64,000 bases of DNA from Methyloceanibacter stevinii. Lineage in GTDB: Bacteria; Pseudomonadota; Alphaproteobacteria; Rhizobiales; Methyloligellaceae. The stretch is from NCBI RefSeq assembly GCF_001723355.1, contig NZ_LPWE01000013.1:248001-312000 (forward strand), written 5' to 3'. Under the pieces are notes generated by a model. That model was given only the letters and a program-made list of their open reading frames with translations. It did not search any database and was not told where the DNA came from. The position numbers and the translations under genes are program-made. Numbering within the stretch: position 1 is the stretch's first letter; each line of letters opens with the position of its first letter. This document shows, piece by piece, positions 1 through 64,000 of the stretch.

Positions 1-502
1 TCGGCATCACAATTGTTGCCGGCGTACTGGACAGACTCCAATGCGCGCCAACCGCATGAAGCGCTCCAAGTTGTGGTGCCCTCAACCCCTCCTCGGGAAG
101 GCCTGTGTCGTCTCTTGAGTGATAACTGAAACTGTCTTTCCAAGTTGCCGAGACGCTCTTTGTTCCCAGGGTCTGCTTGGCTCGTTCAATCTCGACATGG
201 CTCAGCCATTCGTACACGCCGGGGCAGGTGCCTCGAAGGATTCCGTCGATGCCCACTGGCAATGCGAGCTTCTTTCGCTCTGTGACGATTATGCGCTCTC
301 CGTTGCTGAGCAGCAGGCAGCGTTCTTTGACTCTCGGAGAGACCTGAATCTCATACTCCCGTTCAACGCACGCCTTTTCACCAGGCCGCAGTAGCTGAAC
401 GGCTTCTCCGATGTCGTACTTGATGGGTCCGAGTACGAGCTCGGGAAGGTCAATCTCAAGCCTGTCCAGCGCGAGGCGCATCTGCCCGGATCCGCTTACC
501 AT
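1..502 (-). CDS. Superfamily 2 helicase, N-terminal part only (runs off the window edge)
   Basis: An open frame of 167 codons runs leftward from an ATG at 502 and leaves the window without a stop. The last visible residues read LRAPQLGALHAV, then AHW, then PATIVMP. This is the Q-motif-like and pre-Walker A part of DEAD/ResIII-type superfamily 2 helicases, which normally continue PTGTGKT; the single base left at position 1 (A on this strand) fits a Thr codon next. The first 130 or so residues are an unrecognised N-terminal region. The ATG overlaps the stop of the DUF2235 gene (ATGGTAA, 502-496), so the two are probably translationally coupled. Helicases starting like this are often found in phage-defence loci. 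Helicase identity is inferred from a short stretch, since Walker A and all later motifs lie outside. Confidence 0.72.
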   Translation of the reverse strand, partial: MVSGSGQMRLALDRLEIDLPELVLGPIKYDIGEAVQLLRPGEKACVEREYEIQVSPRVKERCLLLSNGERIIVTERKKLALPVGIDGILRGTCPGVYEWLSHVEIERAKQTLGTKSVSATWKDSFSYHSRDDTGLPEEGLRAPQLGALHAVGAHWSLSSTPATIVMP

Positions 503-1545
503 GGTTCGGTCCTGTGTTTTTGCGGCAGGTTTTCCGGCATGTAGGTTCCGGCTTTGATGCGATCGAAGACCGATTGATGAATGAGCGAGTTCTCGGGGAT
601 CGAGCGCGACGCGCCACCGTAAATTTTGAGGCGGAGTTTCCATTTGTCTTCCGGATCCCGGTAGGTCCGCGGCAGATACTCGACAGGCCACCACCAACCG
701 GTCAACGAGTCATGTAGTCGGGGGCTGCCTATGGACGGTCGGCCGAGCCCCACTAGTCGCTGCAAACGAGCTTGATCGACCAGTAGATTGGGCATTGCCT
801 CCCTGATCATCCAGTCCAATGCGATATTTGATGGACCGGACTCACTCTCAGAATGTCCCCCGCCGACGTCTGAATGGGTGCCGGCAAACCAGACCTGCTT
901 GATGTCCTGGAAGCTTCGGCCTTTGCCCCATAGATGCTGACGAAAAAATGCTCTGCGCTCATCGATCGCAATTGCGTGGCGTACCGTCTTGACGATTGCG
1001 TTATTGGTCGTGAAGGGGAGGCTTACCGGGTCGTAAACCCAGCCCACTGACTTCACTGTGTCCCAAAGGCCCAGGAAGTGAATTGAACAGCGCCTAGAGA
1101 AGGCTTTGCGAAATCCGCGATAAATCTCCGGCCGCATCTCGTAACGAAACATCTTGGATGCATAGGGTACGAGGTTGTCGTTACCCGTGTTCAGCAATCC
1201 GCACTTTGCGATTAGGGCCGCAATACCCCTGGCAGTGTATGCCCCGCGACTAAATCCAAAAATGAAGACCCTGTCGCCATCCTCAAAGTAGTCCATGAGG
1301 TAAGTGTATGCTTCTTCGATATCGCGGAGAATTCCAGCGCCAAAGGCGAGGCCCGCTGCTTTGCTCAGGCGCTTGCCCAATCGCGACCAGACCGTCGGAG
1401 CGCTGAGGGTTCCCACGCCTGGATCATAGTACGTGGCTTGCCCATCGCTCTTTTCCAGGACCGAGTAGAGCTTGAGCACGTTGGTGCTGCGCTCTCCGTA
1501 TTCGTTGCTCGTGCCGTCGCAACAAAGAACAATGTTTTTCGCCAC
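496..1545 (-). CDS. DUF2235 alpha/beta hydrolase (T6SS phospholipase-effector-like fold)
   Basis: A 349-residue protein if begun at the GTG at 1545, which gives the usual family opening M-A-K-N-I-V-L-C-C-D-G-T-S-N. An AGGAGG lies 13 bases upstream. The frame is open to 1638, but that start would leave only four bases to the divergent gene. The nucleophile elbow GFSRG (Ser99) is present, and GTHSDVGGGH follows further on, so the Ser-Asp-His hydrolase core looks complete. DUF2235 includes the Tle1 phospholipases of type VI secretion, but no T6SS gene is nearby. It sits head-to-tail with a helicase and divergent from a nuclease-like gene, so a role as a membrane- or lipid-attacking effector of a defence system is possible. 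That role is inference; family membership is fairly sure. Confidence 0.85.
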   Translation of the reverse strand: MAKNIVLCCDGTSNEYGERSTNVLKLYSVLEKSDGQATYYDPGVGTLSAPTVWSRLGKRLSKAAGLAFGAGILRDIEEAYTYLMDYFEDGDRVFIFGFSRGAYTARGIAALIAKCGLLNTGNDNLVPYASKMFRYEMRPEIYRGFRKAFSRRCSIHFLGLWDTVKSVGWVYDPVSLPFTTNNAIVKTVRHAIAIDERRAFFRQHLWGKGRSFQDIKQVWFAGTHSDVGGGHSESESGPSNIALDWMIREAMPNLLVDQARLQRLVGLGRPSIGSPRLHDSLTGWWWPVEYLPRTYRDPEDKWKLRLKIYGGASRSIPENSLIHQSVFDRIKAGTYMPENLPQKHRTEPW

Positions 1546-1642
1546 GCCCCGCCGATCGCCTCCTGCCGGATGTCGCTGTCGCAACTTTTGCGGTATTATT
1601 ATCAGACTACACGCAAATTGATAACGGCCCGGGACCATTTCA

Positions 1643-3532
1643 ATGGCAATAACTTGCGAAGACTGCAGTCCCTATCTGTCTGTAACGTTGCTTCGTGGCT
1701 CTGGTGGTCAGACTCCCACGTCGGCTCAGCTGCGGACCGCGATGCGCAAGGTTCTCAAGTTGGCGGCAGCGGCACCCAATAGCCGTGTCTCTTCTCGAGA
1801 CTTTAAGATGCCCGCCGCTCCGAAAGGTCTGCCGGACGGATTGGATGTCTCCTGGTTTCACTATGAGGAGCGACGATCCCCATCCTGGTGCCCTGGCGCC
1901 AACCTTGAGGATCGCACCCACCAGGCGGTCTATATCTTCCGGAAAGCGGACCTGGTCGCAATTTGCTTTTCCGATCCTGCCGCCCGCAATACGGCTGTGC
2001 GCGCCATTCGCAGCGCGGAAGCCGCACCGCTTAATCGCCTCAAGCCACTGTCGGCGGCTGAAACTGAGGCCGCCTTTGTTGAGAGCGGCCTGAGAACATT
2101 GTGGCTCGGTGGCGCTCACCGGCGCACACCGATCAAAGCAGACTCGAAGGTACTATCCGGGCTCGAACTTGAGTCGGCTCTGGATCCCCTTGAGGATCAG
2201 AGCTTCTACTACAGCTCGGTGCGCAGTACCTCGAGCAACAAGGATCTGGCACCAGCCGGGCAGGCCGCAATCGTTGGGGCGAGCCCAAGACAAGCTCGGA
2301 TATGGCTTGGACCAACGAGATCGTGGGGCGAATTTGCCACCTGTGTCGAGAAGATCCTCGATCATGCTGCAGATAAAACCGGCGGGAAATTGCCGCAAAG
2401 GCCCCCCATCCCAATTCTGGCGCGGCCCGTTGACGGTCTGGATGGTGTCAAGGATCCCTACGACATGGCGGTGATTGTGCCAGAACTGAATCTTGCGGAG
2501 ATAGCCGCTGGCGACGAAGAGGCGCTGGCACTGCAGCAATTCTGCGATGCTGCGAGGTTCAAGGTAGCTGAGTCTACGCAGCCGCCGGGTTTTGAAGCGG
2601 AAGTGTTTTGGGACGACGAGAAACTGGGCCGGCTTGGCTACACGTTCGATGTCCGCGAGTCTGGTAGCGTAGCGCTAACTTCCGAGATACTGGAAAAGAT
2701 CGGAGACGCCGAGCATCAACAGGCCGTGCTCGATCTGTGCTGCAGGCCCGATTATCTCAGTATCTATTTTGACACAGGCCATACCTATGCTCGGGGGCAG
2801 TTCTATCGGACGAACTTTCGGGACTTTCCTTTCCCCGGTTGGGACTGGGTCAACATGTCGGAAGAAGGCATAGTGGTTCAGCGGGAAAAGCCACTCGACG
2901 ATAAGCGTTTCGCAGTGGAGGATGTTGGCAGGGCAGAGGATTTGTCGTTATTCGGGTTCGTGGCGCGTCATTGGCCCAATATCAAAGACAGGGGGCCGGC
3001 AACCGGTTGGCTCGTTTGTGATGACGGCTCGATGGAATCGGCCGATTTTATTCACTTTGACGACAGCCAGGAACCGCCCCAGCTAACCCTAATCCATGTG
3101 AAGGGTAGCCACTCAGATCGTGCCAATCGCGGTGTCTCGGTCGCGGACTACGAAGTTGTTGTCGGCCAGGCCGTCAAGAATTTACGCCACGTAGACCGGG
3201 GGCTCTTGTTGGAAAAACTCAAAGCCAATAGCACAGGGACGCTTAAGGATGCAGTGTGGCTAAACGGCGAACGGCAGGCGAACCGGGAAGGTGTACTGGC
3301 AGCGCTAGGTCAAGCTGGCAGCAACATGGAACGTCATGTTGTAGTCTTGCAGCCCAGGGTACGGCGCAGCGTTCATGACAAGATTCGCGAAAAGATATCA
3401 GCCGGCGCAGGTACCTCGGACGTTCGCCGGATGCAACAGCTCGATACGCTGCTGCTCGGTGCTCGCGCCGATTGTAGTTCGATTGGCGCTTCCTTCACCG
3501 CAATCGGCGAAGACGATACCCTGCCCGCCTAG
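1643..3532 (+). CDS. Uncharacterised 629-residue protein with a nuclease-like HVK motif near the C-terminus
   Basis: I do not recognise a named family for the whole protein. The N-terminal 130 residues contain a Cys pair (ITCEDC) and a FRKADLVAICF stretch; the middle is mixed alpha/beta. At residues 468-488 the pattern is SADFIHFDD followed by LTLIHVKG (Asp468, His485, Lys487), then GVSVADYEVVVGQAVKNLR. An acidic residue after a strand, followed by a hydrophobic strand ending in xVK, resembles a PD-(D/E)XK nuclease core with His in place of the usual acidic residue, as in some sporadically distributed defence-associated proteins. The start at 1643 has no clear ribosome site. The gene diverges from the DUF2235-helicase pair with about 97 bases between starts, enough for a shared promoter region. 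Nuclease function is a hypothesis. Confidence 0.7.
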   Translation: MAITCEDCSPYLSVTLLRGSGGQTPTSAQLRTAMRKVLKLAAAAPNSRVSSRDFKMPAAPKGLPDGLDVSWFHYEERRSPSWCPGANLEDRTHQAVYIFRKADLVAICFSDPAARNTAVRAIRSAEAAPLNRLKPLSAAETEAAFVESGLRTLWLGGAHRRTPIKADSKVLSGLELESALDPLEDQSFYYSSVRSTSSNKDLAPAGQAAIVGASPRQARIWLGPTRSWGEFATCVEKILDHAADKTGGKLPQRPPIPILARPVDGLDGVKDPYDMAVIVPELNLAEIAAGDEEALALQQFCDAARFKVAESTQPPGFEAEVFWDDEKLGRLGYTFDVRESGSVALTSEILEKIGDAEHQQAVLDLCCRPDYLSIYFDTGHTYARGQFYRTNFRDFPFPGWDWVNMSEEGIVVQREKPLDDKRFAVEDVGRAEDLSLFGFVARHWPNIKDRGPATGWLVCDDGSMESADFIHFDDSQEPPQLTLIHVKGSHSDRANRGVSVADYEVVVGQAVKNLRHVDRGLLLEKLKANSTGTLKDAVWLNGERQANREGVLAALGQAGSNMERHVVVLQPRVRRSVHDKIREKISAGAGTSDVRRMQQLDTLLLGARADCSSIGASFTAIGEDDTLPA

Positions 3533-3593
3533 GCGGCCCTCAGAAACCTCTGAGCCGCTTGGTAGCCAATTGTGGCCGGGTCATTGCCGGCCG

Positions 3594-3670
3594 ATGCCCG
3601 CTTAGGGGCAAAAGCTGACCCCATCCGGCTGCAAAGACACGTCTGGTCCGTGCCAAGAGCGGACTTTGCG
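3594..3670 (+). repeat. Degenerate copy of a palindromic-ended intergenic repeat
   Basis: This stretch begins ATGCCCGCTTAGGGGCAA and ends with TGCCAAGAGCGGAC. It aligns over its length, in the same orientation, with the better copy at 6453-6529 (TGCCAAGAGCGGAC against TGCCAAAAGCGGAC, 13 of 14). The outer ends are complementary (CCGCTT against AAGCGG type), so it could fold into a long hairpin. It does not code. The element resembles a short dispersed repeat seen between genes of many Hyphomicrobiales. Confidence 0.6.
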
Positions 3671-3674
3671 CGTC

Positions 3675-4169
3675 TCAGCAAGGATAACCGCAATCCCGGC
3701 TACTCGTTTCCCTCTGCCGCAAACTTGGGCGCCGAGCAACGTATTGTCGGGGCGACGTGCCGGTCCAACGCTTGAAGGCGCGCGTGAAATGAGATTGGTC
3801 AGAATAGCCAAGCATATGCGCGATTTGTGCTCCCGTAAGCGCATCAGCCAGGACCAATTCGACGGCAGCAGATCGACGAATTTCGTCTACGAGGTCGGTG
3901 AATCTAAGACCAGTAGCAGCGAGACGTCGTTGTAGTGTCCTGACGCTTGTGTGGAGCTGCGCTGCCGCGTACGCGATGGCAACGGGCCCATACGGAAGTT
4001 CCACCTTTAGCAATTGCACAAGTCGATCGATTACGTCGGCTTGCCGTGGAAGATTCTGTGTCGAAGGCACGCTAGGCGGTGCGTCGGCCCGACCTAACGC
4101 ATCGGACGCCGCGTCGGTTGCGTCCGAATTCGTCTTGCAAAGTCCTGTCAACGCAGCCATTTGGGCCAC
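3675..4169 (-). CDS. Short AraC-family regulator lacking the usual N-terminal sensor domain
   Basis: About 164 residues. The C-terminal 100 hold both helix-turn-helix units of AraC/XylS regulators: VAIAYAAAQLHTSVRTLQRRL and then LTGAQIAHMLGYSDQSHFTRAFKRWTG, closing with SPRQY. Typical members are near 300-340 residues with an N-terminal ligand-binding domain; here only about 60 low-complexity residues precede the DNA-binding part. The start may be the GTG at 4169 or the ATG at 4160. It lies 29 bases beyond the stop of the Cys-rich secreted protein on the same strand and could share its transcript. It may be a decayed regulator or a stand-alone DNA-binding domain; I see no in-frame remnant of a sensor domain before the neighbour's stop. 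Confidence 0.75.
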   Translation of the reverse strand: MAQMAALTGLCKTNSDATDAASDALGRADAPPSVPSTQNLPRQADVIDRLVQLLKVELPYGPVAIAYAAAQLHTSVRTLQRRLAATGLRFTDLVDEIRRSAAVELVLADALTGAQIAHMLGYSDQSHFTRAFKRWTGTSPRQYVARRPSLRQRETSSRDCGYPC

Positions 4170-4198
4170 CGCAGAGCGAGTGTTTAGGGCAGGAACCT

Positions 4199-5167
4199 TT
4201 AGGGCTTGTAGTTGCTCATTCCGGGACCGGTTTTGTCGTAGATGTTGAAGAACTCGTCCGCCATGATCGTGGCGACGCCCCCTTCAGGCTTTTCGAGATT
4301 GTCCTGTTCCAGCTCTACGACACGCACTTTCCAGCCCTTTGGAAGACTTTTGAAACCGGCTTCCCCGGCGGCCATGAACTCTTCGTAGGTGTGCTGCGGC
4401 TTTAGGCCCAGCTCGAAGCCTTTCATGATCCATGTGTTGCCATCGGTATCGTCGATGAGCATTACCTTTGTGCCCTTATTCCAATTGATCGCACTCTTCC
4501 GAGCGATTGTTTGGGGCTCATATGGCTTGATGGTGTGAATGCTGAGATTTTTGCCCATGTTGAGTTGGGCAGTCCAAGGGGCCTTCAGGCCGCCGAACTC
4601 CCGCACCACGCCAACTTCGACTTCGAACCAATCGGGAGTCCACAGTTTGGGGCCATTCAAGGACGCACCCAGAACGCCGTACTGTTCCTTGATCTGGCTC
4701 ATGTTGAGCCCCGCAACGAGTGACTGCGGAGCGGAATCCTTGTCAGCGGGAATGTCCGGGTTGGCATAGGTGCCGTAGCACTCGGCGACGATGTCTCCCG
4801 TTTTTGGATCGATGCCAGCAAGGTACATCTCAATGAATCGCATGAGATGGGAGTTTTCAATTCGCTTGGTCACGGCATGATCGCCATCAGAAAGGACTGC
4901 AGGTTCCGGCTCCGCCAGCGCCTTAAGGCACCCCTGCGACAGGCCTGCCAGGTGCTCCGCCATGCAATCCTTGATGCGCCCCTTGCCGGGAACCACTCCG
5001 TCGCAGAGCTGCCTAACGTCTCCAACGCACTCTCGGACAACATCGATGCCGTGGTCGAGCTTGTCCCACGTGTCTTCCGCAAAGGCCGGCTGTGCAAGGG
5101 CACCCAACGCCGCGATGGCAATCCAAAAGCGGCTCGTGAGACAGACAAGTCCATTGCGGTTCATCAC
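4199..5167 (-). CDS. Secreted Cys-rich-repeat protein fused to an unknown C-terminal domain
   Basis: A 322-residue protein with a clear signal peptide (MMNRNG..., a hydrophobic run, then AQPAFAED at about residue 30). The mature N-terminus has four cysteines in the pattern ECVGDVRQLC...IKDCMAEHL...GCLKAL, like the short Cys-rich repeat of the Cys_rich_FGFR (Golgi glycoprotein 1) type that occurs in small alphaproteobacterial exported proteins. The remaining 230 residues, with WTPDWFEVEVGVVREFG and NTWIMKGFELGL, belong to no family I can name. The product should be periplasmic or secreted. It is flanked by two AraC-type regulators, one on each side, and divergent from the full-length one at 5347. 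That arrangement suggests regulated expression of this gene, but the signal is unknown. Confidence 0.65.
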   Translation of the reverse strand: MMNRNGLVCLTSRFWIAIAALGALAQPAFAEDTWDKLDHGIDVVRECVGDVRQLCDGVVPGKGRIKDCMAEHLAGLSQGCLKALAEPEPAVLSDGDHAVTKRIENSHLMRFIEMYLAGIDPKTGDIVAECYGTYANPDIPADKDSAPQSLVAGLNMSQIKEQYGVLGASLNGPKLWTPDWFEVEVGVVREFGGLKAPWTAQLNMGKNLSIHTIKPYEPQTIARKSAINWNKGTKVMLIDDTDGNTWIMKGFELGLKPQHTYEEFMAAGEAGFKSLPKGWKVRVVELEQDNLEKPEGGVATIMADEFFNIYDKTGPGMSNYKP

Positions 5168-5346
5168 CTATTGCTCCCCTTATTTGCAGGCGGCGCTTGC
5201 TACAAATTTCATTGGTCCATCCCTGCGCGGCTCGTTCCTTCCGGACCGAGGAAGGGCTGGCAGCGCTTTGGGGCGCTCGACCGTTGGTTGTCATCGGTAT
5301 CAGAGAGTGCTAGCAACCGGTTGCTTTTTGAGGACATGCATTCCGC

Positions 5347-6381
5347 ATGGCGAATCCCACTAACCCGGCAATGCAGCGCGCCGCTTCTCTCATGCAGCTG
5401 CCCGCGTTGCTGTCAGAATTGGGCGTCCCGCTTGATGTCGTTCTTGCCGGGACGGGTGTTCTGTCCGATGAACTCCGGCCGGACACCTTCATCCCTTACG
5501 CGGCTTATCTCGCTATCCTCGACAATGCCGCAGCGAACACGGGACGCGAAGACATCGGCTTGTTACTCGGAAACCGGCAATCCATCGCCGCGCTGGGTCC
5601 GCTTGGGCGGGTGATGTGCCATGCGGCGACGCTGGGCGAGGCACTCAGCGAATTCGCAGCCTTCCAGATCGGCAACTCAACCGGCGCCACCGTCTATCTC
5701 ATGCAGGCGGATCGTGACGTCGTCCTTGGCTATGGCATCTACGACCCAGCAGTCCACGCCTCCGTCCATGTTCATGACGTGGTCGTCGCCGTGGGCTGCA
5801 AACTCGTAAAGGAGTTGACGTTGGGTTCCGTCGTGCCGGAGGAGGTGTGGCTCGCTCGTCCCGCACCACAAGACCTTAAGCCTTATCGATCGCTCGGAGG
5901 AATGACCGTCCGGTTTGGCCAGAGCCATTCTGGCGTCGTGGTTGGCTCCGCAGGGCTAGCCTGTCGCCTTCCGCAGGGCAACGCGACCCTCCACGAAGCG
6001 GCACTGACCGAACTTGCGCCAGACCTCGCGAAGGCCCGAAAGAGTGTGGCGGGGCTCGTGCGGCATGAACTGCGTCATTTGCTTCTCACGAGTCGCGCGC
6101 GGATGGACGATGCAGCTGCCCATCTCGGGGTCCACCCGCGTTCTCTCAGGCGCCGGCTCCAGGAAGAGGGGGTGACGTTCGAGGAGTTGAAGGATGAAGT
6201 GCGCTACGCGATGGCGCGTGATCTGCTGAGGCTGGGCGCATTAAGTGTAACGGACATCGCAACAACGCTCGACTACTCGTCTGCGAGTTCCTTCGTCCAC
6301 GCCTTTGGGCGATGGAGCGGCATATCGCCGGCGAAGTGGCGAAAGAAGACGAACAGTCCGGCCAGTGCACCTTCGAACTGA
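5347..6381 (+). CDS. AraC-family transcriptional regulator with arabinose-binding-type N-terminal domain
   Basis: 344 residues, full length for the family. The N-terminal 200 residues match the Arabinose_bd-type sensor domain (GREDIGLLLGNRQS, then LGRVMCHAATLGEAL, then a VYLM strand). The C-terminus has the two-helix-turn-helix domain: MDDAAAHLGVHPRSLRRRL, then SVTDIATTLDYSSASSFVHAF and GISPAKWRKK. The gene diverges from the Cys-rich secreted protein with a 179-base gap, the usual layout of an AraC regulator and its target. A copy of the intergenic repeat lies 70 bases past its stop. Confidence 0.88.
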   Translation: MANPTNPAMQRAASLMQLPALLSELGVPLDVVLAGTGVLSDELRPDTFIPYAAYLAILDNAAANTGREDIGLLLGNRQSIAALGPLGRVMCHAATLGEALSEFAAFQIGNSTGATVYLMQADRDVVLGYGIYDPAVHASVHVHDVVVAVGCKLVKELTLGSVVPEEVWLARPAPQDLKPYRSLGGMTVRFGQSHSGVVVGSAGLACRLPQGNATLHEAALTELAPDLAKARKSVAGLVRHELRHLLLTSRARMDDAAAHLGVHPRSLRRRLQEEGVTFEELKDEVRYAMARDLLRLGALSVTDIATTLDYSSASSFVHAFGRWSGISPAKWRKKTNSPASAPSN

Positions 6382-6452
6382 TCGGGCCGAGGTCAATTGC
6401 ACAGCGAAAGTCCGGCACGGGTCGGAAACTGCCCTCGAGGCTACCTAAGGCC

Positions 6453-6529
6453 ATGTCCGCTTTGGGTCAGAAGCAGACATTGCGGCTGAGCGGCCGGCTT
6501 GTCCGCTATGTGCCAAAAGCGGACGTCAT
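6453..6529 (+). repeat. Palindromic-ended intergenic repeat (MSALGQKQTL-type)
   Basis: The left end ATGTCCGCTTTGG is the near-perfect inverse of the right end CCAAAAGCGGACGTCAT. If translated it would read MSALGQKQTL, a peptide that often contaminates gene predictions in Bradyrhizobium-like genomes because this short repeat is scattered between genes. It is non-coding here: no ribosome site, and the reading runs into unrelated sequence. A degraded copy in the same orientation lies at 3594-3670, so the pair brackets the AraC / Cys-rich / AraC block. Confidence 0.7.
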
Positions 6530-6567
6530 GGGACACTCGACAATTAGGCGTGGCGGGGTTGCTCAGC

Positions 6568-7716
6568 CTAAAGATAGAACGAGATTTGGTCCAAGGTCAG
6601 CAGCACTTGGAGCGCTGCCTTCTGCGTATATGCGTCGGCCGGCGCCGCACCGTGACCTACTGCGTGCCGCGTCGCATTGATTGCTGAATCACCGAGGGGA
6701 TCAAAGTCCTCATAGGTGTAGTTTCTCAGGTATACGAGAAACGGCCTTGGGAATAGCAGCGACGCTTCGTCCTGGTTCTTAGTGATGCCCTGCTCAATCG
6801 CGAAATCGAGGAGCTTTTCTATTTTGGCGCCGGACCCAACAGCGGCGATCCGTGCATCCCGCAGAACGCCCTCGATTTCCGTCAGCGCCGTCTTTATGCA
6901 GCCAACCGAGTCCCCACGCTCGAATGCATTGAGCGCTGATTCCAGCAGACTTCGGCGACTCGCGAAGTGTTCGTTGCGCCACCATCGGTCTGCCATGCAC
7001 TCGAAACGGGCGCCGTCAAATTTTTCAACTAGCGCCCTTTCCTGAGCCTCGATCTCGAAATCGTGCTTGAACGCGTTCAACAGTGCTTCGAAATCACCAC
7101 CAATCAGCTCCACAAATGGGAACCATCCAGCACGAACCAACCGCGGGAAGAATGCAGAATCATCGAACGTCTCGTAGATGTTTTGGAATCGCAACAAGCG
7201 ATACAGGTGGGCGACCGCACACTCCACCTCCTCCTGGTTGGTCTCTCGCTGGTCATCAAGATCGAAGACAATCGCGAACTTCCAACCGACCTTTAGGATC
7301 CAGGCGACCTTGTCTGTAGGTGCAATCGTGACACCCATTGGACTCACGTGAGTGATATCCGCTATGTCGGAGAGGAATACTTTTTGGCCTGCGCTGATGT
7401 TGCGTTTTGCACGCATTTTTATGCTAACGGCAACGCCATTTGGGTACAGTTCGGCCGCATGGTCCTCATGGACAACCAAGAGAAATCCGCACCAATGATC
7501 CGGCACCAGTTCGATGCCCAATGCACGCGCACGCCCAGCCAGGTGGTCGAGTAGTCCCTTCACATACGTGTAAAATTCGGGTTGATCGGACGTGAGCGCT
7601 GCATGAGTGAGAACCGCAACGGTCTCTCCGGCGCGCGCGTTCGATGCCGCGAACCCGCTGATTTTTACGTTGGTCAATTTGATCGGTTCTGGACTGTCAA
7701 CGGGGGGGATCTTCAT
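6568..7716 (-). CDS. Uncharacterised 382-residue protein with a possible C-terminal HEPN domain
   Basis: No named family is recognised. The last 35 residues contain RHAVGHG (Arg350, His355), an R-x4-H motif preceded by Asn and followed by a Y, an Ala-rich helix and LLTLDQISFYL. This layout is typical of HEPN-like domains (R-x4-6-H, often R-N/H-x-x-x-H-G), many of which are RNases or form toxin-antitoxin or abortive-infection proteins. The N-terminal 200 residues are mixed, with a hydrophobic WILKVGWKFAIVFDLD strand and an acidic DLDDQRE. The middle has conserved-looking aromatic pairs (DRWWRNEHF). The gene stands alone between a repeat and the island boundary at radC. A defence-type role is suggested by motif and place only. 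Confidence 0.6.
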   Translation of the reverse strand: MKIPPVDSPEPIKLTNVKISGFAASNARAGETVAVLTHAALTSDQPEFYTYVKGLLDHLAGRARALGIELVPDHWCGFLLVVHEDHAAELYPNGVAVSIKMRAKRNISAGQKVFLSDIADITHVSPMGVTIAPTDKVAWILKVGWKFAIVFDLDDQRETNQEEVECAVAHLYRLLRFQNIYETFDDSAFFPRLVRAGWFPFVELIGGDFEALLNAFKHDFEIEAQERALVEKFDGARFECMADRWWRNEHFASRRSLLESALNAFERGDSVGCIKTALTEIEGVLRDARIAAVGSGAKIEKLLDFAIEQGITKNQDEASLLFPRPFLVYLRNYTYEDFDPLGDSAINATRHAVGHGAAPADAYTQKAALQVLLTLDQISFYL

Positions 7717-8431
7717 CTCGTGATTATGTCACCTCAGCCGAAGCTCCAAAAGCGGAGGTGTAGCCAAGCCACCGGGCCGTCTATGATGGCAGAGAATCTC
7801 CTAGAGGACGTGCCCCACTGGCACATTCTCACGTCTTTCGTAGTGACAAACGACACGAGGCTTAGAAAAAGTCAGCCCACGCGGCTTCCCCCGCTGTGCC
7901 CGGTGAAATGAGGACGCAGCATTTGCCGCGTGGTTGGCTTCAATCTCGCCAGCAACATCTGCCTGCTCCATGAGGGGCTGGGAGAGTGGCGCTGGCCGTT
8001 GGAATGAAGCGGTACCAAACCGATGGCGTAATTTGTCAGGCGGAGCGTCCGGAACAGCTCACGAGCGTGCTTCAATCCTATTGGCGTTTCCCCATGCTGT
8101 GGCACGCCATTGTGGGGTGGAATTCTTGTTGATAAGAGCAATGCTTCCTATGCTCGTTCCGTCGGAGGTGCCGGCTGGCCAACGTCTAAATCGACTCCGG
8201 TTCTTCATGCCAATCGACACCTAGGAGCACTCGCAATGCGGTTGCTCATGGATGGCGATAGGCCTCAATTTCGCCGACAGAGCGAGGGATGATTTTGGGC
8301 TGGCGCATCACAAAGGAACTGCCTCCGCGTGGTAGCTACTTGGTAGCTAGATCGGCCGAGAGAGTGGTGACTGAAAATGCTAAGCCACTGAAAGTGTGTA
8401 TATATTCGGCGCTGAATCGGGCCTTTCTGCT
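7717..8431. other. Gene-free 715-base stretch between the HEPN-like gene and the radC truncation point
   Basis: Open frames here are short, overlap on both strands and match nothing I know. It should contain the promoter of the leftward gene starting at 7716, but I cannot point to convincing -35/-10 boxes. A tandem GGTAGCTA-CTT-GGTAGCTA lies at about 8331-8349, close to the radC breakpoint. It may be decayed mobile-element sequence at the island edge. Confidence 0.5.
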
Positions 8432-9094
8432 TTAGTTGGTCATCTCGATATCGGCGCGGGAGGGCGTGGGGTCTCCGCTCGGGTGATTGTGGACGAGCAC
8501 GATGGCCGTAGCCGAGAGCTCCAGCGCCCGCTTCACCACCTCGCGCACATAGACGGGCGTGTGATCCACGGTGCCTTCCTGCTGGATTTCGTCGGCGATG
8601 ATCTGGTTGCGCTTGTCGAGAAAGAGAATGCGGAATTGCTCCTTCGCCTCGAAGCCCATGGCCGCACGGCAGTAATCCAGCACGCCTTGCCACGACGACA
8701 GCACCGGCCGCTCCAGGACTTCGCCGCGCATGAGCCGCAAGGCGGCGGCCCGCACGAGCTTGATCTCCGTCACGGCTGCGTCCCCGAGACCCGGCACTTC
8801 GAGCAACAGGTCCTCGGGCGCATTCATGGCCTCTGCGAAGGTGCCGAAACGGGCAAGGATGGCCTTGGCCAAGGGTTTCGTGTCCCGGCGGGGCATGGCC
8901 CGGAACAGGACCAGTTCCAGAAGCTCGTAGTCGGGGAGGGACTGCGCGCCGCCTTCGCGGAAACGCTTTCGCAGCCGTTCGCGATGACCGAGATAATGCG
9001 GCTTGGCGGCGTCTTGGAACCCAGGGCCTTCTGAGGCCGTTTGGTCGGCGGAGCCAGCCGTATCGTCAGAGCTCAGTTTTTCCTTAGAGCTCAT
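8432..9094 (-). pseudogene. radC: RadC/JAMM-domain protein, C-terminus missing
   Basis: 220 residues. The N-terminal UPF0758 helix-hairpin-helix part ([26 protein letters not shown], then [15 protein letters not shown]) is intact. The JAMM metal motif is reached: [20 protein letters not shown]. Normal RadC continues for about 30 more residues through a K-x-V...HDH-I/V-V segment to the end. Here the frame stops two codons after DIEMT (N, stop), and none of the three frames beyond resembles the lost segment, so this is not a simple frameshift. The accessory region begins exactly here, so an insertion probably cut the gene. RadC is generally not essential. The gene lies 43 bases downstream of map on the same strand. 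Confidence 0.8.
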
Positions 9095-9137
9095 TGGGTG
9101 GAGTCCCGGTTGGTCGGCTCTCCGAGCGGCTCACGCT

Positions 9138-9959
9138 CTAGGCGCGCACGGGTGGACGATCGAGTCCGGCCGGCGACAGGGTGAAAATCTTGCACCCCGT
9201 GTCCGTCACGCCGATCGTGTGCTCGTATTGCGCGGACAGCGAGCGGTCGCGTGTCACGGCGGTCCAGCCGTCGGAGAGGATCTTCACGTGCGGCTTGCCG
9301 AGATTGATCATGGGCTCGATCGTGAAGAGCATGCCGGGCTTGAGCGGCAGTCCTTCGCCCGGCTCGCCGTAGTGAAGAATGTTCGGCCGGTCGTGGAAAA
9401 CTTGGCCAAGGCCGTGGCCGCAGAAGTCGCGGACCACGCCGCAGCGCTCGCCTTCCGCATAGGTCTGGATAGCGTGGCCGATATCGCCGGTCGTCGCGCC
9501 CGGCTTGACCGCCTCGATGCCGAGCATCAGAGACTTATGGGTCACCTCGAGCAGGCGCTCGGCGGCGCGGGAGATCGCTCCGACCGGATACATGCGGCTG
9601 GAATCGCCATGCCAGCCATCGACAATGAGGGTGACATCAATATTGACGATGTCGCCTTCCTTGAGTGCACGCGGGCCCGGAATGCCGTGGCAAACGACGT
9701 GATTCACGGAGGTGCAGATGGATTTCGGGAAGCCGCGATAGTTGAGCGGGGCTGGTGTCGCGCCATGGGACGTGGCGAAGTCGAACACCAGATCGTCGAG
9801 CGCTTCAGTGGTTACGCCGGGTTCCACGTGCTCGACAAGCATGTCGAGGGCTTCGGCCACGAGCCGTCCCGCCTTCGCCATGCCGGCGAATGCTTCGGGA
9901 CCATGCAGCTTGATTCTGTTGTCGCGCGTCTGGGCGCGGGCGATTTCTAGTTCGGACAT
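9138..9959 (-). CDS. map: Type I methionine aminopeptidase
   Basis: 273 residues. It removes the initiator Met from nascent proteins in the cytoplasm. All five metal ligands of the pita-bread fold are visible: Asp in VNIDVT, Asp in WHGDSSRM, His in GHGLGQ, Glu in TIEPM and Glu in QYEHT. The substrate-pocket His lies in NHVVCHGIPG. Length and order match bacterial type I enzymes, with a short N-terminal extension. It is followed by truncated radC (43 bases) and preceded by sfsA (55 bases), all leftward, the usual sfsA-map-radC order in Hyphomicrobiales. Confidence 0.97.
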   Translation of the reverse strand: MSELEIARAQTRDNRIKLHGPEAFAGMAKAGRLVAEALDMLVEHVEPGVTTEALDDLVFDFATSHGATPAPLNYRGFPKSICTSVNHVVCHGIPGPRALKEGDIVNIDVTLIVDGWHGDSSRMYPVGAISRAAERLLEVTHKSLMLGIEAVKPGATTGDIGHAIQTYAEGERCGVVRDFCGHGLGQVFHDRPNILHYGEPGEGLPLKPGMLFTIEPMINLGKPHVKILSDGWTAVTRDRSLSAQYEHTIGVTDTGCKIFTLSPAGLDRPPVRA

Positions 9960-10014
9960 AGGATCGGATTATAGGGAGCGTTGTCCCTACAGCTAGTGCG
10001 AATTCGCATGAGGT

Positions 10015-10758
10015 TCAAGACGCGGCAGTTCCGTGGCCCTGCGTTCGCACCTGAATGGGCCGTGGGAGGCCGAGACCCTCCAAAGAAACGCTGGACGCCA
10101 TGGCCAGGGCCTCGACCCCGGAGGCCAATGCTGCCTGGAAGGCGGCCGCATACGCAGGGTCGATATCGTCGGCCCAGCGCGAGGCCTCCGCATCGCCCCG
10201 TTGGACGAAATAGACCATGACGGCACGCGCCCCGGCCGCCACCATGGTGGAGAGTTCGCCCAGGTGCTTGGCACCCCGTGCCGTCACCGAATCCGGGAAT
10301 TCGGCCAATCCGGCTTCCCGCATCAGATGAACGTTCTTGATCTCCACATAGCAGGGCGGGCGGGTTTCATCCTCGAGCAGGATGTCGATCCGGCTGTTCG
10401 TGCCATAGCGGACCTCGCGGCGGATGGAGGCATAGCCGGATAGCTCCGGAATGAGGCCCCGTTCGATGGCGGCGGCCACCGCCCCATTGGGGCTCGACGT
10501 ATTGATGCCGACAAGCGCCGGACCCCGGCCGAGATCGACCTCGATCAACTCCCAAGAGAAGGCCAGTTTCCGCTTCGGGTTGTTCGATTTCGACAGCCAA
10601 ACGCGCGAGCCGGGCTCCGCGAGCCCCAGCATGGAGCCTGGATTGGCGCAGTGAGCCGTGACCGTATCTCCGGTGAGGAGCTCAATATCGGACAGGAAGC
10701 GCTTGTAGCGCTTGACTAGCCGGCCTTCGACGAGCTGGGTTGGAAACCGCATGAGCAT
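10015..10758 (-). CDS. sfsA: SfsA family protein (sugar fermentation stimulation protein homologue)
   Basis: 247 residues, normal length. Family signatures are present in order: VEGRLVKRYKRFLSDIEL (OB-fold start), HCANPGSM, SRIDILLED, YVEIKNVHL and FPDSVTARGAKHL. The RIDILL...VEIKN core resembles a PD-(D/E)XK nuclease fold, and E. coli SfsA has been described as a DNA-binding protein; the cellular role remains unclear. Upstream of map in what is probably one transcription unit, and divergent from the molybdopterin-domain gene at 10853. Confidence 0.93.
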   Translation of the reverse strand: MLMRFPTQLVEGRLVKRYKRFLSDIELLTGDTVTAHCANPGSMLGLAEPGSRVWLSKSNNPKRKLAFSWELIEVDLGRGPALVGINTSSPNGAVAAAIERGLIPELSGYASIRREVRYGTNSRIDILLEDETRPPCYVEIKNVHLMREAGLAEFPDSVTARGAKHLGELSTMVAAGARAVMVYFVQRGDAEASRWADDIDPAYAAAFQAALASGVEALAMASSVSLEGLGLPRPIQVRTQGHGTAAS

Positions 10759-10852
10759 GGGGAAACCTAGAAAGGCCGCCCCGTTGCGGCAAGCGTCCTA
10801 TCGGCGCCGTCCCCACTAGACACGTGCCCGAACTTCCCCTTCACTCCCGGCC

Positions 10853-11620
10853 ATGAGCGAGGAGACGCAAAGCCCCGATACGGTGACGGCCGCGCTGATC
10901 GTGATCGGCGAGGAGATCCTCTCGGGGCGTACGATAGATACCAACACACCCTATATCGCCGCCCACCTCGGCAAGGCGGGGATTGCGCTGCGCGAAATAC
11001 GGGTGGTGGCCGATATCGAAGCCGAAATTGCCGACGCCGTGAACGCGTTGCGGCGGCGCTACTCCTATGTGCTCACGACAGGTGGGATCGGCCCCACGCA
11101 TGACGACGTAACCACGGATGCGATCGGGCTGGCCTTCAATGTTCCGGTCGGCATCAACGACGAGGCGGTGGAAGCGATGCGCCTGCAATACCGTCCTGAG
11201 GACCTGACGCCGACCCGACTGAGAATGGCGCGCATTCCCGAGGCCGCGCTCATCCACAATGCGGTTTCCCGTGCGCCCGGCTACATGATCGAGAACGTTA
11301 TCGTCATGGCCGGCATTCCGGCCGTGATGCAGGTCATGCTGGACGAGGTTCTCCCGCGCCTTGCCAAAGGACGCCCGTTAAGGGCGCGCGCGGTGCGGGT
11401 GAACGCACCGGAGAGTGAAGTGGCCACACCGCTCGCCGCACTCCAAGCAGCCTATGCCGACGTGCAGATGGGCTCCTATCCCTTCGTCGAGCAACGGCGC
11501 TACGGCACCTATCTCGTGCTTCGTTCCGTGGACGACGAAAGGCTCGGCGAAGCCCTCGAAGCCCTTTGGGGCATTATCAGCGAGCACGGTTTTACGGCCA
11601 GCCAAGTCGACGAATCTTAA
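10853..11620 (+). CDS. Molybdopterin-binding (MoaB/CinA N-terminal-like) protein
   Basis: 255 residues. Its N-terminal 170 match the MoCF_biosynth domain: ALIVIGEEILSGRTIDTN, then TTGGIGPTHDDVT, the ligand-binding loop of MoaB, MogA and the CinA N-terminus. It lacks the CinA C-terminal nicotinamide-nucleotide deamidase domain (about 160 residues), so it is a stand-alone COG1058 protein. In alphaproteobacteria such proteins are often labelled competence/damage-inducible protein A or FAD-pyrophosphatase-like; the substrate is uncertain. Divergent from sfsA across 94 bases. Confidence 0.88.
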   Translation: MSEETQSPDTVTAALIVIGEEILSGRTIDTNTPYIAAHLGKAGIALREIRVVADIEAEIADAVNALRRRYSYVLTTGGIGPTHDDVTTDAIGLAFNVPVGINDEAVEAMRLQYRPEDLTPTRLRMARIPEAALIHNAVSRAPGYMIENVIVMAGIPAVMQVMLDEVLPRLAKGRPLRARAVRVNAPESEVATPLAALQAAYADVQMGSYPFVEQRRYGTYLVLRSVDDERLGEALEALWGIISEHGFTASQVDES

Positions 11621-12177
11621 CGCCGGCTGGCCAGGCGGTACATTCCGAATCATTTTGGGTGCTGAGGCCCTAGCTTCAAAGCTGTGGAAATTTTTCGCGC
11701 TCGAGGCCGTCCAAAGAGCGGGCCGGGCCATTTTTTGACACGCGGCCCCAAGCGATTCGGACCGGCGTGGCCGCCGGGAAGTCCGACGTCTGCGCTTTTT
11801 CCAGGACGGCTCTGTCCTAGATGACTCGATCCTATCACAGGTAACAGACGCGCGGACGCGCGCGGAACGGTTCGAAATACACTGCATACGGAATAATGTG
11901 CTTGTCGTAGGCAGTGAAGCGTCGATGCAAACGGCGGCGACAACAATCTGCGACGAAGGAGGGGTAGCTGCCAGCTCTACCCGGCCGGAAAGCTTGAGAA
12001 TATCAGTCCGTAGACAGAGTATCGCTGGGTTCTAATGCCGGGCAGACCTGCGCAGAAAGTCCGTCACGGGAGGCCGTGAGTCAGCATGGCGGGACTGAAA
12101 CCGAGGCGCGGCGCAACCGCGGGGCGGTGCCCCTAGGCGCCATGGTGCGACGCCCATAACCCATTGATTTTACGCAA
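11621..12177. other. Gene-free region with strong potential secondary structure; possible non-coding RNA
   Basis: No credible protein. From about 12000 to 12170 the plus strand shows nested complementary arms: CACGG-GAGG-CCGTG, AGTCC paired with GGACT around it, and GGGGC-GGT-GCCCC. It is directly followed by a terminator hairpin with a T run in the plus direction. A plus-strand structured RNA is possible. I compared it by eye with RNase P RNA, 6S, SRP RNA and tmRNA and could not assign it. Confidence 0.35.
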
Positions 12178-12184
12178 TAAAAAA

Positions 12185-12215
12185 GGCGCGAGGAGCATTG
12201 CTCCCGCGCCTTTTT
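12185..12215. terminator. Bidirectional rho-independent terminator
   Basis: A stem GGCGCG-(A)-GGAGC paired with GCTCC-CGCGCC, with a one-base bulge and a 3-base loop, is flanked by an A run on the left and TTTTT on the right. It can end leftward transcription of the histone H1-like gene (stop 20 bases away) and rightward transcription from the 11-12 kb region. Confidence 0.85.
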
Positions 12216-12234
12216 GCGATGCTGTCGCGAAGGA

Positions 12235-12462
12235 CTAGGCCCTTTTGGTGGCCCTCTTTTTCGCCGGCGCCTTCTTCTTGGCGACCCGCTTCTTCGCAGG
12301 AGCCTTCTTCTTCACAGGCCGCTTCTTCGCAGCCGTGGTCTTGCGCACGGTTTTCTTCTTCGCCGGCGCTCTCTTCTTAGCGACGGTCCTTTTCTTGGCG
12401 ACGGTTTTCCGCTTGGCCGACGCCTTCTTCTTTGTTGCGGTCTTCTTCTTCGCTACTGCCAT
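12235..12462 (-). CDS. Histone H1-like Lys/Ala-rich DNA-binding protein
   Basis: 75 residues made almost wholly of K, A, R, T, V and P in degenerate AKK/APAKKR repeats (MAVAKKKTATKKKASAKR...). About half the residues are basic and there are no acidic ones. This matches the C-terminal tails of eukaryotic H1 and bacterial Hc1/AlgP-like proteins, which bind and compact DNA without sequence specificity. The protein is probably unstructured. It lies just downstream of nrdJ (57-base gap) on the same strand, ahead of a strong terminator. Function is inferred from composition. Confidence 0.8.
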   Translation of the reverse strand: MAVAKKKTATKKKASAKRKTVAKKRTVAKKRAPAKKKTVRKTTAAKKRPVKKKAPAKKRVAKKKAPAKKRATKRA

Positions 12463-12518
12463 TTCTAGATCCCTTCCTATCGGGTGGCTGGCTAATCGGA
12501 TGACACTAAAACTACACC

Positions 12519-15500
12519 CTAACTACACCCGCTCGTCGATCCGCACGTATCGCATTTCAGACACGTCCCGTTTCGGACGAGGGTAAAGTTGCCGCATTCT
12601 CCACATGCTTCCCCTTCATAACCCTTAACGCGCGCTTCGGCGACGAGCGCCGATGCACCGCGTTGGGCCAGGGCTTCGACAGCCAGCGCCACATGTTCGA
12701 CCGTGCTGGAAGACGTCGTGTCGAGCGACGCGGTCGTCGGACCGGCCGTTTCGGTAAGCGACTCTTCCTCATCGTCTTCGCTAAGAGCTTGCACCCGCGC
12801 CGTTGCGGATTGCGCATCGCCCGCCGCGGCGCGTTCGCCGAGCCGTCCCCGGGTGAAGCCGGGAGAGACGAGCAATTCGGGGCGCTGCTGGCCCTGGCCG
12901 GCATCGGCCGATCCAACGGTGGTGCTTCCAATTTCGTTAGGATCGACATGCGCCAGTTCGAAACGGCCGAGATAGGACACGGCCAGTTCACGGAACAGAT
13001 AGTCGAGAATGGACGTGGCGTTCTTGATGGCCTCGTTGCCGCGCACGGGCCTGCCGGTTCGAAACGGGTGAAGGTGAAGGCGTCGACGAACTCGTCAAGC
13101 GGCACGCCGTATTGCAGGCCGACCGACACCGCGATGGCGAAATTGTTCATCAGCGATCGGAAGGCGGCGCCTTCCTTATGCATGTCGATGAAAATCTCGC
13201 CCAGACGGCCGTCGTCGTATTCGCCGGTCCGCAGATAGACCTTGTGACCGCCGACCACGGCTTTCTGGGTATAGCCCTTGCGGCGATCCGGCAGACGCTC
13301 GCGATCCGCCGAAGCGCGTACACGCTCGATCACGCGCTCGACGATGCGCTCGGTGACGACTGTGGCGCGCTGGACTGCGGGCTGATCGGACGCGACCGCC
13401 GCCAGCACTTCGTCCTGCTCGTCCTCGTCCTCGGACAGAAGCTGGGCATTCAGCGGCTGCGAAAGCTTGGAGCCGTCGCGATACAGGGCGTTTGCTTTCA
13501 GGGCGAGACGCCAGGACAGGAGATAGGCCGCCTTGCAGTCCTCGACGGAGGCTCTCGTCGGCATGTTGATGGTCTTGGAGAGTGCGCCGGAGATGAACGG
13601 CTGCGCGGCCGCCATCATCCGGATGTGGCTTTCCACGGACAGGTACCGCGTGCCTTTGCGCCCGCAAGGCGAGGCACAGTCGAACACCGGCAAATGCGCG
13701 GGGTCGAGACCAGGCGCCCCTTCGAGAGTCATCGCACCGCAGGCATATTCGTTCGCGGCGTCGATGTCGGCCTTGGCGAAGCCGATTTCGGCCAGGAGGT
13801 CGAAATCGGGCAGATCGAGTTGCTCCGCGGTAAGGCCAAGCGTGCCGACGCAGAAGTCCTCCCCAAGGGTCCACTTGTTGAAGACGAACTTGATGTCGAA
13901 GGCGGATGAGACAGCCTTTTCGACCACGTCCAGCTTCTCAGGTGTGAAGCCTTTCTCCGCGAGGGCCTCGAGATTGACGCCGGGGGCGCCCTCGAGCGAA
14001 CCGCGGCCGACGGCATAGTCGATGATCTGCTTGATCTCGGCTTCGTCATAGCCAAGCGCTTCAAGCGCCTGAGGCACCATGCGGTTGATGATCTTGAAAT
14101 AGCCGCCGCCGGCGAGCTTCTTGAACTTCACCAAGGCGAAGTCCGGCTCGATGCCCGTCGTATCGCAGTCCATGACGAGCCCGATCGTGCCCGTGGGCGC
14201 GATAACGGTGGCTTGAGCGTTGCGGTAGCCATATTGGCGTCCAAGCTCCAGCGCCTGATCCCAGGCCCGCATGGCGTGGGTGAGGAGGCTCGGGTCGGGG
14301 CAGGCGGCATGGTCGAGCGGCACCGGCGGTGTCGACAGCTCCTCATAGCCATGCTGTTCGCCCCGTGACGCCCGCGCATGGTTGCGGATGACCCGCAGCA
14401 TGTGCTCGCGGTTCGCCTCGTAGCCGGGGAAGGCCCCGAGCTCGCGGGCCATCTCCGCGCTCGTGGCATAGGACACGCCCGTCATGATCGCGCTCAGCGC
14501 GCCGCCAATGGCCCGGCCTTCGTCGCTGTCATAGGGGATGCCGGAGGCCATCAGAAGGCCGCCAATATTGGCGTAACCCAGTCCCAGCGTCCGGTACTCA
14601 TAGGACAGCTGCGCGATCTGACGTGACGGGAACTGCGCCATGGTGACGGCGATTTCCAGCACGAGCGTCCACAGCCGGATGGCATGCTCGTAGCCTTCGA
14701 CGTCGAAGCTACCGTCCTTGGTGCGGAAGGCCATGAGGTTGAGCGAGGCCAGATTGCAGGCCGTGTCGTCGAGGAACATGTACTCCGAACACGGATTCGA
14801 GGCATTGATCGGGCCCGCGCTGGGGCAGGTGTGCCAGTCGTTGATGGTCGAATGGAACTGGATGCCCGGATCGGCGCAGGACCATGCGGCATAGCCAACC
14901 TGGTCCCAAAGCTCCCGCGCCTTCACCGTCTTCGCCACGCCGCCGGTCTTGCGCAGGATCAGATCCCAGTCGCCGTCCTCCTCGACGGCGGTCAGGAACT
15001 CGTCGGTGACGCGTACGGAGTTGTTCGAGTTTTGGCCCGCGACCGTGCGGTAGGCCTCCGAATCCCAATCCGTGTCGTAAGTGGGAATCTCGAGTGACGT
15101 GTAGCCCTGGCGTGCGAACTGAATGATGCGCCGGATCATGCTGTCCGGAACCTTTGCCTTGCGTGCAGCCTTGACCTCGCGCTTCAGTGCCGGGTTCTGC
15201 TTGGGATCGAAACAGCCGTCATTGTCGCTGTCGCAGTTGACGCAAGCCCGCAGCACCGCGTTCAGACGGTCCGATAGAACCTTGGAGCCGGTGACGAGCG
15301 CGGCAACCTTCTGCTCTTCGTGGACCTTCCAATTGATGTAGGACTCGATGTCCGGGTGATCCATGTCGACCACCACCATCTTGGCCGCCCGGCGCGTCGT
15401 ACCGCCGGACTTGATCGCGCCGGCGGCCCGGTCGCCGATCTTCAGGAAGCTCATCAGGCCGGAAGACTTGCCGCCGCCCGACAGGGGCTCGTTCTCGCCG

Positions 15501-16216
15501 CGCAGCGACGAGAAGTTGGTCCCGGTGCCCGAGCCGTATTTGAACAGGCGCGCCTCGCGCACCCACAGATCCATGATGCCGTTCTCGTTGACGAGGTCGT
15601 CTTCGATCGACTGGATGAAGCAGGCATGGGGCTGGGGATGCTCGTAGGCGGACTCGGAGGCCTTCAGGATGCCGGTCTCGAAGTCCACATAGTAATGACC
15701 CTGGCTCGGGCCATCGATGCCGTAGGCCCAGTGCAGGCCCGTGTTGAACCATTGCGGGCTGTTGGGCGCGCCCATCTGCTTCGCCAGCATGTAGCGCATT
15801 TCGTCGAAGAAGGCCTCGGCGTCGTCTTCGGACGAAAAGTAGCCGCCCTTCCAGCCCCAATAGGTCCAGGTGCCCGCCAAGCGGTCGAAGACCTGCCGCG
15901 CGTCGGTCTCGCTGCCGAACCGATCGGCCTCCGGCAGCGCTTCCATCGCGTCCATATCGGGCACGGAGCGCCACAGCCAAGAGGGGACCGAATTCTCTTC
16001 GACGCGCTTCAGCTTCGCCGCGACGCCGGCCTTGCGGAAATATTTCTGAGCCAGAATGTCAGCCGCGACCTGGCTCCAATGGGTCGGGACCGAGAAGCTC
16101 TCGAGAGCGAACACGACCGATCCGTCCGGGTTCTTGATCTCGCTCGCACTCTCGCGAAACTCGATACCGGTGTAAGGAGATTGCCCCCGCTCTGTAAAAC
16201 GTCGTTGAATCCGCAT
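12519..16216 (-). CDS. nrdJ: Vitamin B12-dependent class II ribonucleotide reductase (one apparent frameshift)
   Basis: It makes deoxyribonucleotides with adenosylcobalamin. After repair it is about 1230 residues, normal for the alphaproteobacterial form. It opens [20 protein letters not shown]. It carries the [21 protein letters not shown] active-site region, the [17 protein letters not shown] segment and a C-terminal zinc-ribbon-like end with CGECGNF and CLKCDTCG. The frame breaks at about 13047: EPAGP is followed by the wrong frame, and the remainder ([17 protein letters not shown]...) continues in another. Adding one G (CCG-GTG instead of CCGTG) restores the family sequence exactly, so a sequencing error or very recent mutation is likely. 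The upstream gap has DnaA-box-like sites. Confidence 0.93.
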
Positions 16217-16682
16217 CTTAGCTCATGCCCCTTTCGTGAATTTCGGCCCCAAATCGTGCATCAGTGCGAACTTTCAGACTGATCCGATTCGAAGGCGCCC
16301 TCAACCGCGAGCATCAACATATTGATGTTGAGAGGTTGAAATATACTAAACCCTGTGGGCACGTGGATGTATAGTATGTGGATAGCCGGTGGATAAGCTG
16401 CAAGCACCGGCAGGGAAAACCGCCAAGAATCCGTCATTTGGCCCCTAGGGCACTGCTCGGGGTCGACTCGGCGCCCGCGTCTTCCAGCAGTGCATAACGT
16501 GTTGACGAGGCCACGACATATGGGGGTCGGGCGGTGGCCGTGGCGCAGAGCAGGGCACAAATCGCGGGCCCACGCGGCCCTTCGTCCGCTGGACAGGGGC
16601 CCTGTGGGCGGGCCATAGTCCCTTATAGCGCACTGCACAAAATCGCGGCTGGGACGTGCGCATCCAACGGTGAAGGCTGACG
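16217..16682. other. Divergent intergenic region between nrdJ and the NDUFA12 gene
   Basis: A 466-base gene-free stretch. It holds the DnaA-like sites at 16377-16396 and an AT-rich segment at 16330-16385 that stands out from its GC-rich surroundings and is the best place for the nrdJ promoter. I looked for a cobalamin riboswitch, expected for some nrdJ genes, and found no B12-box (AGTCAGGA/GCCACTG) elements. Confidence 0.5.
16377..16396. promoter_or_regulatory. Two adjacent DnaA-box-like sites upstream of nrdJ
   Basis: On the minus strand the sequence reads TTATCCACC, GG, CTATCCACA: each is 8 of 9 to the DnaA box TTATCCACA, two bases apart, about 160 bases before the nrdJ start. AT-rich near-palindromic stretches centred near 16343 and 16372 lie beside them and loosely resemble paired NrdR boxes (about 29 bases apart), but the match is weak. 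DnaA and NrdR both regulate ribonucleotide reductase genes in other bacteria. Confidence 0.4.
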
Positions 16683-17066
16683 ATGGGATTCTTCAGTGAC
16701 TTGTTTACCTGGTGGCACGGCGACACGCTGGGCACGCGGCTCTATACGTGGCGCAAGGGCGAGCGCGTCGGCGAGGACGGGCTCGGCAACGTCTACTACA
16801 AGGAGCGGAACGGCACGCGCCGCTGGGTGATCTACAAGAACCTCTCCGAGGCCTCGCAGATACCGCCGGAATGGCACGCCTGGATTCACTTCATCACCAA
16901 CGAGCCGCCCACGGACGAGGACTACAAGCCCCGGCCCTGGGAGGAGGCGCATCGGCCCAACCTGACCGGAACGTATGAAGCCTACCGGCCGCCGGGATCG
17001 GTCATGCGCCCGCGTGTGCAGGAGCAGCCGCTGGATTACGAACCCTGGTCGCCGGAATCCTCGTAA
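16683..17066 (+). CDS. NADH:ubiquinone oxidoreductase accessory subunit, NDUFA12/B17.2 family
   Basis: 127 residues. It starts MGFFSDLFTWWHGDTLGTRLYTWRKG and carries the family block DGLGNVYYKER...RRWVIYKN, then IPPEWHAWIHF and PPTDEDY. NDUFA12-type proteins are supernumerary subunits of complex I shared by alphaproteobacteria and mitochondria; they sit on the peripheral arm at the inner membrane. Length is typical. The stop is followed 36 bases later by a methyltransferase gene on the same strand, and a DUF2155 gene comes after that, a common alphaproteobacterial order. Confidence 0.95.
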   Translation: MGFFSDLFTWWHGDTLGTRLYTWRKGERVGEDGLGNVYYKERNGTRRWVIYKNLSEASQIPPEWHAWIHFITNEPPTDEDYKPRPWEEAHRPNLTGTYEAYRPPGSVMRPRVQEQPLDYEPWSPESS

Positions 17067-17102
17067 GGCAATCCTCGAAGACGAGTTCCTCGAAGCCAAG
17101 TA

Positions 17103-17903
17103 ATGCACGGACCCATATCCGATTCCCTTGAGGCTCATGCGGGCCCCCGCATGCTCCAACGCTGGTCTGCCTCCGACTTCGCGAAGAACGGGCAGTTCAT
17201 CCAGGACATGGCCGGTCCCATCTTCGCGCTGCTCGCGCCCAAACCCGGTGAGCGGATCCTGGATCTGGGCTGCGGCGACGGCACGCTGACCGCGGAAATC
17301 GAAGCCGCGGGCGCCGACGTGCTCGGCGTCGACAACAGCGTCGAGTTACTGGCGGTCGCCCGCATGAAGGGCCTCTCGGTGAAGCGTGCCGATGCCCATG
17401 AGCTCGACTACGTTCAGGAGTTCGACGCGGTGTTCTCCAATGCGGCGCTGCATTGGATGCAAGATCCGGCCCTCGTGATCGATGGCGTCGCGCGGGCGCT
17501 CCGTCCGGGCGGCCGGTTCGTCGGAGAGCTTGGCGGTCATGGCAACGTCGCCGCCATCGCCACGGCCTTGCGCGCCGTCGTGAAGGCGCGCGGCGGCGAC
17601 CCGGCCCAAGCGGTGCGCTGGTACTTTCCAACGATGGAAGAGTATGGCGCGTTGCTGTCGAGCCACGGATTCATCGTTCGGGACATGGCGCTCGTGCCGC
17701 GGTCGACGCCCCTCAAGGGGGACATGCAAGGTTGGCTCGGAACCTTCTGCCGGTTCTTCTTCGACCGGTTCGAAGAGCCGGAGCGCAGAGATGTCCTGGA
17801 GGAGGCGCTGGAGCTCTTGAGACCCTCGCTTTGCGATACGCAAGGCCGCTGGACGGTCAATCACATCCGGCTTCGCTTCAGCGCGGAGCGCAGTCCGAGT
17901 TAA
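17103..17903 (+). CDS. Class I SAM-dependent methyltransferase
   Basis: 266 residues. SAM-binding motif I is ILDLGCGDGTLTAEI (about residues 53-67), followed by an acidic motif II residue (VLGVDNS), FDAVFSNAALHWM and the ALRPGGRFVGELGG strand. This is the Methyltransf_11/trans-aconitate-methyltransferase-like type; the substrate cannot be told. The start ATG at 17103 follows the NDUFA12 gene closely and may be co-transcribed. Confidence 0.88.
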   Translation: MHGPISDSLEAHAGPRMLQRWSASDFAKNGQFIQDMAGPIFALLAPKPGERILDLGCGDGTLTAEIEAAGADVLGVDNSVELLAVARMKGLSVKRADAHELDYVQEFDAVFSNAALHWMQDPALVIDGVARALRPGGRFVGELGGHGNVAAIATALRAVVKARGGDPAQAVRWYFPTMEEYGALLSSHGFIVRDMALVPRSTPLKGDMQGWLGTFCRFFFDRFEEPERRDVLEEALELLRPSLCDTQGRWTVNHIRLRFSAERSPS

Positions 17904-18052
17904 CAAACGCCTAGGAAAGCTGGGGCATCTATGTCACACCGTTGCCTCAATGATCGCCCACGCGTGTCGTGAGTAGCGGTGTCGCTCCCGCCGGCAAGAT
18001 TGGCTCAGGAGCGTTACTAGTCGCGATCCTGGGGGCGGAAGCGAGCGAAGAG

Positions 18053-18646
18053 ATGGGCATCAAGGGGAGCAATAGGGGACAGCGATTGGCCGGCCGCGCC
18101 GCTTTGGCCGCGCTTGCAGCCTGTACGTTGGCTCTCCCCGCAAGCACCGCTGTCGCCGCGCCGGTCGAGAACGAGACGGCCGTCTTCGCAGCCTTGGACA
18201 AGGTGACGGGCCGCATTCAGCATCTCGAGATTCCGATCGATCAGACCGTCGAGTTCGGTGCCCTGAGGGTAACGCCGCGCATCTGTAATTCGCGCCCGCT
18301 CACCGAGAAGCCCGATACGGCGTCCTTCGTCGAAGTCGACGAGGTAAAGTTGACGGGCGAACAGCAGCGCATTTTTACCGGCTGGATGTTTGCCGAAAGC
18401 CCAGGCCTTCACGCGGTCGAGCACCCTGTGTTCGATGTCTGGCTGACGAAGTGCAAGGATCCGATCGGCGGTCCCCCGCCCGAAAGCGCGGAGACCGAAA
18501 CCGAAGAGGCATCCGAGGAAGCAGCTGCCGCCGAACCGGCGCCTGCACCGGCCGCGCCGCCTGCAGCGGCTCCGCCGGCCCGTCCCGCCGCGCCGCCACC
18601 GGCTGCCCGGCAGCAGCGGCCGCTCCTGCCTTGGCTACAACGCTAA
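18053..18646 (+). CDS. DUF2155 exported protein
   Basis: About 197 residues from the ATG at 18053, chosen because it places a signal peptide (GRAALAALAACTLALPASTAVAAP) at the N-terminus and has GAAGAG just upstream; an in-frame extension to 17969 is possible. The core has the DUF2155 pattern: VFAALDKVTGRIQHLEIPIDQ, VTPRICNSRP, FTGWMFAESPGLHAVEHPVFDVWLTKC. The last 45 residues are Ala/Pro-rich and probably disordered. Such proteins are periplasmic, with a conserved Cys pair, and of unknown role; the gene commonly neighbours NDUFA12 and aat in alphaproteobacteria, as here. Confidence 0.88.
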   Translation: MGIKGSNRGQRLAGRAALAALAACTLALPASTAVAAPVENETAVFAALDKVTGRIQHLEIPIDQTVEFGALRVTPRICNSRPLTEKPDTASFVEVDEVKLTGEQQRIFTGWMFAESPGLHAVEHPVFDVWLTKCKDPIGGPPPESAETETEEASEEAAAAEPAPAPAAPPAAAPPARPAAPPPAARQQRPLLPWLQR

Positions 18647-18659
18647 CGTCGCTGCAGTG

Positions 18660-19385
18660 CTAAGAGGAGCCCGGCGTTGATGCGCCGCTGACCAGGTCCA
18701 GAATCTCGGCCGGATCCGTATCGGCGGGCAGGGCACCAAACGAAGCGGCAGCCATATCCCCGTCATCACCGCTACCGCTGCCCGCGCCGCAGTCCAAAGC
18801 CTCTTCCAGAAGCTGCTGAAAGACCTGCCGGCTGATCTCCATTGCGCCGAACTGCACGAGGTGATCGGTGATGAACTGCGTGTCGAGCAGGGTGAAGCCG
18901 CCATATTTTAGGCGTGCGACCAGATAGACGAGTGCAATCTTGCTGGTGTCCCGCGCCCGGGAAAACATGCTCTCACCGAAGAACGCCCGGCCCAGATGGA
19001 CACCGTAAAGCCCGCCGGTCAGCATGCCGTCCTGCCAGACTTCGACCGTGTGGCAGTGGCCGAGAGCGAAAAGCTCCCCATAGAGGCTGCGAATGCGACT
19101 GTTGATCCAGGTACTCCGGCGGCCGGATCGCGGCTCCGCGCAGCCGTCGATCACCGCGTCGTAGTCGTTGTCGATTCTGACTTCATAGCCGCCACGGCGG
19201 ATTGTCTTAGCGAGGCTCCTGGAGACGTGGACCGCGTCCAGCGGCAGGATCCCGCGGCGCTCGGGTTCGATCCAATAGAGCGCGTTGTTGTCCGCGCTTT
19301 CCGCCATCGGGAAGATGCCGCACGAATACGCCTTCAGCAGAACCTGAGGCGTGATCTCGATCGTGACGTCGTCCAGAGAAGTCAT
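18660..19385 (-). CDS. aat: Leucyl/phenylalanyl-tRNA-protein transferase
   Basis: 241 residues. It adds Leu or Phe to N-terminal basic residues of proteins, marking them for ClpAP (N-end rule). Family blocks appear in order: [77 protein letters not shown] and [12 protein letters not shown]. The C-terminal 40 residues are a variable tail. It is convergent with the DUF2155 gene (13 bases apart) and lies 102 bases downstream of accC on the same strand. Confidence 0.97.
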
Positions 19386-19487
19386 GACCCAAGAGTCCCC
19401 GACGCGGGCGCATCTGGCAAGTACCTGTCCGGTGGCAAGGGCCTGTCCGGCAGTGCTGCGCCGAACGCTTGGCTTGCGTAACGCGGA

Positions 19488-20837
19488 TTAGCGCTCGCCG
19501 TTCGGCGCCAAGTGATCCTCGAGCCAGTGGATATCGTAATGGCCGTTGACGATGTCCGGCTCCTGGATGAGCGACGAGAACAGGGGAATGGTCGTCTCGA
19601 TGCCATCGACCACGAATTCTCCCAAAGCCCGCTTGAGACGCATCAGGCACTCATTGCGGTTCCGAGCGTGCACAATGAGCTTGCCGATCAGACTGTCATA
19701 ATACGGGGGGATGGTGTAGCCCGCATACGCGCCTGAATCGACCCGGACTCCAAGGCCGCCGGGCGGATGGAAATGGGTGATGGTGCCCGGAGAGGGCCGG
19801 AACGTCAGCGGGTTCTCCGCATTGATGCGGCACTCGATGGCGTGGCCGTCGAAACGAACATCTTCCTGCTGGATCGTCAGAGGGGCGCCTGAGGCGATGC
19901 GGATCTGTTCGATCACGAGATCGAGCCCCGTGATCATTTCGGTCACGGTGTGCTCCACCTGAAGCCGCGTGTTCATTTCGATAAAATAGAATTCGTTGTT
20001 CTCGTAGAGGAACTCCACGGTTCCGACACCGCGGTATTTCAACTTGCGCATGGCCTTTGCCACGATCTCACCGATCCGGACGCGCTCGCTTTCGTTCAGC
20101 GCGGGCGAGGGGGCCTCTTCCCAGAGCTTCTGGTGCCGCCGCTGAATGGAGCAGTCGCGCTCGCCCAGATGAATGGCGTTGCCGTTGCCGTCGGCGAGAA
20201 CCTGCACCTCGATATGGCGAGGTTTGCCGAGATACTTCTCCAGATAAACCGTATCGTCGCCGAAGGCGGCGCCGGCTTCCGTACGGGCCGTGCTGAGGGC
20301 CGCCTCGAGTTCGTAGTCGAAATGGGCCAGCTTCATGCCGCGGCCGCCGCCGCCGGCGGACGCCTTCACCATCACCGGGTATCCGATTTCCTCGGCGACT
20401 ACCTTCGCGGTCTCGAAGTCGGAAATGGAGCCGTCCGATCCGGGCACGACCGGAATGCCAAGGGACTTTGCCGTCTCCTTAGCTCTGATCTTGTCGCCCA
20501 TCACCCGGACGTGCTCGGCCGTCGGGCCGATAAATGCGATGCCGTGCTCCTCGAGGATTTCGGCGAAACGGGCATTCTCGGCCAGGAAGCCATAGCCGGG
20601 GTGAACGGCATCGGCGCCCGTGATCTCGCACGCCGCGACGATCGCGGGAATGTTGAGATAGCTCTCCTTGGCCTGCGGCGGGCCGATACAGACGCTCTCG
20701 TCGGCGAGGCGCACATGCATGGCATGCGCGTCGGCGGTCGAGTGGACGGCGACGGTGGAAATGCCGAGTTCTTTGCAGGCTCGCTCGATGCGAAGCGCGA
20801 TCTCTCCCCGGTTGGCGATCAGGATCTTGTCGAACAT
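19488..20837 (-). CDS. accC: Biotin carboxylase subunit of acetyl-CoA carboxylase
   Basis: 449 residues, the standard length. It carboxylates the biotin on AccB with ATP and bicarbonate, the first step of fatty-acid synthesis. Seen: [27 protein letters not shown], the Gly-rich ATP-grasp loop ([14 protein letters not shown]), the [14 protein letters not shown] catalytic block and ECRINAENP. It follows accB by 16 bases, so the two form the usual accBC operon with aroQ in front. Confidence 0.98.
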
Positions 20838-20853
20838 TTCTGTCTGGCTGTTC

Positions 20854-21315
20854 CTACTCGATCACGACGAGGGGTTCGCCGAACTCGACCGGCTGTCCGT
20901 CCTCGACGAGAATTGCCGTGACCTTGCCGGACTGAGGCGAGGGGATGTGGTTCATCGTCTTCATCGCTTCGATGATGAGAAGCGTCTGACCCGACTTTAC
21001 CGAGCTGCCGATTTCGATGAATGGCGCCGCTCCAGGCTCGGGAGAGCGATAAGCGGTTCCCACCATAGGTGAGGAGACCGAGCCCGGATGGGCACCCGCG
21101 TCCTCCGACGGCGCGCGGCGCTTCGGCTCCGCATGCTCCACTGCGGCTGGTGCAGGCGCAGCAGCCACGGCCGCTGCCGTCACATTGACGTTGCGCGCGA
21201 CGCGGAAGCGGCGTCCGTCGATTTCGATCTCGATTTCCGTAAGGCTGGTTTCATCCAGAAGCGTTGCGAGCTCCCTGATGAGGTCCGTATCGAGGCTTCC
21301 CCCGTCTTTTGTCAT
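20854..21315 (-). CDS. accB: Biotin carboxyl carrier protein of acetyl-CoA carboxylase
   Basis: 153 residues. A C-terminal biotinyl domain carries the EAMKTMN motif whose Lys is biotinylated, preceded by [15 protein letters not shown] with its characteristic thumb and followed by [14 protein letters not shown]. The N-terminus ([24 protein letters not shown]) is the conserved AccB lead, joined to the biotinyl domain by an Ala/Pro-rich linker. Partner of accC directly downstream. Confidence 0.98.
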
Positions 21316-21342
21316 TGGCGTCCTTTCATGGTCGTCGTCCCC

Positions 21343-21786
21343 TCAGGCATCGGAAATCGCGGAGGCCAAAGCCTCGATCGCGAGTTCGTAGCCAAGGCCA
21401 CCGAAACCGCAGATTACCCCCTTCGCGGCCCCGGAAATATAGGATTGGTGGCGGAATGGTTCGCGCTTGAAGATATTCGATAGGTGAACCTCGACGACCG
21501 GCACGTCGCAGGCAAGCAATGCATCGAGCATGGCTATCGAGGTGTGGGAATAAGCACCCGCGTTGACGATGAGGCCAGCCCCATTGGCGCGCGCCTCCTG
21601 AATCCAGTCCACGAGTTCGCTCTCGCCGTTGCTCTGCCGGAACTCGACCGCAAGGCCCAGCGCATCGGCCTTGCGGACGCAGCGCTGCTCCAAATCCGCC
21701 AGGGTCTCGGTACCGTAGACCTCGGGTTCGCGAGTCCCCAGCAGGTTCAGGTTCGGGCCATTCAGGATGTAGATTGGCTTGGCCAT
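21343..21786 (-). CDS. aroQ: Type II 3-dehydroquinate dehydratase
   Basis: 147 residues, the size of the dodecameric class II enzyme of the shikimate pathway. Motifs: [17 protein letters not shown] with the catalytic Tyr, [26 protein letters not shown], and [20 protein letters not shown] with the catalytic His. It lies 27 bases ahead of accB on the same strand; aroQ-accB-accC is the standard order. Confidence 0.98.
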
Positions 21787-21980
21787 GGTGAATTCCCGGT
21801 AGGCGATCCAGGGCTGACACGCCCCAGCCTGCAGATTCAGACAGAGCCGCGCGTGAAACTGGCGAAATGAAGTGCGGCAGCGGGCCGTTTATCAGCTTTT
21901 TGGAACTTGAGCAAAAACCGTTGAGCCCCCGACGGGCGCTCCGGCTCCGCGGGGACCCGTACCCGGCTTCAGACCGGCCG

Positions 21981-22784
21981 TCAGCAGCTGGTCTTACAGC
22001 CCTCTTTCCGGATGACCTCGACGTTCTCGACCAACTGGTCATACAGATCGTCCGGCGCGCCCGGAATAGTGCGGTCTCCGATCAGGTAGAGCGGGGTGCC
22101 CTGGAGTCCGAGACTCTGCGCCAGCGCATAGGCTTCGGCGAGGCCATCCGCGACCTCCTGGCCCTCCATGTCCTTCTCGAGCTGAGGCACGTCGAGCCCG
22201 AGTTCGTTGGCGATCCGCAGGACCTTCTCCTTGTTGGCCTTGCCCGGCTCGCTGAAGAGCTTCTGGTGCATCTCGAGATATTTGCCCTGCATCTTGGCGG
22301 CGAGGGCTCCCTTGGCTGCATCTTCGGAGTCCCCGCCGAAGATGGGGAGTTCCTTGAAGACGACGCGGACCTTGTCGTCATTGTCCGTCAGCTTCATCAC
22401 GTCCGGCATCGCACGGCGGCAATAGCCGCAATTGTAGTCGAAGAACTCGACCACGGTGACGTCTCCATCGGGGTCGCCGGCCGTGAAGGACTTGTCCGAG
22501 CGGAACAGAGCGTCGGCGTTCTCGCTGATGGCCTTGTTCTGCTGCTGATCCTGCTCTTCCTGCTGGCGCCGGTCGAGTTCGGTCGTCATGGCGACGAGGA
22601 TCTCGGGATTCTTCGTGAGATACTCTTGGACGACGTCTTCGATGGCCTTCTTGTCGGAGATGCCACCCGCGAGACTGGCGGTCGCGGCGCTGTCGCGCCA
22701 AACGATAAGGACGGTGGCGGCGCTCACAATAGCGGCGACGACCGCTGCGACGAGGGCGGTGGCCAGGCCAGTCTTAAAGGTCAT
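21981..22784 (-). CDS. DsbA-family thiol:disulfide oxidoreductase, membrane-anchored or exported
   Basis: 267 residues. An N-terminal hydrophobic stretch (LATALVAAVVAAIVSAATVLIVW) serves as signal or anchor. A coiled-coil-like Q/E-rich linker leads to a thioredoxin fold with the active site FFDYNCGYCRRA (Cys-Gly-Tyr-Cys) and the cis-Pro loop GTPLYLIG. It resembles the BdbD/DsbA27-like clade that oxidises or isomerises disulfides in the periplasm. Two further Cys lie at the extreme C-terminus (CKTSC). The M48 protease gene is just upstream on the same strand (36-base gap), a frequent pairing in Hyphomicrobiales. Confidence 0.92.
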   Translation of the reverse strand: MTFKTGLATALVAAVVAAIVSAATVLIVWRDSAATASLAGGISDKKAIEDVVQEYLTKNPEILVAMTTELDRRQQEEQDQQQNKAISENADALFRSDKSFTAGDPDGDVTVVEFFDYNCGYCRRAMPDVMKLTDNDDKVRVVFKELPIFGGDSEDAAKGALAAKMQGKYLEMHQKLFSEPGKANKEKVLRIANELGLDVPQLEKDMEGQEVADGLAEAYALAQSLGLQGTPLYLIGDRTIPGAPDDLYDQLVENVEVIRKEGCKTSC

Positions 22785-22820
22785 ACTGAGGTCTCCGAAA
22801 GTTTGCGTGGGCCCTACGCA

Positions 22821-24249
22821 TCATTTTTTGCGTTCGGGCATTTTGAAATCGAGAATGTCTTGGGCGCGCAGCCATTGCGGCGTGCCGCCCGGTAAACCGT
22901 CTTGTGCCCTCTTGGCCATCATCTGGGCCTCGCGCAGGCGTCCTTCATAGAAATAGGCCTCCGCGGACGCAAGCGAGGCACGGGCCAGGAAATTCTGCCG
23001 CGCGCCGGAAGCCTGAGCTTGATCGCCCTTGCGGCCGTACGCCATCGCAAGTTGACGGTAGCCCATAGCCGATTGCGGTTCCTGCACCAAGGCTTTCTTC
23101 AGGTTGCGGATGACCTCGTCGAGATAGCGCTTGTCTTCGGTGCTGAGCATGGCTTGCGCCAGCATGATCTGGATCAGCGCCTCGTGGGGGGCGAGCTCCA
23201 CGGCCTTCCGCAAAGGCTCGATAGCTTCCCGGCCCCGGCCGCTTTCGAACAGAAACTGGCCTTTGGTCTCATAGAAATACGGCCATCGCGGCTGGGCCTC
23301 GATCAGCTCATTGAGATACGGCATGGCGGCGTCACGCCCGACTTCCGATAGGTCGCGATCGCGCGGGCATAGGTGGCCGCCAGGGTATCGTCGCCCTTGT
23401 AGCGGTTCAGGGACGCTTCGGGCTTCTCCAGGAAGCCGGACAGTTTGGCGCGCATGAGGTCGTGCCGGTACTGAAGCTCCGGCGGATCTTTGACGTCGTA
23501 ATAGGGGCTCTGTTCCACCAGGGTCCGAAGTTGCGAGATACGCGTCTGCGGGAGTGGGTGGGTCATCAGGTAAGGATTGATCCCCTGAATGCCCCGCATC
23601 TTGTCTGCCAGCACGTCGAAGGTCTCGATCATGCCGCGTCCCGATTGGCGCGTCGCGTTCAGAAACGTCATGGCGGCTTGGTCGGCGGAGGATTCTTCGG
23701 TCTGGCGGTATGCCAGGAAGCTGCGCATCGCCGCATCGGTGCCGCCGGCCATCGCACCCATGCCGAGCTGGCCCGCAGACGGAACGCCGGCGAGACTTCC
23801 GCCGATCGCCGCGGCCAAGCCCAGAATCTGCAGCGCCATGGCCGTCGATTTCATTTGCGAAACCTGCGAGCGCAATCGCGCCAAGTGACCGCCGGTGATA
23901 TGGCCGGTCTCGTGCGCGATGACGCCGATCACCTGGTTCGGCGTATCCGAAATCATGAGCGTTCCGGCATGCATGAACATGTTGTGGCCATCGACGACGA
24001 AGGCGTGAAGTTCTTGTCGTTGACGAGGTGGATCTTGATGTTCTGAGAGCCGAGACCGGCGGCTCGGAAGATCGGTCCCGCGTATTCGCGGATCAGCGCC
24101 TCGGTTTCGGCGTCGCGAATAATACCGCCGGCGTTCGCGACGCTGGGCGCGACCAGTCCTGCAACCAGGGTCGCCGTCAGCGCCAAACGCGACAGCGGTG
24201 GTCTGCGTCGGGAAGAGGGCTCTGCCGTGAGTTTGGCCAGGGTCGGCAT
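22821..24249 (-). CDS. M48-family zinc metalloprotease with C-terminal TPR region (two apparent frameshifts)
   Basis: After repair about 476 residues, normal for BepA/YfgC-like periplasmic proteases that maintain outer-membrane proteins. A signal peptide (LALTATLVAGLVAPSVANA) precedes the zinc site HETGH in VIGVIAHETGHITGGHL. The C-terminal 160 residues form TPR-like helices (REAIEPLRKAVELAPHEALIQIMLAQAML). The frame breaks at about 24008 (NDKNF then wrong frame; one A missing before FVVDGHNMFMHAG) and at about 23338 (ATYRKSG then wrong frame; one C missing before MPYLNEL). Both are single-base losses in two-base runs, so sequence error is more likely than a true pseudogene. Confidence 0.88.
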
Positions 24250-24443
24250 GATGGACGTGATCGTATTGGCTCGGCTGTTTTGCGCAAAGACGCTGTTTTA
24301 TTTTGCCTCACGAGGGGGCTACGTTGGCACGCCGTTAATGGCCCCCGCCATTGCCAAGTTCGTTTTGCTTGGGGCCTGATTACGGCGACAACGTGACACC
24401 CGCCAGCCCGCTATCCATCAACAATGCGCGAGGAGCGCAAGCC

Positions 24444-25628
24444 GTGAGCAGTCCGTCCGAGTTTTCATCGTTACCCCGGCCGCCGGCTGCAAGCCGCCAG
24501 ATCGATCCGTTCATCGTCATGGACGTGATGCGCGAGGCGAACCGGCGCGAGGTGGCCGGCGAAGACATCATCCACATGGAGGTGGGACAGCCCGCGACGC
24601 CGGCGCCCCGCGCGGCCCGCGAACGCGTCGTGCAAGCCATGGCGGAGCACAATCTCGGCTATACGCTGTCGCTCGGACTTCCGGAGCTGCGGGAGCGGAT
24701 CGCGGCCTATCTCGAGGCGCGTTACGGCGTCGACGTGGGGCCGGAGCGCATCGTCGTCACGGCTGGTTCGTCCGCCGGCTTCGTGCTGGCCTTTCTCGCC
24801 GTGCTCGACCATGGCGACAGCTTCGGTTTGCCGTCGCCGGGCTATCCCTGCTACCGCCAAATTCTGAAAGCGCTCGGGTTTCGTCCGCATCTGATCGAAA
24901 CGTCCGGCGCCGGACGCTGGATGCCGACGGTGGCTGATGTCGAGGCGCTGGGGGCTTCGGGCGCAGCGGGCTTGCTGCTTGCGAGCCCCAACAACCCCAC
25001 CGGCACCATGACGCGGGGCGCGCGCCTGAAGGAGCTGGCCAAGACCTGTGCGCGGCAGGGCCTCTGGCTGATTTCCGACGAGATCTATCACGGCCTCGAA
25101 TATGAGGCGGCTGCGGAGACGGCGCTTGCCTATTCGGACTCCGCCATCGTGGTGAACAGCTTCTCGAAGTATTTCAGCATGACCGGCTGGCGCGTGGGCT
25201 GGCTCGTCGTACCCGAAGCCTTGACGCGGACCATCGAGCGGCTGGCGCAGAACCTCTATATCGCGCCGCCCACGGTGTCTCAGGTCGCAGCGCTTGGCGC
25301 CTTCGACGGCATCGACGAACTCGAAGAGATCAAGAGCCGCTATGCGCGGAACCGTTCGCTCCTGCTGAACGAACTGCCGCCTGCCGGGCTCTCGAACGTT
25401 CTGCCTGCAGACGGCGCGTTCTACCTCTACGCCGATGTCCGAGATTTGACCGATGACAGTGCGGCGTTCGCGCAAGCCATGTTGCGAGAGATCGGCGTCG
25501 CCACGACGCCGGGGATGGATTTCGATCCCGAGCGAGGACGGTCTTATCTCCGGCTGAGCTATGCGGGGGCGGAGCGCGAGATGCGCGAAGCCGCACGGCG
25601 CATCGCCGCGTGGCTGAAGACGCGCTGA
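24444..25628 (+). CDS. PLP-dependent class I/II aminotransferase
   Basis: 394 residues from the GTG at 24444, which has AGGAG eight bases upstream; the frame stays open to 24351. The PLP-binding block is SFSKYFSMTGWRVGW with the Schiff-base Lys. ASPNNPTGT, SDEIYHGLEY and the C-terminal YLRLSYAG with its carboxylate-binding Arg are also present. It belongs to fold type I subgroup I-gamma, aspartate/alanine-like; the substrate cannot be assigned. Divergent from the M48 protease and convergent with rne, separated from the latter by a terminator. Confidence 0.9.
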   Translation: MSSPSEFSSLPRPPAASRQIDPFIVMDVMREANRREVAGEDIIHMEVGQPATPAPRAARERVVQAMAEHNLGYTLSLGLPELRERIAAYLEARYGVDVGPERIVVTAGSSAGFVLAFLAVLDHGDSFGLPSPGYPCYRQILKALGFRPHLIETSGAGRWMPTVADVEALGASGAAGLLLASPNNPTGTMTRGARLKELAKTCARQGLWLISDEIYHGLEYEAAAETALAYSDSAIVVNSFSKYFSMTGWRVGWLVVPEALTRTIERLAQNLYIAPPTVSQVAALGAFDGIDELEEIKSRYARNRSLLLNELPPAGLSNVLPADGAFYLYADVRDLTDDSAAFAQAMLREIGVATTPGMDFDPERGRSYLRLSYAGAEREMREAARRIAAWLKTR

Positions 25629-25696
25629 CGCCGGGCTTGCAGGCAGTCGTCGCAAGAACAGACTCGCCGCATGGGACACGGCGCAAGACAAGAAAA

Positions 25697-25716
25697 GAGG
25701 CGCCCGAAGGCGCCTC
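25697..25716 (-). terminator. Rho-independent terminator of rne
   Basis: A perfect 8-bp stem GAGGCGCC / GGCGCCTC with a 4-base loop. Read leftward it is followed by TTTTCTT, so it serves rne, whose stop is 35 bases before it. It also lies between the convergent aminotransferase and rne genes. Confidence 0.85.
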
Positions 25717-25750
25717 TAATACGGCCTTGCTCTGAAGCGATCGGCTAACT

Positions 25751-28637
25751 CTAGCCGCGCGACCACCAGCCCTTGCGCTGGGGCACGGGCTCCTTGTCGC
25801 CCTCGCTCTCGATGCGAATTTCGGGCGCGGGCTCGGACGCGACCGGCTCGTCACGCGACGATGCGATGCTGAGCGCGGGTTCCGTCTCGCGCGCCGGGGG
25901 CTCGGCCTGTTGTTCGGCGAGATCCTCGTCTGGCTCGTCGGCGTTTGTCTCGGCAACATACCCGCTGTCCGAGACCTCACGAACCGGCGTGTCCTCGGAA
26001 GTGGTGTCATCCGTTGGCGCGTCGTCGCCTTGCTGGTCATCTTCCCGCGTTTCCGCATTGAGCGCGGCAACGGGTGCAGCACTTTTGTCGGCGGTCTCCG
26101 CGTCCGCGGAGTCCGTCTCGGCGTCGGCGACGGCCTCGTCACCTTGGCCATCCTGCTGATCGGGCGATTGCTCCGCGGCATTGCGCTGACCGCGTCCGCG
26201 TCCGCGTCGGCCGCCACGGCGGCCTCTGCGGCGTGATTTACGGGGCTGCTGCTCGGAATCGCCCTCAGCTGCTTCGTTGTCCGAACCGCTGGCCACGGCT
26301 TCGTCGTCCTCGGACGACGCCTCGCTCGTCTGGCCCTCAGTGTCGCCATCACTTTCGCCGCGGCCACGGCCGCGCCGGCGCGCGCGAGCGCCGCTTGCCG
26401 GACTCGCCGTCGCCGTCTTCGGATTTTGCACCCTCTTCGCGATGATGCGCCCAATCCATATGGATCACGGCGCTGTCGCCGGTTGCCGGGCCGCCTTCCG
26501 TCGATCGCTCGATGACGAACTGCGGAATATGGAGGTCCTTGTCGGCCTCGACGGTGATGGGCACGCTGTAACGTGCTTCGATGTCCTTCAGATGCGCGCG
26601 CTTCTGATTGAGAATGTAGAGCGCAACATCTACCGCGGTGGTGGCACTCAGCGGCACGACACCGTCGGTGATCAGGCGGTCTTCGATCGAACGCAGAATG
26701 TCGAGCGCGACCGACTCCACCGAGCGCACGATGCCGGTGCTTGGCACATGGCGCAGGCATTGGTCGAGCCTTCCAGAACGCCGGTCCGCAGGCGCTGGCG
26801 TGACATCTCCAAGAGGCCGAAGGCGCTGATGCGTCCAACCTGGATGCGCGCCCGGTCGTTCTTCAGCGCGTCTTTCAAGCGACGTTCGACTTGCCGGTTG
26901 TTGCGCCGCTCATCCATGTCGATGAAATCGATCACGATGAGACCTGCCAGGTCGCGCAAGCGCAGTTGCCTCGCGATCTCTTCGGCCGCTTCCATATTGG
27001 TCTTGAGCGCGGTGTCCTCGATATTGTGCTCGCGGGTTGCCTTGCCCGAGTTCACGTCGACGGCCACCAAGGCTTCGGTTTGGTTGATGACGATGTAGCC
27101 GCCGGACCGGAGCGTCACTTGCGGTGAGAACATCGCCGCCAATTGCCGCTCGACCTGATACCGGATGAAGATCGGTTCGGGCTCCTTGTAGGGCTTCACG
27201 TTCTTGGCATGGCTCGGCATGAGCATGCGCATGAAGTCCTTGGCCTCCCGGTAAGCGTCGTCACCGGCAACCAGAACCTCGTCGATATCCTTGTTGTAGA
27301 GATCGCGGATCGAGCGCTTGATCAGGCTGCCTTCCTCGTAAACGAGGGCAGGGGCCGTCGAACCCAAGGTGAGATCGCGGACCGTCTCCCATAGGCGCAG
27401 GAGGTAGTCGTAGTCGCGTTTGATTTCGGTCTTGGTCCGCTGGGCGCCGGCCGTGCGGATGATCAGCCCCATTCCTTCCGGCACCTCGAGTTCGCCTGCG
27501 ATCTCGCGCAGACGCTTCCGGTCCGTCGGTTGGGTGATCTTGCGGGAGATACCGCCGCCCCGCGCCGTATTCGGCATCAGGACCGTGTAACGACCCGCAA
27601 GAGAAAGATACGTGGTCAGCGCTGCGCCCTTATTGCCGCGCTCTTCCTTCACCACCTGAACCAGAATGATCTGGCGGCGCCGAATGACTTCTTGGATCTT
27701 ATAAGGACGGCCGCGTCTGCGGCGAGCACGTTCGGGCAGTTCCTCGAGCGCATCCTCTGAGCCGACCGACTCGACGCGATCCTTGGCTGACCTGCGGCGG
27801 CTGCCGCGCTCGTCGTCGCCGTCGTCGTCTGTGTCGTCATCGTCATCGGACTGGTCGTCGTCGAAATCCTCGTCGTCGTCGTCGGAATCCTCGTCCGAGT
27901 CTTCGCCGTGATCGGTGTCCGCATCGACGTCGTCTTCGTCGGCCGCGTCCTCGTCAGTGGATTCCGGCTTACGTGCCTCGACGGCATTCTCGTCAGATAC
28001 GTCTTTGCCCCGCGGCGCCTCATCGGCGTCGCCAGCCTCGGCATCCTCTTCCTGGGCCGGGGGCTCGGCGGGCTCGGAGACTTCGTGAGTTAGTTCAGAG
28101 GCCTCTAGTTGGATGTCGGAGCCGTCATTGTCGTCGCGCGGCGTCGTATCGACTCGTCATCGTCGTCGAACTCGAATGTGGCAATCGGAAGCGCGTCCGC
28201 GGGGGATGCTTCTTCGTCTGCCGCCGTTTCCTGCTTGCGAGTCTCTCTACGAGGTTCGCCACGACCGCGGCCACGGCGCCGGCGCCCGCGCCGCGTCCGC
28301 CGTTCGACGCGGCGTCGTCCTCCGCAGCCTCCTCGGCGGAGGCGCGGCTTTGCTCGGCGGCCTCCTCTTCGAGGAGCGCTTGGCGATCCGCAACCGGGAT
28401 CTGATAATAATCAGGATGAATCTCAGAAAATGCCAAGAAACCGTGCCGGTTTCCGCCGTAATCGACGAACGCGGCTTGGAGAGACGGCTCTACTCGCGTG
28501 ACTTTTGCGAGATAGATATTGCCTCTTAGCTGTTTTTTACTTGCGGATTCGTAATCAAATTCCTCGACACGATTTCCCTTTACGACGACCCGGGTCTCCT
28601 CCGGATGCGCCGCATCGATAAGCATCTTGTTTGCCAT
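25751..28637 (-). CDS. rne: Ribonuclease E (about four apparent single-base frameshifts)
   Basis: About 963 residues after repair. It is the endonuclease that starts mRNA decay and rRNA/tRNA processing and scaffolds the degradosome. Order: MANKMLIDAAHPEETRVV; the first half of the S1 domain (NIYLAKVTRVEPSLQAAFVDYG); a long inserted linker, first Arg/Gly-rich, then an Asp/Glu run (TDEDAADEDDVDADTD...); the second S1 half (IILVQVVKEERGNKGAALTTYL); the DNase I-like catalytic core (VAVDVNSGKATRE, VIDFIDM); the Zn-link CAMC; and an acidic/Arg-rich tail ending WWSRG. Breaks lie near 28290, 28138, 26741 and 26380, all in G/C-rich runs and each repaired by one added base. An essential enzyme would hardly tolerate these, so error is likely. 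Confidence 0.93.
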
Positions 28638-29285
28638 GTTGTATGTTCTCCGCCGCGCGGCGTTCGGCGGTGAACGGCGTCAGCCGTTTCGCCGGGCCCG
28701 GGCCTAAGGGCCGCGCGGACCTAATGTCAGTCGTCCATGAATCCAGGCGATGCCCCGCCGAGAGCCCGTCTGCGGGGCTTCGGGGAGCGGACTGTGTCAG
28801 CCGCCGAGCATAAAGGGGCAATGGGAAAGCACCGTGATTACGGTAGCTTATCTGGCCGCCCTGACTCTGCATCGCGATTTCCTAAGTGGCCGCAATTAAA
28901 ACGCTGCGGCCCGTTCTGTGCTAAGGCGGCACATATTCCTTTAATTGCCGCCGCATTCCTGCGTCAGAGCCGCTTTTTCTAGGCCCGACGCGCCAAATTG
29001 GTTCTGCCCGTCCCGCCGATCAGCGTCCAAGGGCTTCAGACTCATTGACATGAGTCACCCACTATTAGGGTGTTGCCGGGATATTTGGCAAGTGCCGTCA
29101 GTCAGATCGGCCCTCCGTCACAACGGACGCTTAACCAGGCGTGGTTAATATTTGGGTCCTATCGAGGACCGAGTTTGGGCACCACGTGGCCGCAAAAAGG
29201 TCCCCGTAGCCGCTCAACGTGAACGAAACGGCGCTCGTCGCGTTTGGTGCGCAAGGTGGAGTTCGAGTAGGTCAAGTAGGACGAA
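28638..29285. other. Long divergent intergenic region between rne and amiC
   Basis: 648 bases without a gene. The part next to rne is GC-rich with possible hairpins, as expected for the long 5' leader through which RNase E controls its own mRNA in other bacteria. A TTGACA lies at 29045-29050 toward amiC but has no good -10 at the right distance. Nothing else is identifiable. Confidence 0.45.
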
Positions 29286-30527
29286 ATGCGCATCATGCGA
29301 CACTTGGCGGGGAGAGCACTGGCGTTGCTTCTGGCGCTCCCCATCGGAGTCCTTGCGTTGGCGGCCGCGAGTCAATCCGCAATGGCCGAGCGCGGAGCGG
29401 TCGCGCAAGACGCGCGTCTCGCCGGGGACCGCGAGCGCACACGGTTCATTGCCGACCTATCCAAGAAAGTGGATGTGAGCGTATTCGCGCTCGGCAATCC
29501 CTACCGGGTGATTGTCGACGCTGCGGACGTCAGCTTCCAGATGCCGGACGGAATCGGGAACGAGCAGCGCGGCCTCGTCACGGCCTTTCGCTACGGCTTG
29601 TTCGCACCCGGCAAGTCGCGCATCGTTTTGGATATCAGCGGTCCGTTCTTGATCGATCGCTCCTTCGTGCTCGGCGCGCGCGACGACCAGCCGGCGCGGC
29701 TTGTAATCGACCTCGTGCCGACGGACGAGAAGACCTTCCTGGCAAAGCAGCAGGAGCAGCGCAGCAAGGCGGCGGAGTCGGACCCAACCCCCGTTCCATT
29801 GGCCATTGCGCCGTCGGGCGATGAAAAACCCGTCGTGGTCTTGGATCCCGGTCACGGTGGTGTCGATCCTGGCGCCAAGAGCGCCAACGGGGTTCAAGAG
29901 AAGGACGTGGTTCTGGAGTTCGCCAAGCGGCTGAGGAAAAAACTGGAGGCCACGGACCGCTATCACGTCTTCATGACGCGCGACGACGACACGTTTCTGC
30001 CGCTGAAGGAGCGGGTCAAATACGCCCGGGAGAAGGGCGCCGGCTTGTTCATCTCACTTCATGCCGACTACTTTCCGACCGAGATCGACGACGTGCGGGG
30101 CGCCACGGTCTTCACGCTCTCCGAGGAAGCGAGTGACGAAGAGGCGAGAGCCCTGGCCGCCAAGGAGAACTTCTCGGACGCGATTGCCGGTGTGGAGCTT
30201 CCGAAGGACTCCGACGAGGTCGCCACGAATATCCTGATCGATCTGGCCCAGCGCGAGACCAACAATCGTTCGGTGGTAATGGCCCGTTCCATCGTGGGAG
30301 AACTGGCCGCCAAGGGCAGGCTTCACACCAAGCAGTTGCGCTCCGCAGGCTTCCGGGTTCTCAAGGCGCCGGATGTCCCGTCGGTCCTCTTGGAACTCGG
30401 CTTCCTGTCGAATGAGGAGGACGAGAAACAGCTCACCTCCGAGGTCTGGCGCGAGCGCATGGCGGGGGCCATCAGCGCCGCGGTCGACAATTATTTCAAG
30501 AAGCGCCTCGCCCGGGCCCCGTTCTAG
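29286..30527 (+). CDS. amiC: N-acetylmuramoyl-L-alanine amidase, AmiC type with AMIN domain
   Basis: 413 residues. Signal peptide (ALALLLALPIGVLALAAASQSAMA), then an AMIN domain that targets septal peptidoglycan (VDVSVFALGNPYRVIVDAADV), then the Amidase_3 zinc hydrolase: VVVLDPGHGGVDPGAKSANG with a His ligand, QEKDVVLEFAKRL with Glu, LFISLHAD with His, and LLELGFLSN with the catalytic Glu. It splits cell-wall stem peptides during division. An AGGA stands just before the ATG at 29286. It is followed by a class A PBP gene on the same strand (114-base gap), a standard pairing. Confidence 0.96.
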   Translation: MRIMRHLAGRALALLLALPIGVLALAAASQSAMAERGAVAQDARLAGDRERTRFIADLSKKVDVSVFALGNPYRVIVDAADVSFQMPDGIGNEQRGLVTAFRYGLFAPGKSRIVLDISGPFLIDRSFVLGARDDQPARLVIDLVPTDEKTFLAKQQEQRSKAAESDPTPVPLAIAPSGDEKPVVVLDPGHGGVDPGAKSANGVQEKDVVLEFAKRLRKKLEATDRYHVFMTRDDDTFLPLKERVKYAREKGAGLFISLHADYFPTEIDDVRGATVFTLSEEASDEEARALAAKENFSDAIAGVELPKDSDEVATNILIDLAQRETNNRSVVMARSIVGELAAKGRLHTKQLRSAGFRVLKAPDVPSVLLELGFLSNEEDEKQLTSEVWRERMAGAISAAVDNYFKKRLARAPF

Positions 30528-30641
30528 CGCTCGCAATCCCCGGATTCCACGGGACTATTGCGTTTTGTTGCCATATTCTTGGTTAGGTTGAAGTTGGGAA
30601 TCCCGCCGGTTTGGCAGGCGGGTCAAAATAGTAGAGCTCAC

Positions 30642-33272
30642 ATGGACATCACGGCACCGGTAAAGCCCCCTAAACAGGGGAAAAAGAAGAAGCGCGGCGG
30701 GTTTTTCCTGCGGCTCTTGGGCTTTGTCTTTGCCGCGTGCATGATCCTGTCTATCGCTGTCGCGGGCGCGGTCGCCTTTGTCCTGTGGAAGGTGTCCCAG
30801 GAATTGCCCGACTACGAGAATCTCGCCCGGTACGAGCCGCCGGTCATGACGCGTATTCACGCCGATGACGGACGCCTCATTGCCGAGTATGCGCGGCAGC
30901 GGCGCATCTACGTTCCGATCACGGCGATTCCGAAGCGGGTCATCGATGCGTTCCTGTCCGCCGAGGACAAGAATTTCTATCAGCATGGCGGCTTGGATAT
31001 TCAAGGTATCGTTCGCGCGCTCGTCGCCAACCTCAGCGCCATGCAGTCGGGTGGCGGCGGCAAGCAGGGCGCTTCGACCATCACCCAGCAGGTCGCTAAG
31101 AACTTCCTGCTCACGAGCGATCAGAACATCGAACGCAAGCTGAAGGAGGCGATCCTCGCTATCCGTATCGAGCGTGCCTTCACGAAAGACCAGATCCTCG
31201 AGCTCTATCTCAACGAGATCTATCTCGGCGGCGGCGCCTACGGCGTCGCGGCCGCGGCGCAGCGCTATTGGGACAAGGCGCTCAACGAACTCACGCTGGA
31301 AGAGGCGGCCTATCTGGCCGTGCTACCGAAGGCGCCCAGCCGCTACCATCCCATCAAGCACCAGAAGCGTGCTCTTGCCCGCCGTAACTGGGTTATCGAC
31401 CGGATCGTCGAGAACGGTTATGCGACGCCTGAAGAGGGCGAGGCCGCCAAGGCAAAACCGCTTACCGTCCTTGCCAAAAGATACGGCCCGCGCATTCACG
31501 CCTCGGAGTATTTCGCCGAGGAAGTCCGCCGCGAAATTCTGGACCGTTTCGGGGAAGACAAGCTCTACGGCGGCGGGTTCTCGGTCCGCACGTCGCTCAA
31601 TCCGCGCATGCAGGCGATTGCGCGCGAAGCGCTCGTGGATGGGCTGACGCGATACGACCGCGCCAACGGCGGCTGGCGCGGCCCGGAAAAGAAGATCGAG
31701 ATCTCGGGAGACTGGGGCAAGACCCTCGCCGACATTCCGGTGTGGAGCGATATCGAACCATGGCGGCTCGCGGTCGTCCTCGAGGTGAACAACAACGACG
31801 CGAAGATCGGGCTGCGCCCTGGCCGCGACAAGCAGGGCCAGTTGCTCACGGAACGTGAGACCGGCACCATCCCCGCAGCGCAAGTTCGGTGGACCAGAAA
31901 GCCGATCAAGTCGGCCCTGAAGCCTGGTGACGTCGTCTACGTGGCCCCGGTCGAGGCAAAGCCGAAGAAGGACGACGAGGGCGAGGCGTCGGAAGAGACG
32001 GTCGCTACGACGGTACCCGGGGAATGGTCGCTTCAGCAGGTTCCCAAGGTCAGTGGCGCGCTCGTGGCGATGGACCCGCATTCGGGCCGCGTTCTGGCCA
32101 TTGCCGGCGGATTCAGCTTCCACCAAAGCCAGTTCGACCGAGCCACCCAGGCACTGCGGCAGCCGGGCTCTTCGTTCAAGCCGCTCATCTATCTAACGGC
32201 ACTGGACAACGGCTATGCGCCGAACAGCGTCATTCTCGACGGCCGCATCTGCGTGAGCCAAGGCCGAGGCATGCCGCCCTGGTGTCCTAAGAACTATTCC
32301 GGCGGCGGGGCTGGCCCCTCGACGCTGCGCCGGGGCATCGAGAAGTCGCGGAACCTGATGACCGTGCGTCTGTCGCGGGATATCGGGATGCCGGTCATCG
32401 CTGAATATTCGCGGCGGTTCGGCGTCTACGACAATCTGATGCCGGCGCTGTCCATGTCTCTTGGCGCGGGTGAGACCACGCTTCTGCGTATGGTGACGGC
32501 CTATTCGATGATTGCGAACGGCGGCAGGAAGGTCGAGGCGACCTTCATCGACCGTATCCAGAATCGCTACGGGCGGACCATTTGGAAACACGACAAACGC
32601 GACTGCAACGGATGCGCGGCGCGGGAATGGACGAGCCAGGCGGAGCCCGAGCTTGTCGAGGTCAATGAGCAGATCGTTGATCCGATCGCCGCTTACCAGA
32701 TGGTCGGTATCATGGAGGGCGTCGTCACCTCCGGTACCGCCCGGCGTCTGGTTTCTCTCAAGCGGCCTATCGCCGGCAAGACGGGCACGACCAACAACTA
32801 CAAGGACGCCTGGTTCATCGGCTATACGCCGGACCTCGTCGTCGGCTCCTATGTTGGATACGACCAGCCGAAGCCCATGGGCCGAAGCGCGACGGGCGGC
32901 GGTCTCGCGGCGCCGATTGTGAAGCAGTTCTTCGAAGAGGCTTTGGAAGGCGTGCCGCCGAAACCGTTCCGCGCGCCGGAGGGCACGGTCATGGTGCCTG
33001 TGAACCATCAGACCGGCCTGCCGGCCCGGAAGGGACAAGCGGGAACGGTCATGGAAGCATTCAAGCCGGAGCAGGTTTCCGCCTCGGCCGCCGCCGCGGC
33101 ACAGGGGGCTCAGAACGGTGAAGGCGGGCAGGGAGAGTCCTTCCCGAACTATCCAGCGGCAGCCGCAGCGCCCGCCGCTGCGCAGCAGCAGGCCGCGAGC
33201 CCGCCGCCGGCCGCAGCGCCGCAGCCGCAACGCCGCCGCCAGCAGCGACGCGGGTTTTTCGGGCGCTTCTGA
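30642..33272 (+). CDS. mrcA: Penicillin-binding protein 1A (bifunctional transglycosylase/transpeptidase)
   Basis: About 876 residues from the ATG at 30642, placed so that the short basic N-terminus precedes a single membrane anchor (LGFVFAACMILSIAVAGAVAFVLW). GT51 motifs: SAEDKNFYQHGGLD, GASTITQQVAKNF, RKLKEAILAIRIE and NEIYLGGGAYGV. Transpeptidase motifs: the SxxK Ser in QPGSSFKPLIYL, SRN in KSRNLMTV and KTGTTNNYKDAWF. An OB-like domain lies between. The C-terminus is an Ala/Pro/Gln-rich tail ending in basic residues. It builds cell wall at the inner membrane, next to amiC. Confidence 0.96.
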   Translation: MDITAPVKPPKQGKKKKRGGFFLRLLGFVFAACMILSIAVAGAVAFVLWKVSQELPDYENLARYEPPVMTRIHADDGRLIAEYARQRRIYVPITAIPKRVIDAFLSAEDKNFYQHGGLDIQGIVRALVANLSAMQSGGGGKQGASTITQQVAKNFLLTSDQNIERKLKEAILAIRIERAFTKDQILELYLNEIYLGGGAYGVAAAAQRYWDKALNELTLEEAAYLAVLPKAPSRYHPIKHQKRALARRNWVIDRIVENGYATPEEGEAAKAKPLTVLAKRYGPRIHASEYFAEEVRREILDRFGEDKLYGGGFSVRTSLNPRMQAIAREALVDGLTRYDRANGGWRGPEKKIEISGDWGKTLADIPVWSDIEPWRLAVVLEVNNNDAKIGLRPGRDKQGQLLTERETGTIPAAQVRWTRKPIKSALKPGDVVYVAPVEAKPKKDDEGEASEETVATTVPGEWSLQQVPKVSGALVAMDPHSGRVLAIAGGFSFHQSQFDRATQALRQPGSSFKPLIYLTALDNGYAPNSVILDGRICVSQGRGMPPWCPKNYSGGGAGPSTLRRGIEKSRNLMTVRLSRDIGMPVIAEYSRRFGVYDNLMPALSMSLGAGETTLLRMVTAYSMIANGGRKVEATFIDRIQNRYGRTIWKHDKRDCNGCAAREWTSQAEPELVEVNEQIVDPIAAYQMVGIMEGVVTSGTARRLVSLKRPIAGKTGTTNNYKDAWFIGYTPDLVVGSYVGYDQPKPMGRSATGGGLAAPIVKQFFEEALEGVPPKPFRAPEGTVMVPVNHQTGLPARKGQAGTVMEAFKPEQVSASAAAAAQGAQNGEGGQGESFPNYPAAAAAPAAAQQQAASPPPAAAPQPQRRRQQRRGFFGRF

Positions 33273-33382
33273 CCGTCGCCTGAACGCATCGGCTACAATC
33301 CGATGATATGAGAGATCGCGGGCGCGGACCGGTTCCGCGCGCGCTTTTGTTTCACGAACCAACAAGACATCACGAGGGTAAG

Positions 33383-34502
33383 ATGCGAGCCGAAACCGAG
33401 GCGCTTGTTAACGAGATCAAAGAGTCGCTCTCCTTGTTGCGGAGGCATCTTTGACCCGGACCAAGCCAGGGCACGCCTGACGGAGCTCGACCGCGAAGCC
33501 GAAGATCCGGATTTCTGGAACGACGCGGCGCGCGCACAAGGGCTCATGCGCGAACGCCAGCAGCTCGAGGCCGCACTCGCCGCCTACGACAGCATCCAGG
33601 CAGAACTCGACGACAATCTGACGCTTGCCGCGCTCGGCGAGGAAGAGGGCGACGAGAGCATCGTCACCGAGGCCGAGGACTCCTTGCGTAAGCTGCGCCA
33701 GGAGGTGCACAAGCGGGAGGTCGAGGCGCTGCTGTCGGGCGAGGCCGACGCAAACGATGCGTATGCGGAGATTCACGCCGGCGCGGCGGGTACGGAGAGC
33801 CAGGACTGGGCCCAAATGCTGGAACGCATGTACATGCGTTGGGCCGAGAACCGCGGCTACAAGGTCGAGCTGATCGGCGAAAGCCCCGGGGAAGAAGCGG
33901 GGATCAAGTCGGCAACCGTTCTGATCAAGGGGCTCAATGCCTATGGCTGGCTCAAGACGGAATCCGGGGTGCACCGCCTGGTGCGCATCTCGCCGTTCGA
34001 TTCCAATGCGCGCCGTCACACCAGCTTCGCCTCAGTTTGGGTCTATCCGGCGATCGACGATGCGATCGAGATCGAGATCGAGGATAAGGACGTCCGGATC
34101 GACACGTATCGTGCGTCGGGGGCGGGCGGTCAGCACGTCAATACGACGGACAGCGCCGTGCGCATTACCCATGTTCCGACCGGCATCGTGGTTCAGTGCC
34201 AGAACGAACGGTCGCAGCACAAGAATCGCGCCACCGCGTGGTCGATGCTCCGTGCACGTCTCTACGAGGCAGAACTCAAGCGCCGCGAAGAGGAAGCGAC
34301 GGCCTCAGCCGCATCCAAATCCGAGATCGGCTGGGGGCACCAGATCCGCTCGTACGTGCTGCAGCCCTACCAGTTGGTGAAGGATTTGCGCACGGGCGTG
34401 GAGAACACGAACCCGCCGGCGGTTCTCGACGGAGACATCGACGGCTTCATCGAGGCGGCTCTGGCGGAGCGGATCAACACCGACGCCAAAACGAGCGCCT
34501 AA
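33383..34502 (+). CDS. prfB: Peptide chain release factor 2, with programmed +1 frameshift
   Basis: It reads UAA and UGA stops. Translation starts at the ATG at 33383 (GAGGGTAAG upstream), reaches an in-frame TGA at codon 24 (33452-33454) and continues in the +1 frame to 34502, giving about 372 residues. Motifs: the codon-reading SPF (RISPFDSNARRH) and the catalytic GGQ (GAGGQHVNTTDSAVRI) typical of RF2. The frameshift region matches the E. coli design exactly (see the site entry). The gene is not broken. It is convergent with bactofilin across a strong terminator. Confidence 0.97.
33441..33455 (+). promoter_or_regulatory. RF2 programmed frameshift signal
   Basis: The sequence GGAGG-CAT-CTT-TGA-C contains a Shine-Dalgarno-like GGAGG three bases before the slip codon CTT (33449-33451), then the TGA stop and C. 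This is the same layout as E. coli prfB. Ribosomes pause at the poorly read TGA-C when RF2 is scarce and slip by +1, so RF2 controls its own level. Confidence 0.95.
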
Positions 34503-34522
34503 AGGCAAATACGAAAATGAAG

Positions 34523-34556
34523 AAGCCGTGGACGGGAGACCCCGCCCACGGCTTCG
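34523..34556. terminator. Strong hairpin between convergent prfB and bactofilin genes
   Basis: A 14-15 bp stem GAAGCCGTGG-A-CGGG / CCCG-CCCACGGCTTC with one mismatch and a short loop lies 21 bases after the prfB stop and 32 bases after the bactofilin stop on the other strand. No long T run follows in either direction, but place and stability suggest termination of both. Confidence 0.7.
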
Positions 34557-34587
34557 GAATCGCTCAGAGCCAAGTTCGCCGCGACGA

Positions 34588-35127
34588 CTACTCGGCGGCG
34601 TTGCTCGAGAAAGGATTGCCCGCGGACGGGGCGGGTGCGTTGTGGCCGGCACTAGAGGAATCCGCCACCAGCGGGTCCTCGGACCGGCGCGACTTACCTT
34701 CGAAGTAGGCGCCTTGCTCGATCGCCAGGCTCTGATGATAGATGTCGCCCTCGACATGGGATTGGGACTGAAGGCTCACACGCAGGCCCCGGATGGATCC
34801 CAGAACCTTCCCGCGGATGACGACGTCCTCGGCGATAACCGAACCGTCGACTTGGGCCTTGTCGCCCAGGAGCAGCGAGCCGCAATGAACGTCGCCCTTG
34901 ATCTGACCGTCGACTTGAATCTCACCCTTCGATGAGACGTTTCCCTCGATCGTGAGGTCCTCGCCGATGATGGATGGGATCATCTTGCCCATTGCCGGGG
35001 CCGCTGGCTTCGGCTGGGGCGACGGCCGCTCGGTGAACGGCGACGATTTGGATTCCGGAGCGGGGCTGGGCCGTTCGCCACCCAGCTTGGCCATTGGACT
35101 GCTCGGCTCAGGTTTCTTTGTGAACAT
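34588..35127 (-). CDS. Bactofilin family cytoskeletal protein
   Basis: 179 residues from the ATG at 35127, chosen for its GAGGGGGAG ribosome site; an upstream in-frame extension lacks one. A Pro/Ser-rich N-terminal tail leads to the bactofilin beta-helix (SIIGEDLTIEGNVSSKGEIQVDGQIKGDVHCGSLLLGDKAQVDGSVIAEDVVIRG), then a short disordered C-terminus. Bactofilins polymerise without nucleotide at the inner membrane and help place cell-wall enzymes, e.g. in stalk or bud formation. The M23 peptidase often found beside bactofilins is absent here. Confidence 0.93.
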   Translation of the reverse strand: MFTKKPEPSSPMAKLGGERPSPAPESKSSPFTERPSPQPKPAAPAMGKMIPSIIGEDLTIEGNVSSKGEIQVDGQIKGDVHCGSLLLGDKAQVDGSVIAEDVVIRGKVLGSIRGLRVSLQSQSHVEGDIYHQSLAIEQGAYFEGKSRRSEDPLVADSSSAGHNAPAPSAGNPFSSNAAE

Positions 35128-35635
35128 CGCTGGGTTCTCCCCCTCAAAACGCGTGACGCAACGCGAAATACAACCCGGCATTCGGGCCCACACAACCAAA
35201 ACCGTTACGCCCATAGATAATCGCTATGACAGCGTAGACGGCCAAGGCGCAACACCCTGTTGCTCCGTAAACATTATCGTTTCCGGCCTGTCTTGTCATG
35301 TTGCTTGTCATGGGCTTGCGCTAGGGTATGTCCTGTTCTGCTTAGAGCTTGATTCGCCTTGGTTTAGCCGATTTTGAACCATCTTAATCCAACGAGACCT
35401 TAGAGCGTTGCCCCGCGCACATGGCAACGACACGCTTGCGTCGGCGCGCGTGCCGGACACGTTTCCTCGTACCGGAAATCCGAGACAGCCGGGGGACAGA
35501 TCGCCTTGGCTCGATGGCCTGGATGCGCACCGGGCAGAGAATGCGATCTTGTGGAGGCGATGGATGCGAAACAGCGTTCCTCACTCGAAGAGCGCGGCAT
35601 GGAGGCCCCGGCACGTCATTGGGGTCCGTGACTGA
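35128..35635. other. Divergent intergenic region between bactofilin and DUF3971 genes
   Basis: 508 bases. A small open frame (35560-35631, 23 codons, GGAGG immediately ahead) ends five bases before the DUF3971 start. It could be a leader peptide or a misread N-terminus, but I cannot support it. An AT-richer patch near 35260-35400 is the likely promoter area; no clear boxes are seen. Confidence 0.4.
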
Positions 35636-38600
35636 ATGGACGAACAGATCGCAGGAGCCCTCGCCAAGATTACCAAGCATGGCGGCAAGGCCATCCGGGC
35701 GCTGCCTGAGCAAGGGCGCCAACTGGTCAAGAGCGTCCCGGCGCCTGTGCAGATTCAGCTGGCGCGGCTGTCGTCTCGCGGCGCCCACGTGTGCCGGGAG
35801 ATTTTCGCCGGGGTTTTCGTTCTCGGACTGATCGCCATCGTCTTGGGCTATGGGCGTTTGTCGCGTGGTCCCATCTCGCTGCCGGGCCTCGTGGCGCCGA
35901 TCGAGCATGCGATCAACGATCAGCTGACGGACCTCACCGTGAAGATCGACGACGCTGTTCTGCAGCGTGGCGACCATGGTCCGGGCGTGGTGCTGCGTTT
36001 GCGCGATGTTCGTCTGATCGACCCGGAGGGGGAGGTCGTGGCGCAGGCACCGCTCGCGGCGGTGGGTCTCAGCGGCTCGGCGCTGCTGTCGGGCAAGATC
36101 GCGGCGGGAAGTGTGGACTTCATCGGTTCGCGGCTGCTCATGACCTACAACGAGCAGAACGGCCTGTCTCTGGCCTTCTCCAAACCGGGCGAAGACGGCA
36201 CCCCGCTCATGCGGGACCGATCTCCACCGACCCGCAGTCTGGCGAGCCGCCGGTTCAGCACGCCAAGAGCGCCAAGCGCTTCAACCCCAATGCCGATGAA
36301 GCCTTCCAGCGTGTACGCCGGTCCGACACGTCCTTATCTGACGCGCTTCGGGCTGAAGGACTCGATCGTCGTTTTGTACAGGGACGGCGCGCAGACCTTC
36401 TGGCAGGTGCCCGACTTTGCGCTCAATCTGGAGCACCACGATCGCCGGAGCGTCCTCGTCGGCAACGCCAATGTGGCGTCGAGCCGTGGCGATTGGCAGC
36501 TCGAGGTCCGCACCGCCCAGAATGCCGGAACCAAAGGGCTCGAGACGCAGTTCCTGGTCAACAACTTGGTGCCGTCCGGGATCGCCGGCAACTTCCCGAC
36601 CATCGGCTTGCTCCGGGCGCTGGACATGGCCGTGGACGGCGAAGCCTTGGCGAACCTCGCGCCCAATGGAGATTTCATTGGCGGCGAGGCGAAGGTTCGC
36701 TTGGCGCCCGGCCAGATTACACCCCCATGGGATCCGGATACGCCCGTGCGGATCGAGCGCGGCGAACTCACGCTTCGCTACATCACGGAGACCCGGGTCA
36801 TCGAACTTGCTCCGTCCACACTGCGATGGGGCAAAGACTCGCACGCGACTTTCAGCGGCGCGTTCGTTCCGGTCTTCGACGACAAGAACGAGGTTCAATC
36901 CTGGACCTTCGACATCAAAGCCAACGACTCGGTTCTCGGTGTCGAGGAATTCGGCCTCGGTCCGACCGAGGTCGACCAATGGCATATGAAGGGGAGCGTG
37001 TCGGCCGCCGACGGCAGCGTCACGATCTCGCGCTTTGTCATCCGGGCCGGGGAAGCGGAGATTATCGCGAAGGGGAAGATCACGGACTCGTTCGGTGATC
37101 CCGCGGTCCGGTTGTCCGGAACGATCAGCCCGATGCCGATGGAAATGTTCAAGCAGATCTGGCCACGCTTTCTCGCGGGTGCGGCGCGCCAATGGGTCTT
37201 GGAGAATGTCGAAGGGGGCCAGGTTCTCGGCGGCTCGTTCAACGTCGCGCTCAAGCCCGGGATGCTCGACGACATCAAGGAGAAGAGGCCCATCCCCGCC
37301 GATTCCGTCGAAATGGACCTGAAGTTCACCGACACGTCGGTCGCCTACATTCCGGAATTGCCGCCGGTCCGCACGGGCGAGGGCACCTTGAAGCTCGCAG
37401 GCGCGCAGTTCTCCGTGGACATTCCCGCGGGCAAGGTGACCGTGGCCAACGGCATGGAGATCGACGTCAGCGACGGGCGGTTCTTCGTCGCGGATATCCG
37501 CGACAATCCGAATATGGGCGTTGTGACCTTCCGTGGAGCGGCACCGACACCGGCGGTCACCACGCTTCTGGATTACCAGCCGTTCGGTTTCATCACCGGG
37601 GTCGGGCTGAAGCCGGACTTCCTGGGCGGCACGGCCACGGGCGAGTTTACCTTCAACATTCCCCTCGTGGAGAACCTCAATCCCAGGGACATCAAGATCG
37701 CAGGCGTGGCGCACTTGCAGAATGCCATCACGCCGGGCCTCGTCGGCGATCTCGCGATCGAGGGCGGCGCTGTCGACGTCAATCTGACAAGCGAGGGCGT
37801 CAGTGCATCGGGCAATGTGACGATCAAGGGCGTGCCGGCCTCGGTGCACTGGCAGCGTCTGTTCTATGCGCCCGAGAGCGAGCAGCCGCCGATCTCGGTG
37901 ACCTCGGTTCTGGACGCGGCCTCGCGGGAAAAGCTCGGCCTCAAGGTCAACGACATCGTGAACGGGCCGATGCCGGTGACGCTCTATCTCAGCGGTCTGA
38001 GCAAGGGGACCGGTCAGCCGGATACGTCCAGGATGACGATGGTCGCTGATCTGACCGACGCCGAGCTCGTGTTCCATGCCTTTGGCTGGAAGAAACAGCC
38101 GGGCCAGGACGCAAAGCTCAGCTTCGTCGTGAACAAGAAGCCGGACGGCACGACGGACCTCGAGGACTTTCAGATCACCGGACAGAACCTGGCGATCTCC
38201 GGACAAGTCGCCCTGGACACCGAAAATGAGATCAGGACGCTCTCATTCCCCAAGTTCGCGTTCGGCACGCTCACGGATATGTCCATCCAGGCGCAGCGGC
38301 GCGACGACGGCGTGATGCAAATTCACGCCGAAGGGCCGTCTTACGATGCCAGGGATTTCTTCCGCACCTTGATTTCCGCCGACCAGTTGACGGATAGCGC
38401 CAAGGCGGAATCGGGTGACGACACCAACATCGAGCTGACGGCGAAAATCGGCCGGCTCGTTGGCTACGACAACAGCTATGCGACAGACGTGGACGTTGCC
38501 CTGACCAAGCGCGCGGGCGAACTGGTCGCCTTGAACGGGCGGGGACTGCTCGGCGGGCAGAAGTCCGTGAGTGTCGAGTTACAGCACAGCGATGGTGCCC

Positions 38601-39316
38601 GAATCCTCGTGGCCAATGCGGACGATGCGGGCACGGCCTTCCGCCTGATCGGCTTCTATCGCAGCCTCCAGGGAGGTATCGCGTCGCTGCGGGTCAACAT
38701 GGATGCGGGCGGCGTCCGCAAATCCGGCACACTGCGTGTCCGTGATTTCGCCATCGTCGGCGACAGCGTCGTCGCCGATGTCCTCAGCGACCCGAGTTCG
38801 GCGGCGGCGCTCGGTCAGCACCAGCACGATGTCAAACGCCAGATCGTGTTCCGGCGTCTGCGCGCGCCCTTCATCGCCGGCGGCGGCAAGTTCCAGCTCG
38901 ACGATGCCTATGTGAATGGTCCCGAGCTCGGTGCGACGCTGCGCGGAACGATCGATTTCAATGCGCGGAAGCTCGATCTGGGCGGAACCTATGTGCCGCT
39001 TTATGGACTCAACTCGGCTCTCGGCGCGGTCCCCGTTCTCGGGCGCGTCTTGGTCGGCCGGCAAGGCGAGGGCGTCGTCGGCATCACCTTCGCCATCAAG
39101 GGCAAGCTCGACGACCCGACCGTGCTCGTCAATCCGATGTCGGTGATGACGCCCGGCATCTTCCGCCAGATCTTTGATTTCAATAGCGGCGTGCCCCAAG
39201 GAACAACGTCGGCGGGCACGGAGACGTGGGGCGAGAACACCAGCACGGAACGGCCCCGCAAGAAGCGGCGTTTGCGTCCGTTGCAAAATGCCCGAGAGCG
39301 GCGGGGGCTGAACTAG
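35636..39316 (+). CDS. Large DUF3971/AsmA-like (YhdP-type) envelope protein
   Basis: 1226 residues. A short cytoplasmic N-terminus and one membrane anchor ([21 protein letters not shown]) precede a very long periplasmic beta-rich region containing the DUF3971 and AsmA C-terminal-like domains (e.g. [44 protein letters not shown] near the end). Such proteins form bridges thought to carry phospholipids between membranes. Residues about 193-225 (nucleotides 36213-36309) read as an abnormal Ser/Pro/Arg stretch ([12 protein letters not shown]...); the alternative frame gives a more natural sequence ([15 protein letters not shown]), so a pair of compensating indel errors is likely. Its stop shares the CTAG at 39313-39316 with the convergent tyrS stop. 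Confidence 0.88.
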
Positions 39317-40566
39317 ACCGGACGGATCAGGGCGTGGCGCTTCTTGCCGAGCGAGAGCTTGATCACGCCGTCGGCCGTGAGATCGGCGGGGGTCAGAACC
39401 TGCCGTTCGTCGCTCACCGCCACGTCGTTGACCTTGAGCCCGCCGCCTTTGACCTGGCGCCGCGCCTCACCGGTGGACTTCACGAAACCCGCTTGAACGC
39501 TGGCCGTGAGCACGCCGAAGCCGCTTTCCAGCTCCGCTTTGGGGATTTCGATCGTTGGCAGTTCGGCGGCGAGTTGCCCCTGTTCGAACGTGGCACGCGC
39601 CGTCCCTGCGGCCTGTTCCGCCGCTTCCCGTCCGTGAACGAGCGCCGTGGCCTCCGTCGCGAGGATCTTCTTGGCGTCGTTGAGTTCGGCGCCTTGCAGC
39701 GCCGCCAGCCGGTCGATCTCGTCGAGCGGGAGTTCGGTGAAGAGCTTGAGGAAGCGCGGCACGTCCGCGTCCTCGGCGTTCCGCCAAAACTGCCAGTAGT
39801 CGTACGGGGACAGCATGTCGGGGTTGAGCCAGACGGCGCCGTCGGCCGTCTTGCCCATCTTGGCGCCCGAAGAGGTCGTGAGCAGGGGTGTGGTCACGCC
39901 GAAGAGTTCGACCCCGTCGGTCCGGCGGCCGAGTTCGATGCCGGTGACGATATTGCCCCATTGGTCGGACCCGCCCATTTGCAGGCGGCATCCCTCGCGC
40001 CGGTGGAGCTCCACGAAGTCGTAAGCCTGGAGCACCATGTAGTTGAATTCGATGAAGCTGAGATTCTGCTCACGGTCGAGGCGGAGCTTCACCGAGTCCT
40101 GGCTGAGCATGCGGTTGACGCTGAAGTGCCGTCCGTAGTCGCGCAGGAACGAAATGTAATTCAGTTTCTCCAGCCACTCGGCGTTGTTCAGGAGGATCGC
40201 ATCGCGGTCCCCGGTTCCGAAGGTCACGAACTTCGAGAAGACGCGCTGAATGCCCTCAATGTTCGAGGCGATCGTCGCGTCGTCGAGCAGCTTGCGGGCT
40301 TCGTCCTTGCCGGAGGGATCGCCGACCTTCGTCGTCCCGCCGCCGATCAGCACGATCGGCCGGTGACCAGTCTGCTGCAGCTTTCGGAGCAGCATGATGC
40401 TGACGAGGTTGCCCACATGCAGGCTCGGTGCCGTGCAATCGAAGCCGATGTAACCGGTGATGATCTCCTTGCGGGCAAGCGCGTCGAGCCCGGCCTCGTC
40501 GGTGCACTGGTGGATATAGCCGCGTGCGGAAAGCTCGTGGAGAAGGTCGGACTTTGCGGTGGTCAT
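39313..40566 (-). CDS. tyrS: Tyrosyl-tRNA synthetase
   Basis: 417 residues. The HIGH-type motif is HVGN in [17 protein letters not shown] is KMGKT in [34 protein letters not shown] is the tyrosine-binding block. A C-terminal S4 RNA-binding domain covers the last 70 residues. It charges tRNA-Tyr in the cytoplasm. Its stop overlaps that of the DUF3971 gene by four bases. Confidence 0.97.
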
Positions 40567-40712
40567 CGTCGGACGTGCGGATTGTAGCGAATGGAATCGA
40601 GCGCGGCGTGCGCCCGCCCGAGCGTCTAACAGGTTTGGCGCGTCAATGCACGATCACGAATCCACGCTCGCGATCAGTGAGAACCGGCACGTGAGGGCCG
40701 GTGTCAGGCAGC

Positions 40713-41396
40713 CTAGGCTGCCGACTCCTTCTTGGCCTTGCCTTTTTGCGGCTTGGGTTTGCCGAGGCGCTTGTCGAGATAGCCGTCGATGACCTCCATG
40801 AGGCCTTCCATCTGGTCCTCGAAGAAATGGTTGGCATCGGGGACCGTCGCATGATCGACGATGGCGTCCTTCTGGGTCTTCAGCCTTTCCACGAGCCCGC
40901 GCACGGATTCGGTTGGAACGACTCGATCTTTCGCGCCATTGACCATGAGGCCCGAGGACGGGCAGGGGGCCAGAAACGAGAAGTCGTAGAGGTTCGCGGG
41001 CGGTGCCACGCAGATGAAACCCTCGATCTCCGGACGCCGCATCAGAAGTTGCATGGCGATCCAGGAGCCGAAAGAGGCACCGGCAATCCAGCAAGACGGT
41101 GCGTCGGCATTGTAGGCCTGGAGCCAATCCAGCGCCGTCGCGGCATCCGCAAGCTCGCCGGGACCGTTGTCGAACAGACCTTCGCTGCGGCCGACGCCAC
41201 GGAAATTGAAGCGCAGGACCGAGAAGCCGCGCTTCTGGAAGGCGTAATACATGTGGTAGACAACCTGATTGTTCATCGTCCCGCCGAATTGCGGGTGTGG
41301 ATGGAGAATCAGGGCGACCGGAGAATTAGCCGCCGGCTGATGGTGGTAGCGGGCTTCGATCCGGCCGGCTGGGCCGCTAATATTGACTTCAGGCAT
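40713..41396 (-). CDS. Alpha/beta hydrolase (COG2945-like)
   Basis: 227 residues. Seen: an oxyanion-side HPHPQFGGTMNN near the start, the nucleophile elbow GASFGSW (Ser), Asp in NGAKDRVVP, and the catalytic His in PDANHFFEDQ. This is the family often annotated as a dienelactone-hydrolase-like or CocE/NonD-type hydrolase; the substrate is unknown. The C-terminus is a Lys-rich tail. It diverges from the suf operon (309-base gap), an arrangement common in Hyphomicrobiales. Confidence 0.88.
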   Translation of the reverse strand: MPEVNISGPAGRIEARYHHQPAANSPVALILHPHPQFGGTMNNQVVYHMYYAFQKRGFSVLRFNFRGVGRSEGLFDNGPGELADAATALDWLQAYNADAPSCWIAGASFGSWIAMQLLMRRPEIEGFICVAPPANLYDFSFLAPCPSSGLMVNGAKDRVVPTESVRGLVERLKTQKDAIVDHATVPDANHFFEDQMEGLMEVIDGYLDKRLGKPKPQKGKAKKESAA

Positions 41397-41507
41397 GTAT
41401 GCTAGGGCCTCGGCTGGTCTGGTAAGCAGACAGGATTGGTCTTGCGTATATGGGGCCGGTTTTTCGGATTTTCAGGCTCCGCCGCGCGTTTGCCGCCGCG
41501 GCATTGC

Positions 41508-41536
41508 TTGACTTGGCCCCTTCAGAATCCTATAAA
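41508..41536 (+). promoter_or_regulatory. Sigma-70-type promoter of the suf operon
   Basis: TTGACT (41508-41513), a 17-base spacer and TATAAA (41531-41536) form the best housekeeping promoter in the window. Expected start of transcription is near 41543, about 160 bases before the first suf-cluster gene. Confidence 0.75.
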
Positions 41537-41543
41537 ACAAGAG

Positions 41544-41560
41544 ATTAGAATTGTTCCAAA
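41544..41560 (+). promoter_or_regulatory. Irr-type iron-control (ICE) operator over the suf start site
   Basis: ATTAGAATTGTTCCAAA is an inverted repeat that fits the rhizobial Irr box form TTTAGAA-N3-TTCTAAA at 12 of 14 positions. It sits right at the predicted transcription start, where a bound repressor would block initiation. Irr and RirA are known to regulate suf operons of Hyphomicrobiales by iron/haem state. The match was judged by eye. Confidence 0.6.
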
Positions 41561-41705
41561 CAAGGCTGTTCCGATCTAGCTGGGCGCAAGGATCGAGCCG
41601 ACTGTCAGGCCGGGCTTCTTAGCACGGGCTACAGGGGCTCGTGCAAGCGATAACCGCCTAGAAGGGCCGACGGGACCGAATATCAGCCTCCGGCTTCGAA
41701 AGAGC

Positions 41706-42857
41706 ATGAACCAGCGCGCCTATCTCGACCACAATGCGACAGCTCCCTTGCGGCCGGAAGTCCGCGAGGTGATGCAGGACGCGTTCGATCTGGTGGGCAA
41801 TCCCTCCTCCGTCCATGCGGAGGGCCGCGCCGCCCGGGCGGCGATCGAGGAAGCGCGCATCAAGGTCGCCGCTCTCGTCAATGCCCGGCCCGAAGACGTC
41901 ATCTTCACGAGCGGCGGCACGGAGGCGAATGCGCTTGCATTGGCCCCGCCTGCGGGCGGGGCGTCGTGGAAGGCGTTCATATCGTCGATTGAGCATCCGT
42001 CCGTCCTGTCGGGCGGCCGCTTCAGACCCGGCGCACGGGCTATGCTCCCGGTGACGGGTGAGGGGATCGTCGATCTGGATAGCCTTGCCCGGATGCTTGC
42101 CGAAGAGGTCCCGGAGGGCAGCCGTCCTTTCGTGTCCCTGATGGCGGCGAACAATGAGACGGGCGCCGTGCAGCCGGTCGCTGAGGCTGCTGGCCTGGTC
42201 CATGACGCGGACGGCGTGCTGCATACGGATGCGGTCCAAGTGGCCGGGAGGCTCCCGCTCGACATGAGCGCGCTGAGTGCGGATCTCTTGACGCTTTCGG
42301 CCCACAAGATAGGCGGGCCGAAGGGTGTCGGGGCCGTGGTCTGGCCGAAGGCGCAAGTGTTGAGCCGCCTGATGACCGGTGGCGGACAGGAAAGCCGCCG
42401 CCGTCCGGGCACGGAGAATGTGGCCGGCATTGTCGGCTTCGGGATTGCCGCGGATCTGGCGGCCAAGGAGCTGTCGACAATGGGCGAGATCGCGAGGCTC
42501 CGAGATGCGCTCGAAGAGGGTGTGCGGACCATCGCCCCGGATGCCGTGGTGTTCGCGCAGTCCGTGGCGCGGTTGCCGAATACGTCCTTGATTGCGGTGC
42601 CGGGCCTGAAGGCGGAAACGCTTGTGATCGGCCTCGACCTTGCCGGCGTATCTGTCAGTGCCGGCAGCGCATGCTCGTCCGGCAAAGTCGAGACGTCGCA
42701 CGTTTTGACCGCCATGGGGGCGGCTCCGGAGGTGGCGCGTGCTGCGATCCGGGTCAGCCTTGGTTTTCGCAGTTGCGATAACGATATCCAAGACTTCCTC
42801 AGTGCATTTGGCGACCTCGTTAAACGGCTGAGGAAAGACGAGAAAGCGGCGGCTTAG
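41706..42857 (+). CDS. Cysteine desulfurase, NifS/IscS-type, first gene of the suf operon
   Basis: 383 residues. It takes sulfur from cysteine for Fe-S clusters. The PLP Lys lies in LSAHKIGGPKGVGA; the substrate-thiol Cys lies in the GSACSSGKVETSHVL loop typical of group I (IscS/NifS). It opens YLDHNATAPLRPEV. A second, group II desulfurase (SufS) is encoded later in the same operon, so the cell has both. The gene is 54 bases upstream of sufB and follows the promoter and Irr box. Confidence 0.93.
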   Translation: MNQRAYLDHNATAPLRPEVREVMQDAFDLVGNPSSVHAEGRAARAAIEEARIKVAALVNARPEDVIFTSGGTEANALALAPPAGGASWKAFISSIEHPSVLSGGRFRPGARAMLPVTGEGIVDLDSLARMLAEEVPEGSRPFVSLMAANNETGAVQPVAEAAGLVHDADGVLHTDAVQVAGRLPLDMSALSADLLTLSAHKIGGPKGVGAVVWPKAQVLSRLMTGGGQESRRRPGTENVAGIVGFGIAADLAAKELSTMGEIARLRDALEEGVRTIAPDAVVFAQSVARLPNTSLIAVPGLKAETLVIGLDLAGVSVSAGSACSSGKVETSHVLTAMGAAPEVARAAIRVSLGFRSCDNDIQDFLSAFGDLVKRLRKDEKAAA

Positions 42858-42911
42858 CGGTATTTGGCCGTTCCGTACGCTTAAGACCAAAACGAGATTG
42901 GGAAAAAGACG

Positions 42912-44384
42912 ATGCCTGCAGTCGATGAAACCGTTGAACGCGTCAAACAAATCGACGTCGACAAGTACAAGTACGGCTTCTCGACCGAGATTGAATCGGT
43001 CATGGCCCCGAAAGGGCTGAACGAAGACATCGTCCGCTTCATTTCGGCCAAGAAGGGCGAGCCCGAATGGATGCTCGAATGGCGGCTGGAAGCCTACAAG
43101 CGCTGGCGGACCATGCAGGAGCCCACCTGGGCCAAGGTCCATTATCCGAAGATCGACTTCGAGGATCTCTATTATTACGCCGCGCCGAAGAGCACCGAGG
43201 GCCCCAAGAGCCTCGAAGAGGTCGATCCCGAGCTGCTCAAGACCTATGAGAAGCTCGGTATTCCGCTGAAAGAGCAGGAAGTGCTCGCGGGCGTGCAAGG
43301 CGCGCCGAAGGTCGCCGTGGATGCCGTCTTCGACAGCGTGTCCGTGGTCACCACCTTCCGCGAGGAGCTGGCCAAGGCCGGCGTGATCTTCTGCTCCATC
43401 TCCGAAGCGGTGCGGAACCACCCCGAGCTCGTGAAGAAGTATCTGGGGTCGGTTGTGCCGGTTACGGACAATTTCTACGCGACGCTGAATTCGGCCGTGT
43501 TCTCTGACGGATCGTTCGTCTACGTACCGGAAGGCGTCCGCTGCCCGATGGAGCTGTCGACCTATTTCCGTATCAACGCGGAAAATACGGGACAGTTCGA
43601 GCGCACGCTCATCATCGCCGACAAGGGCTCCTACGTGAGCTATCTCGAAGGCTGCACGGCGCCCATGCGCGACGAGAACCAGCTGCACGCGGCGGTGGTC
43701 GAACTCGTCGCGCTGGAAGACGCCGAGATCAAGTACTCGACCGTCCAGAACTGGTATCCGGGCGATGCGGAAGGCAAGGGCGGCGTCTACAACTTCGTGA
43801 CCAAGCGCGGAGACTGCCGTGGCGACCGCTCGAAGATATCCTGGACGCAAGTCGAGACAGGATCGGCCATTACCTGGAAGTATCCGTCCTGCATCCTGCG
43901 CGGCCATGGCAGCCGCGGTGAGTTCTACTCGATCGCGATCTCGAACGGCTATCAGCAGGTCGACAGCGGCACCAAGATGATCCATCTCGGCCGCGATACG
44001 TCGAGCCGCATCATCTCCAAGGGCATTGCCGCCGGGTTCTCGGACAATACCTATCGCGGTCTCGTCTCGGCGCATCGCCGGGCCACGAACGCGCGCAACT
44101 TCACCTGCTGCGACTCGCTCCTTATCGGCGACAGATGCGGGGCCCATACGATCCCGTATATCGAGGCGAAGAATTCGTCGGCCACGTTCGAGCACGAGGC
44201 GACCACCTCGAAGATCTCCGACGATCAACTGTTCTACTGCTTGAGCCGTGGCCTCTCCGAAGAGGAAGCCGTGGCGCTCATCGTGAACGGCTTCGTGCGC
44301 GATGTGCTGCAGCAGTTGCCGATGGAGTTCATGGCCGAGACGCAAAAGCTGATCGGCATTTCGCTGGAAGGCAGCGTGGGCTAG
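42912..44384 (+). CDS. sufB: Fe-S cluster assembly scaffold protein SufB
   Basis: 490 residues. Together with SufC and SufD it forms the SufBC2D complex on which Fe-S clusters are built. Typical blocks: [70 protein letters not shown], then the beta-helix and [15 protein letters not shown] with the conserved Cys region. Length is standard. It is followed by sufC 63 bases on. Confidence 0.98.
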
Positions 44385-44447
44385 ATCCCGCGCGTCCTTC
44401 CATCCTCGCAAAGCGATTCAAGACCAAGACTTTAGAAAGACCAATTG

Positions 44448-45206
<759 letters not shown>

Positions 45207-45218
45207 GGGAGCATACTG

Positions 45219-46565
45219 ATGGACGTACCCGTCCAACAATTCACGACAAAGGCCGAGCAGGACTTGCTCGATCTCTTCGAGCACGCGGCGGACGCATTGC
45301 CCGGCGATGCGGCGATCGCGGCCATGCGGAAGAGCGCAATCCAGACCTATGCGGGTCTCGGCTTGCCCCACCGCCGCGTGGAAGAATGGAAATACACCGA
45401 TCTGCGCGGGGCGCTCGACAGCATCCCGCCGCTTCTGGCTGAAGCGGACGCCGCCGTGAGCGATGCGGATCTGGAGACGGCGATCGGCAAGGCTTTCATG
45501 GCTTTGCCCGCTTACCGTCTCGTTATCGCCGCCGGCGAGTTCCGCGCTGATCTCTCAGACGTCGAAGGACTGCGCAAAGCCGGCGTGGAAGTCGCGCCGC
45601 TCGCGCAGATGCTGGAGTCGCCGCCTGCCTGGCTGACGGCAAGCCTCAAGGAAGCCGGCGGATGCGGCGAGGATGTGGTGATCGCGCTCAATACGGCGCT
45701 GATGACGGCAGGTGTCGCGGTGCGGCTGCCCGAAGGCCTGACGCTGCAGAAGCCGATCCATCTGATCCACTTGGATGCCCCGGGCAAGGCGGGTTCGATC
45801 TACACGCGCAACGCCGTTGTCGCGGAGGAGGGCGCCTCGGCGACCCTCATCGAGAGCTTCGGCACGTTCGGGGTCTCGGGCATTCAGCGCAATGTGGTGA
45901 CGACGGTGTCGTTGGCGGCGAAATCGGCGATTCATCACCTCAAGCTGCAGCGCGAAGCCCTTGAAACGATTCACCTGAACGTATGGGTGGCCAATGTCGG
46001 TGCGGATGCGCGCTACAACGCGTTCCATGTCTCGACGGGCGCCGCGTTGGCCCGCAATCAGGTCTATGTCCGCTTCGACGGCGAGAACGCGGCCACGGAT
46101 ATTTCCGGCGCGACGCTGGCGCGCGGGACCCAGCATTGCGACACGACGCTGGTGGTTGAGCACAACGTCCCGGCCTGCGAAAGCCGCGAACTATTCAAGC
46201 TCGTCCTCAACGACGAGGCCCGTGGCGTCTTCCAGGGCAAGATCGTCGTCGCCCCAGACGCTCAGAAGACCGACGGCAAGCAGATGTCCCAGGCGCTGCT
46301 CCTGTCCGAGACGGCCGAGTTCGACTCAAAGCCCGAGCTGGAGATCTATGCCGACGACGTGGTCTGCGGTCATGGCGCCACGTCCGGCCAGATCGACGAA
46401 GAGCTGCTGTTCTACCTGCGCGCACGTGGTCTTCCCGAGGCCGAGGCGCGGGCGCTTCTGATCCAGGCGTTTGTCGGCGAGGCGTTCGAGGCCTTGGACG
46501 ACGAGACGATCGCGGACGCGTTCACCGCCGTTGCCGCCGAGTGGCTCGGCACGCCGGCGGAGTAG
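45219..46565 (+). CDS. sufD: Fe-S cluster assembly protein SufD
   Basis: 448 residues. N-terminal helical part with LGLPHRRVEEWKYTDL, typical of SufD, followed by the right-handed beta-helix shared with SufB (e.g. ISGATLARGTQHCDTTLVVEHN) and the C-terminal SSETAEFDSKPELEIYADDVVCGHGATSGQIDEELLFYLRARG block with its conserved His. AAGGGAG lies ahead of the start. Partner of SufB and SufC. Confidence 0.97.
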   Translation: MDVPVQQFTTKAEQDLLDLFEHAADALPGDAAIAAMRKSAIQTYAGLGLPHRRVEEWKYTDLRGALDSIPPLLAEADAAVSDADLETAIGKAFMALPAYRLVIAAGEFRADLSDVEGLRKAGVEVAPLAQMLESPPAWLTASLKEAGGCGEDVVIALNTALMTAGVAVRLPEGLTLQKPIHLIHLDAPGKAGSIYTRNAVVAEEGASATLIESFGTFGVSGIQRNVVTTVSLAAKSAIHHLKLQREALETIHLNVWVANVGADARYNAFHVSTGAALARNQVYVRFDGENAATDISGATLARGTQHCDTTLVVEHNVPACESRELFKLVLNDEARGVFQGKIVVAPDAQKTDGKQMSQALLLSETAEFDSKPELEIYADDVVCGHGATSGQIDEELLFYLRARGLPEAEARALLIQAFVGEAFEALDDETIADAFTAVAAEWLGTPAE

Positions 46566-46574
46566 GAGGACCCG

Positions 46575-47834
46575 ATGAATGTCATGTCCCCGTCCTCTGG
46601 TGCCTCTCAAGCGGGTTCGTTCGATGTCGAGCGCATCCGGGCGGACTTTCCTATCCTGTCGGAGACGGTACATGGCAAGCCGCTGACCTATCTCGACAAT
46701 GGCGCTTCGGCCCAGAAGCCGCTTCAGGTGATCGATACGATCACCCAGCCTTATTCGGCCGAATACGCCAACGTCCATCGCGGGCTTCACTATCTGTCGA
46801 ATTTGGCCACGGAGAATTTCGAGAAGGCGCGCGGGAAAGTGCGGGCCTTTCTGAACGCGGCCCACGACGAAGAGATCATTTTCACCCGGAACGCAACCGA
46901 GGCCATCAATCTCGTCGCCTCGTCGTTCGGCTCGCCGCGTATTGAGGCAGGCGACGAGATCCTCATTTCGATCATGGAGCATCACTCCAATATCGTGCCG
47001 TGGCATTTCCTGCGGGAGCGCCAGGGCGCAGTGCTGAAATGGGCGCCGGTCGCGGACGACGGAACGTTTCTGCTCGATGAGTTCGAGAAGCTGATCTCGC
47101 CGCGCACCAAGATGATCGCGATCACCCAGATGTCGAACGTGCTCGGCACGATCGTTCCGATCAAGGAGGTCGTGCGGATCGCGCATGACCACGGCGTGCC
47201 CGTGCTGGTCGATGGGGCGCAAGGGGCGGTGCATCTCCCTGTCGATGTGCGCGATCTCGATTGCGACTTCTATACGTTCACGGGCCACAAGCTCTACGGC
47301 CCCACCGGCATCGGCGTTCTCTACGGGAAAAAGGCGCTGCTGGACGCCATGCGGCCCTATCAGGGCGGCGGCGAGATGATCGGCTACGTCACCACCGACG
47401 AGGTGACCTACGCGACGCCACCCCATCGCTTCGAGGCGGGAACGCCCGCGATCGTCCAGGCAATCGGGCTCGGCGCCGCGATCGATTATGTGGAATCGAT
47501 CGGCCGGGAGAATATCGCCGCGCATGAGCACAAAGTGCTCACCTACGCCATGGACCGGCTGGGCGAGTTGAATTGGCTGAATATCTACGGCCAGGCCGAA
47601 GGGAAGGGCGGTATCGTCTCCTTCGAGGTCGACGGGGCCCACCCGCACGACGTCAGCACCATCTTGGACCGCTATGGCGTGGCGGTCAGGGCCGGCACAC
47701 ATTGCTGTGAGCCGCTCCTGGCGCGCTTTGGTGTCACCTCGACATGCCGGGCATCTTTCGCCATGTATAATAGCCAAGACGATGTGGATCGATTGGTGGA
47801 CGCGCTGCACAAGGTGCGCGCCATGTTCGCCTAG
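46575..47834 (+). CDS. sufS: Group II cysteine desulfurase SufS
   Basis: 419 residues. The PLP Lys lies in FTGHKLYGPTGIGVLYG; the active Cys lies in the short group II loop (GVTSTCRASFAMYN), and RAGTHCCEPLL is present. YLDNGASAQKP opens the fold. It usually works with SufE or SufU, neither of which is in this window. It starts 9 bases after the sufD stop, with AGGAGG in the gap. Confidence 0.97.
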   Translation: MNVMSPSSGASQAGSFDVERIRADFPILSETVHGKPLTYLDNGASAQKPLQVIDTITQPYSAEYANVHRGLHYLSNLATENFEKARGKVRAFLNAAHDEEIIFTRNATEAINLVASSFGSPRIEAGDEILISIMEHHSNIVPWHFLRERQGAVLKWAPVADDGTFLLDEFEKLISPRTKMIAITQMSNVLGTIVPIKEVVRIAHDHGVPVLVDGAQGAVHLPVDVRDLDCDFYTFTGHKLYGPTGIGVLYGKKALLDAMRPYQGGGEMIGYVTTDEVTYATPPHRFEAGTPAIVQAIGLGAAIDYVESIGRENIAAHEHKVLTYAMDRLGELNWLNIYGQAEGKGGIVSFEVDGAHPHDVSTILDRYGVAVRAGTHCCEPLLARFGVTSTCRASFAMYNSQDDVDRLVDALHKVRAMFA

Positions 47835-47866
47835 GGCTAAGATGGGCCCTAAGGAAGGCTTCCCAG

Positions 47867-48358
47867 ATGGTTGAAAAGACTCAACGAAGCGAAGACACTG
47901 ACATCCCAAACGAAATGTCGCCGGGGCTGTCTCAGTCCGTGCCTGGCCATATTCAGTCCGCGGCTGAGGCCCCTGAGGCCGGCGATCCTGGCGCTGCGCC
48001 GGATCCGTCGCCCTTCGACGAGGACGCGCCGTCCTCGATCCCGCCCGATGAACTCGAGCGGCTGCATGGCGATCTCGTCAGCGCGTTGAAAACGGTGTTC
48101 GACCCCGAAATTCCCGTCGATATCTACGAACTCGGCCTGATCTACAAGATCGACGTCGATGACGACCGGAATATCGAGATTGAAATGACCCTGACGGCCC
48201 CGGGATGTCCGGTAGCGGGCGAAATGCCCGGCTGGGTCCAGAATGCGGTCGCGTCCGTGCCGGGGGTCGGGCAGGTCGACGTCAATTTGGTCTTCGACCC
48301 GCCATGGGATATGTCCCGGATGTCCGACGAGGCGCGTCTCGCCCTCAACATGTTCTAG
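47867..48358 (+). CDS. sufT: SufT/MIP18-family Fe-S assembly protein (DUF59)
   Basis: 163 residues. About 55 Asp/Pro/Ser-rich disordered residues precede the MIP18 domain: LKTVFDPEIPVDIYELGLIYKIDV, MTLTAPGCPVAGEMPGWV with the conserved Cys, and VNLVFDPPWDMSRMSDEARL. DUF59 proteins help mature Fe-S proteins under high demand. Sixth gene of the suf operon. Confidence 0.95.
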   Translation: MVEKTQRSEDTDIPNEMSPGLSQSVPGHIQSAAEAPEAGDPGAAPDPSPFDEDAPSSIPPDELERLHGDLVSALKTVFDPEIPVDIYELGLIYKIDVDDDRNIEIEMTLTAPGCPVAGEMPGWVQNAVASVPGVGQVDVNLVFDPPWDMSRMSDEARLALNMF

Positions 48359-48413
48359 GTGTTTGATATTCTAGGCACTTGAAGTACCAGGGAATCCGTC
48401 CCATTTTCGAAGT

Positions 48414-48805
48414 ATGACCAATCGACCGCGCCCACAAGCCATGAGTCTCACCGAAGCCGCCGCCGCGCGGTGCGTAAGCTGGGTGCTGCCTCGGGCCCGG
48501 AGCTGGAGGCGGTTCGCATCGGCGTCAAAAACGGCGGTTGTGCCGGTATGGAGTACACGATGGAGTACGCCGCCGAGCGCCAACCCCATGACGAAGTTGT
48601 CGAGGACAAGGGCGTAACCATCCTCATCGACCCGTCGGCCCTGATGTTTCTGCTCGGGACCGAGATGGACTATCAGGTCAGTCGGATGCGCTCCGGGTTC
48701 GTGTTCAACAATCCAAACCAGACCAGCGCCTGTGGCTGCGGCGAGTCCGTGATGCTCAAGCCCGCAGGCCAGCCGGACCCAGAGCCGGCCAATATCACCG
48801 AATAA
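48414..48805 (+). CDS. sufA: HesB/IscA-type A-type carrier SufA (one apparent frameshift)
   Basis: About 130 residues after repair, starting MTNRPRPQAMSLTEAAAAR. The frame breaks at about 48470: AAAAR then should be VRKLGAASGPELEAVRIGVKNGGCAGMEY, needing one extra G in the GG run. The three cluster-binding cysteines of A-type carriers are present: Cys in NGGCAGM and Cys-x-Cys in SACGCGES. It closes the suf operon, 55 bases after sufT, and is convergent with the DEAD-box gene. Confidence 0.9.
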
Positions 48806-48823
48806 CGGCGTTTTCCGAAAAAC

Positions 48824-50269
48824 TTAGGTTGCGCGCACCGGCCGCATCATGAAGGCGGGGACATGGTCCCCCATACCCACGGGCTGGTTCTCGCGGCCCT
48901 GGCCCGAGCGGGATTTGCCCGCCGAGTTCGGCTTGGCCTTGGGTGCGGGCTTGGGCGCCGGCTTCGCCTTCGCGGCTGGCCGCGCGTCACCGTCGTCGGA
49001 CTTGCGGTCGGCGTGCTGCTGCTTGGGTGGCTCGGCCGTTTCTGCCTCGGAAGACTTTTGGCCGCCACGCCGGGAACGGCCGCCTCGGCGGCGTCCGCGT
49101 CCGTTTTCGCGGCCGGCGCTCTTGGCTTCCTCAACCTCTTGCGGATTGGGCGCGCCATCCACCCAGGCAATCTCCTCGCGCAACAACGATTCGATGGCCT
49201 TCAGAGCCTTGTGGTCCTTGGGCGTGACAAGCATCGCGGCGTGACCCTCACGGCCGGCTCGGCCCGTGCGGCCAATCCTGTGGACGTAGTCCTCGGGATG
49301 GACCGGAACGTCGTAATTGAAGACATGGCTCACTGCGGGAATGTCGAGCCCACGGGCCGCCACGTCGCTGGCGACGAGGAGCGGAATCTCTCCACTGCGA
49401 AAGGCATCGAGCGTCGCTGTGCGCTGCCGCTGGTCCATGTCGCCGTGCAGCGCGCCCACGTTGAAGCCGTGGCGCTGCAACGAGCGGAAGACGACACCCA
49501 CATCCTTCTTGCGATTGCAGAAGATGATAGCGTTCTTGACGTCTTCCTCCTGGATCAAGCCGCGCAACGCTTCGCGTTTCTCTGCCGGTTGATCGCCCGT
49601 CTTCTTCAGGCGCTGCGTGATGGTCGTTGCGGCCGACGCGGGCCGGGCGACTTCGATGCGCTCCGGCGTATGTAGGAAGTTGTCGGCGAGCCGTTGGATT
49701 TCAGGCGGCATGGTCGCGGAGAAGAAGAGGGTCTGCCGCGTGAAGGGGAGGACCTTACAAATGCGCTCGATGTCCGGGATGAACCCCATATCGAGCATTC
49801 GGTCGGCCTCGTCGACGACGAGGATCTCGATGCTGTTCAGCAGAAGCTTGCCGCGCTCGAGGTGATCGAGAAGGCGGCCGGGGGTGGCGATCACGACATC
49901 CGCGCCACGGTCGAGTTTCTTGTTCTGCTCCTCGTAGGAGACGCCGCCAATCAGCAGGGCGACGGTCAGCCTGTGGTTCCTGCCGAGAAGTTCGAACGCC
50001 TCGGCGACCTGAGCGGCGAGTTCGCGCGTCGGTTCCAGGATCAGCGTTCGCGGCATGCGGGCCCGGGCGCGTCCGCGTTCGAGGCGCGTCAGCATGGGGA
50101 GCACGAAGGAGGCCGTCTTACCGGTGCCCGTCTGTGCAATCCCCAAGACATCGCGGCCAGAGACGGCTACGGGTATCGCTTGGGCTTGAATAGGAGTCGG
50201 CGTATCGAACCCGGCCGCTTCGACCGCAGATTCGACTTTTGGGCTTAAGCCAAGATTTGAAAAGCTCAT
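48824..50269 (-). CDS. DEAD-box RNA helicase, RhlE-like
   Basis: 481 residues. All core motifs are visible in order: the Q motif GFDTPTPIQAQAI, Walker A AQTGTGKT, PTRELAAQ, VDEADRMLDMGF, SATMP, then FCNRKK, ASDVAARGLDIP and HRIGRTGRAG. The last 110 residues are a basic Arg/Lys/Pro-rich tail that probably binds RNA. Such helicases act in ribosome assembly, cold adaptation and the degradosome. Single-gene unit. Confidence 0.96.
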   Translation of the reverse strand: MSFSNLGLSPKVESAVEAAGFDTPTPIQAQAIPVAVSGRDVLGIAQTGTGKTASFVLPMLTRLERGRARARMPRTLILEPTRELAAQVAEAFELLGRNHRLTVALLIGGVSYEEQNKKLDRGADVVIATPGRLLDHLERGKLLLNSIEILVVDEADRMLDMGFIPDIERICKVLPFTRQTLFFSATMPPEIQRLADNFLHTPERIEVARPASAATTITQRLKKTGDQPAEKREALRGLIQEEDVKNAIIFCNRKKDVGVVFRSLQRHGFNVGALHGDMDQRQRTATLDAFRSGEIPLLVASDVAARGLDIPAVSHVFNYDVPVHPEDYVHRIGRTGRAGREGHAAMLVTPKDHKALKAIESLLREEIAWVDGAPNPQEVEEAKSAGRENGRGRRRGGRSRRGGQKSSEAETAEPPKQQHADRKSDDGDARPAAKAKPAPKPAPKAKPNSAGKSRSGQGRENQPVGMGDHVPAFMMRPVRAT

Positions 50270-50514
50270 GAGTTAGCAAAAATGCGACGCTGGCTCTGGC
50301 CTTGCGTCTTGTTCTATCGCTACAAAGATTAGCTGTTACGATTCGCCGGGCGCATTCAACACAGCACCCGATCATTACGGCCACATGACCGTGGATAGCT
50401 TGAGAATGACATAGGCGGCATTGGCGAAACGCGCAAGGGGCAAAAGTTCGCAGTTGTTCCGAGCGTTAAGAACATCGGGCCGCGCCTGGCGGTTTCAACA
50501 GGATAGAGGAGTCG

Positions 50515-50988
50515 ATGAGGACGAAAGACTACGCCGACGTTGCCATCAAGCGCCGATCCTATTTCTCGGCGCTCTTTTGCTTGGCTACGTCCTCGACGAC
50601 TCTGGTTCCCGATCGGCCCAGCCTTGCGCAGCCGAACGGCCTGGGGCTCACGGTTGGCTTGGTCTTCGTGGTGGTGGGCTTTGTACTTGCCGTCTTTCCA
50701 GCCCGGCGGTTCCGCAAGGCGGGGACGAGCGTGGTTCCGGGTGAGCCGTCGACTGTGCTCGTCAGAGAGGGCGCCTACAAGGTTACCCGGAACCCCATCT
50801 ATATCGGTCTGATCCTGATCTATTTCGGCCTGTGCCTGGTGCTCACCAGTATTTGGATGCTGCTGCTGCTCGTCCCGACGGCGATCGTCCTCCACCTAGG
50901 TGTGGTGAAGCGCGAGGAAGACTATCTCAGCTGGAAATTCGGCGATGCCTATCGCAGCTATATGAACCAGGTTCCGCGCTGGCTCTGA
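50515..50988 (+). CDS. Isoprenylcysteine carboxyl methyltransferase-family membrane protein (apparent frameshifts near the start)
   Basis: About 158 residues after repair. The C-terminal two-thirds show the ICMT/PEMT pattern: membrane helix LTVGLVFVVVGFVLAVFPA, then GAYKVTRNPIYIGLILIYFGLCLVL with the SAM-linked RNPxY, and the KREEDYLSWKFGDAYRSYMNQVPRW end. The N-terminal stretch is scrambled in the plain reading. Adding one base each near 50551, 50606 and 50631 gives MRTKDYADVAIK, then APILFLGALLLGYVLD and LWFPIGPAL, a normal first helix. It probably methylates a lipid or small thiol at the membrane; the substrate is unknown. Confidence 0.82.
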   Translation: MRTKDYADVAIKRRSYFSALFCLATSSTTLVPDRPSLAQPNGLGLTVGLVFVVVGFVLAVFPARRFRKAGTSVVPGEPSTVLVREGAYKVTRNPIYIGLILIYFGLCLVLTSIWMLLLLVPTAIVLHLGVVKREEDYLSWKFGDAYRSYMNQVPRWL

Positions 50989-51018
50989 GGCTTCCGGCTT
51001 GGCCCGCGGCAAGCTGCG

Positions 51019-53100
51019 TCAGATATCGAGATCTTCGGCTTCGGCGAACGCGGCCCGTTCCTGGATGAATTTGAAGCGGGCCTCGGGCTTGTTGCCCATG
51101 AGCTGATCGACGGTCTTGGTCGTGCCGGGACGATCCTCGTCGTCGATCTCGACCCGCAACAGCGTGCGCGAGGACGGGTCCATGGTCGTCTCCTTCAGTT
51201 GCTTGGGAAGCATTTCACCCAAACCCTTGAAACGACTCACATCCACCTTGCCGCGGCCGTTGAACATCTCTTTCATCAGCACATCCTTATGCGCCTCGTC
51301 ACGCGCATAGGCGGTCTTGGCTCCCTGGCTCAGCCGGTAGAGCGGCGGCACGGCGAGATAAAGGTGACCGTTTTCGATCAGCCCCTTCATCTCCTGGAAG
51401 AAGAACGTGATGAGCAGCGAAGCGATATGCGCGCCGTCCACATCCGCATCGGTCATGACGACGACCTTGTCGTAGCGCAGATCCTCCTCCCGGTACCGGG
51501 TTCGAGTCCCGCAACCAAGCGCCTGGATGAGATCGCTGAGAAGCTGGTTGTCGGCGAGCTTCGACGAACTCGCGCTGGCGACATTCAGGATCTTTCCGCG
51601 TAGCGGCAGTACGGCTTGCGTGGCCCGGTTGCGGGCCTGCTTGGCGGAGCCGCCGGCGGAGTCGCCCTCGACGATGAATATTTCCGTGCCGTCGGATCCC
51701 GTCGATGAGCAATCGGCGAGCTTGCCGGGGAGACGCAGGCGCCGCGTTGCGGTCTGCCGGCTGACTTCCTTCTCTTTGCGGCGGCGAAGACGCTCCTCGG
51801 AACGGTCCACCACCCAGTCGAGAAGCTTTCCGGCTTGATTGGGGTGCCCGGTGAGCCAGTGATCGAAGGCATCGCGCACGGCGTTTTCGACGATCCGGGC
51901 GGCTTCTTGCGTGGCCAAGCGGTCCTTGGTCTGCCCCTGGAATTCGGGCTCGCGAATGAAAACCGAGAGCATGGCCGCGGCCGTGCCGAGCACGTCGTCG
52001 CCCGTCACCTGGGACACGCGCTTGACGCCGGTCAACTCGCCGTAGGCCCGGAGGCCCTTGGTGAGAGCGGCGCGCAGGCCCGCCTCATGGGTGCCGCCAT
52101 CGGGGGTCGGGACCGTGTTGCAGTAGGAGCTTATGAACCCGTCCGCGCTCGCGACCCAAGCGATCGCCCATTCGACCGAGCCGTGGCCTTCCGCCCGCTC
52201 CACCCGGCCGGCGAAGATGTCGTTAGTCACGGTGGTCTGGCCGTTGATGCTGTCGGCGAGGAAGTCCTTGAGGCCGCCCGGGAAGTGCAGCTCGGCTTTC
52301 TCGGGAACGTCGCTGCCGGCGGAGATCAGGGATTTGTCGCACGACCAGCGGATTTCGACGCCCCGGAAGAGATACGCCTTGGAGCGCGCCATGCGGAACA
52401 GACGTACCGGCTTGAAGGCGGCTCCCTTGCCGAAGATCTGGGGGTCGGGCCGAAAGCGCACGCGGGTGCCCCGCCGATTCTTGATGGGGCCGAGATTCTG
52501 CAAGGGGCCGTCGGGTAGCCCACGCGTGTAGGTCTGCCGGTAGAGCTTCTGGCTGCGGGCCACCTCGACCTCCAGCGTTTCGGACAGGGCGTTCGCCACC
52601 GACACGCCGACGCCGTGCAGACCGCCGCTGGTGGCGTAGACCTTGGAGTCGAACTTTCCGCCCGCATGCAGCGTCGTCATGATGACTTCGAGCGCGGATT
52701 TCTTCTTGAACTTGGGATGGGGGTCGATCGGGATGCCACGGCCGTTATCGCTGACCTCAGCGTGCCGTCCTTGTCGAGCGATACCTCGATCCGGCTGGCA
52801 TGGCCCGCCACCGCTTCGTCCATGGCGTTGTCCAGCACCTCGGCGAAGAGGTGGTGCATCGCCTTCTCGTCGGTCCCGCCGATATACATGCCCGGACGCT
52901 TCCGGACGGGCTCGAGACCTTCGAGAACCTCGATATCCGCAGCCGTATAACCGGCCTCCGCACCACTGCTCCTTGCGCTCTGCTTGGCTTGCGCCTTCTC
53001 TTGCGCAGGCTTGGCGCGCGTGGGGCTTGCCGGCGGGGCGTCGAACAGATCGTTCGCGGCTGAGGATTTTCGTCTCGGTGCGATCGGTGGAGTCCTCCTG
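51019..53100 (-). CDS. parE: DNA topoisomerase IV subunit B (one apparent frameshift, start uncertain)
   Basis: About 690 residues. ATPase subunit of the enzyme that unlinks daughter chromosomes. The GHKL domain includes RKRPGMYIGGT, EVLDNAMDEAVAGHA with the catalytic Glu and Asn, NGRGIPID, and TSGGLHGVGVSVANALSE. TOPRIM: EIFIVEGDSAGGSAKQ and VVMTDADVDGAHIA. No GyrB-type insertion, fitting ParE. The frame breaks at about 52757: DGTL is followed by the wrong frame, and one added G gives LEVSDNGRGIPID. In the repaired frame the N-terminus (RRKSSAANDLFDAPPAS) reaches back to about 53100 without a normal start codon, although an AGGAGG sits at about 53099, so another error may hide the start. Confidence 0.92.
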   Translation of the reverse strand, partial: QEDSTDRTETKILSRERSVRRPAGKPHARQACAREGASQAERKEQWCGGRLYGCGYRGSRRSRARPEASGHVYRRDRREGDAPPLRRGAGQRHGRSGGGPCQPDRGIARQGRHAEVSDNGRGIPIDPHPKFKKKSALEVIMTTLHAGGKFDSKVYATSGGLHGVGVSVANALSETLEVEVARSQKLYRQTYTRGLPDGPLQNLGPIKNRRGTRVRFRPDPQIFGKGAAFKPVRLFRMARSKAYLFRGVEIRWSCDKSLISAGSDVPEKAELHFPGGLKDFLADSINGQTTVTNDIFAGRVERAEGHGSVEWAIAWVASADGFISSYCNTVPTPDGGTHEAGLRAALTKGLRAYGELTGVKRVSQVTGDDVLGTAAAMLSVFIREPEFQGQTKDRLATQEAARIVENAVRDAFDHWLTGHPNQAGKLLDWVVDRSEERLRRRKEKEVSRQTATRRLRLPGKLADCSSTGSDGTEIFIVEGDSAGGSAKQARNRATQAVLPLRGKILNVASASSSKLADNQLLSDLIQALGCGTRTRYREEDLRYDKVVVMTDADVDGAHIASLLITFFFQEMKGLIENGHLYLAVPPLYRLSQGAKTAYARDEAHKDVLMKEMFNGRGKVDVSRFKGLGEMLPKQLKETTMDPSSRTLLRVEIDDEDRPGTTKTVDQLMGNKPEARFKFIQERAAFAEAEDLDI

Positions 53101-53234
53101 GCCGGGGCGCGCCGGCACCCTCGAAAAACAGAGAATCAGTGACGTTTGGAACGCGATTCTAGCTCGCACGGAGACCCGGCATTTTCAAGGGCAACGGTGT
53201 CTCGCGCTCTTGAGCCGGACAAAGCCGACCAGGA

Positions 53235-55331
53235 TCAGCCGCCGATCTTGCCGCCGCCCTTCTTGGTGATAGCCACAACGGATGGCCGGGGCGGCATGCC
53301 GTCCTGGAAGTCCGGCCAGCGGGTCGCGGGGTTAGCAAAGCTGGCTTCCTTGCTGCAGTCGAACTTGGAGTCGGTGCGGCCGTCGCAATAGCCCTTCATG
53401 CCGTCGGCACCCGGGTGCTGCACCGAGACGAACAGCGTCTCGCCGTCCGGTGTGAAACAGGGCCCGCACAGTTCGGCGCCGACGGGGACCCGGAAGAACA
53501 TGCGTGGCGTCCCACGCCGGATGCCGTGTGTCTCCAGGGCGTAGAGCCCGTCCGCGCGCATGGTCTGCTGCCAATACCGGCCTTGGTCCGTGGCAATCCA
53601 CAGCCGGCCCTGGCAGTCCACCGTGGCGTTGTCGGGCGAGACGAACCAGCTGTTTTTGGATGTGGCGGCATTCCAATACGCGCCGAGCTCCACGCGATCG
53701 GGGTCGCCGCACCGGACCAGGATGTCCCAGGTGAAGCGATCGGCGCCGAAATCCGCGTTGTCGGGAATGATTTCGATGACGTGGCCGAACCGGTTGTTCG
53801 CGCGGGGATTGGCGCGATTGACGGTCGAAGCGTTGCGTTCGACGTTGTTGGTCAGCATGACGTAGACGCGCCCCGTCTTCTCGTTGGGCTGCACGTCTTC
53901 GGGCCGGTCCATCTTTGTGGCCTCGACCTGATCCGCGGCCAGGCGGGCGTCGATCAGGATGTCGGCTTGGCTGCAGAACCAGCCATTGCCACTTTGACGG
54001 TCGCCGCCGCAATTCTGGGGGGTGAGGGCGATCCACTCACCGGTGCCGTCGTCATTGAATTTCGCAACGGAAAGCGTGCCCGCCGAGAGCAGCGCCATGT
54101 TCTCCGCCTTCTTGGACTCGTCGTCGATAAACGTCCCATCGCTGACGAAGCGATAGACGTACTCGTTCTTGGCATCGTCGCCGGTGAAAACGACCGCCTT
54201 GTTGTCATTGCTGAGGACGGTTTCGGCTCCCTCGTGGAAGAAGCGCCCGAGTGCGGTGTGCTTCACCGGCTTGGAGTTCTTGTCGTATGGGTCGAATTCC
54301 ACGATCCAGCCGAAGCGGTTGGGCTCGTTCGGTTCCTCGTCGACATTGAAGTGGGCGTACTTCCGGCCCCATGGGGTGCCCCGCTTGGGAACCTGGTAGC
54401 GCCTGTAATTTGCCGGATAGTCCGTGTGCTCGCCTTCGATGCGCGCATCGCGGTTGGCGTCTTTCTTCCCGGTCCAGAACAGGTAATGGAAATTTTCTTC
54501 TGCGGTCAGATAGGTTCCCCAGGGCGTCTTGCCGCCAGCGCAGTTCGCGACCGTGCCGCGCAAATCGCGTCCGTCGGGGTCGTCCTTGGTGCGGAGCCTT
54601 TTTAGCGCTTTCTCGTCGTCCGCGACCGGACCATCCAGCGCCATCGGTTCGTTGGCGGTGATGCGCCGGTTCAGGGGACTGCCGTAGACGACCGTCCACT
54701 TGCCGTCGAGCTTCTTGATCTCGACGACGCTCACGCCCAAAGCAGCCATTTCGACGTCCACCATATCGTCGTCGACGGAGTCGCGGTTGGTGTCGTCTTT
54801 CAGGCTCTTGACGTTCGGGAACATGTGCGTCGCCTCGGCATATTCGTGGTTGACGCACAACAGTCCGTGCTCGCTGCTTCCGTCGATCGGGAAGTAGGCA
54901 ATGTAATCGTTGTTGTAGCCGAACCGGTCGCTTTGCTCCGCCCCCGACTGCTTCAACGGCTCGAATGGAGCGTCCTCCTTCGGCTTGCCGAGATGATCGC
55001 CCCAGCTGAGGAGAACGAGCGCGTCGTACCCTTCCGCGAGATGATGATTTTCGTCGGCACCGGCCTTGATCTCGTCGAAGGCGAAGCTGGGGGGCGTGAA
55101 CGTATCGGCTTGGGCCTCCGCCACACAGTCTGTCTTCGGAGCGGCGAGGACGGCCGGGCCGAACAGCGCAGTCGCGGCGGTAACGCCGAGCGCGCCTTTG
55201 ACAAGGCCGCGCCGGTCGTACCGGCGAGCGATGACGTCGCCGATCGTGTCTCCCTCCGAGGGACTGACCGGCGTATCGTCGATCGCCTCCATGGCGGCGG
55301 CCCAATCTTCATCGTCGCGGGGGTCGGACAT
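53235..55331 (-). CDS. phoX: PhoX-family alkaline phosphatase, Tat-exported
   Basis: 698 residues. A twin-arginine-like region (RRYDRRGLVKGALGVTAATALFGPAVLAAP) at about residues 36-65 directs export; the rest is the DUF839/PhoX beta-propeller phosphatase (e.g. LLCVNHEYAEATHMFP, TPWGTYLTAEENFHY, WIVEFDP, MDRPEDVQPNEKTGRVYVMLTNN, LWIATDQG). PhoX enzymes use calcium and iron and release phosphate from organic esters in the periplasm. It lies 78 bases after phnE on the same strand, with a small hairpin (ACAGTT-GAAA-AACTGT) between, so it probably belongs to the phosphorus-uptake operon. Confidence 0.94.
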   Translation of the reverse strand: MSDPRDDEDWAAAMEAIDDTPVSPSEGDTIGDVIARRYDRRGLVKGALGVTAATALFGPAVLAAPKTDCVAEAQADTFTPPSFAFDEIKAGADENHHLAEGYDALVLLSWGDHLGKPKEDAPFEPLKQSGAEQSDRFGYNNDYIAYFPIDGSSEHGLLCVNHEYAEATHMFPNVKSLKDDTNRDSVDDDMVDVEMAALGVSVVEIKKLDGKWTVVYGSPLNRRITANEPMALDGPVADDEKALKRLRTKDDPDGRDLRGTVANCAGGKTPWGTYLTAEENFHYLFWTGKKDANRDARIEGEHTDYPANYRRYQVPKRGTPWGRKYAHFNVDEEPNEPNRFGWIVEFDPYDKNSKPVKHTALGRFFHEGAETVLSNDNKAVVFTGDDAKNEYVYRFVSDGTFIDDESKKAENMALLSAGTLSVAKFNDDGTGEWIALTPQNCGGDRQSGNGWFCSQADILIDARLAADQVEATKMDRPEDVQPNEKTGRVYVMLTNNVERNASTVNRANPRANNRFGHVIEIIPDNADFGADRFTWDILVRCGDPDRVELGAYWNAATSKNSWFVSPDNATVDCQGRLWIATDQGRYWQQTMRADGLYALETHGIRRGTPRMFFRVPVGAELCGPCFTPDGETLFVSVQHPGADGMKGYCDGRTDSKFDCSKEASFANPATRWPDFQDGMPPRPSVVAITKKGGGKIGG

Positions 55332-55408
55332 CGTTGGCCCTCAAACTTGTTCGTCTCAGCGGGCAACATCTTGCGCGCGCAATGTTACAGTTTTTCAACT
55401 GTCCGTAG

Positions 55409-56236
55409 TCAGATGATTGCCGCGCGAACCTTCGCCGAAACCCATTCCGACACGGCGACTGTGGCCAGAATAACGATGAAGATGACGGTGACCTCGGCCC
55501 AGGCGAGGCGTGCCAGCGACGATTGCAACTGCAGCCCGATGCCGCCCGCGCCCACGAGCCCGAGGATCGTGGATTCCCGGATGTTGATATCCCAGCGGAA
55601 CACGGAGATGCCGGCGAACGCCGGTGCGATCTGGGGCCACACGGCATAATCCATGATCTGCCGGCCCGAGGCGCCGGTCGCGCGCACGGCTTCCACCTGG
55701 GTCTCGTCGATCTCCTCGATGGCCTCGTAGAGCAGCTTGCCGATAAAGCCGATCGACCGCAGGGCGATGGCGATGATGCCGGCAAGCAGGCCCGGTCCGA
55801 TGATCGCGACCAGCAGCAGCGCCCAGATCAGCGAATTGATGGACCGCGAGGCGACGATGATCAGCAGCGCGAGCGGGCGGAGCAGGGCCGCGCTCGGTGT
55901 CGTGTTGCGGGCGGCGAGAAAGGCAACCGGCGTCGCCAGCACGATCCCGAGCCCTGTCCCCAGCGTGGCGATATTGATCGTATCCCACAGAGGCCCCCAA
56001 AGGCGCTCGAGATAGGACCAGCGGGGCGGCCAGGCGCGCGAGAGCAGGTCGGCGGCTTGCCGTGGGGCGTCCTCCACGAACAGCCAGATCGTGTTCTTGT
56101 TCATGATCTGCCAGCTGAGAACGAACAGGACGGCGAGTGCGAGCCAGCCAAACCAGATGGCCCATTGGGTGAGGGGTGTGCGGCGCTGCCACAAGAGTTG
56201 GCCGTTGTGTGTGGTCACCGGCATCACTGCACCCAT
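55409..56236 (-). CDS. phnE: Phosphonate/phosphate-ester ABC transporter permease PhnE (second copy)
   Basis: 275 residues. About six membrane helices (e.g. WAIWFGWLALAVLFVLSWQI, ALALLIIVASRSINSLIWALLLVAIIGPGLLAGIIAIAL). The BPD_transp_1 coupling loop is EAVRATGASGRQIMDYAVWPQIAPAF. It overlaps the first phnE by 13 bases, and the two permeases probably form a heterodimer. Paralogous to the neighbour (ATGAS, RESTILGLVGAGGIG). Confidence 0.95.
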   Translation of the reverse strand: MGAVMPVTTHNGQLLWQRRTPLTQWAIWFGWLALAVLFVLSWQIMNKNTIWLFVEDAPRQAADLLSRAWPPRWSYLERLWGPLWDTINIATLGTGLGIVLATPVAFLAARNTTPSAALLRPLALLIIVASRSINSLIWALLLVAIIGPGLLAGIIAIALRSIGFIGKLLYEAIEEIDETQVEAVRATGASGRQIMDYAVWPQIAPAFAGISVFRWDINIRESTILGLVGAGGIGLQLQSSLARLAWAEVTVIFIVILATVAVSEWVSAKVRAAII

Positions 56237-57027
56237 TTGCGCAGATGGCTGGATGCATACTCGGCCACGAGCACCACGGCGATGATCATGAGCAGGATCG
56301 CGCCGGCGGTGTCGTAGTCGTAGCGCGACATGGCCGTGTTGAGCGTGGCGCCGATGCCGCCCGCGCCGACGATGCCGATCACCGCGCTCTCGCGGAAATT
56401 GATGTCAAGCCGATAGAGCGAGAGGCCGATCAGGCGCGGCATGACCTGAGGCTGAATGCCGTAGTTGATGACCTGCCACCACGATGCGCCGGTCGCGCGG
56501 ATGGCTTCGGCCTGCGCCTCCTGGATATCCTCGATGTCTTCGGCGAGGAGCTTCGCCATGAAGCCGATCGTGGCGAAGGAGAGGGTGAGGAATCCTGCAA
56601 ACGGCCCGAAGCCGAACATGGCGACGAACAGAATGGCGATGATGATTTCTTGGAAGGCCCGCGAGAGCGCGATGATGGACCGGCACACCGCATAGACGGG
56701 CAGGGGCGCGATGTTGCGCGCGGCGCCGAGCCCGATGGGAATGGAGATGAGGCAGCCGACCACGGTGGAGGTCACCGTCATGGTCAGGCTCTCCTCCATC
56801 CCCTGCCAGATATCGCGCGAGCGCGAGGTGAAATCGGGCGTGAAAAAGCCCTCGAGGACGCGCCACCCGTTACTGACGCCGTCGAGCACGCGCTGCCAAT
56901 TGACGTCCAGCGTCGACAAGGCAGCGATCAGATACAGACCCAAGCCGAGATAGAGCCCCCAGCGGAGCCACGCATTGCGGATGAGCGGAGGTCGGGACCA
57001 GCCGGCGGACGGCGCGGCGGGCCTCAT
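56224..57027 (-). CDS. phnE: Phosphonate/phosphate-ester ABC transporter permease PhnE (first copy)
   Basis: 267 residues with an N-terminal anchor ([20 protein letters not shown]) and five further helices; coupling loop [26 protein letters not shown], then [18 protein letters not shown]. It overlaps phnC by four bases (ATGA) and the second phnE by 13, so these genes are translationally coupled. Confidence 0.95.
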
Positions 57028-57857
57028 GTGAGCCCGGCCATACGTTCTTCGAGGGGCTGCCGGTCCTCATGTGCATCCGGTGTGTCCGCCGCTTCGTCGT
57101 CTGTATGGATCTGCGTCCAGTCTTCTTCCCCGTAGATTTCGGTGAGCACCGCGCGATCCAGTTTCGCAGGAAGGCCGTCGAACACGATCTCGCCCGCGCG
57201 CAGACCAATGATGCGGTCGGCGAACATCTTGGCGAGCGGCACGTCGTGCATGCTGATGATCGCCGGCAGGCCGCGCTCGCGGCAGACCTCGCAGATCAGG
57301 CGCATGATCTGGCGCGCGGTCTTGGGATCGAGCGAGGCCGTCGGTTCGTCGACGAGAAGAAGAGCAGGGTCCTGCTCGAGCGCCCGGGCGATACCCACCC
57401 GCTGCCGCTGACCGCCGGACATGTCGCTTGCCCGCTTGTCGACGTGTTCGGCGAGCCCTACGCGATCCAGAAGGGCGAAGGCCTTGTCCACGTCGCTTTG
57501 CGGAAAGCGCCGGAGGAACGAGCGCCAGAAGGAAACGTAGCCGAGGCGGCCGGACAGGACGTTCTCCATCACGGTCAGGCGCTCCACGAGCGCGTATTCC
57601 TGGAAGATCATGCCCATGAGCCGCCGGGCGCGGCGCAGGCCTCTTCCGCCGAGCCGCGTGATGTCGGTGCCGTTCAGTTCGACGCTGCCGTTCGTCGGTT
57701 TGACGAGGCGGTTGATGCAGCGGATGAGCGTGGATTTGCCGGAGCCGGATGGTCCGATCAGGGCGACGACCTGGCCCGCGGGAACCTCGAAGGCGACGCC
57801 GCGCAGCGCCTCATCGCCGCCCTTGTACCGTTTTGAAAGTGAGGAAACGCGCAGCAT
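57024..57857 (-). CDS. phnC: Phosphonate ABC transporter ATP-binding protein PhnC
   Basis: 277 residues from the ATG at 57857 ([18 protein letters not shown]). Walker [11 protein letters not shown]-loop [12 protein letters not shown], signature [15 protein letters not shown], Walker [14 protein letters not shown] and H-loop IISMHD. It drives import at the inner membrane with two PhnE permeases and PhnD. The last 50 residues are an acidic extension. Confidence 0.96.
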
Positions 57858-57960
57858 ATCGTGTCCGGGCGACGCCTGTCGGGCCGTGGGTGGCGGGCAT
57901 CGTATGAGAAAGGCGGGAGCCGCGCAAAGACGCACCTACGCCCTGCCGTGACGGCCAAAA

Positions 57961-58911
57961 CTAGTTGCAGGTATAGGTGACGCCGTTGGCGTCGTCGATC
58001 TGGCGAATGACGGCCCAGTCGTCCTTGAATGTGATCGGGATGAACTTGGTGTCTCCGGATTTGGAGAACTCTTCCAGCAGCTTGGTGCCTTTCCAATCGA
58101 AGGAGAAGAAGGCTTCTTTGATCTTCTCCTGAAGCTCCGGCGTGAGGTTGTAGGCCACGCCGAAACCGGTCGTGGGGAAGGTCTGCGAGGTGTAGATGGT
58201 CTTGAGCTGGTCTTCCGTGACGAGGCCGCGGTCGATCATCCGGGCTTTGACCGAGTTCGCCACCGCGGCCGCGTCGTAGTCCTTATGGGCCACGCCCAAG
58301 ATCGAGTTGTCGTGCGCGCCGGAGAAGCGGGGGGTGAAGTCCTCGTCGCGCTCCAGGCCGAATTCGGATTTCAGCAGCGCGGACGGCGCCTTGAAGCCGG
58401 AGTTGGACGTCTCGGCGGTGAAGGCGAGCACGCGTCCTTTCAGGTCCTCGGGTTTCTCGATGCCCGAACCCGGATAGGTGATGATCTCCATCTCATATCC
58501 GAAAGTGCCGTCGTCGCTCGCCATCATGGTGAAGGGGCGAAACCCCGCACAGGCCACCGCAAGCGGATTGGAGCCGGTGTTGACGCCCGCAATGTGCAGA
58601 CGCCCGGCCCGCATGGCTTCGATCTGCGCCGCGTTGGACTGCACCGGAAAGAACTGCACGGGCTTGCCGGTGACCTCGGACAAATGATCGAGGAACTCCT
58701 TCCACATGTCCACGTAGACAGCCGGATCCTCCACCGGCGTATAGGCGAAAATCAGCGTCGACGGATCGACCTGGTCCGCGGGCTCGGCCGGGATGTCGGC
58801 GATCAGGTCGCCGTCGGTGTCCTGATAACGGCTGTCGAGCTGGAAAGCCGCACTGGCCGGCAGGCACAAAACCGCCGTAAGGATCAGCGAAACGAGAATT
58901 CGCATCTTCAT
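57961..58911 (-). CDS. phnD: Phosphate/phosphite/phosphonate ABC transporter substrate-binding protein PhnD
   Basis: 316 residues from the ATG at 58911 (AAGGA eight bases upstream), which places a signal peptide at the start (MKMRILVSLILTAVLCLPASAAF). PhnD/PtxB-type fold: LIFAYTPVEDPAVYVDMWKEFLDHLSEVTGKPVQFFPVQSNAAQIEAMRAGRLHIAGVNTG, then GRVLAFTAETSNSGFKAPS. Such proteins capture phosphonates, phosphite or phosphate; which one cannot be told. First gene of phnD-phnC-phnE-phnE-phoX. No phosphonate-cleaving genes are in the window, so the ligand may not be a C-P compound. I saw no good Pho box. Confidence 0.94.
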   Translation of the reverse strand: MKMRILVSLILTAVLCLPASAAFQLDSRYQDTDGDLIADIPAEPADQVDPSTLIFAYTPVEDPAVYVDMWKEFLDHLSEVTGKPVQFFPVQSNAAQIEAMRAGRLHIAGVNTGSNPLAVACAGFRPFTMMASDDGTFGYEMEIITYPGSGIEKPEDLKGRVLAFTAETSNSGFKAPSALLKSEFGLERDEDFTPRFSGAHDNSILGVAHKDYDAAAVANSVKARMIDRGLVTEDQLKTIYTSQTFPTTGFGVAYNLTPELQEKIKEAFFSFDWKGTKLLEEFSKSGDTKFIPITFKDDWAVIRQIDDANGVTYTCN

Positions 58912-59044
58912 GGGAGCCGTCCTTCGGTTTCCGTCCGCAGATCCCCGCGCGCTCGATGGTTTGGCGCGGCAGCGGGACTTATAGACACACGCGATGGCTG
59001 ACGCTAATGGGCCGTCGTGACAAATTTGCGAAGAGGAGAGAGCC

Positions 59045-59599
59045 GTGGCCGAACGCCCCCCTGTCTGTGATTTTGGTTGGAAGGCCCCTGGTTTCTCCCT
59101 GGTCGGCATCGACGGCAAAACCTATACGCTCGACCAGCTGAAGGGGTCGAAGGGAACGCTCGTCGCCTTCATCTGCAATCACTGTCCCTACGTCATCGCC
59201 GTGATCGACCGCATCGTGCGCGACGCGCGCGACCTCGAAGCGCTCGGCGTGAACACGGTGGCGATCTGTTCGAACGACGCGACGACCCATCCCGACGATT
59301 CATACGACAACATGAAGCGCTTCGCCGCCCAGCATGGGTTCACCTTCCCCTATCTCCACGACGAGAGCCAAGAGGTCGCGCATGCCTATGACGCGATGTG
59401 CACGCCCGACTTTTTCGGCTTCAACGCCGATCTCGAATTGCAGTATCGCGGCAGATTGGATGCAAGCGGCCGCGATCCTGCGGGCCCCGACGTCAGGCGG
59501 GAGATGTTCGACGCCATGAAAAAGATCGCGGAAACCGGCCGCGGACCGGAGGATCAGACCGCCTCAATTGGGTGCTCGATCAAGTGGAAAGCGGCCTGA
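59045..59599 (+). CDS. Thioredoxin-fold protein of the AhpC/TSA type
   Basis: 184 residues from a GTG at 59045 with AGGAGAG just upstream. Fold: FGWKAPGFSLVGIDGKTYTLDQLKGSKGTLVAFICNHCPYVIAVIDRI, with a Cys-Asn-His-Cys-Pro active-site-like motif in place of the usual single peroxidatic or CxxC form, and a Cys in MCTPDFFGF. This subgroup is widespread in proteobacteria and of unproven reductase/peroxidase function. Divergent from phnD (133 bases). Confidence 0.88.
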   Translation: MAERPPVCDFGWKAPGFSLVGIDGKTYTLDQLKGSKGTLVAFICNHCPYVIAVIDRIVRDARDLEALGVNTVAICSNDATTHPDDSYDNMKRFAAQHGFTFPYLHDESQEVAHAYDAMCTPDFFGFNADLELQYRGRLDASGRDPAGPDVRREMFDAMKKIAETGRGPEDQTASIGCSIKWKAA

Positions 59600-59700
59600 G
59601 GCCGCCGTCGCGATTAACCAGCACTTAAGCGTATCGCTTTCCCGTTTCTTTACTTGCGGGTCCCTAAAATTCGTCTCGAATTTAGAGGATCTCGAGCGCC

Positions 59701-59994
59701 ATGCTGATGCGTTACGCAGCAATTGCCGGGGCAGCCGCCGCCACACTGTTTGGCGCCATTAATTTTGGCGCTGCAGACGCGGACGTGATGCTTGTCGACG
59801 CGGGGCATAGTGGGCTCGGCGCCAACGTGCCCGTGTGGGTCCTCGTCATGGTTGTGGGGGCAGCGGTTTATTCGATTTGCCGCGAGGCCACTGTCAGCGT
59901 GCCGCCGGCGATTGAAGCTTGGGCCGGCGAAAACAAGACGTGGCTGATCGCGGGGTCGGCACTTCTGGTTCTGGCGGCTTACGCACTGGCGTAG
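59701..59994 (+). CDS. Small inner-membrane protein of unknown function
   Basis: 97 residues. Three hydrophobic segments: AAIAGAAAATLFGAINFGAA at the N-terminus, VPVWVLVMVVGAAVYSIC in the middle, and WLIAGSALLVLAAYALA at the C-terminus. No family recognised. It stands between the thioredoxin-like gene and the convergent glnA. Gene status is supported by length, consistent membrane pattern and lack of a competing frame, not by homology. Confidence 0.55.
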   Translation: MLMRYAAIAGAAAATLFGAINFGAADADVMLVDAGHSGLGANVPVWVLVMVVGAAVYSICREATVSVPPAIEAWAGENKTWLIAGSALLVLAAYALA

Positions 59995-60119
59995 GCGCTC
60001 GAACGCGGAATGGCATGAATCAGTTTGGGGGAGCCTGGTAGGAACCGAATGGTTTTCGCATCCGACGGGGGAATGCGGAAGAAAAAGGCCAGAGGTTCCA
60101 CAAGGCCGGGCGAAGAGAA

Positions 60120-60148
60120 GGGGGCGTCCGCATTTCGCGGCCGCCCCC
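60120..60148 (-). terminator. Terminator-like hairpin downstream of glnA
   Basis: The stem GGGGGCG-T-CCGC / GCGG-C-CGCCCCC, with one mismatch and a short AT loop, lies 35 bases past the glnA stop. Leftward it is followed by TTCTCTTC. It could also serve the small plus-strand gene ending at 59994. Confidence 0.75.
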
Positions 60149-60182
60149 GATTTCGTTTGGAGCGTCTTGTGCCGGGCTGCGG

Positions 60183-61592
60183 CTAGACGCTGTAGTACAT
60201 GTCGTACTCGACCGGGTGGGGCATCATCTCGAAGCGCTCCACCTCTTCCATCTTCAGCTCGAGATACGCATCGATCGCATCGTCGGTGAACACGTTGCCC
60301 TTCTTGAGGAAGGCGCGGTCCGCATCCAACGACTCGCACGCTTCGCGCAGCGAGCCGCTTACGGTCGGAACCTTCTCGAGCTCTTCCGGCGGAAGATCGT
60401 AGAGGTTCTTGTCGATTGCCGAGCCCGGGTCGAGCTTGTTCTCGATGCCGTCGAGGCCAGCCATCAGCATGGCCGAGAAGGCAAGGTAGGGGTTGGCGGT
60501 CGGATCGGGGAAACGGACCTCGATGCGCTTGGACTTCGGACCCGTGCCGAGCGGAATGCGGCACGATGCGGAGCGGTTGCGCGAGGAGTAGGCCAGGAGC
60601 ACCGGCGCCTCATAGCCCGGGACCAGCCGCTTGTAGGAGTTGGTGCTGGGGTTGGTATAGGCGTTCAGCGCCTTCGCGTGCTTCAGGATGCCCGCGATGT
60701 AGTGCAGGGCCGTGTCCGACAGATCGGCGTATTTGTCGCCCGCGAAGGTCGGGCCGCCGTCCTTCCAGATCGACTGGTGCACATGCATGCCCGAGCCGTT
60801 ATCGCCGAAGACCGGCTTCGGCATGAAGGTGGCGGTCTTGCCGTAGACGTGGGCCACGTTGTGGATCACGTATTTGTAGATCTGCATGGCATCGCCGGTC
60901 TGGATGATGGGGCCGAACTTGATGCCGAGTTCGTGCTGGGCCGCGCCCACCTCGTGGTGGTGCTTCTCGGTGACGACACCCATCTCCGCCATGACGGAAA
61001 GCATCTCCGAACGCAGATCCTGTGCGGAGTCGACCGGCGGCACCGGGAAATAGCCGCCCTTCATGCGCGGACGGTGGCCGAGATTACCCATCTCGTATTC
61101 CGTGCCGGAATTTGTCGGCAGTTCCGTCGAGTCGACCCGGAAACCGCAATTGTACGGCTCGGCCGAGAAGCGCACGTCGTCGAACACGAAGAACTCGGCC
61201 TCGGGGCCGAACACCGCCGTGTCGCCCACGCCGGTCTGCTGCATGTACGCCTGGGCCTTGCCGGCGATGCCGCGCGGATCGCGCTCGTAGGGCTCGTTGG
61301 TCAGCGGCTCGAGAACGTCACAGAAGACGGCGAGCGTGCTCTGCGCGAAGAAGGGATCGATGACTGCCGAATTGCAGTCCGGCATCAGCTTCATGTCCGA
61401 CTCGTTGATCGCCTTCCACCCGGCAATCGAGGAGCCGTCGAACATCACGCCTTCAGCGAACGCTTCCTCGTCCATGAGGCCCGCATCCATTGTGACGTGC
61501 TGCATCTTCCCCCTGGGATCGGTGAAGCGTAGGTCGACGAATTTAATCTCTTCGTCCTTGATCTTTTTGGCGGTGCTACTTGCGTCTGCCAT
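60183..61592 (-). CDS. glnA: Type I glutamine synthetase
   Basis: 469 residues. It makes glutamine from glutamate, ammonia and ATP. Order: [32 protein letters not shown]; the metal-binding [69 protein letters not shown]. The adenylylation Tyr lies in NLYDLPPEE, so the enzyme is switched off by GlnE as in enteric type I-beta forms. It is 113 bases downstream of glnB on the same strand, under the sigma-54 promoter at 62128. Confidence 0.98.
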
Positions 61593-61705
61593 TTTCTCTC
61601 CCTTCCACAGATTACACCCTCACACTGTACCGAGGCGGCGATAGGTTGCTCCAGTTATGTGAAAGTTATGAGTGAAATGGGGCGGATGGGCCAGTCTAAT
61701 TGCGA

Positions 61706-62098
<393 letters not shown>

Positions 62099-62127
62099 CT
62101 ATGCAATCGTAGTCAGGACCAAGCCTT

Positions 62128-62144
62128 AGCACACCCTATGCCAA
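62128..62144 (-). promoter_or_regulatory. Sigma-54 (RpoN) promoter of glnBA
   Basis: On the minus strand TTGGCATAGGGTGTGCT gives the -24 GG and -12 GC elements with the required 12-base distance (consensus TTGGCAC-G-N4-TTGCT; four positions differ or are unconserved, GG and GC kept). Transcription would begin near 62116, about 70 bases before glnB. In alphaproteobacteria glnBA is a classic NtrC/RpoN target. An upstream NtrC site was not clear by eye. Confidence 0.65.
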
Positions 62145-62335
62145 TCTAATGGGCGGACGATTTACACGTAGAATCATTATCTTAGAGGATTTACGCAAAA
62201 TGTGGAGGCGAAGCGGTCGGAGTTGGTGGCGACGCAATAGGCAGTACGCATAAAAACTAGGCAGATGCAACGGTCCCCAAGACTTCACCAGCCACCGACT
62301 TGGTGTTTCGAAGCTCTCATCCCTTAGGCAGGACG

Positions 62336-63823
62336 ATGCTGGAACTCTTAACCGCGAAAGAAATGGGCCATGCGGACAAACTCGCTATAGAAGGCGGGGT
62401 TGCCGGCGCTGTCCTCATGGAGAATGCGGGGCGAAGTGTCGCCGATGAGGTCTCGCTACGGTTTCCCGACGCCACGACGGTCGCGATACTTTGCGGACCC
62501 GGCAACAACGGCGGTGATGGCTTTGTCGCGGCGCGCCAGCTTTTGGAGCGCGGCTATTTCGTTCGCCTCGGCTTCGATGGCGATCCGAGCAAGCTGCCGG
62601 CAGACGCAGCCGCCATGGCGGCGCGCTACACGGGCGCCGTTCACCCTCTCGAGCCTGTGCTGTTCGACGGCGCGGATGTCATCGTCGATGGCTTGTTCGG
62701 CGCGGGCCTCGCACGTCCCATCGAAGGCAAGTTTGCCGTCCTCATCGATGCGGCGAATGCAAGTGGGATCCCGATCATCGCCATCGACGTTCCGAGCGGC
62801 GTTGACGGCTCCACCGGCTTGATCCTGGGGACGGCCATACGTGCTTTGAGCTCGGTCACCTTCTTCCGATTCAAGCCTGGGCATTTCCTGATGCCAGGTC
62901 ATCTGCATTGCGGCGAGCTCCACCTTGCCGATATCGGCATCCCCGACGAGGTGCTCGAGACGGTGAAGCCGGCGCTTTACGCCAACGAGCCGGGCTTATG
63001 GCTCGATCGCTATCCGTGGCCGACGGTCCTGGGCCACAAATATCTGCGGGGCCACGCAGTCGTGGCTTCGGGGCCGGCCGATGCGACAGGGGCGGCACGA
63101 CTAGCTGCGCGCAGCGCCCTGCGGGCGGGGGCAGGGCTTGTGACGGTCGCGTCGCCCCGCAACGCCCTGGCCGTGAACGCGGCACAACTGACCGCGGTAA
63201 TGCTTCGGGAGGCGGACGGTCCCCAGGGACTCGCGGCGCTCCTGGCCGACACCCGCAAGAACGCCTTTCTGATCGGTCCCGGCCACGGTGTGGACGAGGA
63301 CACGCGGCAGATGGTGTTGACGGCCTTGCAGGCCGAACCGGCTGTCGTGCTCGATGCCGACGCGCTCACGTCCTTCGCAGAGAACCCTGAAGAGCTATTC
63401 GACGCCATTCGAGCGCGAAAAGCGCCGGTCGTCATGACGCCCCATGCGGGCGAGTTCGCGCGGCTCTTCGGCGATGTGCCGGGAGCCTCGAAGGTCGACC
63501 GGACACGGACCGCCGCGTCGCGCTCCGGTGCCACCGTCGTCTTGAAAGGACCCGACACCGTGATCGCGGCGCCCGATGGCCGCGCCGCCATCGACACCAA
63601 CGGCACGCCGTGGCTCGCCACGGCAGGCTCGGGCGATGCGATGGCCGGGATGGTGCTCGCCATGCTGGCGCAGGGCCTTGGTGGCTTCGACGCGGGGTGT
63701 ATCGCTGTTTGGATGCATGGGCAGGCGGCGAAACTCTTCGGGCCAGGCCTGATCGCGGAGGATCTGCCCGAGCTGATCCCCGAAGTCCTTGAGGAGCTTG
63801 AGGAATATGGAAGCGACGGTTGA
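62336..63823 (+). CDS. nnr: Bifunctional NAD(P)HX epimerase/dehydratase
   Basis: 495 residues from the ATG at 62336 (AGGACG just upstream). N-terminal YjeF_N epimerase domain: MENAGRSVADEV, CGPGNNGGDGFVAARQL, IDVPSGVDGSTG. C-terminal YjeF ADP-dependent dehydratase domain: LIGPGHGVDED, VLDADALTSF, VMTPHAGEFARLFG, GSGDAMAGMVLAML. It repairs hydrated NADH/NADPH. Divergent from glnB (291 bases). Confidence 0.96.
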   Translation: MLELLTAKEMGHADKLAIEGGVAGAVLMENAGRSVADEVSLRFPDATTVAILCGPGNNGGDGFVAARQLLERGYFVRLGFDGDPSKLPADAAAMAARYTGAVHPLEPVLFDGADVIVDGLFGAGLARPIEGKFAVLIDAANASGIPIIAIDVPSGVDGSTGLILGTAIRALSSVTFFRFKPGHFLMPGHLHCGELHLADIGIPDEVLETVKPALYANEPGLWLDRYPWPTVLGHKYLRGHAVVASGPADATGAARLAARSALRAGAGLVTVASPRNALAVNAAQLTAVMLREADGPQGLAALLADTRKNAFLIGPGHGVDEDTRQMVLTALQAEPAVVLDADALTSFAENPEELFDAIRARKAPVVMTPHAGEFARLFGDVPGASKVDRTRTAASRSGATVVLKGPDTVIAAPDGRAAIDTNGTPWLATAGSGDAMAGMVLAMLAQGLGGFDAGCIAVWMHGQAAKLFGPGLIAEDLPELIPEVLEELEEYGSDG

Positions 63824-63956
63824 GGCCCCGAGGCGCGGTTTTCGCGACCGTTTGTTGACACACTCGGCGGTTATGAGGGACATCTAGACAAGGCACCGCA
63901 TCGCGTTGTGCCGTCGGGGTTCACCGAACCGCTCTAGCGAAGGATCGCTCACGATC

Positions 63957-64000
63957 ATGGGCCGCAACCGCCCCACAAAGAGCCGTCTACGCACAAAGAC
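63957..64000 (+). CDS. Possible start of a further gene, cut by the window end
   Basis: An ATG at 63957 opens a frame of 14 complete codons to the end of the window (MGRNRPTKSRLRTK, basic). Too short to identify, and the ribosome site is not clear. It may be a real gene continuing to the right or chance. Confidence 0.25.
   Translation, partial: MGRNRPTKSRLRTK

Follow-up and report, generated by a model that had tools for sequence, protein, structure and literature searches.

A DUF2235 hydrolase gene and a motor-less helicase relative as a candidate two-gene anti-phage module in a radC island of Methyloceanibacter stevinii

We analysed a stretch of 64,000 nucleotides (hereafter the window; bases 248001-312000 of contig 13) from the 3.2 Mb genome of Methyloceanibacter stevinii. 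At its left end lie the first part of a superfamily 2 (SF2) helicase gene, a DUF2235 hydrolase gene and, divergent from the latter, an intact gene for a 629-residue protein that we call p629 (Table 1; negative positions lie left of base 1 of the window). All three are carried by a 20.8 kb island held within radC, both ends of which were mapped. In a comparison with two congeners, synteny is lost at contig positions 235622 and 256436 (window -12378 and 8436); these breakpoints adjoin one another in both congeners, where the island is absent. The 11-bp sequence TTGGTCATCTC, single in the relative, is found here twice, once per island end. These results confirm the island interrupting radC that the initial annotation had proposed. 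The GC content of the island is 56% versus 63% in the flanks, and no integrase was seen among its larger ORFs. The island also contains direct repeats, noncoding and each some 600 bp long (L002:3612-4207 and 12580-13176, approximately 90% identical and 8.97 kb apart), of which a third copy may sit near window 6400-6560, and, at its right end, a 382-aa ORF (window 6568-7716) with no match in Pfam or PADLOC.

Table 1. Positions of the features discussed, in window coordinates.
Feature	Position	Strand	Remark
SF2 helicase, N-terminal part	1..502	-	Runs on left of the window; double frame disruption at about -950 to -975
DUF2235, Tle1-like alpha/beta hydrolase, 349 aa	496..1545	-	Lipase-type effector family; PF09994, E=1.2e-76
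Divergent intergenic region DUF2235/p629, 97 bp	1546..1642		From gene coordinates
p629, 629 aa, homologous to the C-terminal half of the helicase but without motor	1643..3532	+	Intact ORF
p629 C-terminal nuclease-like domain, residues 425-629	2915..3529	+	Predicted alpha-beta-beta-beta-alpha-beta core; AF2 pLDDT 92.7
Motif CDDGxxExAD ... IHVKG ... YEVVxGQAxKN, p629 residues 456-509	3008..3169	+	Alignment
Right 11-bp direct repeat TTGGTCATCTC	8436..8446		Island/radC junction
Left 11-bp direct repeat TTGGTCATCTC	-12388 to -12378		Other island end

The helicase begins at or near base 502, and the DUF2235 stop is overlapped by 7 bases (496-502), both as first annotated. When the helicase was followed beyond the window and compared with intact relatives, its frame was found to shift twice within about 40 nt, approximately 950-975 bases left of base 1, and the relatives' conserved segments ALYAE and ADWN fall in two different frames here. 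The break leaves two pieces. One, of 509 aa from base 502, comprises the entire SF2 motor; the other is an open frame of 595 aa that continues the homology. Apart from the shifts, each half is open and well conserved. The split helicase may be a young pseudogene or reflect a sequencing error. In the assembly as sequenced it is broken, and the intact players at this locus are DUF2235 and p629. Thus, of the three genes originally described as intact-looking, these two stand and the helicase does not. Its motor matches PADLOC models over the motor alone, HamB models being matched weakly. Elsewhere, helicases of this family are found mostly alone or with an AddAB-like pair, and some have relatives in viral contigs; neither DUF2235 nor p629 was found near the five best of these viral-contig relatives. 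Some 4-8 kb further left in the locus are an intact paralog of the same family, 974 aa long (L002:9221-12145, window about -6779 to -3855), and, after it, a Trypsin_2 gene that matches the PADLOC candidate PDC-S45. A 177-aa gene is also present on this side. Another genome (L025) encodes a helicase 74% identical to this paralog.

The DUF2235 protein belongs to the Tle1-like family, with a PF09994 profile score of 258 bits against a cut-off of 27. Its motifs GFSRG (S99) and GxHxD (G222, H224, D226) are invariant among 27 homologues. Since the relatives begin M-x-K-N-I-V-x-x-x-D-G, its start is most likely the GTG at 1545 and not the ATG at 1638. It is a minimal catalytic protein, without PAAR, MIX or RHS parts, and has no match in PADLOC. 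The family is best known from Tle1 effectors of type VI secretion (T6SS) and from polymorphic toxins (PMC3482391). In loci without p629, DUF2235 genes also occur in other company. In L081, 12 bp separate DUF2235 from a full-length helicase of the family described above, and in L082 it lies near such a helicase and a Septu-like AAA+HNH pair. This Septu-like ATPase and HNH pair is directly downstream of DUF2235 in L082, L083 and L085, in the last two with no helicase. On a Bradyrhizobium plasmid (L096:6046-9806), DUF2235 is followed by one gene for a caspase-family protein and another for a protein of 503 aa, which may make up a further conflict system with DUF2235. Given these other neighbours, DUF2235 may be a free-standing effector.

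No Pfam or NCBIfam model matches p629. In a profile-profile comparison of 34 p629 members with 15 helicases, p629 residues 2-628 aligned with helicase positions 545-1109 (E=1.1e-22, probability 99.5), and reciprocal HMM searches agreed, recovering a middle block and a C-terminal block each way. Because the profile-profile and the two-way HMM matches concur, p629 is identified as the C-terminal half of the helicase (about 560 residues) without the motor; the two proteins are homologous, one lacking and the other carrying the motor. The idea of three separate components consequently gives way to that of two homologues and a hydrolase. Three members of this one family, the 974-aa paralog, the split helicase and p629, lie within about 11 kb. 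A further variant, in L060:8321-11806, places a p629 homologue in an open frame of 1161 aa, with some 530 additional N-terminal residues that have no Pfam match.

The HVK motif noticed at the outset is real and conserved across the p629 family. Residues D460, D461, G462, E465, A467, D468, H485, K487 and Q509 are invariant or nearly so, and the p629 and helicase families both retain the pattern D-G-x-x-E-x-A-D ... H-[VC]-K ... [YF]-E-x-x-x-[GS]-Q, which is invariant in the helicases. In the predicted structure (pLDDT 87.9 for the whole protein) the C-terminal domain consists of a helix, three strands, the third of which ends in HVK, and then a second helix and more strands, an arrangement that resembles PD-(D/E)xK enzymes. 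This topology and the invariant E465, D468, HxK and Q509 fit that superfamily, but HxK stands in place of its ExK, and all Foldseek matches of the domain to solved structures were non-significant (E>0.1; Avs3, FokI and LmuA being the best relevant ones). It is therefore from the motif and the topology that a nuclease is assigned, and nuclease activity of p629 is a prediction from the model. A solved-structure relative was thus rejected, there being none significant by sequence or by fold. The PADLOC candidate PDC-S71 has a weak and partial match to p629 (residues 454-517, E=2e-8).

A scan of 85,462 species identified 42 further p629 loci, in Alpha-, Gamma- and Epsilonproteobacteria, Actinobacteria, Chloroflexi and Verrucomicrobia. 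The protein is rare, as a class-wide profile search matched this genome alone. It was found neither in 50,697 phage records nor in viral contigs, and a phage-borne module was rejected on these grounds. After removal of duplicates and fragments, 40 distinct genome loci were retained, together with about a dozen plasmid loci; the DUF2235-p629 pair is often plasmid-borne. DUF2235 directly adjoins p629 in 15 of the 40 genome loci. The closest relatives, 19 in number, share at least 40% identity with the window copy. In two of them the sequence begins within p629, at the end of a contig; the other 17 have a readable upstream side, and 14 of these have DUF2235 directly adjacent. The exceptions have a helicase on the other side of p629 (L028) or an integrase upstream (L029, L041). 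Distant p629 relatives mostly lack DUF2235. The usual layout is a tandem with DUF2235 first and either a start/stop overlap (L018, L035, L038) or a gap of up to about 120 bp; the window locus, L027, L032 and L039 are divergent. The closest relative of the pair, L027, is 71% identical in DUF2235 and 54% in p629. Over 16 pairs, the distances among DUF2235 proteins correlate with those among p629 proteins (Pearson 0.82, Mantel p=1e-4); with ranks the coefficient falls to 0.51, as many of the distances are similar to one another. Of 150 genomes of the order, 34 contain DUF2235, which corresponds to about 0.25 copies per ~4 Mb; from this we estimate the chance of such an adjacency to be of the order of 1e-4.

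Defence genes recur in the flanks of these loci. CD-NTase and/or SAVED genes are present in the flanks of 8 of the 40 genome loci and of 7 of the plasmid loci. They lie near the pair in L030, L031, L033, L034, L045, L056, L069 and L075-L078, whereas in L028, L049 and L070 the p629 that they accompany has other partners; L030, L031, L033, L034 and L045 are near-identical islands and do not count as independent. Other close neighbours are DarTG, ABC-3C, AbiEii, a Hachiman-like DUF1837+DEAD pair and Phd/VapC. The flanks, as read, are free of CBASS genes in about half of the close pairs (L017, L018, L019, L027, L032, L035, L038, L039). Instead of DUF2235, some p629 relatives adjoin a patatin (L043), PhoD (L049, L070) or Abi_C (L047); patatin and PhoD are likewise hydrolases of lipids or phosphoesters, so that the partner seems to have been exchanged within this kind. 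In four loci (L018, L019, L027, L032) an Exo_endo_phos-family protein adjoins the pair; those read have an apparent signal sequence, and some are fused to Endonuclease I or acid phosphatase.

No named system in the libraries that we searched corresponds to the pair. No full-length PADLOC model, named or candidate, covers p629 or the helicase C-terminal half. PDC-S71 has in common with p629 the C-terminal H-x-K domain, but that match spans only about 60 residues and the rest of p629 is unmatched; we found no discussion of PDC-S71 in the open-licence papers searched. SauUSI (a type IV restriction enzyme), Hachiman, Druantia and PbeA likewise combine an SF2 motor with nuclease activity, by fusion or by linkage, and the helicase motor matches their models; however, those models lack the C-terminal half in common with p629, which itself is motor-less. 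No HamA or Zor gene was identified in the island, which sets it apart from Hachiman and Zorya. DUF2235 relatives adjoin Septu-like pairs, as described above, whereas the window locus has no gene of the PtuA (ATPase) or PtuB (HNH) type. In the open-licence papers searched, DUF2235 is not linked to CBASS or to helicase-linked defence, an absence that is weak evidence, and it appears alongside helicases or conflict systems in a toxin survey only.

The initial annotation had proposed that helicase, lipase and nuclease form one undescribed three-gene defence system. The overlap of helicase and DUF2235 speaks for it, as does the presence, above chance, of family helicases near p629 (L028, L070) or near DUF2235 (L081, L082). 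Yet the helicase frame is broken here, the family usually keeps other company or none, and among the 40 genome and about a dozen plasmid p629 loci all three genes occur together only at this one. The broken frame and the lack of co-occurrence are both results that the initial annotation had itself named as counting against its proposal. We therefore reject the trio as a conserved unit and consider it very unlikely that the three genes work as one system; the proposal of an undescribed system stands for DUF2235 and p629 as a candidate. The helicase is a homologue of p629 and an optional partner; it is no unrelated third component. A different possibility is that the two genes are separate single-gene systems, often neighbours because defence islands are their common habitat. 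Both are indeed found apart, DUF2235 with Septu-like or caspase genes and distant p629 relatives alone or with other partners. The near-fixed direct adjacency in close relatives, the overlapping start/stop pairs and the correlated divergence argue against mere cohabitation, which we judge unlikely.

The recurrent CD-NTase and HNH-SAVED genes, which directly adjoin the pair on either side in many loci, could mean that DUF2235 and p629 are extra effectors or regulators of these CBASS operons. The pair also resembles CBASS with phospholipase effectors, such as the CapV patatin, in placing a lipase-type effector in defence islands, often beside CBASS genes; the lipase of the window, however, belongs to another family (DUF2235) and its partner is helicase-derived. 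Moreover, the CBASS of these loci is already equipped with an HNH-SAVED effector, the close pairs listed above, about half of the total, lack CBASS genes in their flanks as read, and the island contains neither CD-NTase nor SAVED, so that the locus does not class as CBASS. A SAVED gene is absent from the entire genome by a search that did find its positive controls, and CBASS acting in trans was rejected on this ground. An accessory arm of CBASS accordingly seems to us quite improbable. Finally, DUF2235 could be a phospholipase of T6SS or polymorphic-toxin type with p629 as its immunity or adaptor protein, as its best-known relatives would suggest; it shares with the Tle1 effectors the catalytic family and the GxSxG and GxHxD motifs. 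It differs from them in lacking delivery domains and in keeping a nuclease-like protein as conserved partner. No signal sequence is visible in p629, which is a homologue of one half of a helicase. VipB (PF05943) is absent from the genome in a search with a positive control, in agreement with the initial view that T6SS does not account for this gene. The T6SS explanation was rejected for this reason, and a toxin role for the pair would be most surprising.

The reading that we prefer, at about even odds (roughly 0.5), is that DUF2235 and p629 are the working unit, a two-gene anti-phage module acting by abortive infection through a membrane lipase. Its observed basis is the gene content, the intact motifs, the homology of p629 to the helicase half, the conserved pairing and the defence-island location; from these we infer DNA sensing, nuclease activity, lipase activation, membrane damage, cell death and phage resistance. 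In such a module p629, or the helicase version, would bind phage-derived or aberrant DNA through the shared C-terminal half of about 560 residues, and then cut the DNA, change state, or both. This change would release or activate the cytoplasmic DUF2235 lipase, which would attack membrane phospholipids and so stop or kill the infected cell. The related helicases may sense DNA with their motor. Abortive infection by a lipase effector is of a known kind; judging from the gene comparisons, DUF2235 with p629 would be a new form within it, pending experiment.

More tentatively, the C-terminal-half family, with or without an SF2 motor, might control interchangeable membrane-attacking hydrolases (DUF2235, patatin, PhoD), and would then represent a new class of abortive infection in which nucleic-acid sensing is coupled directly to lipid hydrolysis with no second messenger. 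If the proposal is true, DUF2235, known mainly as a T6SS and polymorphic-toxin lipase, would gain an intracellular anti-phage role, and an unannotated family, with no Pfam or NCBIfam entry and no solved homologue, would be defined whose members are either motor-less or SF2 helicases. The recurrent CBASS neighbourhood would make the module testable in culturable Rhodobacterales and rhizobia.
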